Of a DNA stretch of 64,000 nucleotides, positions 1-64,000 are shown piece after piece (the first letter of the stretch is position 1; every line of letters begins with the position of its first letter). The position numbers were made by a program, and so were the translations under genes. Under the pieces are notes generated by a model. That model had not been told where the DNA came from and ran no database searches. It worked only from the letters and a program-made list of their open reading frames with translations. This DNA is from Hexactinellida sp. DTS-2022 (lineage: Eukaryota; Porifera; Hexactinellida), in contig JAPNXP010000007.1 of the NCBI GenBank assembly GCA_028753945.1, positions 4,216,001-4,280,000 on the forward strand. Direction: 5' to 3'.

Positions 1-2
1 GA

Positions 3-1928
3 AAAAATTACAGATCAATTATTGCAGTGAATGGCTTAGTTCCAGGGCCTACGATTATAGTTGACGAGAATGCAACTGTCATAATAAATGTCAGAAATCG
101 TTTACTTTCGGGAGGCATTTCAATTCATTGGCATGGACTACGACAGTTTAATACACCTTGGATGGATGGAGTTGGATTAGTTACTCAATGTAATATTGGA
201 GCTTTTACAAGTTTCCAATATAAATATATAGCATTGCCATCTGGAACATATTGGTACCATTCGCATTCTGGCACTCAGAGATCCGATGGTTTATTTGGTA
301 TATTAATTATTAGAGAAAGTATTGACAGTATTTCTCAAATTAAAGCCGATTTAGCGACCAAATTTGGGATTCCGAATTATATTGATACCCCTGGCCAGCA
401 TAGTCTTACTCTTACAGATTGGTATAGGGAGGAAGGGGATGTAGTATACCATAATGACAATTCAGAAATTGGCTTTTTCCCTTCGATTCCATTAGGTCAA
501 GTGCCCATTCCGTTGGATCCAGCATTTGAGGACACTAGGACCTTTGATAACTCAGACATTTCACCTGTTCCATTTTATTCCGGTCTAATTAACGGATATG
601 GTAGACACGAGAGTGTAGCATATATCCAAACTAGACTTTCAATTTTCACAGTTGAAATGGGAAATTTGTATCGTTTTCGTTTGATCGGTTCAATGGGAAT
701 CTTACCCTACAGATTATCAATAGCTGGACACAAGCTTATAGTGGTGGCTACAGATGGTAGATGGGTGGAACCAGTGAGAAATGTTGATTATATCATGATC
801 CATTCAGGGGAACGTTATGACTTTATTCTCAATGCAACAGGCCCTGTCAGAGATTACTGGATAGAAGCGAATACGATGGAAATTAATTTAACTGGAAACG
901 CACCTTACGAAACATTGGGTCACGTTGCTGAGGGTGTTCTCCATTATTCGACTGGTCTAAGTGATAACGGTGTCCAATCCTCACAATATGAGAACATAAA
1001 ACAAACTTCGCCTTCTGTGCAGTGTCGCTCTGAATCACCATGTGTGGCAGTGAATTGCCCATTCCAACAATTCATACCTGTCTATAATATAACTTGTATA
1101 AATGCGGATGAACTGACTCTCCTAATAGAAACGCCAGAAGTAGAAATACCAGATTCTGATCCGACTGATTCAAATACCTTTTTCCTGAACTTCAATTTTG
1201 CTGGTGAGAGTGACTCCAGTACAATTAACGGACGGAATTTTATATTCCCACCTGTAGCCCCGGTAGTACAACGTGAATTATTTAATGAACAAGCGAAAAT
1301 ATGCAACAATGCAATATCGTGCGATCCGTACTCTGTAGATGATTGCCTCTGTACTCATTTGTTAACATTGGAGTACAACCAAACAATACAATTTGTTGTC
1401 AGCTCTATAGCACCTGGAGATCATTTTATACATCCATTACACGTACATGGACACACATTTCAGTTGTTGAAAATTGGATATCCAGAATACTCAAGCATCA
1501 CAGGGTTTGCACTTGGAGATGCTACAAATATAACATGTGAAAATCAACCATGCACTTCTACTAGATTTACTACTCCACAATCATTTCAGGTTACCAATAA
1601 GACAGTTAGAAAAGACACCGTAATGATTCCAGGAGGTGGTTATGTAGTCCTACGGTTCATATCAGACAATCCTGGCGCTTGGTTCCTGCATTGTCATATT
1701 ATGAATCATGAATTAGAAGGAATGACCTTAATAATAGACGAAGCACCAAATAACCAAAATTCACCTCCAAATGGACTTGCACAGTGTCAGAACTTTGTTT
1801 TCTCAAATGACGAGTTTTATGAAAAATTAGGATTCAACCCTAATAGCGCTCTCCCACAATTTGACTCTCTAATGGTCATGATACTTGTCGTATTGGCGGT
1901 AATAATTGGTGGGATTTTAAGTAATTGA
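3..1928 (+). CDS. Multicopper oxidase (laccase-like), 3' exon, N-terminus outside window
   Basis: C-terminal ~640 residues of a three-domain multicopper oxidase, which oxidises phenols or metal ions and reduces oxygen to water. All four copper-ligand motifs are present. Numbering from the GTG at 27: HWHG at about 34-37, YWYHSHSG at about 75-82, HPLHVHGH from about 469, and HCHIMNHELEGM at about 555-567 with the Met as type-1 copper axial ligand. The frame is open to the left edge and no start is visible. A tract ending in acag at 13 could be the splice acceptor, and the residues after it (IIAVNGLVPGP) match the usual first-domain sequence, so the missing part is short. The last ~20 residues are a hydrophobic stretch ending in SN, suggesting a membrane anchor or GPI signal, so the enzyme is probably extracellular. 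Substrate cannot be told from sequence. Confidence 0.93.
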   Translation, partial: KNYRSIIAVNGLVPGPTIIVDENATVIINVRNRLLSGGISIHWHGLRQFNTPWMDGVGLVTQCNIGAFTSFQYKYIALPSGTYWYHSHSGTQRSDGLFGILIIRESIDSISQIKADLATKFGIPNYIDTPGQHSLTLTDWYREEGDVVYHNDNSEIGFFPSIPLGQVPIPLDPAFEDTRTFDNSDISPVPFYSGLINGYGRHESVAYIQTRLSIFTVEMGNLYRFRLIGSMGILPYRLSIAGHKLIVVATDGRWVEPVRNVDYIMIHSGERYDFILNATGPVRDYWIEANTMEINLTGNAPYETLGHVAEGVLHYSTGLSDNGVQSSQYENIKQTSPSVQCRSESPCVAVNCPFQQFIPVYNITCINADELTLLIETPEVEIPDSDPTDSNTFFLNFNFAGESDSSTINGRNFIFPPVAPVVQRELFNEQAKICNNAISCDPYSVDDCLCTHLLTLEYNQTIQFVVSSIAPGDHFIHPLHVHGHTFQLLKIGYPEYSSITGFALGDATNITCENQPCTSTRFTTPQSFQVTNKTVRKDTVMIPGGGYVVLRFISDNPGAWFLHCHIMNHELEGMTLIIDEAPNNQNSPPNGLAQCQNFVFSNDEFYEKLGFNPNSALPQFDSLMVMILVVLAVIIGGILSN

Positions 1929-2102
1929 ATGTTGCTACATTATTAGAGTGAGCCCTTAGTTAAGCATAGTTGCAAGTAGTTGAGTGTGATTTATTATTAG
2001 CATTTATTATTGTTATTATTAGTATCATTATTATTTATTATTGTTATTATATTTTTTGTATTGATAGAAAATGATAAACAAACCATATTTGTTTTAGCAT
2101 AC

Positions 2103-2180
2103 ACTAGCGCGATTCGCTTGCTAGGACTCTTCACGGCAGAACACAACCACACAACAACGGTTTCGCGGTTGTTGTGTGGT
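2103..2180. repeat. Type A mini-hairpin cluster
   Basis: Short GC-rich palindromic cluster in AT-rich DNA. It contains the hairpin ctagcgcgattcgcttgcta and a cgcgg inverted pair around the ACAACCACACAACAAC stretch. Related copies lie at 5038-5120, 46371-46430 and 48028-48094. Confidence 0.7.
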
Positions 2181-2201
2181 TCAATGCTTCTAATATATAT
2201 A

Positions 2202-2394
2202 CAGTCAGGTCTGCTTATTATGAACAAGATTTCGTCTGCTTAATGTGAAGATTTTTTATTATGAACAAGCCCTTTGGTCCGAATTTACAACTTACATAGG
2301 GTTTGTATTAAGTTGAGTTCGCTTATTATGAAGTTTCTCTATTATGAATACAATTTTTGGTCCCTTGAATGTTCATAATAAAAGAACTTGACTG
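2202..2394. mobile_element. pogo-like miniature element
   Basis: Starts CAGTCAGGTCTGCTTATTAT and ends with the inverse ATAATAAAAGAACTTGACTG. TA lies on both sides. About 190 bp, no coding capacity. A CAGT terminus with TA target is typical of the Tc1/mariner-pogo group. Confidence 0.7.
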
Positions 2395-2400
2395 TATATA

Positions 2401-2475
2401 CAGTGGAACCTCAGAATTACGACCACCCATGGGACCAAAAATATTCCCGTAATTTCGGGGTGGTCGGATTTCTGA
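2401..2475. repeat. Solo end of another CAGT-type miniature element
   Basis: Begins CAGTGGAACCTCAGAATTAC directly after the previous element and contains the internal inverted pair CGACCACCC / GGGGTGGTCG. No second terminus was recognised, so it is probably truncated. Confidence 0.5.
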
Positions 2476-2670
2476 AACTTATTAAAATTTGTAGCCTTTT
2501 AATTATGAAATATTTAATATTATTAATTTAATTATTTCATAAAGGAATCCATCCAACTTAGATTGTTTACAATTTTCTGTGAATACTTGAATAACCTTTT
2601 GATTTATCTTGTCTTCAAGAGAAGCGATTACATTATATTCCTCTGTCATAGATTGCTCTTTTAAGAAATA

Positions 2671-2790
2671 CGAGCCCTTCGGTCTCGGTCGCTTCGCGAC
2701 GGATCACTCTCTCACAAAGGCCGCTTCGCGACCTTTGTTCGTTCGTGGTAGACACTACGTAGTACAAATAACGGCCGCTTTGCGGCCTTA
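2671..2790 (+). repeat. Type B mini-hairpin cluster
   Basis: Starts cgagcccttcggtctcgg and carries three hairpins in 120 bp: GGTCGCTTCGCGACGG, GGCCGCTTCGCGACC and GGCCGCTTTGCGGCC. Same family as the clusters at 3341-3458, 4372-4428, 20190-20262, 44898-44970, 46945-47063 and 48483-48559. Confidence 0.8.
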
Positions 2791-3206
2791 CCCACCGTGA
2801 GGTAGAAAACAGAAAAGAGAAAAGATTTATCTAGTTCAAATAATAATTTATATAAACACTTGTTCATATCTAAATATCTAAACTTATGCACTTCTGTATG
2901 CTATTAATAAATCACTAATATAACTAACTAAACTGTATACATGCAGGTGGAGACAGCAGGTAATCACCAAACCTCAATATGTGCAGTGAATTTAATATGT
3001 GAATATGTGCAATGAATTTAAAGCAATAATAATAATAATCATCATCATAATTAATTCCCACGTGACGTCATAACCCCATAAATCGGTATACGTGTGTCTC
3101 ATTTCATGTTGTCTTGCCATCTAAAATTGTGGGCGAATCGAATAAAAACTGAAAGAGTTATTCCCAAATATGTGCGTTTATGAAGTCATAATCCCGTTAT
3201 TTTCTT

Positions 3207-3340
3207 TCAAAAACCAATAGATCGTTGTCGCAGTACAAAATTACCCCTGTATACAAATTTTCAGCTTTCTGGGACTCGTAGTCTTTCCAATCAATTCTGG
3301 ACAAACACACAAACAAACAACAATTCCGCTTTTAATATAC
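3207..3340 (+). repeat. Dispersed repeat, copy 1 of a direct pair
   Basis: About 134 bp starting aaaaccaatagatcgttgtc and ending cttttaatatac. Copy 2 is at 3754-3892 in the same orientation with few differences. Both end in a CA-rich stretch of the cacacaaacaaac type. Copy 1 runs directly into the type B hairpin cluster at 3341. Confidence 0.75.
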
Positions 3341-3458
3341 GAGCCCTTCGGTCTCGGTCGCTTCGCGACGGATCACTCTCTCACAAAAGTCGCTTCGCGA
3401 CTTTTGTTCGTTCGTGTTAGGCACTACGCAATGCAATTAACGGCCGCTTCGCGCCCTT
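3341..3458 (+). repeat. Type B mini-hairpin cluster
   Basis: Close copy of 2671-2790, with hairpins GGTCGCTTCGCGACGG, AAGTCGCTTCGCGACTT and GGCCGCTTCGCG. Confidence 0.8.
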
Positions 3459-3753
3459 TCCCTCCCCAAAGCAATCATATTAATAATGAGTTTTAAAAGC
3501 TCAATAGATTTCAGGTACACGATAAGAAAGCTCGAATCAAAATAATACTAAAAGAAAAACAGGCGATAGAATAGACAAATGATTGATTGGTTAAATGAAT
3601 TAATTTTCAATCAATCAAATTGGAGCCTCAGAAAATATTTCTATTATGCACAATCTATTTATACTAATTGAAGAAATCTGCTAATCCATACTAATAAAGC
3701 CTCGAATTTAATTGGCTGACAATTTTTGTCACCTTCAAATGTGAATATTTCTC

Positions 3754-3892
3754 TTCAAAAACCAATAGATCGTTGTCGCAGAACAAAATTACCCCTGTAT
3801 ACAAATTTTCAGCTTTCTAGGATTCGTAGTCTTTCCAATCAATTCTGGACAAACACACAAACACACACACAACAAATCCGCTTTTAATATAC
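3754..3892 (+). repeat. Dispersed repeat, copy 2 of a direct pair
   Basis: Second copy of 3207-3340. It is followed by a gatagatatagatagat microsatellite rather than a hairpin cluster. The 3893-4090 stretch behind it holds no recognisable gene. Confidence 0.7.
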
Positions 3893-4094
3893 AGATAGAT
3901 ATAGATAGATTGGATATTTTGGACCCAAGACAAAGCATCTCCGAATGAAGCTTTCTCAATTTCTGGCGGTTGGATTGCTTCTTCTTCATCAGAGCTAAAA
4001 TTCTCATCAATTTCTCTGCCAATTGACGCTTATCCCTATATGTCAAAAAAACATTTGGAAACCGTCCACTTTCTTCAATCAACTCGGATCAAAC

Positions 4095-4428
4095 CGCATT
4101 TATAATTGAGATAGAAACTAACTTCCAAATGTTATAAAAGGTAAATAAATGTTATAAAGGGAAATAAGTATGCTGATTTCGAATTTCGCATTTACAAATC
4201 TATAATATGAATATTTGTTGTTGTTGTTTACACAAATAGGTAAACAAATTAATGAAAATTCAAAATCAACCTAGAAGTTTGCTTTCAACGGTTATTACAG
4301 ATTAACGAGTATGCTGATATATTAGTATGCTTTATAAATTTATAAATTAATACTTGTTGATGTGCTGTTAACTTGAGGTGCGTAGCACAATCCGTCGCAA
4401 AGCGACCGAGACCGAAGGGCTCGTATAT
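4095..4428. repeat. Body plus type B cluster of hairpin-repeat family
   Basis: The AT-rich body (ttataattgagatag to ctttcaacggttatta) is also found at 48185-48400 in the same orientation. In both places a minus-oriented type B cluster follows, here at about 4372-4428 with the hairpin GTCGCAAAGCGAC. The cluster and body therefore belong to one repeat unit. Confidence 0.65.
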
Positions 4429-4689
4429 ATATACAGTGTACTATACACATAAACACAAAGGTTTGTGTTTTATAGTATAGATTTAGATATATTAGGGATG
4501 GATCTACCGGAGGGGTTCAGGGGGATTGCGAACCCCCTCCCCCAAGTATATGATATTATAATCCAAAAATTATATCTATGGACTGGCACAATTTCCGAGA
4601 TTGGATGAGAGAAATCCCTCCTTTATCCAAGGGAACAGTTTGTTTCTAGGCGAGTTTTCCCCCCCCCCCAGGAAAAATTTCTGTATCAA

Positions 4690-5120
4690 ACCCTGCGAGT
4701 GGAAACCTTAACTTGTTGTCGGGGGCCAAAAGTTAACCCAATATGCCAAAAAGTGGTAGGTGGGTGTGTGTATATACTCGACAAGTTATGACGTCATTGT
4801 CACATTTCGAGAACCCTGAAAATTCACTTAATCGCACATAATTCGCGCCCTTTAATTAAGAGATAAAATTCTGAAAATATAATAGAACATGTACATTAAT
4901 GATGCGAACACGTTGGTCACACCAAATTGCCACTATGCTTACTCATTATCGCATGATGACGTAATCACTAAATTTCACATTGTTAAATTTGACTATTTAG
5001 GCCTATTTACGCTTTATAATCAATGTTAGGAGTATATAAACCACACACCAACCGCGAAGCGGTTGGTGTGTGGTTGTGTTCTGCCGCGAAGCGACCTAGC
5101 AAGCGAAGCGCGCTAGTCAA
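4690..5120. repeat. Second body plus type A cluster of hairpin-repeat family
   Basis: 4690-5034 (gagtggaaacctt to ggcctatttacgctttataa) is an inverted copy of 46437-46745, and its end recurs at 47915-48020. It ends in a type A cluster at 5038-5120 with CCGCGAAGCGG, CCGCGAAGCGACC and AAGCGAAGCGCGC. A C9 run and a GC-rich unassigned patch (about 4500-4680) precede it. Confidence 0.65.
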
Positions 5121-5167
5121 TAATAAAATTCAATATGGCCGACAAAACAACAAATCCAAAAAATCTA

Positions 5168-5317
5168 CATATAGTAGAACCTCGTTAGTACGAACACCAC
5201 CGGACCTTCAAAAAGGGCTCGCCTTATCCGGAATTCGTATTAACCAATATCATTTGTATTGAAAAGGCTTTTGAAGGGGACTAAAATAGTGTTCGCATTA
5301 ACTGTACAATGATTGCA
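5168..5317. mobile_element. pogo-like miniature element (CTCGTTAGTACGAACAC family)
   Basis: Left end AGTAGAACCTCGTTAGTACG. The right half carries ttcgcattaactgta, the degraded inverse. Related copies lie at 9583-9745, 40778-40950 and 48581-48745. 5318-5740 holds only AT-rich DNA. Confidence 0.6.
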
Positions 5318-5740
5318 AAAGTGTATAACTTATATAATTATTTATTTGATAACAAAGTTATTTCAATAACAAAAGAAACAATATATACCTATTTTAACTT
5401 TATTTTGAACGGCATTAAACACACATATAATTAGTCAATAATTCAAGCGTTTCGTATAATAAAGTTTTAATCAAATATAGAATCCAAATACAACAAATAT
5501 AGATACTTAATCCTACAAAATACACTTAATTTAAGATATTCAGAGTTTCAGACAATCAAATAGAATACAAATAAATATACTTATTTGGACCCAAACCTCC
5601 TGAGAACCAAAGTGTCCCAATATAGCGGGGTTGACTGTCACAATAATTTATAAAAGGCATACAATTCTCAATTCGAAGAAACAGCTAATTACATATCCAT
5701 GTGCATATGAAAATGGTGTCTTTTTCCTTTACAAAACATA

Positions 5741-6442
5741 TTAATTTTTATCTCTTAGTAAGGAGAAGAAAGCTCTTAGTCTAGGATTGAAAGCTGTAGA
5801 CCTCGCATAGCTGCCTGCATGTGCGCCACTAGCGTTATTGATAGCAGGTAGAGACCGATTATATTCAAACGGAGAGGCCCTTGGAATGTCAGGGGGTGGG
5901 AGGGGAATTCTGTTCGGATTTCGATGTCGTGCTGGAGCTGATCTCGCTGTATATCCAGTAATTATTTGAGTAGGATAATCTGGTGGGGGAAGGGGAATTG
6001 TTCGCCGGTTCAAATAGTCATTAACTTCTGGCATGTTAGGTGGTGGTACCGGAATCTTTGTTGAAACTTCTCCGAAATGACGAATTGTATGAACCAACTG
6101 TTCGAATCCGTTAGGAAAGAACTCTAGTTTGAAATTTGATTTGATTTTATCTTGGCTTCTTATCTTGGCATGTAGTGGACCAAGCATATCAATCCTCAAA
6201 TCGCTAAATTGATTCTTATTTAAACTTTCTTCCATTTGTTCCCTCATGCTCAGTAGCTCGGAGTGTTCATCCATTAAGGCTACAAAATTTGTTCCAAGTT
6301 GTTGGACACTTTCGTCTAAAATCCGTAATAAGAAATTCTTTCTTTCCACAATGCATGTAATAATGTTTTGAAAGAAACTTTCAATCTCAGTTCTAATTCC
6401 TTCGATCGAAGACTCCAGTATTACAGTATTACGCGAGGCCAT
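5741..6442 (-). CDS. Coiled-coil protein with IPLPPPDxP repeats, function unknown
   Basis: A 233-residue single-exon frame on the minus strand, with ATG at 6442. Residues ~1-110 are strongly helical with heptad-like Leu/Ile spacing (LLRILDESVQQLG, LLSMREQMEESL). The C-terminal half has three spaced proline motifs, IPVPPPNMP, IPLPPPDYP and IPLPPPDIP, which look like SH3- or EVH1-type ligands, then a basic Ser/Arg tail. The helical part followed by FFPNGFEQLVHTIRHFGEV recalls the coiled-coil to post-coil segment of TRIM-like RING proteins, so an upstream RING exon is possible, but none is seen (inference). A hAT miniature element sits 42 bp upstream of the ATG in what should be the 5' UTR or promoter. 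The conserved frame, codon use and repeated motif support a real gene, but family assignment is open. Confidence 0.65.
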   Translation of the reverse strand: MASRNTVILESSIEGIRTEIESFFQNIITCIVERKNFLLRILDESVQQLGTNFVALMDEHSELLSMREQMEESLNKNQFSDLRIDMLGPLHAKIRSQDKIKSNFKLEFFPNGFEQLVHTIRHFGEVSTKIPVPPPNMPEVNDYLNRRTIPLPPPDYPTQIITGYTARSAPARHRNPNRIPLPPPDIPRASPFEYNRSLPAINNASGAHAGSYARSTAFNPRLRAFFSLLRDKN

Positions 6443-6484
6443 AAACAAAACAAGAATTCTAGATTCAAACGAAGAGGATTTAAT

Positions 6485-6872
6485 TAGGGCTGAAACGAAT
6501 ATACCGAATATTCGAATATTCGTTCGAAATGATTGAACGAATATTTGTTCGTTTGCAAACGAATATTCGTTTGGACGAATATTAGATAGAAACGGATATT
6601 CGTTGACTAATTTTGGACAACAACAAGACTTTTGTATAGCTTGGAGATATCGTAAATATAAATTCCTACCTAAACTAGCTGATTATTAGTTAACTTGTGC
6701 ATAATACACTTTGTAACTATTATTATACCATTGTAACATTATGAAAAACCTATTTTCCAATGTATTTTGAAATTGATTTAATGCTTAGTCATGCAAACGA
6801 ACGAATATTCGAATATTCGTTCGTTTAGAAAAAGGTTCGTTCGTTACATTTCGAATATTCGTTTCAGCCCTA
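6485..6872. mobile_element. hAT-type miniature element, 8-bp target duplication GATTTAAT
   Basis: Ends TAGGGCTGAAACGAATAT and ATATTCGTTTCAGCCCTA (inverted). It is flanked on both sides by GATTTAAT (6477-6484 and 6873-6880). Subterminal GAATATTCG palindromes are repeated. It lies just upstream of the minus-strand gene at 5741-6442. Confidence 0.9.
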
Positions 6873-7026
6873 GATTTAATAGCTATACCACAGAAAGCTT
6901 GGTTGTTAAGTTGTGGATCTCCTTACAGATTTGTCTACCAAAGCACATAATTTAATGGCGGGTTATTCATTATAATATGATCGAATCGACTAGAAACCAG
7001 AATTAATTTTAATTTATTAAATAAAG

Positions 7027-8603
7027 GGACATACCCAATTTCCGTAACGGGACGCTATGGAACAAACCATTCCGGAAAATCAAAGTACCTAAATTACGGA
7101 ATTGTGCGGAACGGTTCCGGAAATACGAATACCTAATTTCCGGAACGAAATTATTCCGGAAATTAAAATGCCTATTTTTCGGAATTTTCTATTCCTTTAA
7201 TTTGATCCCTAATTTGCAGAACAAAGATACCTCCTTTCACTTAAACCTCGATCGAAAGATAAGTGCAATCCCGTGGATAACCTACCGAGACGCCGAGTAA
7301 AGTAAACAAAATAGTGATTCCAAATTCCAATCTTCCTTTCCCGTCCTAAATTCCTATTTTTTATTATTTACCCCCGGCCCTAAATAACTAGCGTTTTAGG
7401 GCCCGCTTAGTCCGAAATCGTTAAATGTAGGGATCAATCCAGTAATATGGACTTGACCTCTGCGCGGGGCAGGGGTCTCGGGACCTGCAACCCGGGAGTT
7501 CTTGCGGGTCAAAGGATCTGAATATTTTTCGGGGCGGCACCCGCATATGACCCGCGTAGAGGAATTCATTAAAAATATTATAATATTATTGGAGCAAGTC
7601 ATACTAACTAAGTGTCGCACTCAGGAAGGAGGACAGTGATACAATGTGCATTTTAAAACGAGAGTAATCAATAAAAACGTATGCAAGTCCCTAAACACAA
7701 GTAGTTATAAGCACGGGCGTCGCACGGCTCAAAAAACTCTCCGGTCAAACAGTTAAAGTGGTCCGGCCAAAACCGGACCCTCCTATATAGTATAGTACAC
7801 ACTGTTCTCTCTAATAGTCCACCAGTGGGCAATTGGCCCAAAGTGGACTATTAGAGAATATGGACAATTAGAGAGAACAGACTCTAGAATAAATGAAAAG
7901 TGTTCCGGCCATGGCCGGACCTGCCGGAGCGCGTGCTACGCCTATGATAAGTGACACGTGTCAGATGTGTAGACTGTAGACAAGGTGGTGTAGAGCACCA
8001 CCATCACCAAATGTTATCACGCACGTACGCTTTACATACTGATGAAACCTGAGTTCATTAGCAAATTGAAAATCCAACTAACTGTAATTTATTATACCTT
8101 ATTATTGGAAATTAACGCGAATTGCTCCAATTCGCGTTAATTTCCGTCGTATTAATTTTCATGCCGCGTTAATGTCCTATAATAAGGTAGTTAGGGATCC
8201 GTTATTTAAATTTTTAATTTAGGTTCTTGAGCTGGGATAGTACAACGATTGATTAGACCTATAACAATAACTCACTCTATGCAAAACGCGGTCCCTAAAT
8301 TGCTAGTGATTTAGGGGACCCCAAAACACAATAGGTTAGCTATTTCGGACCCTGGGTTACTGAACGCGCTTACACCGGTTCGTTTCATTTATCTTCATAA
8401 TTTAGTACAAAATAGTAAATCAGGATGCAAGACCAAATGATGTCAAAGTCTATAATAACCAATCCCTTGGGAGGGCTATCCCGTCCCGTAATTTAGGTAC
8501 GTACTTAAATTTCCCGGAATGGTACATTTCCGTAATTTAGGTACTTTGATTTTCCGGAATGGTACCGTTCCATACCGTTCCGTTCCGGAAATTAGGTATG
8601 TCC
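7027..8603. mobile_element. TIR element with clustered TTCCGGAA motifs
   Basis: Left end GGACATACCCAATTTCCG and right end CGGAAATTAGGTATGTCC are inverted. Both ends hold degenerate arrays of cggaa/ttccg palindromes with phrases such as tacctaatttccgga. The interior holds no transposase. It contains a CTCTAATAGTCC miniature element (7803-7880), a GGTCCGGCC inverted pair (7770-7790 with 7905-7925) and a hairpin around 8105-8150 (ttaacgcgaatt / aattcgcgttaa). It may be a composite rather than one unit. Confidence 0.6.
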
Positions 8604-8663
8604 AAATGAAGGGTTGACATTACAAAAATGCTCTACGTATCCATTGAGCATAATAACCCAATA

Positions 8664-8760
8664 CAGGTAAACCTCCCAAAGCGGCACCCATCGGGAGAAT
8701 GATTTTGTGCCGCTTCTCGGAGGTTCCGCTACTCGGAGGCCGCTTTGGGAGGTTTACCTG
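8664..8760. mobile_element. Palindromic miniature element, TA flanks
   Basis: 97 bp starting CAGGTAAACCTCCCAAAGCG and ending CGCTTTGGGAGGTTTACCTG, with TA on both sides. The inside repeats the same gcggcac / ctcggagg phrases, giving a strong foldback. Confidence 0.75.
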
Positions 8761-9582
8761 TATATAAGAAAAGCTAGTTTAATAAATTGTTTGAGATAAG
8801 TGTCCAACCTTTCCCTAGTGTTCAAAATATTAACATGATTTAGAATAAAATGCATTTCTTATCTCAATTTGAGGTATCTTCCGGTCCAACTACGTAATTA
8901 CACGAGCCAATTGACGCTAAGATACTAGATAAATTCAATATTTTACCCGCTCAGGATTAGAACTGGGCATACTTCAAACCATAGTTACAACCATATGTTT
9001 TCTCTACAAAAATCAATGCTCACGCTGAACTTTCCATGTATAAATGATTCGTTTCAATCAGGCTCGTGCAACGCGCCTGGGGGCGCATAAATTTACAAGG
9101 TAACTTTTTTAGGTGCGCAAAAATTGAGTGATACTCACCTCCCATAAGAAAATGAGTAATTTAGGGGCTCCGCCAGCTGTCTTATCAACTACTATTTCTG
9201 CATTTAATGTAGCCTGTTTTTCTTCATTTCAGTTCGTAGATGAGCTCAAGTCGTGACCTGAGTGATGTATGCTACTTAGCTGTGGTTGCCTCCTCGAATT
9301 TCTCACTTAAACTGTTGATTATTAAGTAGTGAAATGTAATTAAGTTTCAGTCTAACCAGTTGGGTTAATTATAGAAAGGAGCTCGAGTTTCTCTCACGAG
9401 TTGGGAAGTTCTCACAACTTACAATGTAGTATATAACAAAGTTCAAATAAAATTATGTAAAAATGAAATTCAACCCTCCTACCAATCTTGTGTTTTGATA
9501 GTTCTAGGAAAATTAGTAAATCATAATAAACTAAGAAATCGGTGATACCATCTAGTTCTCCTATGTATCAGAGTACAATTAC
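8761..9582. other. No gene seen
   Basis: AT-rich DNA without an open frame of coding character or a recognised repeat. A GC-richer patch near 9060-9180 (gcgcctgggggcgcataaat) may be old mobile DNA. Confidence 0.4.
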
Positions 9583-9745
9583 AGTAGAACTCGTTAGTAC
9601 GAGCAACGGGTACCGTCATACGCGTTCGAGTTATTCGGAATTCGTTAACCAAAATGCTTTAATATTATTTAAAAAGGCTTTGAAAAGAACTGAAAAGTGT
9701 TCGTATTAACAGAAATTTCGTATTACATAACGAGGTACTATTGTA
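9583..9745. mobile_element. pogo-like miniature element
   Basis: Left CAGTAGAACTCGTTAGTACG, right CATAACGAGGTACTATTG, imperfect inverted ends. Same family as 5168-5317. Confidence 0.65.
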
Positions 9746-10106
9746 TTTCAAGCATTCTCGCATAAATACGTATCTTAATTAATTAATTAAACTTAACTAG
9801 ATTTTAGTGAAATTCGCCATAGCGGAGAGTTTACCACAGCATTATCAATATCTGGCATTGCGAGTTTGGTCTAAATCAATCCGCCGTCGGGAAATTTGTT
9901 TTCACACAGCATGCGAATTAAATTATTGAAATAACATTTTAGCATTCAGGTTTCTGGAGTGCAGCTAGATTTAAAATTAATTGACAAAGGTAGACAGATA
10001 AAATACGGTAACTACAATAATTGATCAATCCATCAATTATGAAAATTGCTTTGAATACACAAAAAACTACTGTCAGAAATTAAATTATATTTATTCATAA
10101 ATCCTG

Positions 10107-11775
10107 GCTGTCGTCCAAAATTGGTCCGGGTCAAAAATGGTCCGGGACCAATTTTGGCTGGCCATAACACAGTGGTTTATTGACAGGGAGTTGGACATTT
10201 TTTACCAATTCTGATCTGTTCAAAAACGTTTTTATCGTGTTCAGCATAATCGAGAACCTAGGTAACTGTTTTTACAGTAAAAAATTCCAAGTAGAATTAG
10301 AAATATGATGCAGTGTCTATAGTTTCAATGGCTAAATATAATTGAAGAAATTTTGTGGTTAACTATTATGCATCATTTCATGCTCGTGTATCTCATTAGG
10401 TTTCGATCACAATCAGCTAATACTTTCAGTGTTTAATTATAGTTTAAATCATACTAAATCTGTTGAATACTCTTCATATAATTATTTGTCCTTTAGTATA
10501 ATTATCATTGCAAATTATGATTAGCTGGAAGTGTCCGAACTGCTAAATTCCATGTATTGGTATTGCGTAAACTGTCGTGTCGTCTCGTGTCGTTTTACTA
10601 GCCCTATTTTTATATAAAGTTTAACTATATAGCTTGAATTTTAACCACTTTCCAGCCCCGCGCAACCGCGCGCAAACCAAAATCTACGTGTCTATATACG
10701 GGGGCTTTGAAGATTTATATACGAAGATTTTAATATTTTTTTCAAAATTTCATCAATTAGTAAACTAAATGAATAATTTAGAAGCGTGGGATTACCTTTC
10801 AACCAAGGAAACTATACGGGTTGCTGTAAATGTAATAGAAAATGCAAGGGTGATCAAATGTCAAAATTGGATCAAGAAAAATGGGTCGAATCGTTGATGT
10901 TAAAAAAGCTGGTTATTTAACTGGCCTAGGCTCTCGAATTACATTATCAACTTAATTTAGATCTACACCATGCATTTATTTAGAGATGCATATAAATGAA
11001 TTAGCTCTAGTTTATTTGAAAATACTAATTTAGCAAATATTTGTGGAATTATGGGAATAAAAAAAATACTATGACGTCATAACTTAAAAATTTGAAGCCG
11101 TACAAATTTTCTGAGTCCATAAATGGATTCACAGGTATAGATAACCCATTGGTATATAATACATTTGATAGGTCTATCTGCTCTGGAAATACCTACTTCC
11201 TGTGAATGGTCCAAATAAACCACTGTGCATAAATGGTCCGGTGGGACTAGTTTTGGTCGCCAAAGGCTGTCCCCATTGGCCAAAGGTGGTCCCCGCCGGA
11301 CAGCCATTCCAAGACAATAATATATAGCTTTTATCATTCATCAACACAAGAATACATAGAGATGCAAATGTTTTCACTATATTAAATAATACACAATTAC
11401 AAAGTTGATTCTTTACACCGTAACTCCATATATCACAATTACAAAACCAATTCTTTTCACTATTATTCATGCCTTCATACTTACAAGGGACTCCTTTTCC
11501 CCCTGAACCATAGTAGACAATTAGAAAAAGATACATTTTCAATTTAATTATTGATTGTCCTATACAATTTCGCACTAGTGGGAGGTCTGTTTTAGCAACC
11601 TTAGTGCGATCTAACAATGCGATCTAGCAAAAAGTTTAGGCCGGACCTATTTTAGCAAGCTAGGACCATTTATGGCAGGCCAAAATTGGTCCCGGACCAT
11701 TTTTGTCCGAGCCAAATTTGGTCCGACCGGACCAGTTTTGGCCCGGACCAACTTTTTCGTGACAGTGCCACCCCT
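10107..11775. repeat. Region bounded by GGTCCGG-rich inverted phrases
   Basis: Ends rich in aaaattggtccggg / ccggaccaattttgg phrases occur at 10107-10165, 11195-11310 and 11635-11775, suggesting a degraded TIR element with GGCTGTC / GACAGCC ends. A 147-codon minus-strand frame over 11174-11617 is not recognised and lies inside the repeat, so it is not called as a gene. Confidence 0.45.
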
Positions 11776-12118
11776 GACTTTCCGGCGTTTCCGCCTATGA
11801 TTAATTCACATTGGAAAAAATATTATTTGCTTTCGTACAAAATGATGTCTAAATTAACTCGATTGGGTTGAATTGGCATCCCTGAATCTATGTTTTTCAT
11901 CCGATTAGCCCACAATTTTAAATGAGAAGACAACGTAAGTGAGGCACACAAATACCGATTTATGGGATTATGACATCAAGTGGGAACTAATTTAGATTAA
12001 GCTCTTACAATTTTGATTCAGTAGTTACAAAATTTGTCACATTATAAATATATTGTTTGCATGTCTATTCATAATTTTATAATTTTCACACTTAATATGT
12101 GCCAGACGTTAACAAAAA

Positions 12119-12540
12119 TCTAGAATTACACCTGTGCCGACAGCATGTTCCTTGGAGGCACTATCTTTTGGTGGTTGGTGGGTTGATAGTGCCTCCAAAT
12201 AACATGCTGCCGGCACAGGTGTAATTTAGATTTTTTCGTCACGTTATCATAACTATAAAGGTGTTAAACCATTTCAGAAAGGTGTTTCGGAAGGCAACTA
12301 CCGTTAGAGTGGTGTAAATTTCGATTTAGCTCTTTCATTTCAGAGATATTCAAGTTTCAACTAGAATATAATAGCTGATGAGTCAGCATTTTTGATGTGC
12401 GTGTTGGGTGTTCACCAACACCAATCAACCCATTCGAAATATACAATTTTTTACAAAATTGTAAAACACATTTTTTGACGATGTCATCATCACCTCAAGG
12501 TGTCAAGACCCATTTGTAATTAGTTTTCATGTAAAACGTA
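12119..12540. repeat. GTGCCGAC palindrome and adjoining family body
   Basis: 12119-12237 is a foldback, ACCTGTGCCGACAGCATG ... CATGCTGCCGGCACAGGT. 12240-12540 (gtgttaaaccatttcag to caagacccatttgtaatt) is a body segment seen again inverted at 30300-30660 and partly at 25020-25180. Confidence 0.75.
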
Positions 12541-13588
12541 AAGCACTGAGTTCAACTTTCCTAAACTTGTGAGCTTTGAATGTTCTTTTAGTTTAGGTAA
12601 AAACATGTCGTCATCTTTGTACCAAATCTCATTCAGATTCACTATAATGTAGAAGTGATTGCCAAAAGAAAACGTGAATCCGGCTAGTTAGTAAGCGAGA
12701 CTTCTAGTACTATCAGGAATATATATCAATTCATCTATATCGTTGGGTTGAAGTGTACAGCTAGTTTCAGGAAGATGACCAAGTTCCACAACTAATACGG
12801 AAGGTATAGCATTGAAAGCTCCTGAGAGTATTTCTAAATTTGATCCAGCTGACTGACATTTGTTACATTTCTTAGGTCTCATCTTATTATTAATGGATTC
12901 TTGTAAAGTAGAAGCAACAAAGCTAATACTTCCTATCTGTATTACAGTGGTGAAAGTTGTACAACAACTGTAGCATTGAAGTATAACAGAAAAGAGATCA
13001 TTAGAAATATCTAATTCCCTTAGGATATTGATAATTCTTGATTCGGACCCAAAAGAATCATATTTTGGCACAATTACGTCATAGGTCACCAAAATACTTG
13101 CCAATCTGGCGATGTAGTCACGAAGTTCGTCAAACTGGCAACGATGTATTAGTGAGATAAAATGTTGGGAGTCCGGATTTAGCGAAATTCCTGTGATTTT
13201 TCCTGCTTTCTCTATCATTTCTCGGTATAGACTAATCAATGAAATTATATTGTCAATAGAGCAGGTATTTAGGTGCAATATATTATTGTATTCACCTTTC
13301 CACTTAGGACATAAGTTTTCCATGTCGGAATTGAAACTATAACTGCATCCTTGAAATGCATCTGGATTTGTGATTAACTCATGATCACTAGTTTCTTCAT
13401 TATCAGACTAAATGGCGACTATTTCTGAATTAGAAATGCACTCTAGGACTACCGGCAGTAGGATTGTTAATGGGTAGTCTCGTTTGTGCGTATCGTTGAT
13501 TTCTATAAGCTGGGTATCGAGATATTCATTATACCATTCTGAAACTAAGCAGGCGACTTTTTCTTTGACTGAATAGTGTACTGAAGTA
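12520..13588 (-). pseudogene. Ubiquitin/SUMO-protease-like (USP-fold) C-terminal domain of the transposon protein, 3' part
   Basis: Reading minus, one frame runs from 13588 to a stop at 12520-12522 with only two in-frame stops, TAG near 13409 and TAA at 12688-12690. Visible features: a Cys-box-like NTCSIDNI (Cys codon at 13261-13263), two CxxC-type pairs (CYSCC and CNKC) as in the USP zinc ribbon, the strand PSVLVVELGHL, and after the second stop a His-box-like LAGFTFSFGNHFY followed by IWYKDDD. This order (Cys box, zinc ribbon, PSxLVVEL, His box with HFY) matches USP and USPL1-type isopeptidases. Such a protease would cleave ubiquitin or SUMO. Here it is broken, and its assignment to the integrase element is inferred from context. 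Confidence 0.6.
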
Positions 13589-13596
13589 CTTGGATG

Positions 13597-14730
13597 CAGG
13601 GCCGTCGAGGGGGGGTAGGCGGGGTAATTACCCCGGGTCCCGAGCCCCAAGGGTGCCCGAGAAACTCTGTCTGTCAAGGTATGCATGGACTTTATTGGCT
13701 GTATTAAGTAGACAAGTCAAGGGTAAAATACAGACTTCGCTGGGCAGAGTAATACCTTGGTTATTTAATCCTTCCTAGAAACCCGGTCCTGACTTACTTT
13801 GTATCAGTTATAAAAAAATTCCATAACTAACTCCGTTTACGGGGTCCGATCCAAACGACAGCCACGAGTAAATAGGCTAACAACCTTTTTGTTTCTTTAA
13901 CTGTTTAGAACAATAAGTCACAACCTGTGATGTCTTCTTATCAACATAAATCTGGTGCAAAAAAACCTCTATAGCTATATAGCTATATAGCTATAGGCTA
14001 TTGAAAATTCATAAAATATAAGAGTAAATAGGATTTAATTTATTTAAAAATGTAAATAGTCTACTCCGCTTAATTTGGACACCTTTGTTCCAGGCCTCTT
14101 GTCCCAATTAAGTGGAGATCTCAATTAACCGAAAAAATTATGTAAAGTAAATAATCTACCTGCCATTCACAACAATTTTAGTCATAAACATGTTACAACA
14201 ATTCCACCAATGGCTGCGGACCCTATATTCAAATCAAACCCATAGTAGGAGACTTAATATTCGGTGGATGCTTTAAACTATCCCTGAACCAAATGTCATA
14301 ATCTCTTGTGAATTTCGATTTACGGACATCATTAATAAAATAGGCCCTATTTAGATTTTTTGTTATGCCTTAATCAGAATTGACCAATATTATTAAAATT
14401 TGTTCTGATCTATCTAAATCTTCTATTGAGCGAACACAATTTTAAACACAATTTGTTGAGTTTGTCCCGATTAAGCTGAGATTGTCCCGATTAACCGAAA
14501 TTTTTAGTGTTAGCTTCTATGGAAATGATTCGGTTCTTAGGGAGTTGTCCCAATTAAATGGTTGTCCCGATTAACCGGTGTCCCAATTAAGCGGAGTACA
14601 CTGTATATATAATACGAATGCGATAGTTTGGGTTTAGTTTATTCACTTCACGATAACGGACCTAAAATATCATAGGGGGCCCACACCCAAAATTATGACC
14701 TGGGGCCCGCTCGCGCTCTCAACGGCCCTG
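13597..14730. mobile_element. hAT-type non-autonomous element, 8-bp duplication CTTGGATG
   Basis: Ends CAGGGCCGTCGAGG and, inverted, CAGGGCCGTTGAGAG. Perfect CTTGGATG at 13589-13596 and 14731-14738. Removing it with one duplication copy restores an open frame in the host transposon gene on the minus strand. No transposase. It contains a CAGT-type miniature element. Confidence 0.92.
14058..14603. mobile_element. pogo-like element nested in the hAT element
   Basis: Left AGTCTACTCCGCTTAATTTG, right CAATTAAGCGGAGTACACTG, inverted. The phrase gtcccaattaa(g/c)cgg is repeated internally. No coding sequence. Confidence 0.75.
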
Positions 14731-15300
14731 CTTGGATGGAGTGCGATAATATCTGTAAACCGAGTGCACTTTGATTTTTCATCAAGTACTTTATGTAATT
14801 CAGATAAATATGATTTCTCTTTTAGTGCTTGCATAAGTTTAGGCTTCAAATTATTTAGAATTTCATCTTCAACTTCTGAACCATGTGGATTGAGTGGAGC
14901 TTCTAAAATTTCGAACATTGCACCAATATTACCGCTACAGTCTCCACCTGGGAAACAAAATGTGATTCAGATAAAGTAAATGTATGCAATTTACATTTAA
15001 ACAGCAAAAGCGGATAATAAATTCGCTTATGCAATAGTAGTGGTTGTTACAATATACTTACATTCGGTTCTAGGGTGGTAGTCGGTGAATTCCTCATCCA
15101 TCAAATTAGAATGCTCAATGGAAGAGGATGTTTGAAACGTTCTCAACTAAATTATAGAATGATATTCAAACTTAAAAAATGAGAATCCAAGAAATTTTAT
15201 TAGCATTAACAACCTTTGGTCGTTTCGGAGGCATTTTGGAAGTAATACGTGTCCTTTTCCTTGGTGTGTTATTTGTTATTGAAACTTCATCTGTCTGTAG
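14731..15300 (-). pseudogene. Middle exons of the transposon protein
   Basis: Three minus-strand coding pieces with plausible splice signals. (a) 15180-15300, acceptor ttatctacag, encoding TPRKRTRITSKMPPKRPKVV, basic and possibly nuclear-localising. (b) About 15052-15137, ending at the donor gtaagt, encoding SSIEHSNLMDEEFTDYHPR. (c) From acceptor ttcccag near 14960 to 14740, encoding GGDCSGNIGAMFEILEAP and a helical stretch up to IIALHP, where the hAT element cuts the frame. No domain is recognised in these pieces. Confidence 0.55.
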
Positions 15301-15480
15301 ATAAGAAATATAATTTTTTACACATGTATATAAAAATACGATATCATTATACATAATATAAGCGTTTTGCTCGTTCCCAAAGCTCGTATAGTACAAGTGT
15401 TTCATTGAATGTCAACAAACATTAAAATAAAAAAATAAAAATATATATATTAATTAATGATATTGATACATGTGAGATCC

Positions 15481-15630
15481 GTTGTAAATATTTTTGGTTA
15501 GGTGGAAAGGAACCTTTTTGGACTTTTCCAACTTAGAAACAACAACGTGACCTTTCGTCACGTTATCTACTTCATAAGGTCCAAAAATTTCGGTTGTCTT
15601 TGTCCCAGGTAGTTTCTTGTCCTTGCCTAT
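15481..15630 (-). pseudogene. Chromodomain/SH3-like integrase tail
   Basis: Reads GKDKKLPGTKTTEIFGPYEV then DNVTKGHVVVSKLEKSKKVP, ending FHLTKNIY. This resembles the small beta-barrel after the integrase core in gypsy-type and KRBA2-like integrases. It is separated from the core linker by about 260 bp at 15635-15890 that reads as unrelated sequence, probably an insertion. Confidence 0.6.
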
Positions 15631-15889
15631 ATTATAATATTATAATAATATTGCGAATAAGTACTTGGTCGGATTTCTCGATATCTGATCTAAAGGACAA
15701 TGATTTACTGAATTAAATCTAGGTATAGCCTGGTTACCATTGCTCTTTAAGCAATGTACCGCATGGGCAGCGAAAACAGACATTAGTGGCTTTACTAGCC
15801 TGATCGTTTGCGCCGCCCCTGTATCGGATCCGTGTAATAAGCCAGGACAAGCCAGGTTCATTGTTTCGTATGTTGCAATCAATCACTAG

Positions 15890-16790
15890 CTTAATCAATA
15901 GAATTCACACATGTTACGCTGGACCTTTGCATCAAAGTATAGCTTCTGACGAGCTTGGTCTTGTCGGATGTTACTACGGGCAAGTTGATAGTCAGCACTC
16001 CGACAGGAATCAATATCATCTATCCACTCGTTTGAATTAACAGGAGGATCATAATTGCTCTCGTTTGTGTCGGATTCAATAGAGATATCATCATTTGTAG
16101 GTTCCTCTTCAAACTCGATATTGTTAGCACGAATCTAATATGCTGGATTGAAGTCACGACCAAACATCAATTTGAAGGGAGTTGTCTTGAGTGCTCTTTT
16201 GAAGTGTGTGTTTGCTGCTAAGCATGCCTCGTGTAATTTATTAGGCCATTCGATGTCAGAGTTTTCGCGCAATTTATCAATCTTGCTAAATAAATTAGAA
16301 ATATATAAGAATGATTTGTTAACAAGCAACTAAAGTAAATACGTTGAGATATAGTACGTATTATAAAATTATTATATGAATCAAGAAAATCACCTCCTCA
16401 AGATTTTATTATGAGCTTCCACAAGGCCGTTGCTTTGTGGGTGATATACAGCTGTTGAACGGTTGTCTATCTTCAGACTCTTATGATATAACTGGAATTC
16501 CTATGCGAGTTATCTTGTAGTTATACAGAATAGAAAATATTACATCACGAAAGACGTTGCATACTGACCTTACTCTGAAACTCAGGACCTTGTTCATGTT
16601 GTATGATTTTTGAGGTTGCAAAAGTGGAGTATATGTTACAAATTTGGTCGATGACTTCACAAGATCGCTTTGATTTAAGTGGCCTTGCAACTACAAATTT
16701 AGACAGGTAGCAAACTGCTACCAACCTATTCAAATAACATCTCTACTAAGTGGCAAGTTACAAACTAAGTAAACACCAATATGCTGCCAG
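15890..16790 (-). pseudogene. Integrase core (rve/DDE type), broken
   Basis: In order on the minus strand: PWQHIGVYLVCNLPLSRDV (the first catalytic Asp of GVDLV is Tyr here), a frameshift near 16735, LVAVCYLSKFVVARPLKSK, IIQHEQGPEF (second Asp region, D to E), YHPQSNGLVEAHNKIL near 16385-16440 carrying the catalytic Glu, then KLHEACLAANTHFKRALKTT and PFKLMFGRDFNPAY. An acidic linker (EEEPTNDDISIESDTNES) follows, ending at a stop near 15890. Gypsy/Ginger/KRBA2-type integrase that inserts DNA ends. Substitutions and frameshifts show it is dead. Confidence 0.85.
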
Positions 16791-16794
16791 GGTC

Positions 16795-19470
16795 CCTCGG
16801 GGGGCGGAATAGGTTCGGGGTATTTTATTGATAACTATCTACCGTCCTCCACCTACCACCAAAAATAAACTAACTGTTCCCTTATTCCTGGAGGAATTTA
16901 GTGACTTACTGGAACTCTTGATCTGCAGTCCTAATAAACTGATATTTGCTGGGGACTTCAATTTCGATTTGGACGTTCCCACATACCCACATGCCAATCA
17001 ATTCAGGACTATATTGTCTACATTCGGTTTAGAACCGCATAATCGAGGGCCAGCACATAAATCTAACCATACCCTAGATGTTGTTATCACCAGATGTTCT
17101 GAACTGAGTACGTATCATTAAATCATTGAATACTATTAGTGATGTGCCTTCGGCCCATTTCTGTATTGTCTGCAATATTGACTTTCCTCGACCTAAGTTC
17201 ACAAAGTTTCACATCTCCTTCAGGAAAATTAAAGACATCGATCTCAATAGTTTTCTTGCTGATGTCGAACGGCTAGATTTTGGCTCTGACGTCGATTCGG
17301 TAGAGGAGCTGGTAAGAAATTCAATTCTCATCTAAGTACTATCCTAGATGACCATGCACCGATTATTAATAGAACTGCAGGATCCCGTCCACATGCACCA
17401 TGGTACACCGATAATCTGAGAGAAACTAAACGATACCTACGCAAGTTAGAGAGAAGAAAGTAAGAAGACTCTCCATAACATTGATATTCAGCTGTTTGAC
17501 GTTAAAAGACGCGAATACAAAACATCACTGGATCTAGCTAAACGTGAATTCTATCGTGACAAGTTCCAACAATGCGATACAAGACAGCTTTTTCAGTTGG
17601 TTGACAACCTGGTGACTCTCCGAAAAAAGCTTGTTCTACCAAAATATGTTAGACTTGCTGACCTTGTAACTAAATTCTCTGAATTCTTCGAATCAAAGAT
17701 TATTTGTATCCGTGAAACTCTCCTGAAAGCTAGCCCACAGAACTTAACTGTCTCTCTTTCTCAAACTTGTCACTCAACAATTAGTACATTCATATTGATT
17801 GATGACGACCATCTATTAGAGGCAATTGAAGACTCGTCGACAAAGACTTGTGGCCTTGACAAATCACAAATCACTGTCTGATGCCATATTCCCTAGCATA
17901 CTTAAAAAGTCTTTAGTCGTCCCAGTCCTTAAAAAGATATCACTAGATGCTGACACACTAACGAACTACCGCCCGATTTCGAACCTCCCTTTCCTTTCTA
18001 AATTGATTGAGAGTTGTTCTAACACAAATAGGAACTTATCTCTCTAATAACAACCTCTATCCCCGTTTCCAATCGGCTTACCGCAAACACCATTCCACGG
18101 AAACGGCGCTTATAAAGGTGATGAATGACATTGGATCCACACTAGATGAAGGCCTTGAGGTAGCCCTAGTTCTCGTAGACCTTAGCAGCGCCTTTGACAC
18201 TGTAGATCATCAGATATTACTTAATCGACTACAATCTAAGTATGGAATGTCTGGTTCTGACCTCGCATGGTTTGAATCATACCTATCAGAAAGATACCAG
18301 ATCACATGTATTAACAGAACCCGTTCATCCCCCAAAATTCTTAAGTCCGGAGTGCCACAGGGTTCTGTGAAGGGACCATTGCTATTTTCCTTGTATGTAT
18401 CACCTATTGAAGACATTATTGATGCTCACGGATTACAATCAGCATCATACGCAGATGACAATCAAGTGTATATATCAGTTAGGCAGTCCAACAAGGAAGA
18501 TTTTTCTAGAAGATTGGAGCGATGTCTTAGTGATCTGAGTACATGGTACACAAAGAACATGCTCAAATGTAACCCTGACAAAACAAACTATATTTATTTC
18601 TCATCAAAATTTAAACCTAATTATCTAGTCCCGAGACTAGTCATTGAGGGCCATGAACTTGCACCCTCTGACGTTATCTTAAACCTTGGAGTTATTTCGA
18701 CAAACACCTCTTACTTAAAGACCGCATTAATGATATCTGTCGTGGCGCTTCTCTGTCAATTACTCGAATTAATAAACTTCGTAACTACCTTGACGTTAAA
18801 ACAACGGAACGGTTGATACATGCATTTGTCAGCAGCAAGTTGGACTACTGTAACTCACTACTGTACGGCTTGCCCAGTCGTCAGATAGCTCGGTTACAAA
18901 AGATTCAAAACATAGCGGCACGTATTGTAACTCTCACGAAGAAACGACAACATATTTCACCCATACTTCGGCAATTACACTGGCTTCCAATTGAGATGAG
19001 GATTCAATATAAGACATGTGTACTAGTATACAACATTCTCAACAACACCTGCCCTGTTTACCTAAGTAACTTGGTTAGACCACTCTATCATACACGAAAT
19101 CTCCGTTCCACAAACACCACTTGTATTAAGCTCTACCAACCAAGGTCTAAACTTAAAACTTATGGTGGATGACCTTCTCCTTTGCTCCAAGAATATGGAA
19201 TTCTTTACCACATATGGTTAGAAGCTCGGAGACTGTGGCCTTGTTTAAATCTCGGCTAAAAACTCACTACTTCCGTGAAGATGGATCTTGTTTGCCTTCC
19301 TAATCCACATCTCATAATCAGCTTGAGAAACAACCTTTGACTGTACATTTACTTTTTACACTTAATGCATTACTACTTATATTTCAAGGTGTACTGATTT
19401 GTAAGCGCTTCGAGACACTTGTAAGAAGCGTAATTTAAATGCTGTTCTATTATTATTATAAATACCTACT
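16795..19470 (+). mobile_element. CR1/L2-type LINE, 5'-truncated and degraded, inside the integrase transposon
   Basis: Left part (16828-17340) is the end of an APE endonuclease domain: YRPPP, LIFAGDFNFDL, NHTLDVVIT, then SAHF where SDH is expected. The reverse transcriptase (17900-18816) shows NYRPISNLPFLSKLIE, FQSAYRKHHSTETAL, LVDLSSAFDTVDH (first catalytic Asp), GVPQGSVKGPLLFSLY and SYADDNQVY (YADD). 18813-19172 holds the C-terminal KIQNIAARIVT and ILRQLHWLP signature. Several frame breaks separate the blocks. The 3' end has gtaagcgcttcgagacac and finishes in an ATT microsatellite at 19455-19470, as in CR1/L2 elements. Confidence 0.9.
18007..18816 (+). pseudogene. LINE reverse transcriptase fragment
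   Basis: Longest intact block of the LINE: 269 codons covering RT motifs from the fingers (YRKHHSTETAL) through motif A (DLSSAFD), motif B (GVPQGSVKGP) and motif C (YADD) to the thumb (NPDKTNYIYF). Flanking blocks at 17597-18047 and 18813-19172 are in other frames, so the ORF is broken at both ends. Confidence 0.88.
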
Positions 19471-19479
19471 TACATAATT

Positions 19480-19647
19480 TTTACTTGCTCAAACATCCCT
19501 GTCCAGTAGTATTCCCTTCGTATATTACTAAGCGTAGCGTTGATACTTGATACCAGGATGGTGTGTGTCATGGTATAACTTGAGGATATCCTGGACTTTT
19601 AATTTTGAGGGGCATTCTAGAAAAACTTCATTTCCAGCTGGAACCTA
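19480..19647 (-). pseudogene. HHCC zinc-binding exon of the integrase transposon
   Basis: After an acceptor (attgtag) it reads VPAGNEVFLECPSKLKVQD then ILKLYHDTHHPGIKYQRYA, the His-His half of an integrase zinc-binding domain. After a one-base frameshift near 19530 it reads SNIRREYYWTGMFEQV, ending at a possible donor. The LINE lies just downstream. Confidence 0.7.
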
Positions 19648-19714
19648 CAATTTCTCTAAATATAGAAATACCAAAAATAACACAATATATCATAAAGATT
19701 GATTAACAACTCAC

Positions 19715-19861
19715 TTGATAGAGTGTGTTCTCCTCATTTACACGAAATTTCTTCACTTTCCTTCTAAAATTTCTCTTCAACCCTTTGTTGTGAACAGATT
19801 GTTCGGGATATTTTCTGTGAAGTAAAAAATCACATATTTCTTGGTATTCAACAGGATCCAT
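19715..19861 (-). pseudogene. N-terminal exon of the integrase transposon
   Basis: ATG at 19861. Reads MDPVEYQEICDFLLHRKYPE, then the basic run KGLKRNFRRKVKKFRV and NEENTLYQ, ending at a GTGAG donor. This N-terminal pattern precedes the zinc-binding domain in KRBA2-like integrases. Confidence 0.65.
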
Positions 19862-20189
19862 TGAATTATTCAAATTGTATAGAGAAACGCACTAGATTGC
19901 TTTTTTCATAGTGGGCAATGAATATAAGTAGTAATAACATAGACAGAAGTAATAATCTAAATAATTATTATCAAGTTAGTTGTGATAATACTTACTATGC
20001 CTCTTGTATTTGATCAAGTCATTTTCATTTTACACGAAGTACAATTGAAGTCAGGGGGGGGGTAATTTATATTTTGCTATAGTAAATTAAACCCCCCCCC
20101 CCTCATAAGAGAAGGGTCTGAAGTAAATCTCAGGGGGTCCTTTTTCTCAAAAAATAATTTCAGGGGGAGTATAAATGAAACCCTGCAAC

Positions 20190-20262
20190 GGCCGCTACGC
20201 GGCCGTTAACTTGAGGTGCCTAGCACCGATCTGTCTCAAAGCGACCGAGACCGAAGGGCTCA
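20190..20262 (-). repeat. Type B mini-hairpin cluster (minus)
   Basis: Contains GGCCGCTACGCGGCC, the phrase cttgaggtgcctagcacc and aaagcgaccgagaccgaagg. Just upstream, 20050-20160 holds long G and C runs of unassigned origin. Confidence 0.75.
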
Positions 20263-20368
20263 TCGGTATTATGTAGAAACTTATTGTTCAGCAAAAAATG
20301 TGTCAGTATATAAGAGGGGCCTCAAAGGCAATTAGCCTCAGGCCCCAAGTGCAGTTAATCCGCCACTG

Positions 20369-20463
20369 CTTATAACCGGCATAAAGTATATAGGGTACTA
20401 TATGGCAACCGTTTCCCAACATAGTGTTCTTATAACCGGTGTGCTTATATCCGACATCTAGTG
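20369..20463. mobile_element. pogo-like miniature element (ATAAGCAC family)
   Basis: cttataaccggcataaagt ... ggtgtgcttatatccgacat. Same family as 34601-34774 and 52317-52399. The left terminus is degraded. Confidence 0.6.
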
Positions 20464-20649
20464 TATTCTCAAAAGTAGTCTAGAAGTTCCTCCGTATATG
20501 AAAACCTAAATATAGTTGAACATGTAACGATACTTGTATATATTCATGGTCAAACAGAAGGTAATATAATCAATGGCCTGGAGATTATTTGGACAATTCT
20601 ATGTTAGCAAGCCGTAGTATATAGTAAGCAATGTGTGATGTTCAAATTG

Positions 20650-20832
20650 AGTCGACTCCGCTTAATAGAGTCACCTCGGGACCAGGTCGATTTGACCCAA
20701 TTAAGCGGAGAAATCTATTAACCGAAAATATTTTAAGAAAAATGTAATTCCGTCCTATAAATCCTGTGAAATTTTGACCCGATTAAGCAGTGAAATCTAT
20801 TAACCGGTGGCTCTATTAAGCCGAGTCGACTG
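20650..20832. mobile_element. pogo-like miniature element (CCGCTTAATAGAG family)
   Basis: Left AGTCGACTCCGCTTAATAGA, right TATTAAGCCGAGTCGACTG then TA. Inverted ends with internal repeats of the attaagcgg phrase. Same family as 62235-62417. Confidence 0.8.
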
Positions 20833-22969
20833 TAGGTGGAAAGTATGGTCAAGTTCTACATCCTCACTACTGATGGGACTGTAAATTTGGTACTTTACAC
20901 TTCCATACTTATTCTTGATGAAGTTACAATCGATAACTGTACTTACTACTTAAAAACTGCTTCACACAAATTCAGTGTTTATGATATTCATTAAACGATT
21001 CCCTTATGTATCATTCAAAATGTAAAATTTCAAACTAATGCTTCCTCACTAATGGATCGATATCCCACACGGCTTAAGGGGGCATAAATTAAAACAATTG
21101 AGCAAAATTGAGAACTTATAATGTTTTGACCTAAATAATTATGCTAAAACATGAGAAGCTTGTGATTTAAATCGAGTTTCTCTAAATATTTAGATCCGAA
21201 ATGTACCCTAATCAATAAAGTTAACACTACGTATAAGACAAGATCTCCTAAAATGCAACATTTCGAGGAGGTCCCAGAAACTATGCATAATATTGCATAT
21301 CATATTTCCCTAGCCTAAGCGAAAATTTTAAATTAATTACCAGAAAAATATAAAAGGAATTTCTGGAAATTTACCTAAAGTTTGCTTCCAAAATATTCCC
21401 TTTAGAACGATGCTAAATATCCTAAAATAACATCAAAAATGAGTCAACCTAGGCTTGTCACATTTTGAAGCTCAAACATATCCCAAAATAAACAAAGCAT
21501 AAATAATGGATTGAGCATGGAAGATAGAATAAAGCCACTTATTAAATGAAATTGGCAGGGATATGAGCACTTTGGGCAATGGCCAAATAGGATGTTCTAT
21601 GAGAAAATGTCATCTGATGTTTGTGAGACAGGAACAAGGACACTTTGAATCTGATTCCATTTGATACTACACAAATTGATTGGTATTAAAAAGAAAGGTC
21701 GTTACTGCCTAGGTTAGTTATGGTCCGTATCATCTCCACAGAACAGAGTATTATTAACTAGGAGTCCAAATTTTCAGGATAGGTGTCTCATGGGTTACAG
21801 ATGTGCACTTGAGGTCACGATTTTTGACTACATCTTTTGGACACATTTTTTACCTGTTTAGACTGAAATTTAATTGGTCGAGGGAAAATTCATTCATAAT
21901 TAATAATTATCAGTTATTTGTGTTTCGTCTGTCAAGCCATACATTTTTAACATTCGATTGTGTCTATTTCATATTCAATTATTATCAATCAATACAATAA
22001 AGTCTGTTTCCCACCTGGGTCCAAGTTGTACAGTTCCTTAATGAGGTTAGTTTGACTCGATATATTACAGACAAGCTTATTTAAAAATTATGTGTTTAAA
22101 TTAGCATCAATTTACCGGCGCTTACTGGGTTAGTATTTTCTAATTAATTTTATTTATCCTTATATAACCTAAAGCTGGGGTCCACGATATAATAGACTGC
22201 TTATTGGCTACAGCTGAAAGAGGTTGGAGTTCCCTCTCTGCTACCTATATGCAGTTGCTGTACATAGAATCTGCTAAATGTCACTCTATACGACGGTCAT
22301 TTGTACAGAGGCTAACGAGCTGTTAAAATAATTTCTAAATGATTTCCGATAATATAAATAAACTTTTACATGAGGCCTTCGAAAGTTACGTACGCTTCCA
22401 TCAGGGAAAAGGATTACGAATGTGTGACAGACCAACTTTTTATCACAAAATGGCAAAAACGTAAAGACAGGAGAAGGGATGTATAATTTCGGTTAATTCT
22501 CGTTACATTCCACAATATTTAAATACAACCGGAATAACATTTGAAAAGGTGTTTGCTTTGAATACAATCGAGGGCCGCAGGCCCGAGTGCAAGTTGTAAA
22601 GACGCGCGTAGCGCTTGAGCAGCTTGTTATATTAAACCGTGGAAGCTAGTTGGATACCTATTTTGTCAGATTGACGATACTATTGAAGGATTTACCATAC
22701 TTGTTTATCTATTATTACATATGTAAGTATGTCTCCAGGATCATTCTTGAAACTTCAATAATTTTTTACTTATTCCTGTATACTACAACAATAATTTTGA
22801 TATTAGAACTTCTAAACGCCAAATTCCTAATCCGACTCTAAATAGAATTACCCATCAATTGTAGAACTCAGGACCATTGATTTTGGACTGTGGACACAGT
22901 TATTATATTGATTGGTAATTATAGAAATGATTGGGTGCATGATTAAAATCTGGCCTAATTAAATTATAG
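20833..22969. other. No gene seen; contains a fragment of the GTGCCGAC family body
   Basis: 21700-21870 (tggtccgtatcatctccacagaac to ggacacattttttacctg) matches body segments near 25860-25950, 43600-43720 and 63830-63910. A small GC-rich patch (about 22565-22620, gagggccgcaggcccgag) may be another hairpin repeat. Otherwise AT-rich, no coding signal. Confidence 0.5.
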
Positions 22970-24088
22970 CTAGTTCGGCATTCTATAAGGTTGTCTAGGC
23001 TGTTGCAAAGCATTGGGGGGGACCTGTGGGGTCTGGTATAACTTAAGTGGGAGGGGCAGTTGCGGTAGAGAATAGCTGGACACAGGATTATCTGGGTTGG
23101 TAGGGGGCATGTAGTGTAACCGAGGTACCTGAGGGTTGTACACGTAATGCTGGGAGGGCAAGTTGGCGGGAGGATAGGGCTGTCTGACCTGAGGAGCAAA
23201 GGATACAGACATGGGAGGGTTGAAGTACTGGGTCGGTTGGGGTTGTGGGGGGTATAATTGGGGATAGATTATTTGCTGGTTGCACATGGGAACTTGTGTC
23301 TGAGAGGGATTGTGCGGTAGGTTTTGGTATGAGACAAGAGGATCAATGCAATCAAGCGGCTGAGAAGGGGACATTTCCCGGTGTGTAGATATCTTAATAA
23401 TGTCTCTATTAGGAATTTCGTAAAAGTAGGACTTATCCTGTAGAATAGGAAGCAAGTCCACTTGTTTAGCTAAAGGCTCGGCAAGAGATGGAGGCGAGAA
23501 TTGTTCATCCCCCAAAGCCCTGCTCAGTATCTGTCGACCTCGAGATGCCCGTGAGGAAGAGGAATTCCTTCCGCCTCTTGGAGATACCGTCAGGTCCCCA
23601 GGAGGATACCTACTGGGAGATTTAATCGACATCGGAGAGCTGCTCGTATCAAATCTAGAAATAGGACGAGATGCGGTTGGGCGGGGGAGATTAGCTGGAG
23701 GATGGAATCTAATCGGTTGAGGATGGAGTACAGGGCAGGCGTCCTCGTCCTCATCATCCCAGTTCTCGCTCTCCCCTGGCTTTTCCCAGTTGGAAGGAGG
23801 AGGGATATCTGTACAGCCCTTGATAGAGTGGCTGATTTCGTGCTTGCTCTGTTCAAACGCAATTTCCATGTCTATAGCTCCCTTTGAATCACAAGTCTCC
23901 ATGTGGTAGTGGAACTCGGGATCGGGAACTACGTGTCGCGCGTTGAACGGACACGTTTTATACTCTCCGTTCTTGTCGTAATGCTTTCTACACTTGCTGA
24001 TGTGGTAGGGAAGCTTCTTTGCTGCCACTCGGTGGACCGGGTCGTATGGACACATGACGAGTTCTTCTGGGTCCTGTGTGGCAGACAT
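22970..24088 (-). CDS. GTSF1-like protein (two CHHC zinc fingers, long proline-rich tail)
   Basis: 372 residues in one exon, ATG at 24088. Two U11-48K-type CHHC zinc fingers: C13-H19-H29-C33 (CPYDPVHRVAAKK...) and C46-H52-H62-C66 (CPFNARHVVPDPE...), each with spacing C-x5-H-x9-H-x3-C. An acidic-aromatic segment with ENWDDEDED near residue 135 corresponds to the PIWI-contact region of GTSF1 proteins. GTSF1 proteins bind PIWI-clade Argonautes and potentiate transposon silencing (family knowledge). Oddity: usual family members are about 150-170 residues, while here about 230 more residues rich in Pro, Gln and Tyr follow and look disordered. A family cofactor role is likely; the tail's role is unknown. 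A 38-bp tandem repeat lies 110-225 bp upstream. Confidence 0.9.
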   Translation of the reverse strand: MSATQDPEELVMCPYDPVHRVAAKKLPYHISKCRKHYDKNGEYKTCPFNARHVVPDPEFHYHMETCDSKGAIDMEIAFEQSKHEISHSIKGCTDIPPPSNWEKPGESENWDDEDEDACPVLHPQPIRFHPPANLPRPTASRPISRFDTSSSPMSIKSPSRYPPGDLTVSPRGGRNSSSSRASRGRQILSRALGDEQFSPPSLAEPLAKQVDLLPILQDKSYFYEIPNRDIIKISTHREMSPSQPLDCIDPLVSYQNLPHNPSQTQVPMCNQQIIYPQLYPPQPQPTQYFNPPMSVSFAPQVRQPYPPANLPSQHYVYNPQVPRLHYMPPTNPDNPVSSYSLPQLPLPLKLYQTPQVPPNALQQPRQPYRMPN

Positions 24089-24197
24089 CTGGGATACTTC
24101 TGAATACTAAATAGGATCTAATATCGTAACTGGAAGTAGAGTTGAATACTTAGAAGGGGTCGTACACACATTTACGTAAAATTGGTGAAAATGCCTA

Positions 24198-24311
24198 GAG
24201 TTACTCTTGGGGGCATTTTACGCGACCAATCCCAGGAGTAACTCATGGGGACATTTTACGTGACTTCCCCCTGGAGTTACTCTTGGAACGATTTTACGCA
24301 AGCAACCTATT
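24198..24311. promoter_or_regulatory. Three-copy 38-bp tandem repeat upstream of the GTSF1-like gene
   Basis: Copies start at 24198, 24236 and 24274. Each has the dyad GAGTNACTC followed by a GG-rich stretch, then ATTTTACG. They lie 110-225 bp upstream of the ATG at 24088. A regulatory role is inference; they could be a miniature-element remnant. 24340-24980 beyond holds no recognised gene. Confidence 0.5.
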
Positions 24312-25956
24312 GGCGTATTTTATTAACACAGGTGCATTTACGCGAGTTGGACCTTTCACCTAAATAAGCCTATTTATGATTACCTCCCACAGCGACAGCG
24401 TTATGGCCATAATTAGCCTTGAAATCTCCAGTGGCGGCGCTAGCTCATCAAAAGAGGGGGTGCAACGGGAGGTGCTGTTTTATTTCAGGGATGCAAACAT
24501 TTTGTTCAGTTACAGCCTGCCAGAATGTTTGAATGAATACTGTTTGATCCTATCACGGATGTTCTTTTATAGAAAGTAGATATAATACCGTCTTCGGTAC
24601 CTGTTCTATGTAAAGCTCGGATCCAAATCGTGAACTAATTCTGGTGGACCTTTAGGTAATCGAAAGACAGTGGCTTTCGGATGACCTTTGTAATTGGTCT
24701 TGCATCCAAAAACAGAACAAGTATTAGGCATGAAATGCTATGCTAGTGCTACAGTTTTTAGAAAAGATAAAATAATAAGTAGTATAGTTCGGCACAGTAA
24801 AGTAATGAGGAAAAGGGTAGGGACTCACATAGGAAAGATTCGAACAATCCATTTAAGGTTGCTTATTATGACGAAAATAATAATATTATGCAACCATAAG
24901 GTAAAATTCAATAATAGCTACACTACTTTGGGCAATTATGAGGAAATAATAGCGGAGAGGGATACCCTTCTAACCTATCCATGGTCCAGTTTTTATTTGT
25001 CGTTTCCAGTCCTTATATTACGTAGTTCACGAATAGGTGATGACTCAGCATTTTTTATTTGCGTGTTGGGTGATCACTCAAAACCAACCGACTTATTGAA
25101 TTATATAATTCACTAAATTGTGAAAACACATTTTTTTACGATGGCATCAACACCTCAAGGTGTCAAGACACATTTGTAGAGGTGTTACGTGGCATAAGGA
25201 TCAATTGATAAATTTGAAGTTTGTCTCTGTCTTGTATAATCTCTGAGATTAATGCTATTTATCAAATCAGTATTAATAATTATTAATAAATTAATAATTA
25301 CACCATTATTATGTACAGCAAAATGAATAAGTTCAATTATTTAAAATTATTATTAATTTAAATTTAATTTCACTATCATATTTGAATTCAGCGCACTCAA
25401 TAACCCCAATAATCTAATTGGAACCGTCTCTATAATGTAAACACAGAGCAAATTAATTATAAATAAATATGTCATGTATCCATTGTGCAAGAATATTCTA
25501 AGCAGAAATAAATATAATCACATAATCTGTCGTTGTTATGAAATATATAATCTTTTTTTTCAATTGGAAAATAGAAGCCTACTCGATCTCACAAGTTGAA
25601 TCAATATAATAATAACGAGTTGAAACAATAGATTTAGATTAACACTTTCAATTGAACTTAGTAAACAAAGGAAACTTGCAACTCAATTGTGGCACAAACG
25701 AAACCCAATTTAAAAATTCGTGCACTGTGAAAAGGTGTAGAATTTAATTCTCCATCGAATGCATATAAATTAAAATATTTGTGCACTATTTATTGTTCTT
25801 TTTCTAATATTAAACTGGTGCAAAAATGTGTCCAAAAAAATCTAATCAAAAATCGTGACCCCAGGTGCACATCTGTAACCCATGAGACACATATCCTGAA
25901 AATTTGGGCTCTTAGTTAATTAAACTCTGTTCTGTGTAGAGGATACGGAACAATAA

Positions 25957-26078
25957 TAAAAAATTACAGCTGTGCCGACACATGTTCCTTTGGTGGCAAT
26001 ATATTTTGGTAGTAATTTATTGATAGTGCCTCCAAAGGAACATGCTGTCGGCTCAGCTGCAATTTTGGATTTTTTTCG
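25957..26078. repeat. GTGCCGAC palindrome
   Basis: AGCTGTGCCGACACATGTTC ... GAACATGCTGTCGGCTCAGC, inside attacag / ctgcaattttggat arms. Confidence 0.8.
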
Positions 26079-26798
26079 CCATGGAATAAACGCCTCAGCC
26101 CTCAAGGTGTTTCGTTAGAATCATTTATCAAGTTGTTAAAGGACTGTTGTATGACAGTTTTACTACCATGACAGACTTACTACCTCTATTACTAGTACCA
26201 TGGATGTTCTCTATCCATGACAGATTTACTACCTTACATGACAGAATTACTACCCTTTGATCATGACTTGGCTATTACTATGCACTTTTAATGGTTTCTT
26301 TCTTTCTTCTACTTGACTAAATACAAACAGCAGGTATTCAATATAGGAAATATTTACTTGTATCTTTTAAAATTTATTGAATTTGACTTGCTCAATCATC
26401 TGTTAATTGACATTTCCACATCCGCCTTCCCCGTATTCATTATTCACTAGGTTAATTAATATGTATAGCATTGTGAACGGTATAGATAATTATTATAACA
26501 TCGGAGATAGGACCTTTTAATGGATTTAACGATACATAACCTATTGGGAATCTGAGAATATATTAGCTGTCAAAAACCGTATCGCTCTACTCAATAAGCA
26601 TTGCATCACTGAAGCTGTCTGTGTAAAAAAAGTTGCAGTACGACTATGTATCATGTCAATAACTTCACCAAGTTGATAGCCTGAGGCACGCATTTTAAAA
26701 TATCGTCTCGCGAATTTTGTTGAGTTCAATAAATCGCTCGGCAAAATTACATGGAAAAGAAAATTCACAAGCTTAGAATATTCAGAGATATTCATTAT

Positions 26799-27731
26799 TG
26801 TCTGTACACCCTCGCTAATCCGAACCAGGGTTGTAAATAAATCATTTTTTTTTCTCAAATCAAATCAAATCAAATCATTTTAGATTTAAAATTATTTCAA
26901 ATCAAATCATTTCAAATCATTTGAGATTTCAAATCATTTCAAATCAAATCAAATCAAATATTTGAAATTTCAAATAATTTCAAATCAAATCAAATCAAAT
27001 ATTTGAAATATTTGAAACTTTCAAATCATTTCTGAATCACTGTCAAAACGTATAGAAATTTTGAAAATGATCTTATATATTTGAAATTGAATTGAAAATG
27101 AAGTGAAATTATACTAAAGCGATTTGGAAACGATTTGAAAATGATTTACCGAATATTATTTGAAAATGATCTGAAAATGATTGGAAAAATGATTCGAAAA
27201 TGATTTGAAAATGATTTGAAATAATTTCAAATCAAATCAAATCAAATCATTTGAGAATTCAAATATTTTCAAATCAAATCAAATCAAATCATTTGAGGAT
27301 TCAAATAATTTCAAATCAAATCAAATCAAATCATTTGAGAATTCAAATTCTCTTAAAAATCAAATCAAATCAAATCAAATATTTGAAATATTTGATTTGA
27401 TTTACAACACTGATCCGAACCCCGCTAATCCGAACCCTCGCTAATCCGAACAGGAGAAACCAAAATATTCTTCTAATAAATGTGGGAAAAAATCGTAAAT
27501 TGCAATGGAAGTATAAAAAATAAGTCTCAGGGCAAGTATTTTAAGGAGTACACTAGATGTTTAGTGCGGATTAACAAGGTTTGTACAAGTTTGGTTCGGA
27601 TTATCGAGATTCTCATTTATAGATGCCCATATAAAATGCATTACTTCACTAATCCGAACGAATTCACTAATTGGAACAGAAGATTTTTGAATCGGAACAC
27701 CTCTGTTCGGATTAGCGAGGGTGTACTGTAT
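26799..27731. mobile_element. pogo-like element (CTCGCTAATCCGAAC family)
   Basis: Left TGTACACCCTCGCTAATCCG, right CGGATTAGCGAGGGTGTACT then GTA. The phrase gctaatccgaac is repeated internally (27418-27450 and inverted near 27590-27720). It hosts the satellite hAT element. Confidence 0.75.
26826..27412. mobile_element. hAT-type miniature element made almost wholly of TCAAA satellite, 8-bp duplication ATCCGAAC
   Basis: Ends CAGGGTTGTAAATAAATC and, inverted, CAGTGTTGTAAATCAAATC. Perfect ATCCGAAC at 26818-26825 and 27413-27420. The inside is about 540 bp of tcaaatcaaatca and its reverse (gatttgaaaatgattt), so the element is a microsatellite bounded by transposon ends. Confidence 0.92.
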
Positions 27732-28869
27732 GTGATTTCTTGAATCAAGACTATAATTTGTGTACTTTCTTAAATCGATGAGTAGAATAGATAATATAAA
27801 TGAATTACCATTTCCTAATATTTTGAATACCTGCTGTTTGTATTTAGTCAAAGTAGAAGAAAGAATGAAGCCATTAAAAGTGCATAGTAATAGTCAAGTA
27901 GAACTAAGAGTTGCGTGATGAGAACTCAAGTCATGATCAAAGGGTAGTAATTCAAATATATCTCGAATTCTCAAAAATTCTGATTAGTCATTCGAGAAAT
28001 ATTTTTAATCAATCACGTACTAATTGCTTAAAGCTCTCTGTCGCCCCCGTACTAGTTAGTACTAACTATATAGGCATTAACATCGCATTGATAACTACCC
28101 AAATTTTTCAAGTAACTTTGTTTATATCAATTAATTTTAAAATAAATGATATGTCATTTAGTTCCATATTTAAATACCTGACTGTAACTCGGAAGGTATA
28201 TGAGCTAGAGAGTCAAACTTTGTTTTAAATGATAGCTAATAAAGAGGGTAAATAGAATACAAGCTAAGGAAGATAGTTAGGTTTTTCAATTCCAGAATGA
28301 CCTTAGCCTCAATCAATATATATATTTGCATTATGGGTAAATAAGAAAATCGCCTTCATCTTTTCCCTGGTCCAGGCGCATTTGGCTCAGTGAAATGGCC
28401 TTATGTTTAGTAGGCTATGTATTATCTTAATTTATTTAATCCATTGTATAGTAATACTACAATTAAATAGAAGGCAGCTGGAATTTATAAGTAGAATCAA
28501 TATAATTATCGCATGTTGAAACAATAGAATTAGGTTTAACAGTTTACTTATTCTGAAGTGTGAGGAAATACAGGAGATTGGCACCCCAGTTATGGCCTAA
28601 ACCTAGGCCAAATTGAACATTTGTGATTAGCCAAAAGGTGCAGAATTTAATTCTCTATCCGTACATGTAAATTTTATCAAGCTCAATATTAATTATCTCA
28701 TATTATGAGCCATAATTAGTTTAAATAGGTGCTAAAATAATTTGATCAAAGATCGTAACCCCAGGTGCAAATTAGACGGTCACTCCGCACCTACATGCCA
28801 AGTTTCAGCACTCAATGTATAAAGGTGTGGCCAGGGCACCGTCTACGGAGAAAGAATATCAGTAATAAA

Positions 28870-29040
28870 GGCAGTAAGATTAGAACTGGGCCACTATACT
28901 ATAGTATAGTCGGCACAGTAATAACCAAGGCACTAAGACCAATACTGGGCCACTATACTATAGTATAGTCGGCACAGTAATAAAGGCAGTGATTTCAATA
29001 CTGGGCCACTATACTATAGTATAGTCGGCACAGTAAAATT
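28870..29040. repeat. Tandem array of ctatactatagtatag units (about 3 copies)
   Basis: Each unit reads ctgggccactatactatagt then atagtcggcacagtaataa, with periods of about 55-60 bp. The core TATACTATAGTATA is a perfect dyad. The opposite-strand array is at 41950-42265. Confidence 0.8.
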
Positions 29041-29433
29041 TTTTACTAAACCCCCAATTTTTATTTAACTTTTGGATTCTTCATAAAATTCTGCGTCTGA
29101 TGGGAAAAGAAAATTTTGAATAATGGGCTTAATTCTGCCATAAATAGGGGTTGAAATTTCTTTGTTTACTCACACTTCAATTTCAGTAAAACTGTTAATT
29201 TTAATTCTATTGTTTCAACTTGTAATAATTATATTGATTTAACTTGTTAAATCTTACTCTATTGATTCAACTCGCGATAATTATATTGATTTAACTTATA
29301 AATTCCAGCTGGCTTCTATTTAATTGTAGTATTACTATCCAATGAATGGATTAAATTAAATAATATAAAATATGGAATATATTGACTTAACTCAACTCAC
29401 CGTGGATACCATTGCTAAAATAAATAACTAATA

Positions 29434-29645
29434 CAGTCGAAATCGGGGTTTTTGCCCCCCTAAATGCATGGAAAAGAGGCAAAAAAACCCGACACGCAAA
29501 CTAGACAGTGCTATGAGATTATGAAGCACTAGACAGTGCTATGAGGTTGTGAAGAAACAAGGAGAAGCAAGGAGGCAAATAATCCGGAGAGGCAAAAAAA
29601 CCCGTGGCAAAAAACCCCGTGGCAAAAAACCCCAGATTTCGACTG
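29434..29645. mobile_element. pogo-like miniature element (AAATCGGGGTTTTTGCC family)
   Basis: Left CAGTCGAAATCGGGGTTTTT, right AAAAACCCCAGATTTCGACTG with TA flanks. The phrase ggcaaaaaaccccgt is reiterated near the right end. Confidence 0.8.
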
Positions 29646-29798
29646 TAATATAATTTATTATCAATACACAATTAATAAATGGCATTAATCTCAAGATGAT
29701 TCAAGATAGAAACAAACTTCAAATTCAAAATCATTCCTTTGTCCCGTAACAACTTGTTAAATATGTCTAACACCATGAGGCGTTCATGACATGGCGAA

Positions 29799-29917
29799 AA
29801 AATGCAAAATGCAGCTGTGCAGACATCATTTTCCTTTGGAGGCACTATCAATTTCCCAACCAACATAATATAGTGCCTCCAAAGGAACATGCGTCATCAC
29901 AGCTGCAATTTTGGATT
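29799..29917. repeat. GTGCCGAC-family palindrome (diverged)
   Basis: gcagctgtgcagacatca ... ggaacatgcgtcatcacagc, with tgcaaaatgcag / ctgcaattttggat arms and agtgcctcc / ggaggcact inner pair. Confidence 0.75.
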
Positions 29918-30676
29918 GTATTATCTTTCCGTAGATCATCCACAGAACAGAGTTTAATTAACTAAGCTATCGAGTAGGCTCCTGTTTTCCGATTGAAAAC
30001 TAAGATTTTACATTCCATAAGAACACAGATTGTGTGATTATATTCACTTCTGCGAGAATATTCTTGCACAATGGATACACTGACATATTTAATTATAATT
30101 AATTCACTCTGTGTTTTAACTTTTCGAGACGGTTCCAATTGGATTATTGGGGTTATCGAGTGCGCTGAATTCAAATATTATAGTAAATTCAATTTAGATT
30201 AATAATTATTGCAAATATTAAATTGAACTTAATGTATTTTGCTGTACATAATAATGGTGTTATATTATGAATAGTACGTTAATTAAATATTTATACTAAT
30301 TAGCTAAATTTCATTAATCTCAGATGTGATATAAAATAGAAACAAACTTTCAATTGATCAATTAATCAATTGGTCCTTATGCCAGGTACCACCTATACAA
30401 GTGGGTCTTGACACTTTGAGGTGATGTTGACATCGTCAAAAAAATGTGTTTTACAATTTTGTGAATTAAATATTTCGCATGGATTGGTTGGAGTCGTGTG
30501 AACACCCAACACACACACATAAAAATGCTGAGTCATCACCTATTATATTCTACTGAAACTTGAATATCTCTAAAATAAAGGTGAGCTTGATGGAAACTTC
30601 CACCACTCTATGCTCGTTGCCTTCTGAAACACCTTTCTGAAATAATTTAACACCTTCATAGTAATGATGACATTGC

Positions 30677-30809
30677 AAAAAAATCCAAAATTGCAGCTGT
30701 GCCGACAACATTTTTCTTGGAGGCACTATCAATTACCCAACCAGTTTCCACCAAAAGATAGTGCCACCAAAGGGGGATTGCGTCGGCACAGCTGCAATTT
30801 GGGATTTTT
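30677..30809. repeat. GTGCCGAC palindrome 50 bp upstream of the phosphatase start codon
   Basis: aaatccaaaattgcagctgt then GCCGAC on the left, GCGTCGGCACAGCTGCAATTT on the right. It ends about 50 bp before the ATG at 30862, so it probably lies in the 5' UTR or core promoter. Confidence 0.8.
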
Positions 30810-30861
30810 CAAATATAAACCTGTTCGACAATTAATAATTAGCTAATTAGGTTATTTTAGT

Positions 30862-31549
30862 ATGGAAAAGCCTTCCACACAATCTCTAGAGCTAATACTC
30901 TGCTATCTATCTAATATATCTCTCACTCCTGATGAACAGTGGACATCTGACGTATCTTCTTACAGATTCCCTCACTCAATTTTTCCCCCTCCTCTCCTAG
31001 CCAACATAATTTCCTACTCAGCTGATCTCTTCCGGAAGGAACCAAATTTATTAGAGCTCAAGGCTCCGATATTTATATTCGGGGACCTGCATGGACAGTT
31101 TTTCGACTTCAGAACTCTAATTTCTCTGTCTAATGCTACTGAGCATATTCCTAAGAGTAATTTGCATCTGAAATCAATCGAAACCAGGTTTTTAAAAGCC
31201 GCTACTTTACACAGCAAGCTAGATCTCTCTCCCGCACATTCCTATCTCTTCCTCGGTGACTATGTAGACAGGGGCTCCTTCAGCTGCGAGGTTATTATTG
31301 CTCTGCTCTGTCTTAAGATTCTGTATCCCACACAGATACACCTGATACGAGGAAACCACGAAACTCGTACTATGACTTCTCACAAATTCGATGATAACTT
31401 TAATTTTAAAACAGAACTTGCAGAGAAGTTCCCTCAGGATGAGGCTCTGGATTTGTATCAGAGCTTTATGGGTTTATTTGACTGTCTCCCGCTGGGAGCT
31501 CTCGTGCTTACTCAGGAGGGGAAGTGGTTCTGTGCACACGGGGGGATTG
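30862..31549 (+). CDS. Calcineurin-type Ser/Thr phosphatase with EF-hands, exon 1
   Basis: First coding exon (229 codons plus 1 base), donor attg|gtgagt. Metallophosphatase motifs: GDLHGQ at 74-79, GDYVDRG at 132-138, RGNHE at 163-167, HGG at 226-228. These supply the metal ligands and the general acid of a PPP-family phosphatase. The closest match in style is calcineurin A (PP2B): GDLHGQFFDF, YLFLGDYVDRGSFS and LKILYPTQIHLIRGNHE. There is an insertion of about 30 residues between the GDxHG and GDYVDRG motifs (around 95-127). Exons 2 and 3 complete the domain in frame, giving about 659 residues over 20 kb. The calcineurin A-like catalytic core followed directly by C-terminal EF-hands differs from vertebrate calcineurin, where EF-hands are on a separate B subunit. 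The PPEF/rdgC family also has C-terminal EF-hands but a different catalytic sequence and an N-terminal IQ motif, which I do not see here. Confidence 0.9.
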
Positions 31550-32081
31550 GTGAGTTTGTTTTATACTTATTTCCTTGCTTGATATTGACCAATTAACAGT
31601 CCGTGCTATTCACACATATTATCAAGTAAAAGTATTATTACAGTATCAGTATACGTATTGTGTAACTGAATGACATTCAACTCTATCATATGAATAGAAA
31701 ATTTGATGTAGAAATTTTTATAATACGTATTTATCTACTAATTTCTAACAGAGTGGTTAACGGTTAATAAATTATCAGTCGTTAACCAGTTTTAATCATG
31801 GATGTCAATTTAATCCAATTGAGATAATTTATCAATTATCGATTGATGAAATTTGTATCAATTGGATCTAAATCGACGGATTTTTATCAATTTTTCCCGA
31901 TTTCTTGAATGTCACATCATTTTGAACTAATGCCAATGACATCCTATTTCAAAATGTGAATTTTATAGGCAATATAATTAGGATGTAGCTAAGACCCACT
32001 CCTTCTGGAGTACATGTTTTTTCTAAATTTAATAACAGAGTCGTCCATCAATGAAGCTTCAGTAGTCATGAATAGTGAGTA
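31550..32081. other. Start of intron 1, no feature seen
   Basis: AT-rich DNA following the donor at 31550. No repeat or coding signal recognised. Intron 1 continues to 44480. Confidence 0.5.
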
Positions 32082-32566
32082 CACTGGAGTTGCTTTATAA
32101 GCAACATTGTTCTATTAGCAACCTATTTACAGGTCCCGATCTAGAGCATGACGAATTCTATAAAATCAAGTTAGCAACTCGCTTAAAAAGCAATATTCGT
32201 TTATTAGCAACTTATTTTCTGGTGCCAAGTGTAGATCTGTTCACCTATAAGCAACTAAAAGTTTTAAATAGACAAACAAAAAAGTTCACTTTTAAGCAAC
32301 TCAAAGTTAGTAATAGACGAACGACAATCACATTACTTGCACAAATAATAATAATAATCAACTATAAAAATTAGCACGACACATACGTATTGTGTCGACA
32401 TATTTAGGTTGGTCATGTGACTTTATAATTTTTCTAAGTAGGACTTACTCAATATATATATGCTCTCATGATTTCATTACTTTAAAGAATTTTTATATTA
32501 TTTATATTTTCATTTTCAAAATGTTACTTTCCAAAGTGTGCTCTCTGTTATTATACAGGGTAAAAA

Positions 32567-33977
32567 CCCTAACCATCTAAGGAAGTGCCTAACCAAACTT
32601 TTTAAGGTTTAAATTGATACTTTAGGTCACTAGGAATAGTTTAAGCCCAGACAACATTTTTGAAAATTGTTGGTTTTCACACAAACGGTGACGTCATCAC
32701 ACGACTAATTTTTCACACTATCGGTAATAACTATTGATCTATATGTCGCCATGACATGAAATTTATATATTTGAATAGGGCGTAAGAAAACCTATCGATT
32801 GATGTATAAATTATTTTAATCAAGACGTCATCTGTATTTTTGTTTATGACGTCATCATAAATTTACTTTCGAGAGATTCAGCTGTTTATCACGACAAAAC
32901 GTCACTTTACTCGATTTGAATTATTATGTTGACCTTATGCATGTTATAAATAACTTCCGCAAAGGACGTACACACGTTTTCGCAATTTTCGGAACTATAA
33001 TATAGACTAATACTTAGTAAATATACGACAATAATCAACCGATACATATATTCCAATATGTCTGGTGAAAAGATTGTGCATTTTTTGAGATAAAAGCACC
33101 CAATTATGTACAGTTGTTGCATTCTAGCTACTGATCACCTTTAGCTATTGCGCATAGCCCAATTTATGGAAAAATGAAATATTCAGGGGGTCAAAGATTA
33201 GTGCCCAATGGAATTCTCCGGCAGTATGAACCAAGGATAGACCATTCAAATGCATTCATAGCGACTGTATATTGTCAGATTCGTCCTCAGCACTAAATTT
33301 CCAGCATTTGAGGGCAATATTTACTATATTTGGGGAAATTATTCTTCGTTATTCCAGTGCAACAGTAGGAATGTTGTAACATTCCGATCTCAAAATTGCT
33401 ACTAGCCATATCGAGTGATACCTTGTTTTCTCGGCTGTGGGCACTGAGTGCGATTTTGCTATTAGAAACACTCTAAATCAGGGTTTTTTTTAAGGTTGAG
33501 ACCTTGGTGCAACTCAGCGCGGCCTTGGCGTAACTCAACACTGCAGAGGCTGCTGCCGACCCGAATCGTGGTGTAACTCCAAAAAATCTTAGTGCAAATT
33601 TTACACCAAGATCGGCCTTAAAAAAACCCTGCTCTAAATATTAAAAAGTATGCAGGATTTTATACAGAAAAGTTTCCTATGATTACTCATTAGCATCCTA
33701 GAAACAATCACATCGCCAACTGGGGGTCAGGGGGGCGCTGTTAGCCCTCCAGTGGGGTCCAGGGGCAAGCCCCTGGAAGCCAGTAACAATACTAGAGTAC
33801 TAGTACTAGATCCAGCAGTAGAGTGCTATTGCTATTCGCCAAGGAAAAATAGGGGCGATGCCAGGATGCCCCAACCTCTGTATAAAACCCTGGTATGTAT
33901 TGTTCCATATTCCTGCACAAGGCATAATGACCCAGAAATTTTGATTCGGTATTTTCAACACCTATAATGCTTCAATA
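32567..33977. repeat. Left arm of a large palindrome (1,411 bp)
   Basis: Inverted copy of 34775-36185: coordinates i and 68752-i correspond wherever I compared them, including homopolymer lengths. The outer edge begins CCCTAACCATCTAAGG. The arm carries a hAT miniature element (33479-33631), the hairpin GGAATGTTGTAACATTCC (33368-33385) and a GC-rich stretch near 33720-33880. Short frames in it (71 codons, repeated in both arms) look non-coding. Confidence 0.92.
33479..33631. mobile_element. hAT-type miniature element, duplication CTCTAAAT (left arm)
   Basis: CAGGGTTTTTTTTAAGG ... CCTTAAAAAAACCCTG, flanked by CTCTAAAT at 33471-33478 and 33632-33639. The identical mirror copy is at 35121-35273. 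A relative with a triplicated interior is at 63540-63769. Confidence 0.92.
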
Positions 33978-34600
33978 TTTCCAAAAAAGGGATTGTTTTC
34001 AATGATGTTATTAATGCACGGTTCTTGGTCTAATTAGCGATAAATTGCTGAAAGTAGTTAGAATTTATTATTATTTGAACTAGAATAAATGCCTATTATG
34101 CCAAATAGACATGGGCGTATATCCAGGGGGGATTGGTGGGGGATATATCCCCCATCCTTTGGAGTGGAGGTGATGCTCCATACAATCATACCCCCCATTT
34201 TGTGTTTAGAGGATGCCTTAATGGAGTATCTTCCGACTACTTTCTAAACAAATCTCCAGCATTAAATTGCCAAATTTATTTCTATTATTATAGCATTTGT
34301 AACTTTCTATTATTATAGCATTTGAAAGCTAGACGTTGATTATTTAGCAAGGGAATTTGCTAGTAGATCTGAAATACTTAGAAAAATCTATCGAAGTTTC
34401 AGTCTACTTTTGATATTATTTTTGAATTTTATCTTTATTAATAAGTAATATAAAGTGTGGTACTTAATCCTCCCACTATTTACGGATTTACGGCCATGCA
34501 AATAGATACTTTGGATAAAGAATTCAGCAATGGATGCTAATTAGACACAAGGACCTTGCATAAATGATATTATTGAAACAATACCTTGTATTTGAAAATA

Positions 34601-34774
34601 CAGTGGATGCCGGTTATAAGCACATCGTCGGGAACTGCACTTATGGTGCTTATAACCGGCATGTGGTTATAACCGACATAAATTATACAGGGTAGATGGC
34701 AAACGTTTTCCAACATAGTGTGCTTATATCCGATATGTTCTTATAATCGGTGTGCTTATATCCGACATCTACTG
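34601..34774. mobile_element. pogo-like miniature element in the palindrome loop
   Basis: CAGTGGATGCCGGTTATAAG ... GTGCTTATATCCGACATCTA then CTG, with TA on both sides. It abuts the inner edge of the right arm. The sequence just beyond it (34500-34600) is a diverged inverted match to 33978-34060, so the element split an originally longer palindrome. Confidence 0.85.
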
Positions 34775-36185
34775 TATTGAAGCATTATAGGTGTTGAAAA
34801 TACCGAATCAAAATTTCTGGGTCATTATGCCTTGTGCAGGAATATGGAACAATACATACCAGGGTTTTATACAGAGGTTGGGGCATCCTGGCATCGCCCC
34901 TATTTTTCCTTGGCGAATAGCAATAGCACTCTACTGCTGGATCTAGTACTAGTACTCTAGTATTGTTACTGGCTTCCAGGGGCTTGCCCCTGGACCCCAC
35001 TGGAGGGCTAACAGCGCCCCCCTGACCCCCAGTTGGCGATGTGATTGTTTCTAGGATGCTAATGAGTAATCATAGGAAACTTTTCTGTATAAAATCCTGC
35101 ATACTTTTTAATATTTAGAGCAGGGTTTTTTTAAGGCCGATCTTGGTGTAAAATTTGCACTAAGATTTTTTGGAGTTACACCACGATTCGGGTCGGCAGC
35201 AGCCTCTGCAGTGTTGAGTTACGCCAAGGCCGCGCTGAGTTGCACCAAGGTCTCAACCTTAAAAAAAACCCTGATTTAGAGTGTTTCTAATAGCAAAATC
35301 GCACTCAGTGCCCACAGCCGAGAAAACAAGGTATCACTCGATATGGCTAGTAGCAATTTTGAGATCGGAATGTTACAACATTCCTACTGTTGCACTGGAA
35401 TAACGAAGAATAATTTCCCCAAATATAGTAAATATTGCCCTCAAATGCTGGAAATTTAGTGCTGAGGACGAATCTGACAATATACAGTCGCTATGAATGC
35501 ATTTGAATGGTCTATCCTTGGTTCATACTGCCGGAGAATTCCATTGGGCACTAATCTTTGACCCCCTGAATATTTCATTTTTCCATAAATTGGGCTATGC
35601 GCAATAGCTAAAGGTGATCAGTAGCTAGAATGCAACAACTGTACATAATTGGGTGCTTTTATCTCAAAAAATGCACAATCTTTTCACCAGACATATTGGA
35701 ATATATGTATCGGTTGATTATTGTCGTATATTTACTAAGTATTAGTCTATATTATAGTTCCGAAAATTGCGAAAACGTGTGTACGTCCTTTGCGGAAGTT
35801 ATTTATAACATGCATAAGGTCAACATAATAATTCAAATCGAGTAAAGTGACGTTTTGTCGTGATAAACAGCTGAATCTCTCGAAAGTAAATTTATGATGA
35901 CGTCATAAACAAAAATACAGATGACGTCTTGATTAAAATAATTTATACATCAATCGATAGGTTTTCTTACGCCCTATTCAAATATATAAATTTCATGTCA
36001 TGGCGACATATAGATCAATAGTTATTACCGATAGTGTGAAAAATTAGTCGTGTGATGACGTCACCGTTTGTGTGAAAACCAACAATTTTCAAAAATGTTG
36101 TCTGGGCTTAAACTATTCCTAGTGACCTAAAGTATCAATTTAAACCTTAAAAAGTTTGGTTAGGCACTTCCTTAGATGGTTAGGG
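34775..36185. repeat. Right arm of the large palindrome (1,411 bp)
   Basis: Mirror of 32567-33977, ending CCTTAGATGGTTAGGG. The spacer between arms is 797 bp and includes the miniature element at 34601-34774. Confidence 0.92.
35121..35273. mobile_element. hAT-type miniature element (right-arm mirror copy)
   Basis: Reverse complement of 33479-33631 with the same 8-bp duplication (ATTTAGAG on this strand). It was therefore copied together with the arm rather than inserted independently. Confidence 0.9.
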
Positions 36186-36627
36186 CCTTTCACCATTTTC
36201 CATTAAAACTGTATGCTCTTATGAAACCAGTAGCTGACCAAGAAATACCGTGAGGAGGATGATAGTGTATTTCATTCTCATTTCTAGTACTTACTATATT
36301 AATTAAGAGAATGAGAATGACGAATAACTAAGTAAAATAATATTTACTCTTTTTAAAAGAAAATTCCCCTATAGCAACTTCGCCTATTAGCAACTATTTT
36401 TGCAACAAAACCCGAGTTGCTAATAGAGTAAATCCACTGTATAGTAAGTAACAAGCCGGCCCCGCCATATCGGAAAAATTGACAGTCGACCTTCGAAATC
36501 GAGGTTTGATAGTTTTAGGTTTTTTGATTCCTGAATCACAATCAAGTGTTTTCTCTCAAAAAGTAATTGCAGGAAATCAAGAAAATCGATCGATTATCTT
36601 CCTGTACAATTTCTAGAACTAGGTTAG

Positions 36628-37875
36628 ACCGTGACCTACGTTATATAAGGCCTATCACCAACTTTGTGAAACTGGACCATGGATTAAAGGAAGGCTATTG
36701 ATAAAATAGGTTATTTTTTGTTATCTAAATAACTAGTAGTGATAGACCTCATAAATGTTCTATAACTATATAGGAACATGGTATCAAGGTATACATAGCA
36801 CCCTTCAGAATTGAGTTATGTCATCATTTGATTACTTAATCGCTATTTTTGGTGAATATTATCGTGTTTTATAGCCCGCTTTTAACATAGTTAGACGCGT
36901 TATACATGTTCAAAATTGGATCAGGAGGATGTCCATAACTAGTTGAATGAAATATATCGAAATTATAAATGGAATGTTGACCCATTCCTCGGTTGCCAGG
37001 GAGATGCAATTTTATTAAAATGAGCCATAACTCAAAAACTATCGATTTTATGTAAACTATGCTAGTACTGATCTATCCGCAATAGGTAACTTCCTAGTCA
37101 TTGATAATACATTATATATGCCTAACTACAATAATCCTTGCGAGAATAAGATAACTATCACTTAATTCCTTATGAGGTAATACACTCATTATCTCTGAAG
37201 TAAATGAAGTTAGGCATATATAATGTATTATCAATGAATAGGAAGTTACCTATAGCGGATAGATCATACTAGCCTAGTTTACATAAAATAGATAGTTTTT
37301 GAGTTATGGCTCATTTTAAGAAATATACATTTCCCTGGCAACCGAGGAATGTGTCAACATTCCATTTATAATTTCGATATACTATTTCATTCAACTAGTT
37401 ATGGACATCCTCATGTTCCAATTTTGAACATTTGTAACGCGTAAAACTATGTTAAAAATCAGGCTATAAAACACTTTAATACCCACCAAAAGTAGCGATT
37501 ACGTAATCAAATTATGACATAGCTCTATTCTGAAGGGTGCTATGTATACCTTGATACCATGTTCCTATATAGTTAGAGAACATTTATGAGATCTAACGCT
37601 ACTAGTTATTTAGATAAGGATAAATAACCTATTTATCAATGGCTGTGGCCTCGTGCTTGAATACATTCTGGGGGGGCACAGAGTGTCGTAGTTAGTGACC
37701 AGATCAATGTTTTTCGGGACAAGCCATTAAAAAAGTTGGGGCACAGGAAATTTTGGGGGGGCCCGGGCCCCCCCGGGCCCATAGAGCACGACGCCACTGA
37801 TCAATGGCCTTCCCTTAATCCATGGTCACGGTTCACAAATTTGGTGAATAGGCCTTATATAACGTAGGTCACGGT
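36628..37875. mobile_element. Second foldback element in intron 1
   Basis: Arms of about 500 bp (36628-37125 and 37210-37875) are inverted, starting ACCGTGACCTACGTTATATA. They include taggaacatggtatcaaggt / accttgataccatgttccta, the hairpin-like GGAATGTTGACCCATTCC near 36971, and ataatacattatatatgcc / ggcatatataatgtattat near the centre. The right arm is interrupted by a hAT miniature element. A related partial copy is at 48850-49345. Confidence 0.85.
37643..37799. mobile_element. hAT-type miniature element, 8-bp duplication ATCAATGG
   Basis: Ends CTGTGGCCTCGTGC and, inverted, CAGTGGCGTCGTGC. ATCAATGG at 37635-37642 and 37800-37807. 157 bp with G/C-rich runs. It lies in only one arm of the surrounding foldback, so it inserted after the foldback formed. 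Confidence 0.92.
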
Positions 37876-38615
37876 GAGCCCTATTGTTAATTGGATTGTT
37901 GATAGTTATTCATAGTTATTGATTTGAATATTTTTTTAGAAAATGATACGAAGTTACGAACTACTCTCGACCAATGTTAGTCTACGGTTAGAAATAAGCA
38001 CGTCTGAATCCTTCGCGCCTGATTTTTGTTTTGTATTACGTCTATGGGGCTGTTCCAATTGTCTGTTTGCCTAGAATTAAACAAATTCAGATTTACTGCC
38101 TCTAAACAGGTACGTGCCGCGCCCCCGGATGAAACCATACTCTTTAACTTAATTCGTTGGCTCCTGTTTGTTTGTCCCGCTTAAGTAATATTTAAGTACA
38201 AATGTTACGAGTGTTATCTTAGCAGCGGATTCAGCAGCGGATTCGCAAACCTCACTAATAGGCTAATAACTCAAAAAGTATAAGTTGCACATGAAAAGTG
38301 ATCACATTATCGGGAAGAGAAAAGTTGGGACAACCCATATATAATCCCAAATGTCAAAATTCCTTAAGATGACTCAGCAATTTTCGCTCAAATTTAGACC
38401 TCGGTTTTTCCATAAAAACTCAAAAACTATTCATTTTATCAAATTTTCCTTTTAACCACATATATATCTCACTTGGGACATCGTGTCATCTAAATTTCAA
38501 AACAAAATATTCATTTTTGAAAAAATATTATGAACATAAATTACACTAAAATCGGCTTACAATGATGATTTCCAATATCCATAATGTTGGATATGTTGTC
38601 AGAGCATCCTTATAT

Positions 38616-38770
38616 GTAGACCGTCTAGAAATAGACGGTCTATAAAAGCCCATACAAATAAGCCAAAAATTTGTAGACCGTCTATAAATTCTGTAGACCA
38701 CTTGCCCTGCTTTTTATGGGTAATACTAATGTATAGGGAATAAAACCTGGTCTATTTCTAGATGGTCTAC
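38616..38770. mobile_element. Small TIR element in the MULE-like element
   Basis: GTAGACCGTCTAGAAATAGA ... TCTATTTCTAGATGGTCTAC, inverted ends with an internal agaccgtctataaa repeat. No coding sequence. Confidence 0.7.
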
Positions 38771-39526
38771 ATATAAGATATCTCATGTTGTCAACTCTAA
38801 TAATACTATTGATAAGAATGTATTTGATATGCGTCACAGTGTTCACAGGAATTAAAGTTTTTGGTACCTCTGTAGAATAATTAATGACTGCATTCCTAAT
38901 TATATCAAGGATTAGTGATTACTTTCTGTAAACACGATTGCAATACCTTACATAATACAAACACCTCATATACAAATATATTTGGAATGCAATATTCATT
39001 AAGAGAATAGAATCAGACATATAAACAATATTATGGTTAATTAATACAACAATGTTAGGTATTTTAAGCATCTCCAGGTTTTTCCAATTCCATAATCTGC
39101 GTAACTTCTATCTGAATGATCTTACTTGTGGCCATGTTCCTTCTCTCCAAATATACGTATTTGCCTTTAAAGGGTGAATCTCATATAAATGTAAAGCAAC
39201 ATATTATCTCAGAATATGACTTACCAAAACGAGTGCATGATATTAAAATGGTGACAAATATTAGTAATGCTTATATGAGATAAGAAAGATCGAGATAACC
39301 AAAGTTATCCTAAAAAAGTAAGAGAACTACTTAGTAAAACATGGAAATATAGAGAGAACTAGTTTATTGGTTTAGGATTTAACACATTAATCATAATATG
39401 CATGAATTCCTTTCACTGATACGATATTAAAAGGGCGCCATTAAATATAACAGGATAGTACATCTACAAATTGTGGTAAAACTATTGCAACTCTTCTAAA
39501 ACTCTGCTGTTCAATTTAAAAAATAA

Positions 39527-40081
39527 TTAACTATTATTTTCGAATTTAACAGAAATAATTGGTTCATAATGATTCCCAATATTTCGTATATATATCCCAT
39601 TTGGGGTTGGCGCCTTCATTAACTCTTCAAAAGTTGATCCATTCCATTCCATTCCACTTAGCAAAAATTCACCACAGATTTCCTCACTAAACATGGATTG
39701 TTCAACTATGACTTCATTACCCAGAGTACTGTCATCTACTGATGGCACTAGCAATTTGGACTCAGGAATATTGGAGGTAATAACAATTTCAGGTTGCGGG
39801 TCATCGGTAGATGACAATACCGGGACTTGTTGATTTGAAGAAGAAGAGGTATGATGCAATTTTAGACACAGAGATTCATGAAATGAGCTTAAAGTATCTG
39901 ATCTTTCTCGACACGATATAATAAAGCTAGCGAATAAATCTAGTTGTTGGACTGTGATAGCTAGTATATATGAATTCCCGAATAGCTCTAATATCCTACA
40001 ACTAATGTTTTCAACTAAAATCCATGCTTCCACTAAGTTACAATTTCGCCTAATTAGTCGAATCCATTGCATTGACTCCAT
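39527..40081 (-). CDS. Downstream ORF of the MULE-like element, unknown protein (184 aa)
   Basis: ATG at 40081 overlaps the TAA of the upstream ORF by one base (TAATG). N-terminal half is helical with Cys (RRNCNLVEAWILVENISCRI). The middle is Ser-rich (HHTSSSSNQQVPVLSSTDD). The C-terminal half is acidic with FSEEICGEFLLSGMEWNG and a final YIRNIGNHYEPIISVKFEN strand-like segment. No domain recognised. The overlap suggests coupled translation or a single protein broken by a frameshift. Base composition is like the surrounding element. Could be a captured host gene fragment. Confidence 0.5.
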   Translation of the reverse strand: MESMQWIRLIRRNCNLVEAWILVENISCRILELFGNSYILAITVQQLDLFASFIISCRERSDTLSSFHESLCLKLHHTSSSSNQQVPVLSSTDDPQPEIVITSNIPESKLLVPSVDDSTLGNEVIVEQSMFSEEICGEFLLSGMEWNGSTFEELMKAPTPNGIYIRNIGNHYEPIISVKFENNS

Positions 40082-40719
40082 TAGACAGCAACTAAACTTT
40101 TTCGACTGGTCGTTGGCACTAGCATGAACTCACCACTAACAAGCGGACACTCTAAGCTGAAAAATTTCATTGCATCTAACCATAGACTATTATTACAGTT
40201 AATGAATGACCAAAAATGGCTATCAGTCCTCCCTGTTTGGGGAGGAGGAGAAGCTATCTTATACATGAGACCGTAAAGCTGGCAGTCATCGCAACCAGAT
40301 GCCAATAAACCTAACAAACTGTTATTCGTTACGTCTCGCTGTAAACTAGGAAAACTGAAATCGATTTCATCCAAACTCCTCTTACTGAGTTCTACAGTGT
40401 CAGGATATGAGCTAGCAGATACTAACTGAGTACTGATATGCTCCACTGCCAATTGGGATACATCATTGGTAATGATAGACTTACGCGAACTGATCATTTG
40501 CTTAACGAGATGCTGAAAGTTTCCTCTATTCAATCTCCATTTGGAGCTGAGAGAATCGCGCTTAGTAGCCTTGTTTTTTCCAAAAAGAATAATTGATAAT
40601 TTTCCCCAGACAGATTTTGGCTTATGTTTGTCTCCTTTGTTCAAAGCATCTCTTACGCTATCGAAGCTTTCATAGCCGAGTTTCTGGAGAGCTTCCACGA
40701 ATTGCTCTATTGAAGTCAT
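40081..40719 (-). CDS. Upstream ORF of the MULE-like element, unknown protein (212 aa)
   Basis: ATG at 40719, stop TAA at 40081-40083. The N-terminus is a helical acidic segment (SIEQFVEALQKLGYESFDSV) followed by a basic stretch (KHKPKSVWGKLSIILFGKNK, then SKWRLNRGNFQHLVKQM), which could bind nucleic acid. The C-terminal half has scattered Cys (GCDDCQLYG, FINCNN, SLECPL) and a PPPQTGR motif. Not recognised. The arrangement with the downstream ORF and the enclosing inverted ends suggests element-borne genes, but no transposase motif is visible. Confidence 0.5.
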   Translation of the reverse strand: MTSIEQFVEALQKLGYESFDSVRDALNKGDKHKPKSVWGKLSIILFGKNKATKRDSLSSKWRLNRGNFQHLVKQMISSRKSIITNDVSQLAVEHISTQLVSASSYPDTVELSKRSLDEIDFSFPSLQRDVTNNSLLGLLASGCDDCQLYGLMYKIASPPPQTGRTDSHFWSFINCNNSLWLDAMKFFSLECPLVSGEFMLVPTTSRKSLVAV

Positions 40720-40777
40720 TACAAGATGAAATTATTATTATTATTTTAATTAATCAATACATACATATATACTACTA

Positions 40778-40950
40778 CAGTAGAACCTCGTTAGTACGAA
40801 CACGTTTAATTAATACGAATTTCCGGATAAGAAGAACAGTTCCACAAAATCAGGTCCCAACAATGGCGATTGAATGGGTATTACTCCGGTTAATACGAAC
40901 TCCGGATAAAGCGAACAAATTTTTATCGTCCGTTGGTATCGACTGCATAT
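40778..40950. mobile_element. pogo-like miniature element (CTCGTTAGTACGAACAC family)
   Basis: CAGTAGAACCTCGTTAGTAC at the left, with later phrases aatacgaactccggataa. The right terminus is unclear. It lies just upstream of the minus-strand ORF pair. Confidence 0.55.
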
Positions 40951-41949
40951 AGTAATTATATTAGTATTCGAGGCCAGCGGTATTTCCTTCCGCCGGCCTT
41001 GGGCATCAAAACCTTGAAGGCCACGTTATTGTAAATTAAATTTTAGATCTGATCATTCAAAATGTAGTGATAAAAATATCGGTCCGGCCTGCCCTGGTAT
41101 TATTAAAATAAATAAAAAAGTAGCTAAAAGGCAAATAAAATAAATAACTCACTTGAATTGGAAGAATCGACTTGGAGGAATAAAGAAGAGAGCAGAAATG
41201 GAAATGAGAAATATGCTGTAAAGTCAAAAAGATCTTTGAAAAAAAAGTGAAAAGTGTTTTGAAAAAATGAAAAAAAATGAGGAAAATCAAGTAGAAGAAA
41301 GGCAGTGTACCATTTATAGTGAGAAATAATTGAATTATAAACAAAGGATATAATAAATTCTGATCAATAGTTATTAGACAACATATTCTGCATTGTGAAT
41401 ACAGGATAGGTATACTAATCATCATTGTAAGCCGATTTTAGTGAAATTTATGTTAAAAATATTTTTTCAAAAATGAATATTTTGTTTTGAAATTTAGATG
41501 ACACGATGTCCCAAGTGAGATATATATGTGGTTAAAAGGAAAATTTGATAAAATGAATAGTTTTTGAGTTTTTATGGAAAAACCGAGGTCTAAATTTGAG
41601 CGAAAATTGCTGAGTCATCTTAAGGAATTTTGACATTTTGGGATTATATATGGGTTGTCCCAACTTTTCTCTTCCCGATAATGTGATCACTTTTCATGTG
41701 CAACTTATACTTTTTGAGTTATTAGCCTATTAGTGAGGTTTGCGAATCCGCTGCTGAATCCGCTGCTAAGATAACATTCGTACAAATGTTGCAGTATATT
41801 AGAGATGTACGCGTACGCGTACAGACGGTACAGCCGAAATCTCTAATGTACACTGCATACATAAATACAGTATCTCCTCTTAATTTGGGATTCGTTGACC
41901 AGCGAAAAGGTTTCCAGGACCATATCATCCGGGTCTATGTATTGGAATG

Positions 41950-42265
41950 AAATTATTACTGTGCCGACTATACTATAGTATAGTTGCCCAGTTCTGATCT
42001 TAGTGCTTTGGTATATTATTACTGTGCCGACTATAGTATACTAGTATAGTGACCCAGTATTGGTCTTAGTGCTTTGGTTAGTTATTATTACTGTGCCGAC
42101 TATACTATAGTATGGTGGCCCAGTATTGGTCTTAGTGCTTTGGTATATTATTACTATGCCGACTATAATATAGTATAGTGGCCCAGTTCTAATCTTAGTG
42201 CTTTGGTTACCGATTATTATTACTGTGCCGACTATACTTTAGTATAATGGCCCAGTATTGGAATC
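41950..42265. repeat. Tandem array of ctatactatagtatag units (about 5 copies)
   Basis: Units of about 65-70 bp: attattactgtgccgactat then actatagtatagtggccca, gttctgatcttagtgctttgg. Opposite orientation to the array at 28870-29040. Copies differ by a few bases each. Confidence 0.85.
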
Positions 42266-43452
42266 ACTGCCTTTATTATTTTTATTTTTATTTTTTCTCC
42301 GTAGACGGTGCCCTGGCCAGATATATAGTTGATGGGCTGAAACTTGGCATGTAGATGCGGATGGACCGTCTAATTTGCACCTGGGGTTACGATTTTTTAT
42401 TACCTAATTTTGGACACATTTTTGACACCTTTCAAAATTTGTCTGGTCCATAACTAAGATAATGTTTTCTAAACCCCCAAAATTTTATTTCACATTTGGA
42501 TTGACCATAAAATTCTGCGTCTGATGGGAGAAGAAAACTTTCAATAAAGGGTTTAATTTCTGCCATAAATGGGGGTTGAAATTTCTTTGTTTACTCACAC
42601 TTCAATTACAGTAAAATTGTGAAATCTAATTCCATTGGTTCACCTCTAATAATTATATTGATTTAACTTGTTAAATCTTACTCTACGTATTGATTCAACT
42701 CGCGATAATTACATTGATTTAACTGATAAATACCAGCTGGATTCTATTTAATTGTAGTATTAGTATACAATGGATTAACTAAAATAATACAATATAAGGA
42801 ATTTGTTGACTCAACTCAACCGTGGATAACATTGCAAAATAAATAACTAATAATATAATTTATTATCAATACATAATGAATGAATGGCATTAAACTCAAG
42901 ATGGTTTATGATAGAAACAAACTTTTAATGTTAGAAAAGGAACAATAAATGGTGCCAGAATATTTAATTTATTTGCATTCGATAGAAAATTAAATTCTAC
43001 CCCTTTTCACAGTGCACGAATTTTCAAATTGGGTTTCGTTTGTGCCACAATTGAGTTGCAAATTCCCTTTGTTTACTAACACTTCAGTTCAAATGAAAGT
43101 GTTAATTATAATTATATTGATTTAACTTGTTAAATCTTACTCTATTGATTCAACTTGCGATAATAATATTGATTCATCTTATAAATTCCAGCTGGCTTCT
43201 ATTTAATTGTAGTATTACTATACAATGGATAAATAAAATAATATACTATAAGGAATTTGTTGACTTAACTCACTCACCGTGGATAACATTGCTAAAATAA
43301 ATAACTAATAATATAATTTATTATCGATACATAATGAATGAATGGCATTTAACTCAACATGGTATATGATAGAAACAAACTTCAAATTAATCTACCGTTC
43401 CTTGTGAACGGACCAATTAACAAATGATTCATGACACCTTGAGGCGATGATA

Positions 43453-43590
43453 ACTTGGCGAAAAAAAATCCAAAATTGCAGCCTGTGCCGACAGCATGTT
43501 CCTCTGGAGGCACTATCAATAAACCACCATCAAAATTTAGTGCCACTAAAGGGACATGCGTCGGCACAGGCTGCAATTTTGGATTTTTTT
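43453..43590. repeat. GTGCCGAC palindrome
   Basis: AAATCCAAAATTGCAGCCTG then TGCCGACAGCATG; right CATGCGTCGGCACAGGCTGC then AATTTTGGATTTTT. Confidence 0.85.
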
Positions 43591-44311
43591 TTTCGTCCGT
43601 ATCCGCTCTACAGCCCAGAGTTAGATTTCTACGGAGCTCAAAATTTTAGCATCGGTGTCCCATATGTTACAGATGTGCATCTCGAGCCAAATTTTTGAAA
43701 AACCATTTTTTATACCACTTTGACACCTTTGAAAATCTGTCTGGTCCATAACTCAAAAAATGTTATATTAAACTCGCAATTTTATTTCACCATTGGATTC
43801 ACCATGAAATTCTGCTTCCGATGGGAGGAGGAGAAATTTAATACAGCGTTTAATTCATGCCATAAATGGGTTTTGAAATTTCTTTGTTTACTCACACTTC
43901 AATTTCAGTAAAACTGTTAAATCAATTTCCATTGTTTCAGCTTGTAATAATTATATTTAATCTAATTATATTGTTCAACTTGTAATAAATATATTGATTT
44001 AACTTGTTAAATTTTGTTCTATTGTTTCAACTTGCGATAATTATATTGATTCAACTTGTGAATTCGAGCTGGCTTCTATTCAATCGCAGTATTACTAGGA
44101 TTGAAGCAAATTAAATTAAGTAAATAAGGAATTTGTTGAATTTACTCAACTCACCGTGGATAATATTGCTAAAATAATTTATTATCAATACTTAATTAAT
44201 AAATGGCATTAAACTCAAGATGGTTCAACATAGAAATAAACTTCAAATTCAACAATCATCCGCAACATATTGTTAAATGAGTCTAAACACCTTGAGGCGT
44301 TCATGACATGG

Positions 44312-44450
44312 CGAAAAAAAATCCAAAATTGCATCCTGTGCCGACAGCATGTTCCTTTGGAGGCACTATCAATAAACCACCACCAAAGTATAAGTATAGT
44401 GCCACCAAAGGAACATGCGTCGGCACAGTCTGCAATTTTGAATTTTTTAT
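44312..44450. repeat. GTGCCGAC palindrome, 31 bp upstream of exon 2
   Basis: CCTGTGCCGACAGCATGTTC ... GAACATGCGTCGGCACAGTC with tgcaattttgaatttttt. Its 3' arm ends 31 bp before the exon 2 start, close to the branch-point/polypyrimidine region. Confidence 0.85.
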
Positions 44451-44480
44451 TATTAGATATAACACTGTATTTATCCTCAG

Positions 44481-44719
44481 GTAAGAGACTCACATCTCTA
44501 GACCAGTTGAGGGAGTTAGATAGAGTAAGCGAGCCTCCGTTGAATGGCACGTTCTGTGACGTCATGTGGTCTGACCCTATCCTTGAGGATCTGCTTGTGG
44601 AAATTAAAATAAAGACAGAAGCAGACTATCAGGAATTTCTGGACCTGGACTATCTCCCTAACATAATGAGAGGCTGCTCTTCTCTCTACGGACACGCTTC
44701 TATTCAGGAATTCCTTAAG
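44481..44719 (+). CDS. Calcineurin-type phosphatase, exon 2
   Basis: Acceptor tatcctcag, donor cttaag|gtacca. 239 bases that complete the split Gly codon of exon 1 and end in phase 0. Encodes GKRLTSLDQLRELDRVSEPP then FCDVMWSDP, the calcineurin-type segment after HGG, and YLPNIMRGCSSLYGHASIQE, equivalent to the VRGCSYFY region near the active site. The short open readings beyond both ends are intronic read-through. Confidence 0.88.
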
Positions 44720-44897
44720 GTACCATTTACAGTGGAAATCACCATTTAGATTTATTATAATCTACCTATACGGGTGGCAATAGATACCAGTCGTTTGAAC
44801 TATTATATTATTATCCAATTTGAAATATCCCATCTACACTCACATTCATCTATTCAAATTCTTCCCACACAAAAAATCTTTCAACATTTATAATTTA

Positions 44898-44970
44898 CGA
44901 GCCCTTCGGGCTCGGTAGCTTTGCAACAAATCGGTGCTACGCACCTCAAGTTAACGGCCGCTATGCGGCC
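44898..44970 (+). repeat. Type B mini-hairpin cluster in intron 2
   Basis: cgagcccttcgggctcgg, ggtgctacgcacc, GGCCGCTATGCGGCC. Variant in which the loops are CTAC or CTAT instead of CTTC. Confidence 0.75.
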
Positions 44971-45436
44971 TTACTCCTCACCCTTTCTGCCATGGAAATA
45001 ATAGAAAGGGACGTTATATAGATGCCTTTATAAGATTTCCATTTTTTTTACTTGTTTTTCATATTCTAAATTTAGGCCAGGTAAAATAAATTAATTGTTT
45101 ATCATCCGGATTTTTTCAGAAAATACGGACGGCGGACCGGATTTGTATTTATTTTATTTCCATTCATATGCAAATAACATTATCCTATGCCAAACAATAA
45201 ATATTATAATTTTATTTAATTAGAAAATCACATAGCAATGTTTACATTATTAAATGAATTTCTAAAACACAAGGCTTATTAAAAATTGATGCAATTGGAG
45301 TCTTTACACAAGTTTATAGCTAATATTTTGTAAGATTATGTTCATAACATAACAGTAAAATATTTCCGGACGGGGGGTAAAAATTGGGGCGGACGGGGAT
45401 GATAAACAAGTTATTTATTTTATATGGCCTTATAAA

Positions 45437-46115
45437 AAATTTTTTGATTCAGAGTTGCCGTGGGAATGGGAATGGAAAAGATTTTTTCCCTGTGGGTATC
45501 CCCATAGGAATCCCCATGGGATTTTCGAATATCGTTTCATTAGGTCATCCTTAATTAATATAGGCTTTACTATTGATAAGAATCTGCTTTGCTTTCCATC
45601 AGAGTGGACCATGGGTCAACATTGGTGACCCATGACCCATCTGACCCATCGCCTTTGTGACCCATGACCCATTGACCCATTGACCCATGACCCATCAAGT
45701 AACGCTTTGTCCCATCAAGTAACGCTTTGACCCATCGTCATTCCATTGACCTTTTTAAATATCTAAACTTTTATGTATACAATCCGACTTATAATAAACA
45801 TATGATGCTTGTCAATCAATTAATTTTGGTAGACTTCTAATACCAAAGAAATACCCTGTAATGTTTCTGGGTATCTTGATTCGTAATAGTATAACTGGAC
45901 GACATCGAAATTCCAAATAGGTCATGGATCATGGGTCACAGAGCCGTGACCCATGACCCATCTGACCCATCGATTTAGGTGACCCATCTGACCCATGACC
46001 CATCTGACCCATGACCCATGACCCATCAACCCATGGTCCACTCTGTTTCCCATGGAGATTCCCACAGGATACCTATGGGAATGGGAACGGAAATTCCATT
46101 CCCACGGCAACCGTG
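45437..46115. mobile_element. hAT-type element (CAGNGTTGCCGTGGG ends)
   Basis: CAGAGTTGCCGTGGGAATGG (from 45450) and the inverted right end CACGGTTGCCGTGGG. Interior is gggaatggg / cccattccc repeats. CTTATAAA is found at 45429-45436 and 46116-46123 as a likely 8-bp duplication, although 13 extra bases lie between the left copy and the recognisable terminus. Same family as 60495-60814. Hosts a nested element. Confidence 0.7.
45600..46045. mobile_element. Nested miniature element of GACCCAT repeats
   Basis: Ends CAGAGTGGACCATGGGT and, inverted, the same 17 bases. The inside carries two arrays of tgacccatgacccatc on either side of 150 bp of unique DNA. Flanks ctttccat and tttcccat are similar but not identical, consistent with an aged 8-bp duplication. 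Confidence 0.75.
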
Positions 46116-46370
46116 CTTATAAATGCGAAATTCGTGTACATCATATTTACCAATAATACCCGTTGAAAGCTAACTTCTAGGTTGATTTGGAATTTCATCA
46201 ATTTGTTTACTTATTTTTGTAAACACAACAATAAATATTTATATTATATATTTATACGAATGGATTGGTAACCATTGGTTGAGCTCATAACAAAATACTG
46301 AAAACTTAAGATTTTTTAGCATTTTAAATAATTAGTTTCGAGATTTATCTTTAACTATAACTAGCGCGCT

Positions 46371-47063
46371 TCGCTTGCTAGGTCCCTTCGCGGCAGATCA
46401 TAACCACACACCAACCGTTATATACTTGGAAACCTTGATTATAATGCGTAAATAGGCCTAAAATAGGTCAATTTACAATGCGAAATTTTTGTGATTGCGT
46501 CATCATGCAATAATGAGTAAGCATATTGACGATCTTGTGTGACCAACGTGTTCGCATCATTAATGTGCATGTTCTCTTAAGTTTTCAGATTTTTATCTCT
46601 TAGACTTAGAGGGTGCGAATTATGTGGGTTAAGTGAATTTTCAGGGTTCTCGAAATGTGACAATGACGTCATAACTTGTCTAGGTGTAATAAATTTTGAG
46701 TGGAAACCTCAACTTGTTGGCGGGTGCCAAAAGTTACCTCTATATGCCAAAAATCAGATTTGGAAACCGTCCGGTTTCTTCAATCAACTTGGAAGTTGGA
46801 ACATACAAACAAATATATACATATATACACACATAACTCTGCGCGGGTCATATGCGGGACCCCCGCAACCCGCATTTATTAACCCGCCCCGCGCAGTGTT
46901 CTAATACATACACACATATATATACAGGTTTGTGTTTTAATAATACGCGCCCTTCGGTCTCGGTCGCTTCGCGACGGATCACTCTCTCACAAAAGTCGCT
47001 TCACGTCTTTTGTTCGTTCGTGTTAGGCACTACGCGATACAATTTACGGCAGCTTCGCGACCT
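46371..47063. repeat. Hairpin-repeat family unit: type A cluster, body, type B cluster
   Basis: Type A at 46371-46430 (CTAGCGCGCTTCGCTTGCTA), body at 46437-46745 (inverted copy of 4690-5034), a CA/TA microsatellite with cgcgggtc / cccgcgc patch, and type B at 46945-47063 (GGTCGCTTCGCGACGG). The same A then B order in plus orientation occurs at 2103-2790. Confidence 0.7.
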
Positions 47064-48027
47064 TTCCCTCCCCAAAAAGCAATAACATTAATAATGAGTT
47101 CACCTGTGGGTAGTGAATTACACACTGGTACTTAATAACACGCCTAAATTCATTTTGGGTTGTGATTAGATACTGTAATTTGTGTGGGAAATTATGTTAG
47201 ATTAAGTTTTCTCATTACTCAATAGTTATTAATTATTAGTTAATTAATAACTTAATAATTCTTAAGGGTAGCTCGTTCAGCTATATTAAAAGTTTAGCTT
47301 GTTAGCTCAAATAAATTGAAACATGTGGTTGATAAATTCAGGGACTTCTTTAATATATGGACTGTAAACTTCGTTTACGGTAAAATTAGCGTAGGCCGAA
47401 AACAGTATTGTTACTTATTGATATCCCGTAATCCGCTAATGCTAGACACAGGAAATGTTTTATTGTCGTATAGGAAGTAATATTTTGGGAGTCCAACGGT
47501 CATATTGGTTTATCGAAAATATTTGTGGAATGTAAGTTATGTGATGTTCACACCTTTCCATATATGGTAATAATGTTTAAATCTCGCGATCAGTTATGCA
47601 TATGAAATTTAATATGGGCTAATGGGAAATGGGAATTCATATTTAGGGACTCAGTTGATCACATTGATATATCTAAAATCATTACAGACTACATAAAATG
47701 ATCAAAAATATTAACCGGATTAAATTTACGCGGGTCGTATGTTGAGCACCCCTGGTTTAGAAGTTACGAAATTCCCTTCATAGTCTTACTAATAGGAAGC
47801 CAATATAAGTGTAATAAATAAACAAAGCATCAGAGAAGTCAACTACTCTAGTTTGATAATTTTCACAAAGATTTTCCATTATATGTTGTCTATTTTTATA
47901 TAAAATTTATACTAATCGAGTCATTATCGCATGATGACGTAATCACTAAAATCTAACATTATTAAATTTGACCATTATGGCCTATTTACGTTTTATAATC
48001 AATGTTACAAGTATATAAAGCAACATA
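47064..48027. other. Intron 2 interior, no gene seen
   Basis: AT-rich. 47915-48020 repeats the end of the hairpin-family body (gcatgatgacgtaatcacta). No coding signal. Confidence 0.45.
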
Positions 48028-48559
48028 AACCGCGAAGCGGTTGGCGTGTGTTGTTGTGTTCTGCCACGAAGCGCCCTAGCAAGCGAAGCGCTAGTAGATT
48101 ATTAAAACTCGATTGTTGTTTGTTTGTTTGTTTCTTTGTTTGTTTGTCCGAATTGTATTAAAGTGATGGGGGAATAGAAACTGCATTTATAATTGAGATA
48201 TAGACTTACTTTATAGTAGGTAAACAAGTATGCTGAACACGAATTTCGCATTTATAAATTTATAATATGAATCTTTGTTATTGTTGTTTACCCAAATTGT
48301 TAACAAATTAATAAAAAATCAACCTAGTAGTTTGCTTTCAACGGGTATTATAGGTAAACAAGTATGCTGAACACGAATTTCGCATTTATATAACTCTAAT
48401 ATGAAAAAACTATGGTAATATTATAAAGGAATGTATATAAAGTCCCTTTCAACCATTTTCCATGTCAGAAAGGGTGAAGAGTAAGGCCGCATAGCGGCCG
48501 TTAACTTGAGGTATGTAGCACCGATCCGTCGCAAAGCGACCGAGATCGAAGGGCTCGTA
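48028..48559. repeat. Hairpin-repeat family unit, minus clusters
   Basis: Type A minus at 48028-48094 (CCGCGAAGCGG, AAGCGAAGCGCTAG), a tttgtttg microsatellite, body at 48185-48400 with an internal duplication (gtatgctgaacacgaatttc twice), then type B minus at 48483-48559 (GGCCGCATAGCGGCC, GTCGCAAAGCGAC). Confidence 0.7.
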
Positions 48560-48580
48560 GTATAGAATCTACAGATAATA

Positions 48581-48745
48581 CAGTAGAACCTCATTAGTAC
48601 GAACACGTTATTACTAAATTTCGGGTAATACAAACACTCTTTCAGTCTCTTTCAAAAGCAAACCTTTTGGTTTGTACGAATTCCGGTTAAGGCGAACACA
48701 TGTTGACGCTCTCCTGGTCCCTGGTGTTCGTACACTCGTTACCTT
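48581..48745. mobile_element. pogo-like miniature element (CTCGTTAGTACGAACAC family)
   Basis: CAGTAGAACCTCATTAGTAC at left. Phrases tacgaattccggttaaggcg and gtgttcgtacactcgttacc in the right half. Confidence 0.65.
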
Positions 48746-48849
48746 CGATATAAAAGGCCTGAGTGCTGGTTTGAACCATGGTTTACTTAAAGTGCATTGA
48801 AAAATGGAGAATTGATCTTTATTCCAATAATTAGCGATGATAGGCTGAA

Positions 48850-49345
48850 AAGTGTATTATAACTACATATTTAGGAATATGGTATCCAGGTATACATAGC
48901 ACCCTCCAGAATTTCGATATGTCATCATCTGATGACGTTTTGGTAATTTGGTTGCGAATTATCCTGCTTTTCTAGCATACTTTTAACATAGTTAAACGCG
49001 TTATAAATGTTCTAAATTGGAATATGGTTATACCCAGAAGTAGTAGATAAAATATATCGGAATTGTAAATGGAATGTTACACATTCCTCGGTTGCCATGG
49101 AAAATGTATCTTTCCTAAATGTGCCATAACTAAAAACTATGAATGTTATGTAAACTAGACTGGTACTAATCTGTCCGGAATAGGTAACTTCCTATTCATC
49201 GATAATACATTTTCTATACCTAACTTCAATAATTTTTGAGATAGAGAGTCATTACCTAATAATGAATTAAGTGTTAATTATCTCATTATCTCAAAGATTA
49301 TTGACGTTAGGCATAGAAAATGTATTATCGATGAATGGGAAGTTA
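48850..49345. mobile_element. Partial foldback element related to 36628-37875
   Basis: Shares atggtatccaggtatacata, GGAATGTTACACATTCC (49071-49087), cggttgccatgg and tcgataatacattttctat / atagaaaatgtattatcga. The second arm is cut short after about 70 bp. Confidence 0.8.
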
Positions 49346-49547
49346 TATCCTATTTTATTGTTGAATTCGGGTTCGGAGTAAAATTTGCGATCATTTGATA
49401 TACTACATACATCAAAGTAAATGTGTACAAATTTTGTTGCTTTGATCAAAAATGAACATTCTGTTGAAATTTAAGGCTATGCCGCTGAACTATTATAATG
49501 TCTACATTTATGTAATCTTGAGATACGCCCTTTGTCCGTTATTAGTA

Positions 49548-49954
49548 CAGGGAACTCGCTTAGTACGTACTCGGCTTAAGACGTACTCTAGGTTACTACG
49601 TACTATTTTCTAATAACCGATTTTTCCTTCTATCTGATCCGTTATAAACGTACTCGGATAATACGTACCAATTTCTATTGCCAAGTAAATAAAATACATG
49701 TATTATAAATCGGTTAGTACGTACTCTTAGAAAACTATCAGCAAACTCACTTAGTAATTGGTTTAAGTGAGTAGGTGACAACTAAAATAATATAATCTCA
49801 TAGTTGAGTATCTTAAAGACTTGAATGCCCTACATCGTATTCATATCATTGAACAAGTCAGTATTTCGACTTGTGGATTATGCATATGGATAAGAAGTAC
49901 CTCGGTTACTTTTTCTTGTTTCCCAAGGTGGTACGTATTTTCCGATTTCTACTG
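49548..49954. mobile_element. pogo-like element (GCTTAGTACGTACTC family) ending 25 bp before exon 3
   Basis: Left CAGGGAACTCGCTTAGTACG, right GGTACGTATTTTCCGATTTC then TACTG. Phrases such as ggttagtacgtactc and aatacgtacc are repeated in both orientations. It lies directly before the exon 3 splice acceptor. Confidence 0.7.
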
Positions 49955-49979
49955 TAACTTATTACAAATTCGTTTTTAG

Positions 49980-51032
49980 AGCAATGAGCTGCACGGCATA
50001 ATACGGGCTCACCAATGTAAGGAGCAAGGATTCATGGGTCACTACCGAGAGACTAGGTACCAGCCTTACTACTACCCTATGGTGCTCACAGTGTTCTCAG
50101 CGCCCAACTACGTAGGCACCCATGATAACCTAGGAGCATTCCTGCACTTCAAGAGCGACTCCAGCAGTATTGAGATTATCCAGTTTAACTCAGAACAGGC
50201 AGTTTGCCTAGAAATAGCTCCTAATCCTACGGGAGAACGCTTCTCACGCCCTCCTAACAGTGCAGTCTCTTCTGTCAGAAATATAAAGTCAGAGGGAGAC
50301 GCTGTGAGCAGTGCATCTGACTCTCCTAAGCCAGTCTTCTCAGCTGCTATAAAGTCGCGATCCGATAGAAGCCGCGTCATGACAGCTCCTGCGATTAGCA
50401 AGCTTAAGAGAAAGAGCTTAACTCTACTAAGACAAGGGACGCTGGGGGAACAGGGCAGTGATAAGTTCAGACAGGCTATGACCACGAGTATTGAATGCGA
50501 GAAGCACCCGGGCTGGAACAGTATTAGAAGAGCTACTCTTACGGTCGGACAGTTACAGGCAGCTCTGCGCTTAAGTAAGGTTAATAAGAACACTTCGTAC
50601 AGCACTAGTGGGGAGTTTGCCATTACTTCCAATCCGAGTTCCAATGAGACTGATGATGATGCGTTCAGTCCTACGGCAGCGCCAGCCAACATACAGTCAG
50701 TTGCTAAAAAGCCGGAGTTTCCTCGTTCAAAATCCGACAATACTCCGGTTATATTCTTCAAAACTCGTTCTTCTCAGATGAGTCAGGAAGACAACCAACA
50801 AATACGAATCCTCTTTGATTCCATTGACAAAAATGGCGACGGTAAAATCACTAACAAAGAGTTTTCCAATTTCCTGTATAACATTGAAGAGTATAACTTT
50901 AACAAAGGCATTGAGCTCTTTAAGGAAATTGACCAGAATTCAGATGGATTTGTTGATTTTGAAGAATTTTGTTCCTATATATGTAATATCGATTTAATAC
51001 CAGAAGAATCTATTATGGAGGATGCTAGCTAA
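49980..51032 (+). CDS. Calcineurin-type phosphatase, exon 3 with two EF-hands
   Basis: Acceptor cgtttttag, then SNELHGIIRAHQCKEQGF: the RAH (residues 318-320) carries active-site Arg and His. FSAPNY at 348-353 ends the catalytic core in calcineurin style. Residues ~370-580 are a Ser/Thr-, Lys- and Arg-rich linker with basic helices (KLKRKSLTLLRQG, RRATLTVGQLQAALRLSK) where calcineurin A has its calmodulin-binding and autoinhibitory parts (position only; binding is inference). EF-hand loops DKNGDGKITNKE (592-603) and DQNSDGFVDFEE (627-638) are canonical. Stop at 51030-51032. The enzyme should dephosphorylate Ser/Thr with direct calcium control. Confidence 0.9.
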   Translation, partial: SNELHGIIRAHQCKEQGFMGHYRETRYQPYYYPMVLTVFSAPNYVGTHDNLGAFLHFKSDSSSIEIIQFNSEQAVCLEIAPNPTGERFSRPPNSAVSSVRNIKSEGDAVSSASDSPKPVFSAAIKSRSDRSRVMTAPAISKLKRKSLTLLRQGTLGEQGSDKFRQAMTTSIECEKHPGWNSIRRATLTVGQLQAALRLSKVNKNTSYSTSGEFAITSNPSSNETDDDAFSPTAAPANIQSVAKKPEFPRSKSDNTPVIFFKTRSSQMSQEDNQQIRILFDSIDKNGDGKITNKEFSNFLYNIEEYNFNKGIELFKEIDQNSDGFVDFEEFCSYICNIDLIPEESIMEDAS

Positions 51033-52316
51033 TTCTCAATTGTGATGATATTTGGGTATATTTGTCCCTGGCTTGGAGAATATTGTTATATACAAGGTAT
51101 TTTTGTTTGTATATATTATATTATATTCATTATAATTTCTCCTATCTTGAATAATTTTGTATATTTGGATTAAAGTTGTTTGTATTATAGTATTGAAGAC
51201 AATGCTTATTTAGACAAATTCTCTCGTTAATACAACAAATATTGGTTAAAGAATACGAAGTTTAATTCCCTCACCTATACAAATGCGTGTAAGTGAATCC
51301 GAATAATATTCTCAGATTTCGGTCCCTGATGTTCGTATTTACGAGAATTTACTGTATATTGGAGGTAATCTATATATATAAAGTTGTTTGTGTGTGTGTA
51401 TGTATGTATGTATGTCCTCACATCTCCTCTGAGAGTTCTCAACAGATCTGAACCAAATTTTGTATGTCACTTAGGAGTTAACTCAAAATATGTGATTTTT
51501 TGGCACCTTCCCATACATTTCAATTGGAATTATCAAAAGTTCACAGTACTGCTAGAAAAACATTTCAAACGTGCAATCTAGGTTTTGGTGTATGAGGAAT
51601 CCAAATATGATATTTTAAAGTCAATAGAATGCATAATTTGCAATTTACCACATATATGTTTTCAAACTTTGCGATTGTACCGACCTTGACCTATCAGATT
51701 GCCGAGTTTTCACATTATTCTGACTCGAGTTTTATTGGTCTATAATTTAATGGGTCAATTGTGTATGAAAGAAAACAACAATTGAATGTCCCTTGCTATA
51801 GCTGACATGATTTAACCAATAAAATTTCAGCTTGCATTGAGTTGTCAATAGTCTCATTCCTATGGTCCCAGTAATATTTATACAACTGTTTACAATATTT
51901 TTAACATATTTCACATTTCACATATTTCACATTTCACATCCGTCATATTACATATCCGTCATATTACATATCCGTCATATTACACATTACGCATCCGTCA
52001 TATTTCAAATCATAAAAAATGCCACTCTAGAAACGTTCGCATGTGTCCAACGATTCCAAAACAAGATGCAATACAGCAGGAAAGCGACTAAAACGAGACA
52101 ACGAATGCGAGGAGCAGGACCTGCGCCTCGAAAGAGATAGAACAGCTATTGCAGCTATTCGTAGCAACGAATGCTAACTAACCCACTGAATTCACTTTAT
52201 ATCTGATTCATCAGAGATCGAAATCCATGCCAGAACTATTACTTACGTACAGTTCATACTCCCTAAAAGTTTATATGGACTCTACGTGTATATATTCTCG
52301 ATTATATTTGCTTGTA
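51033..52316. other. Downstream of the phosphatase: 3' UTR and small repeats
   Basis: A degraded pogo-like element near 51225-51356 (ctctcgttaatac ... gtatttacgagaatttactg). A ttgtgtgtgtgtatgtatg microsatellite at 51385-51415. A short tandem array at 51893-52010 (atccgtcatattacat units). No gene. Confidence 0.5.
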
Positions 52317-52399
52317 CAGTAGATGTCGGATATAAGCACACCGGTTATAAGCACCTTGAGTGCAGTTCCCGACGATGTGCTTATAACCGGCATCAACTG
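52317..52399. mobile_element. pogo-like miniature element (ATAAGCAC family)
   Basis: CAGTAGATGTCGGATATAAG ... GTGCTTATAACCGGCATCAA then CTG. Only 83 bp, nearly pure inverted ends. It lies 9 bp from the MULE target duplication. Confidence 0.8.
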
Positions 52400-52781
52400 T
52401 GCTAATATACTTTAACTGGGATACGGACTGTTCGTTACACGGACATTTCGTTACAGACATTTCGTTACGGCACTTCGTTACAGGACACTTCGTTATAGGA
52501 CACTTCGTTACACGGACACTTCGTTACACGGACACTTGTTACAAGGTACTACGTTACATTACATTTTTATATTTAATTTGAGGATAACTAAAACGCAACA
52601 ATATATTGAAATAAAGTGTAATATCAAAAAATGCTTAAGTTGTTTATTTGAGAATTGAAGAGATTATTCAATGGAGTTATTCTTACGAAACTAAAATTAA
52701 GTTGATTCCATATAAATCGGTGAGCTACTCCCTTCAAAAATTCTAATGGGGTTCGATGGAAATAGCTAAGGATTAGAGTCT

Positions 52782-54900
52782 TCAATGCTTCTTCATTATC
52801 CTTGTTTTTACTCTTTTTGTTGGTTTTTCTCCACTTAAAAGCTTGGATTGCTTTACTTCAACTAAGCCTTGTTCTCGTTTGAGTGCAACAATGAATTTCC
52901 AAATATTTGGATGATGGCAGCCTATGGTTGAGTTGTAGGAGCTATGCCAAGCTTCTACAGCATTAGTAGTTCGAGGAATACCCTGTGGAACTTGATGGTG
53001 ATGGTTCCACATTTTTATCGGGTAAAGTGGTTCCACAAACGTTCCACCTGGAAGCTGCGTCCCACATAAGTATGCTCAAAGTAGAGAGAAAAATCTTGTG
53101 CTTGGGGTATTGCAAGTTGTGCGATTACTTGTAGAAACAACTCCAAGACATCAAGGGGTGATGCAAAGGCAAGAGCAGGCAAGAGGCGGATGCGAAGTGC
53201 CAGAGCGGCCATAGGCGTTGTTGCAGGGGGGCGGGGGGGGGCCTGCCCCCCCCCCGGAAAAATGTCGGGGGGGCAGCATAGGTCTCGCCCCCCCCAGATT
53301 TCGCATACCTGCCAACCTATTTGAGTCATGTCCCTGTACAGGGCTCCAATTTCCCCCTGTACATTGGCCACAATCCATGAACACCTCCCAAAATCTCTCG
53401 CTCGCTGCGCTCGCTCGTCCAAGGAATAACTATTCACTTACATTGCTAAATTAGTACTTGGAAAGGAAAAAGCATTGAATTCTATATTGTACAGGGAATC
53501 CCTGTTCGCTTGAATATATATATATATATAAACCAGTTGTGCCTTTATGTGGTCAATGCAGAATGCATGGCAGAATATACTATAATCACTGTAGACATTT
53601 TTAGGCATTATTTGACACATAATTAGTAAATTATAAATCCCTGTACGCCTGTACTGAACCGCAAAAATGTTTAAATCCCTGTACTGTGCAGGGAATCCCT
53701 GTAGGTTTGGCAAGTATGATTTCGTCCCCTCAGTTGGCGTTTCTCTTGAAAATTAGTTGAAACAGTGGAGGATAACAGCTTTTTAATTTGCCAAAATTTC
53801 AAGTTGCATAAAGCTTTCTCCGTAAATTTACATCTCACTTACGTTATTTATTTACGATTTATGCTTGATTTTTGCGTATTAATTGCAAAATAAATAAATG
53901 TCTTTTAAATGTTCTCTGGCTGCCCCCCCCCCCAGATTTTCAGAAAAATTGGAAAGTTCGACGCCTCTGCCAGAGCTCTGGCAGAGCCTCATCTTGAACA
54001 TAGTCAGCCTGCAGACCAAACTCCTGCACCTTACGCCAAATGTTCTGGGTGAGGTGAAAAAAGCATCCTTTTACTTCTGTAAGTGGCCAAATAGCTTGAA
54101 AGCTATTAATGGCAGCCTTTTCGAAATCCATTATCATGTTTGTTGGTAAGGCATTCGGGCAAAGAATCTTGATTTGTTCCCACATCCTTTTGTATGTGGC
54201 CTCCATCTTGTTCGGTAATAGTTCAAATAGGCTCGGGAGAAGATGTCCATCCTCCAAGAGATTTGGCCCGCCTCGTAGTCCATGGATGCAGTATACCTGC
54301 GCGAATAGAGTTGGGGAAGTTTTGAAAGTACCATCGGAGAGCCATATCTGAGAAGTATTTAGCATTTCCAGGTTCATTTGGGTTCCAAATATTAGGATTC
54401 GCTGTGGACCTGGACCAGAATCGTATAACAGAAAGTTTTCACCTTTTGCAGTTAATCTATATTCCAATGGAATAATTAATTCTTCGAGACATTCAGGTTG
54501 AGCTGGGACATTATTATTACTTTGCCTCACTCGGCGTATCGTCCGCTTAAGACTATCTACCTTAGGAAGTTTGATTGTAGTTTCTACTGATGCACTTTCA
54601 AGCTCTTCACCAACTATGTGGTGAACATGGTCGTTACTCTCTCTTGCCCTCCTTTTCATCCCAATTTTCACTTTCATGCTACGAACATGTCTTATATCAG
54701 AATCATGAAGATGTTCATTAGTGCGTTTGATAATTTGTGTGTAGTCTTGCCTTGCAAGATTCTCTCTTTTCGCATTGCCAATGTGTAATATCACCAATGA
54801 CTCGCTGTTTCCCATATCCAAATCCTCCTTCCACAAGCTTATAGCACTCTTTCTTACATTTGGAAGACCAAATCAAAGTAAATTGAGGTTCTGTATCCAT
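52782..54900 (-). pseudogene. FLYWCH zinc finger plus MULE transposase, frameshifted and interrupted
   Basis: From ATG at 54900: FLYWCH-type finger (FTLIWSSKCKKECYKLVEGG, HWQCEKRESCKARLHT, then NEHLHDS after a frameshift near 54735), a basic segment with RRARESNDHVHH, then the MULE transposase core: IWLSDGTFKTSP (first Asp), IMDFEKAAINSFQ (second Asp), GCFFHLTQNIWRKVQ, and, after an insertion and a further frameshift near 53035, IPRTTNAVEAWHSSYN (catalytic Glu). The triad is intact, but three breaks inactivate this copy. The C-terminus (52782) ends in a basic stretch. Confidence 0.9.
53207..53976. mobile_element. GC-run-bearing insertion inside the MULE transposase
   Basis: It separates DEAL from ALRIRLLPALAFASP in the transposase. 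TGCCAGAGC occurs at both borders (53198-53206 and 53968-53976). CATAGGCGTTG near the left and, inverted, CAGAGGCGTCG near the right look like related termini. Contains long G and C runs and gtccctgtacaggg phrases that recur (gtacagggaatccctgt near 53490 and 53690). The right border is partly rearranged. Confidence 0.55.
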
Positions 54901-55302
54901 AAATTATAATTTTCATAAAAGTAATGTTTAAGATTATAAATACTAGTAGTACATCATGTTTTCAACAGCTTGGTCTGGCTACTCTTACCACAATAATTAA
55001 GTGCATATACACCAATTATACTTGGGAGTGAGAAATATAAACTAAATAATCACCATTGATATGTACGAGTTCTCACTAGGTGTCACAAAACACAAATGGA
55101 TTCGTTGTAAATTATAAAATGTAACGAAATGTCCGTGTAACGAAGTGTCCTGTAACGAAGTGTCCGTGTAACGAAATGTCCGTAACGAAATGTCTGTATA
55201 ACGAAATGTCCGTGTAACGAACTGTTCGTATCTCACTTTAACTATAACGTATGTTAGTATATTATGTATATTTGATGTTACTTAAGGCTAAATTCTTTAA
55301 TG

Positions 55303-55370
55303 GTCCATGTTCTCTAATAGCCACCTGGGTCCTTTTACCCACTGGTGGACTATTAGAGAGCATATACTGT
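55303..55370. mobile_element. pogo-like miniature element (CTCTAATAGTCCACC family)
   Basis: tggtccatgttctctaatag ... tggactattagagagcatat then actg. Same family as 7803-7880. Confidence 0.65.
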
Positions 55371-56121
55371 AATGATAACTAAGGAAATTGTCGTAAACAG
55401 CATCAAATAACGATTTAGAGTGTCACTATGTTTATAACTAGACTCAGATAGCTGTATGGGAGTCGAACAAGGGGTCACTCGATAGGTTTAGGACAAATTT
55501 TGAGAAAGGAATGTTCTCACATTCCTGAAACATTATTGCGTTGCTAGGGATAAACTATGGGAAAGTGACCCCTTAAACGACGGGGAACTTCATGTGAACA
55601 ACGAATCTGGTCTCTAAAAGTAGACCAGAGTTGATTTTGGAAAGATGCCGTTCGGGGTAATACCGGCGATTTAGTAGAGAGCCGCAATTTAAAAGTCCAA
55701 GATAACATCGAAAATGTATCCGATCGTCGTGGGCCCGCGGAAAAATATGATACCGGGGTCATAAAGATTACGTATAAAAATTTGGTGCTTTTGTCCAGCG
55801 TTTCCCAAAATTGATGTTAAGCGGCCTGACTATTATAATAATTTTTATTAGTGCTTCTAACTTTGCTCAACATCAGTGCTTAACTAAGCACTTATTTTTA
55901 ATATGTATACTACGCAGGTGCCAATTTCCATCCCAAATGTACATATGTACCTCCACCAATTTCATTATATCGGCCTACTATATTTGCAGAATTGGTGGAT
56001 GGACGGAACTACGGAGGTCGCACATCAACCATACCAATAAGTCATCCCTATACGAGCGGCAATAAAAGTACTAAGATATATTAGAATGATGGCAATATAA
56101 TATAGATTAAATAAAAATAAT
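55371..56121. other. No gene; remnant sharing the GGAATGTT hairpin
   Basis: Contains GGAATGTTCTCACATTCC at 55508-55525 followed by attgcgttgctaggga, the same arrangement seen in the foldbacks at 32.6-37.9 and 48.9-49.3 kb. The rest (55560-56120) is unassigned. Confidence 0.5.
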
Positions 56122-57210
56122 TTGAAGTCATTAACCAGCAGGATATTGAATATATCCTTTCGTGATAACGAGTCTGCATGGACCCAGGCAACTCTTCCGG
56201 TTGGGTCTGGCGGGCTAGGAATCCGGAGTGCAGTGCAGCTTGCGCCGTCTGCTTTTATAGCATCTGCTGCTGCCTCCTCCGAACTAGTCCAACAGATCTT
56301 GCCACCTCAATCACGCCATTTGCACAGACTCTGTCTCGACAATTCTATACGCCATTGGGAAAATATACACGAACAACCAGCACCATTACCCCACTCAATA
56401 CATATCCAGAAGGCATGGGATACCCTAGTCTCACACAAGAAGATGACTGCATTAATCACCAACGCGCCAGATGATCTCGCACGTGCACGTCTAAGGGCTG
56501 CATCTGCCAAGGAAACTGGTGCATGGTTGAGCGCGCTCCCAATCTCCAACCTAGGACTCCGCATGGATGACGAGACCATAAGGATTGCCGCCGGACTACG
56601 CTTAGGCGCCCCTCTCTGCCGCTCCCACTTATGCCATCACTGCGGCACAGAGGTTGATCAACAAGCAACCCATGGCCTCAGTTGCCGATACAGCGAAGGT
56701 CGCCATGCACGCCATGCAGCGATCAATTCTATCATACACCGGTCTCTAGCTTCAGCCAAAATGCCATCAAGGCTGGAACCTACAGGGCTTAGCAGAACTG
56801 ACGGAAAAAGGCCAGATGGGGTTTCTCTCATACCATGGCAATCCGGGAAGATCCTAGTCTGGGATGCCACCTGTCCCGACACATTCGCCCCCTCCCACAG
56901 AGCAGAAGCGAGCAGGGGAACCGGGTTAGTGGCAGCTAAAGCTGAAACTTTAAAAAGGTCAAAATATTACAATCTCTTATCGACACACTACTTCGCACCA
57001 GTGGCTATCGAAACAACTGGGTGCTTTGGGCCAGATACTGCGTGCTTTATTCAAGAGCTAGGAAGGAAGGTAAGACAAGAATCAAAAGACCCCAAATCGT
57101 ACACATACCTAGTCCAGCGACTCTCAGTAGCTATACAAAGGGGAAATGCCGCTTCTGTGCTAGGTACCATGAGCGTACATGGAGATGAGGAGGATGACCC
57201 TTTCCAATAG
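56122..57210 (+). pseudogene. Retroelement polyprotein C-terminal fragment (CCHC plus PD-(D/E)XK-like domain)
   Basis: About 360 open codons without an ATG at the left border, stop at 57208-57210. Order: helical region (ATLPVGSGGLGIRSAVQLAP), then a CCHC-like knuckle CHHCGTEVDQQATHGLSC, then RPDGVSLIPW and ILVWDATCPDT, resembling the PD-(D/E)XK nuclease core of restriction-like-endonuclease LINEs, and the terminal VQRLSVAIQRGNAASVLGTM. I recognise this C-terminal block as recurring with reverse transcriptases in marine invertebrates (from memory, unchecked). No RT domain is seen upstream in the window, so the copy is 5'-truncated. The open frame suggests recent insertion. Confidence 0.7.
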
Positions 57211-58722
57211 ATTTGGATCCACCTTAATTAACACTAATCTTTGGAATATATTTTACACTGGGACAAATGTATGCACTTGTATATTTAGACATTGTCGGAA
57301 CGTATTTATGACAACAATCTTTGCTGATTTTGATTAAATAATAGAATAAATAGAATATGAAATTTTACGACAATATACTAAGGATTTACTACCCATTAGA
57401 TAAGAATGAATGAGCTCTTCTAAATTAATCCAATCTATTTTTTGCGTTTTGCTTTGACTGAGGCTTTTTCCCCGCCCAAGGATTTTTCTTCATAATTATT
57501 AGTCCGTCGGATGAACAAACTTCTGTATCATTTTGCTGAACCTTGAATTTGAGGAATTTGATAAAATATTCCTCCTTTCTGCAGTAGTTTTTGTTAAAAC
57601 TGTGAATTTAGACAGTAGTTACCCCTTTCATATAAATATTTCTCTAGATCTTCGTTTTTACATGAGTTATCAGTGTTTTACAAGAATATGAACGGGCTGC
57701 GGTTTTTAATTTATTAAATGTTTAATAACATGGTTAAGAGATTCACAATTGTTATTTGTTAAGTGTGGTGATGCTCCAGTTATTAGGCTGACATTGAGGT
57801 TCTGTTGTAGCTCAGGAACGACATCGTTGAATAATATTCAGCAAAATTAGACAGTTATCTGCAATGTAGTCAGAAATATCATTGACTCGTTATTGGAAAA
57901 TCTCAAGTGTATCAGCCCCAGACAAACCTTTAGGCCCAAATAATTTCTCATTTAATAAATATTTTTGTCTGCCTCACATAATATAGTTATTTTCTAATTT
58001 GATTTTGAAAGTTTTGACGAAAATGTCTGCTACATAAGAAATGGTTAGCAGTATGAAAATTAAACCTATTGCTTTACCAATGCTCGCTCATTATCACTAG
58101 ATATAATCAATTTCTTGGTATTTATATCCCTCAGTTTTGCATCCAGGCATGAGAAATGGGTGGAAATCTGAAAAGTTGATTTCGTATATAAATACATTGG
58201 AACCAGAAATATTGGTACTTCTGTTTAACTACTTTTACGGCAAGATTCTTATAAGCACTCCCAGTTAAGAAAATATTATACGTTTTATCAAATCCTAGAG
58301 GAGTAATCTCGGAACAACAGAATCTCTCGATATCTAATAACTGATAGTCGTTGACACTATTACACCATAATTTGGTTCCAAATTCACTCCTTTTATCATT
58401 GGTTCGTTAATCGCTAGTTGATTAATATATTGGAGTTGGTCGGCAAAATTTACATGTTTCAGGTTGTTAATGAAATTATCATGATTGCTGGAAGAAAATG
58501 TTTTGTAGACCGTTCTTGGAGTGTTATTTTTACTCAATTCTCCGATGTTATCCATAATAGAAGAGGGGGTTCGTAAATATATCGAATCGGTTATTGTTGT
58601 GAGTCCATATGATCTATGTCCAGGAAACTCTCCTTTATATCCTACATAGTAGGGTCAAAATCAAAGATTCCGTGCCAACCTCTAGCAAGTTAAGTTTTAT
58701 GCCTGATTCTGATACTTTAGGG

Positions 58723-59315
58723 CAGTGGTTCTCAAACTTTTCACAGCACGTACCACTTCATCAAATATCAGGGTCTCCGCGTACCACCATAATGATAGAT
58801 ATTTAAATACATCCCTAAACGACGTACACCATATCGTACTAAGTACATTTCCATTGTATTTAATAATATTTCAATTTTGATGTATTTTTAAAGTATAATG
58901 ATGTCCACCCTCCCAAGGGCGAATCCAGGATTAAGTCTGCGCGGTCAAAGGTACAAGCAGCGAGCGTAGCGAGCGACCTAGAGGGGGTTTGTGGAGTATA
59001 TCCCCATGGATTTTTTTGCAGAATTAATGTTAACTACTAATCTATCTGCGGAATCAAATTTGCTAACAAAAACAAAATACAATCGATTTAGAATGTGTTC
59101 TCTAGCAACATTAGAGAATTGAAGGTATTGACGATGTTGAATAATATCAACAATAAACTCCCAACAATTCAATGGCTGAATTAGGGGAGGAGCAAGTGCC
59201 CCCCCCCCCCCCCCCATTCCCCTGATTCCTACTCCCTCCGCCTATAGCCCCGCGTACCACTAGAAAGAGCTTGCGTACCACCAGTTGTACGCGTATCACA
59301 GTTTGAGGACCACTG
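58723..59315. mobile_element. hAT-type element (CAGTGGTTCTCAAAC ends)
   Basis: CAGTGGTTCTCAAACTTTTC at left, CAGTTTGAGGACCACTG at right, the classic Charlie-like hAT terminus. Flanks CTTTAGGG (58715-58722) and TTTTAGGG (59316-59323), one mismatch. It carries gcgtaccac repeats and a nested C/G-run-bearing insertion (about 58911-59250, gggcgaatccagg ... cctccgcc). Confidence 0.9.
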
Positions 59316-59569
59316 TTTTAGGGTATATCTCGCGATTTAAGCTCCCATGCCGGTTTCGAAAATTTGGGCAAACATTTTTATAGCGACAAATTCAAAAGGG
59401 CCTCCGGCAATCATTTTGAAAATTAAGGCCCCTCTCTGAACATTTCATAAATTGAGATTAGAGTGTTTTTGAACAGTATACAATAAGTACTAGCTGTATT
59501 GAAATTTCAATCGACTTTTAATGTAATAACCTTTTGAAGATTCCTACGCAATAAGGGATTTGAAGCATA

Positions 59570-59829
59570 CCGTGTTTCCCCGAATAAGCGCCGGGGGCTT
59601 GAATAAGCGCCGGGTCAATAAAAATAACATTGGTATAATAAAATTTATACACATTAGTTGATCACTGTAATGGAATTGCATTGATTTTGGCAACTTCGGT
59701 AGGTATACTGGTGGTGGAAACCATTAGAACCGACCTAAATAATATATTCTGGATTTTTCACAAATATTTCACGATAATTTTGGCCCACGAAAACAATAAG
59801 CGCCGGGGCGCTTATTCGGGGAAATACGG
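59570..59829. mobile_element. Miniature TIR element (GAATAAGCGCC ends), TA flanks
   Basis: CCGTGTTTCCCCGAATAAGC and, inverted, CCGTATTTCCCCGAATAAGC, TA on both sides (59568-59569 and 59830-59831). The gcgccggg phrase is repeated at each end. Confidence 0.9.
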
Positions 59830-60494
59830 TATCTTATCCTATATACATGCAATTACCTTTTAACTCGCTATGTAGTATGTCTCCATGTAAATCTCGGTGA
59901 TAGACCTAAATTTAGCACTTTGACTCTTCTGGGGATCTCACATGGGGGTGACGAAACAAAAAATTTGACCATAATCGTTTTATTCTCCCACTTTATATAT
60001 ATAATTATCACAATTTTGACTTCAATTGACTGGATTTTTTTATTTTTGTATAGTCAAAGTGCTAAATTTAGGTCTATCACCGAGATTTACATGGAGACAT
60101 AGTACATAGCGAGTTAAAAGGTAATTGCATGTATATAGGATAAGATATGCTTCAAATCCTTAAAAAATCTCTTTTAAGAATGGACCTCCCATGGTGACAA
60201 ATGACGTAGGAATCTTCAAAAGGTTATTACATTAAAAGTATAGTCCCGATTGAGTTGAAATTTTCAGTGCAGCTTGTACTTATTGTATACTGTTCAAAAA
60301 CACTCTAATCTCTATTTATGAAATGTTCAGAGAGGGCCCTTAATTTTCAAATTGATTGCCGGAGGCCCTTTTGAATTTGTCGCTATAAAAAAGTTTGCCC
60401 AAATTTTCGAGACCGGCATGGGAGCCTAAATCGCGAGATATACCCTAAAACATCAGAATCTGGCATAAAACTTAACTTGCCAGAGGTTGGTCAC

Positions 60495-60814
60495 CAGGGT
60501 TGCCGTGGGAATGGGAATTCCCATGGGAATGGGAATCGTATTTATCCCATGGGAATTCCCACAGGTTTTCCCATCATTTGTGAAGCCATCAAAATCAAAA
60601 GTAGATCATATAAAGTATCCAATAGGATTTGGAATTCTCATAGGATTTCGACGGGGGATTTGCCATGTGAAAACCACATAGGATTCCCACATGGGAATTC
60701 ACCATGGGAATTTCCATGGGAAAACCCGTGGGAATTCTCATGGGAATTCCTACGGAAACCCTGTGGGAATGGGATGGGAATGGGAATGAAAATTCCCTTC
60801 CCACGGCAACCCTG
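60495..60814. mobile_element. hAT-type miniature element, 8-bp duplication TTGGTCAC
   Basis: CAGGGTTGCCGTGGGAATGG and inverted CCCACGGCAACCCTG. Perfect TTGGTCAC at 60487-60494 and 60815-60822. Interior is variants of gggaattcccatgggaa. Same family as 45437-46115. Confidence 0.93.
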
Positions 60815-62147
60815 TTGGTCACGGAATCTTTGATTTTGACCCTACTAACAACAGCATATTGTATATTAGAGATCAAACCTTGTGGTGCAGCTAGAATTAG
60901 TGTTATTCTCCTTTCATAGTCATTGTTAGCTTTCAGATTAAGATAGTATCGTTTAATTATCAATATTTCGTTTGGATCAGGTTGAGAATTTAATTGTTGA
61001 CCTTTATAAGTATAGTACCTCAGCTTTATTGAAGTTTATTAACGAACCATATTTTCCTTCACACGGTAATAGGAAGTTGGTGACTTGGTGTGCCTTACCA
61101 TTACGATCCCATGCACCACAGTCATCGTAATATTCAGAAGCTTTTCCATAAGTTCCTCTCTCAATATTTTTTCATCCAGTATATAATAAACATTATTCTT
61201 TAAACCATTAGGAATGGATTCGTGTACTTCATTTGGAGATTTCAAAATTCCAAGAATTTCGGTGATATCTAAATACTTTGATTTGAAAAGAGGAGTTCCA
61301 AAACAAGATGCAGATGCTAGACATTTTCCTTTTGTTATTAGAGATTCTTCAGTATCTGATAGGATCCCATCATGATAATCGTCTTTTGGAAGAAGACATT
61401 CTTCATAATCAAAATCAATTATCACCTCAGAAACAATTCGCGGGGCTATATATAGAAAACAATGAGCGATTTGTCTTCTATGCTGTTAACCTGCAGACTG
61501 AATTTCTACCTCTTCAGGGATGGTTATTGAAGGATCCTTGGTGCGGCTTAAAAAGTGGTACAATATGATTGGGAGTATATGATTCTTTTTTATTAAAGCA
61601 AAGTTTATACCACATAATGCGAGCAACAGGGGCTTTAGGTCCAACATCCCGGCCATAGACTATTCTATTAAAACAGTGAATGCCTCTAAAGTGATATGAG
61701 CTTGGGGGATAATAAGATTCAATAGGTTGTTTCAAAACTGTACTCAATGCATAAATATGGATAAGACCAATTTTTCCTCCACAAGTAGAAACTTGTTCGA
61801 GGAAATTATGGTAAGTCTAGTACACTCAGCATTGAAGTGTTTGGTATAATCATGAAAATCAATGGTTTGGGGATCGTATAGTTTACGATGTTTAGTATTT
61901 CTAAGGTTGAAAATAATCTTAGTCGAAAATGTTCTTCTTGATGCCCATAAATCTCTTTCGATACGCTCGAAACAGATAGTTTCCGTCACCAAGAACCATT
62001 GGCGGCGCAAGCACTTCGAGCACTGCGAGCATGCGAGCACCAATATTTTATCAGATAATTTAAGCCTAACTATTTTTAAAGGCATCAACAGCATTTATAA
62101 CATCAGTGATCAGAATCTTCAGACATTATATTTGGGTTTAATAGATT

Positions 62148-62530
62148 CAGTAGACTCCGCTTAATAGAGCAACTGGTTAATCGGATCAACCTGACAAATC
62201 GGATCTCTTGGCTAGAAATAGAAACATTTAAATACAGTCAACTCCGCTTAATAGAGCCACTTGGGGAACAGGATGTTTTGACCCGTTTATCGGAGAAACC
62301 GATTAACCGAAAATATTGTAAACCAAACTGTAATTCTGTCCTATAAAACCTGTGAAACTTTACCCGATTAAGCGGAGAAACCGATTGACTGGTGGCATTA
62401 TTAATCGGAGTTGACTGTAGTTATAATTATATTACTCCCTTTAATTGAGCCAACACCTTTATTCCGATTAATCGGCTCAAAATGGCCTGTTCCCGACTCC
62501 CGATGATACGCTATTAAGCGGAGTATACTG
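62148..62530. mobile_element. pogo-like element with a second copy nested inside
   Basis: Outer ends CAGTAGACTCCGCTTAATAG and CTATTAAGCGGAGTATACTG. The nested element at 62235-62417 has ends CAGTCAACTCCGCTTAATAG and ATTAATCGGAGTTGACTG with TA flanks. Related to 20650-20832. Confidence 0.85.
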
Positions 62531-63539
62531 TAAATTCTGTAATTACTATATTAATAGCCACTTAGTCAGCTATTCTTTGGGCCTATTTTTGTCTACAAAT
62601 GATTTTGGCACAATATACTTTTTGTTCTGTTGTAGCATATTATGATATCATTAGTTAAAATAATGGCAAGTTCAACTAGTAAGATAATTAATTTAAATTA
62701 TATAGTATTTAAAGAAGATTTGGGCCTAAATGAGGAGTGCTCGCACCTCCATCGAAATGCTTCCGCCGCCACTGCCAAGAACTGGACAGGGCACAATACT
62801 ATTCAGTATTACTGGATGGAAACAATTAAGAATTGTACCTGCTATAAGATCTGGGTCAGAAGAAGTTCAAAAGCTTTAATTAATGGTAGGTGATTCAGGA
62901 ATAAAGTATTGGTATAATTCAAGAATAATTCCCAGATTTGCGCAACAAGTAGTAATTTGTCAGGTATATTTTCATTAAGCATGCCAAAAATTAAAAGAAT
63001 AGGCCGTAAAGTTCGTTAGCATTGGTATAAGATTTTAAGATACATAGCTTACAAAGAAAAGTTTTTTTCATCCCATATGTCAAGTGCAATCTAGTTAAAG
63101 TACGCATGTTTTATGGTAGCAACATTTGCAATTATTACAAATCAATAAATTCACTTCTTTATCTCCTAAGCAAGATTGACAGGACACTTTGTTTTTCTTT
63201 GGAGGCATAAATACTTAAACTTTACCGTAACTTACTGATTTCGCAGGAAATATAACAATATAAATGAAGTGAAACTATAAAGGAAAACTTGAATACTGAG
63301 AAATTTAAATTAACATATACAATACATGTCTATATAAGAAGCCTAATAAAAGTTTGTCAAAACAACAATGTGTATACCAACACCATTTATGTATTACTTT
63401 CTACTATTCGGTCTTCCACCATTTTCCACCATTCAGTCGTTTTCCACCTTTCAGTCGATTTTTAGAAATTCCACCACTTTCCCCCATTCAGTCATTTCGA
63501 CGAAAATTCAGAAATTCCACCATTTTCCATCATTTAGTC
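62531..63539. other. No gene seen
   Basis: AT-rich. Short frames at 62642-62893 and 63354-63557 look non-coding. 63400-63540 is a degenerate ttccaccattttcc / cattcagtc tandem repeat, which resumes at 63795. Confidence 0.45.
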
Positions 63540-63769
63540 CAGGGTTTTTTTGATTGATGTAACTCAGCGCGGCCTTGGTGTAACTCAACACTGCACAGGC
63601 CCAGGCCGACCCATAATCTTGGTGTAACTCAACACTGCAGCGGCCGCGGCCGACCCGAATCGTGGTCTAATTCAACACTGCACAGGCCCAGGCCGACCCG
63701 AATCGTGGTGTAACTCCAAAAAATCTTGGTGCAAAAATTACACCAAGATCGGCCTTAAAAAATACCCTG
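63540..63769. mobile_element. hAT-type miniature element with triplicated interior
   Basis: CAGGGTTTTTTTGATTG ... CCTTAAAAAATACCCTG. Flanks ATTTAGTC (63532-63539) and ATATAGTC (63770-63777), one mismatch. About three copies of a 60-bp unit (ctcaacactgcacaggccca, gaccc, atcgtggtgt). Same family as 33479-33631, which has one unit. Confidence 0.88.
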
Positions 63770-63829
63770 ATATAGTCAAATAGTTTTGTCGGATGTTTTC
63801 CACCATTTTCCACTATTCAGGCAGAACCT

Positions 63830-64000
63830 GTTTTATTTACTAAGAACTGAAATTTTATGGTCTCATGAGTTACAGATGTCACCTGGGGTCACGATATTTG
63901 ATTACATTTTGGACACATTTCTACACATGTTAAATCACAGAACTGGTACAATAAATGGTGCCAGAATATTCAATTTATATGCATTCGATAGAGAATTGAA
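63830..64000. repeat. GTGCCGAC family body, running off the window
   Basis: Segments gagttacagatgtcacctgg, ggtcacgat, aataaatggtgccagaatat and tgcattcgatagagaattga match 25840-25900 and 42940-43010. Confidence 0.75.

Follow-up and report, generated by a model that had tools for sequence, protein, structure and literature searches.

We favor the reading that the locus described here is a decayed cut-and-paste DNA transposon of the integrase type, one of many such elements in this genome, carrying a cysteine peptidase domain like that of ubiquitin-specific proteases (USPs), probably an active isopeptidase; to this reading as a whole we give a probability of about 60%. Integrase and protease-like domain form one unit, which is flanked by 4-bp duplications and present in near-identical copies, and its Cys, His and Asp follow the USP order and are nearly invariant. 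The window, i.e. the whole stretch of DNA analyzed, is 64,000 nt from Hexactinellida sp. DTS-2022 (GCA_028753945.1, JAPNXP010000007.1, 4,216,001-4,280,000, forward strand).

A broken copy in the window

When the related element L009 was compared to the window by blastn, three stretches matched at 94–98% identity, and a fourth row was the repeat remnant matched again. The initial annotation had placed a single element at 12520-19861; one element does lie there, with a span that is slightly wider at both ends (Table 1). The motifs it had quoted (YHPQSNGLVEAHNKIL, NTCSIDNI, two CxxC pairs, PSVLVVELGHL and FGNHFY) are present on the minus strand at or near the positions it gave, and the copy is indeed broken: it has lost its ends, contains stop codons and is interrupted by a LINE-type insertion and by a second insert. 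The LINE-type insertion contains RVT_1 (2.7e-24) and Exo_endo_phos_2 (2.7e-5) domains, and 168 nt of the element are absent at its site. At the second insert, 14 nt of the element (element positions 3013-3026) are matched on both sides. Two in-frame stops interrupt the protease exon: a TAG at 13408-13410, upstream of the USP-like domain, and a TAA at 12688-12690, upstream of the motifs with His (NHFY) and Asp. The 5′ repeat remnant lacks its outermost ~204 nt and is the sole window match of five terminal-repeat queries (E <= 0.01); the 3′ repeat was not found in the window. A related empty site for one element lies at 12124-12270. The tail described as chromodomain-like is instead a GPY/F module by motif, and no chromodomain match was found in three relatives, L026, L027 and L028 (E <= 1).

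Table 1. Features of the transposon copy and its insertions, in window positions.
Feature	Position	Strand	Basis
Remnant of a single integrase-type DNA transposon with USP-like domain	12518-20035 (ends approximate)	-	blastn of L009 element against window
5′ terminal inverted repeat remnant, starting at L009 repeat position 205	19899-20035	-	sequence match
First coding exon, MDPVEYQEICDFLLHRKYPE..., upstream of zinc finger	19703-19891	-	resembles L012 exon 1
LINE-type insertion within integrase part, with endonuclease and reverse transcriptase frames	16816-19447	+	blastn gap and Pfam
Integrase core piece, CYLSKFVVARPLKSKRSCEVID...	16545-16742	-	resembles L012 product
Integrase core piece, YHPQSNGLVEAHNKIL, with third acidic residue of DDE	16399-16446	-	read from sequence
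C-terminal part of integrase, in two adjoining frames separated by a stop	15895-16329	-	resembles L012 product
GPY/F module exon, GKDKKLPGTKTTEIFGPYEV..., FGPYEV	15454-15639	-	motif
Candidate basic exon, TDEVSITNNTPRKRTRITSKMPPKRPK, possible nuclear localization signal	15214-15294	-	by eye; near-identical stretch in L009; splice sites putative
Candidate small exon before protease part, ending GAAT/GTAAGT	15062-15146	-	by eye; L012 exon in same place with same donor
Protease exon start, with a conserved region preceding the USP-like domain, running into insert	14670-14966	-	
Second insert, ~1.13 kb, splitting protease exon	13603-14730		blastn
USP-like domain	12523-13407	-	Cys codon of NTC at 13261-13263

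Similarity of the protease-like domain to USPs

The window frame at 12688-13407 matches at least 150 stretches of the same genome (E <= 3.4e-4; 223 candidates, of which 150 were scored, pieces of single copies included), so the frame is not a product of chance. Direct searches did not name the domain. A Pfam scan of 16 family members gave no USP above the cut-off (UCH appeared in one of the 16, at 0.0065), two profile searches of PDB sequences returned no USP at E <= 10, and a single-sequence structure model of the window protein (pLDDT 34) was uninformative on the fold. Profile-profile comparison with hhalign, on the other hand, supports a similarity to C19 USPs. Against 11 host USPs the family profile reached an E of 2.4e-6 with 16 members and 8.2e-7 with 23 (chosen near-complete rows, close copies included), or 3.7e-6 for the 23 once the host set had been realigned. 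The 23-member profile scored 54.3, where shuffled controls reached at most 22.8 (n=294); the other profile-profile score, 51.1, likewise lay above all of its 199 valid shuffles (highest 24.3), and reversed profiles scored 16.8 and 17.9 against the host USPs. Two integrases gave E values of 0.44 and 0.17 and a USP54-like host protein 0.18. Taken singly, one of the 11 host USPs, identified as USP7 by PDB match (L045), was matched at 2e-4, and the remaining ten at 0.006-0.38.

Identity with the host USPs is 17% in aligned columns (L039-led profile), and the Cys, both CxxC pairs, the His and the Asp align in register with theirs. Within the family, the Cys and each of the four zinc Cys are conserved in 23/23 members, and the His and the Asp in 22/23 each. 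OTU and Ulp1 identities were rejected: no OTU or Peptidase_C48 match was listed at E <= 1 in the proteins scanned (L026-L028 and the 16 members), and hhalign against one OTU domain, that of L068, gave an E of 0.52. The initial annotation had proposed a USP or USPL1 fold, to be checked by profile search against USP, USPL1 and OTU families. Of this, USP is upheld by residue order and by hhalign, whereas direct Pfam matches to all three families are absent above the cut-off, and a USPL1 identity has no support from the C98 profile (PF15499).

The domain could nevertheless be a deSUMOylase of USPL1 (C98) type, acting on SUMO attached to silencing factors, to chromatin or to the transposase itself. 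The Cys box of the family reads NTC-[SPA]-x-D-N, and the Asp after this box, where most host USPs read have Asn, is a trait of USPL1; SUMO-dependent silencing of transposons is also known. We consider this reading unlikely, since PF15499 has no match in the genome (E <= 1) or in the 16 members and the similarity found by hhalign is with C19 USPs, USP7 being the best single host match.

A slightly less probable proposal takes the domain for a catalytically dead USP fold, retained because it binds ubiquitin or proteins and so links the transposase to a partner in the host. The domain is divergent from USPs, two of the host USPs read (L044 and L046) themselves lack the Cys, and the Cys half taken by itself reaches no significant similarity, its score of 13.5 falling inside the shuffled range (maximum 18.1, n=200), yet with Cys aligned on Cys. 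Speaking for an active enzyme instead, few positions in the family are conserved as strongly as the Cys, His and Asp.

Intact relatives and their spread in the genome

The transposase is a Gypsy-type integrase fused C-terminally to the USP-like domain, and a single pair of inverted repeats encloses the two as one unit. In L027, a single intronless frame of 897 codons encodes an H2C2-DD35E-GPY/F integrase (Integrase_H2C2 1.4e-14, rve 3e-12) followed by the whole protease-like domain, and its inverted repeats of 243 nt are 98% complementary. Frames of 792 and 802 codons with both parts are found in L026 (rve 6.4e-12) and L028 (H2C2 2.1e-15, rve 1.5e-12), with repeats of 194 and 179 nt; small breaks put the L026 zinc finger, outside the frame scanned, and the end of the L028 protease domain into other frames. 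The DD35E spacing was measured in all three, and GPY, assigned by motif only, lies at residue 401 in L027, 287 in L026 and 390 in L028. At seven more places the integrase match and the protease match are both listed with an open frame of identical length (883-931 codons), in the same reading frame. L012, L013 and L014 are 99.6% identical over 5.7 kb, with repeats of ~290 nt, and in the 5.7-kb L012 seven predicted GT-AG introns would join both parts in frame, giving 907 codons. Across elements the repeats range from 43 to ~320 nt. The full-length relatives that the initial annotation had proposed to seek in the same genome bear out its claim of one transposon unit (L027 in a single frame, L012 by predicted splicing) and contradict the alternative it had set beforehand, namely intact relatives that stop at the integrase tail with the protease frame elsewhere.

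Perfect 4-bp target duplications flank 18 of 19 elements, 15 of these 18 being of the type GNNC and none CCGG, CCGT or ACGG, and four of the 19 have clear related empty sites. Thirteen elements start with TGTTG and six with TGTTT. At 49 of 74 integrase places a protease-like match lies downstream in the same orientation, no more than 8 kb away; at 46 of them the distance is within 2.7 kb. The dN/dS ratios, 0.14-0.49 between families and 0.46-1.07 among recent copies, indicate purifying selection on the protease-like domain between families. Relatives were also sought in viral contigs and prokaryote genomes, where 31 and 20 pattern matches, respectively, yielded none confirmed.

Two 2.1-kb copies, L010 and L011, share one deletion that removed the integrase but kept the protease frame (394 or 420 codons), the repeats and the duplications; of eight matches to a junction query, these two alone are full-length. 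Such copies raise the idea of a domain that works chiefly in trans: a mobile protease gene, aiding other elements or altering the host, with the integrase fusion dispensable. This is doubtful: such copies number just two, the frame in L010 ends early, and any internally deleted copy can use the transposase of an intact element, whatever its cargo. It is very improbable that the protease-like frame is an unrelated neighbor gene or a chance-captured passenger. The stops and the insert in the window copy might suggest so, as might the 25 of 74 integrase places, many of them fragmentary or weakly matching, where 8 kb contain nothing protease-like; but L027 has one frame between one repeat pair, 49 of the 74 places keep the same order and dN/dS between families is low.

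Comparison with known elements and possible role

Ginger1 elements are described as having a Gypsy-like integrase with H2C2, DDE and GPY/F modules, a C-terminal cysteine protease and terminal inverted repeats (TIRs) of ~40-270 bp with TGTNR termini, 4-bp duplications of CCGG or CCGT/ACGG, and 0-4 introns per family (PMC2836005, Bao et al. 2010). In that account the C-terminal domain is OTU or Ulp1 in all published families but one, in agreement with the initial annotation. The present elements share with the published description the H2C2 finger, DDE core, GPY/F module, C-terminal protease, TIRs, TG..CA ends, 4-bp duplications and a length of 2.6-7 kb. A Y-P...Y pattern in the first exon, seen by eye, may be compared with the Ginger1 YPYY upstream of the zinc finger. 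Introns number none (L027) to a predicted seven (L012). In contrast to Ginger1 as published, the protease-like domain appears to be USP-like rather than OTU or Ulp1, and is in this respect unlike those described for integrase-type elements; the duplications are of another type, the TGTTT starts of six of the 19 elements fall outside TGTNR, and the longest repeats exceed the published range. Ginger2/Tdd, which lacks GPY/F and targets RTATAY, was rejected by the presence of GPY and the other duplications, and a Gypsy LTR retrotransposon by the inverted orientation of the repeats and the absence of reverse transcriptase matches in L026, L027 and L028.

The same genome has one frame, L068, in which rve, a weak H2C2 and a GPY-type module precede an OTU domain, with one stop. 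It resembles the L027 family in its order of integrase and ubiquitin-type protease and differs in having OTU instead of the USP-like domain; its integrase is 27% identical to that of L027, a similarity no greater than that of integrase matches of unassigned type. A Trichomonas vaginalis protein cited in PMC2836005 likewise joins a transposase to a USP-class peptidase (Peptidase C19), but by its description this is a transposase_11 (pfam01609) of a protist and not of the integrase type. Helitrons, too, are described with deubiquitinases (VTD and OTU) inside the transposon protein (PMC9741609). They are rolling-circle elements, however, and the Asp-x-His of VTDs as published is absent here, His252 preceding Asp267 by 15 residues (first-row alignment numbering), so a VTD identity was also rejected. 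In host USP7-type proteases, L045 among others, the Cys, two CxxC pairs, P-P box, His and Asp follow one another as they do here; the differences are the low identity and the Asn after the Cys box.

In the favored reading, a transposon-borne isopeptidase, the USP-like domain would fill the slot held by OTU or Ulp1 in Ginger1, and the integrase fusion would carry it to the site of transposition. There it may remove ubiquitin, more probably than SUMO, from the transposase or from proteins of the transposition complex; a deubiquitinated transposase could then escape proteasome-linked turnover or host restriction, and repair could proceed. Only tentatively do we extend this to a separate, large and recently active lineage that took a USP-class isopeptidase into the OTU/Ulp1 slot, has its own target preference (A-GNNC-T) and counters ubiquitin-dependent host restriction, while its integrase-less copies spread a mobile protease gene.

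A ubiquitin- or SUMO-type protease (OTU, Ulp1 or VTD) has been reported for each of three groups: integrase transposons, Helitrons and Mutator elements (PMC2836005, PMC9741609). The USP-like domain on an integrase scaffold adds one more recruitment, and the same genome also has an integrase frame with OTU. The old guess that ubiquitin signaling bears on transposition becomes testable, because the genome offers compact elements with a single frame, as well as nearly identical copies, and a single residue, the Cys, can be changed.

Integrase elements with a protease-like domain

At least 150 stretches of the genome (112.4 Mb in 18 contigs) match the open protease frame of the window copy (150 of 223 candidates scored). 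Some are pieces of one copy, and the figure sets a minimum for stretches without counting elements. Genes encountered in this genome are animal-like. Ten kilobases were fetched around each of 20 places with relatives. At three of these loci, L026, L027, and L028, integrase and protease-like parts share a single long frame (792, 897, and 802 codons, respectively) with exact DD35E spacing. The elements measure 3547, 3606, and 3763 bp, and inverted repeats of 194, 243, and 179 nt, 98–99% complementary, mark their ends. The L027 frame is complete, containing Integrase_H2C2, rve, and the entire protease-like domain, so that the full-length relatives sought by the initial annotation, with integrase and protease between one pair of terminal repeats, do exist. 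The L026 zinc finger is found upstream, in other frames, and the L028 frame breaks off before the protease-like domain is complete, with the remainder following in another frame. In the match tables of both searches, protease and integrase matches share frame and open-frame length (883–931 codons) at seven more places.

Loci L012, L013, and L014 have about 5.7 kb in common at 99.6%, with repeats of about 290 nt; in L012, seven predicted GT-AG introns join integrase exons and the protease exon into one 907-codon frame. More than 5 kb is common to L021–L025 at 97–99.6%, and L015 and L016 have stretches in common at 95–99%. L010 and L011 are 2.1-kb copies with one internal deletion in common, in which the integrase is gone and the protease frame retained. 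Their flanks and target duplications differ, and therefore the deleted form has moved; these copies leave room for a protease acting in trans. Between the integrase and the USP-like domain lies a stretch of about 130 residues (L012:4217-4720 and equivalents; LHxxLDxK ... WYxEY ... YPLxVLLPVV) that is common to the seven members aligned and has no Pfam match above cut-off.

The integrase region of L027, used as a query, yields at least 92 matches in the genome. After second pieces from a single place had been removed by hand, 74 of these rows were compared with 129 of the 150 rows of the protease search. Of the 74 integrase places, 49 have a protease-like match within 8 kb downstream on their own strand, 46 of them within 2.7 kb, and 25 have none in that span. 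Above 500 bits, 16 of 17 integrase places have a protease-like match. At four weak integrase places without one (C14, C5, and two on C1), an OTU match lies downstream on the same strand, as judged by eye. One of these four (L068:67-1701) carries an OTU domain (3.6e-11) behind an integrase core (5.5e-8) and a GPY-type module, all in a single frame interrupted by one stop; in the same match table, its integrase is no closer to that of L027 than are integrases of unknown type, and so does not indicate kinship with the OTU elements. A PF02338 search of the genome gave at least 150 matches (150 of 440 candidates scored), and because many lie in 226–228-codon frames, mobile elements may be common carriers of OTU genes in this genome.

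Identity of the protease-like domain

Neither Pfam nor profile searches of PDB sequences give the domain a name; one of 16 members reaches UCH at 0.0065, below the cut-off. Profile–profile comparison with the catalytic domains of 11 USPs encoded by the host genome (L044, which lacks the Cys, and L051, which we take to be USP54-like, were left out) gave E-values of 2.4e-6 (16 members), 8.2e-7 (23 members), and 3.7e-6 (23 members, host set realigned). The best column-shuffled controls scored 24.3 (of 199) against a real 51.1 and 22.8 (of 294) against a real 54.3; reversed profiles, one OTU, and two integrases also fell far below. The USP-like assignment first proposed for this domain thus has support at the profile level. 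Single host USPs match the profile weakly (L045, a USP7, at 2e-4; the other ten at 0.006–0.38). Both CxxC pairs, the P-P box, the His, and the Asp fall in the confidently aligned part. A permissive setting aligns 247 columns and brings the NTC of the domain into register with that of the USP Cys box; taken by itself, the Cys half does not reach significance (13.5 versus a shuffled maximum of 18.1). Among 23 near-complete members, which include close copies, the Cys and each zinc Cys are conserved in 23 and the His and Asp in 22 each; broken rows and L030, a near copy of L031 with Gln in place of His, were left out of this count.

Nine host USP (PF00443) matches form a tandem cluster (G000:C1:15023836-15068355). 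The catalytic Cys is missing from the Cys box of L044, in this cluster, and of L046, elsewhere on C1.

Transposition signature and the window copy

Both ends are present in 19 of the 20 fetched loci (L017 lacks one). Perfect 4-bp target duplications flank 18 of the 19 elements, where about 0.07 would be expected by chance, and the remaining duplication is off by one base. GNNC accounts for 15 of the 18; counted by eye, A precedes the duplication in 14 of 19 elements and T follows it in 17 of 19, and therefore the target looks like A-GNNC-T. When flanks were joined and searched against the window and the 20 loci, clear related empty sites were found for four of the 19 (L010, L020, L021, and L028), short doubtful ones for L024 and L027, and none for 13. 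The empty counterpart of the L028 site is window 12124-12270. A palindromic repeat family occurs at window 12106-12244 and 43432-43590, and its relatives are the landing sites of the L010, L020, and L028 elements.

The window covers 64 kb of contig C16. Read on the minus strand between 20035 and 12518, the copy consists, in order, of a scrap of terminal inverted repeat, an initial coding exon, pieces of the integrase, an exon for the GPY/F module, small candidate exons, and the protease-like part. The copy had been described as broken, and it is indeed dead: it has a LINE-type insertion, a 1.13-kb insert, and two in-frame stops, its 5′ repeat lacks the outer end, and no 3′ repeat was found.

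Insertions and stops in the window copy, and further probable single-frame places
Feature	Position	Location
LINE-type element within integrase	16816-19447	window copy
1.13-kb insert dividing protease exon	13603-14730	window copy
In-frame stop of protease exon	13408-13410	window copy
In-frame stop of protease exon	12688-12690	window copy
Seven further probable single-frame places		C11 and C3 (two each); C1, C9, and C10 (one each)

Related inverted repeats (CTCCGCTTAATTGGGACA-like) at window 14050-14610, inside the 1.13-kb insert, and 20650-20834 probably represent a short non-autonomous element. About 3 kb from the window element, a 378-codon minus-strand frame (22973-24106) with two CHHC zinc fingers (zf-U11-48K, 1.2e-17) is GTSF1-like. 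GTSF1 proteins are part of piRNA silencing of transposons.

Relation to known elements and possible role

The elements resemble Ginger1 in anatomy; however, neither its CCGG/CCGT duplications nor its OTU or Ulp1 domain was found when looked for. They are therefore named Ginger1-like rather than filed as Ginger1. PMC2836005 mentions a Trichomonas transposase with a C19 peptidase, which belongs to another transposase class. In titles and abstract openings of the papers listed by searches of the open literature, with Repbase and most subscription papers outside this scope, no integrase-type transposon encoding a USP-class domain is reported, nor does one appear in passages of PMC12863088 and PMC10045372.

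Fusion to an integrase would deliver an isopeptidase to the DNA site of integrase action. The simplest role would be removal of ubiquitin from the transposase or its partners, which could lengthen the life of the transposase or allow repair to proceed. Bao and colleagues suggested roles for OTU and Ulp1 in DNA repair signalling (PMC2836005), and the authors describing VTD, the Helitron deubiquitinases, suggested protection from the proteasome (PMC9741609).

Nei-Gojobori dN/dS for the protease-like domain, over the 25 lowest-dS pairs of 253, is 0.46–1.07 among recent copies (eight pairs, dS <0.06) and 0.14–0.49 between families (17 further pairs, dS 1.4–1.9, near saturation). These values indicate that the domain is maintained by selection over the lifetime of a lineage and drifts once a copy has inserted, as one would predict for cargo important to transposition.
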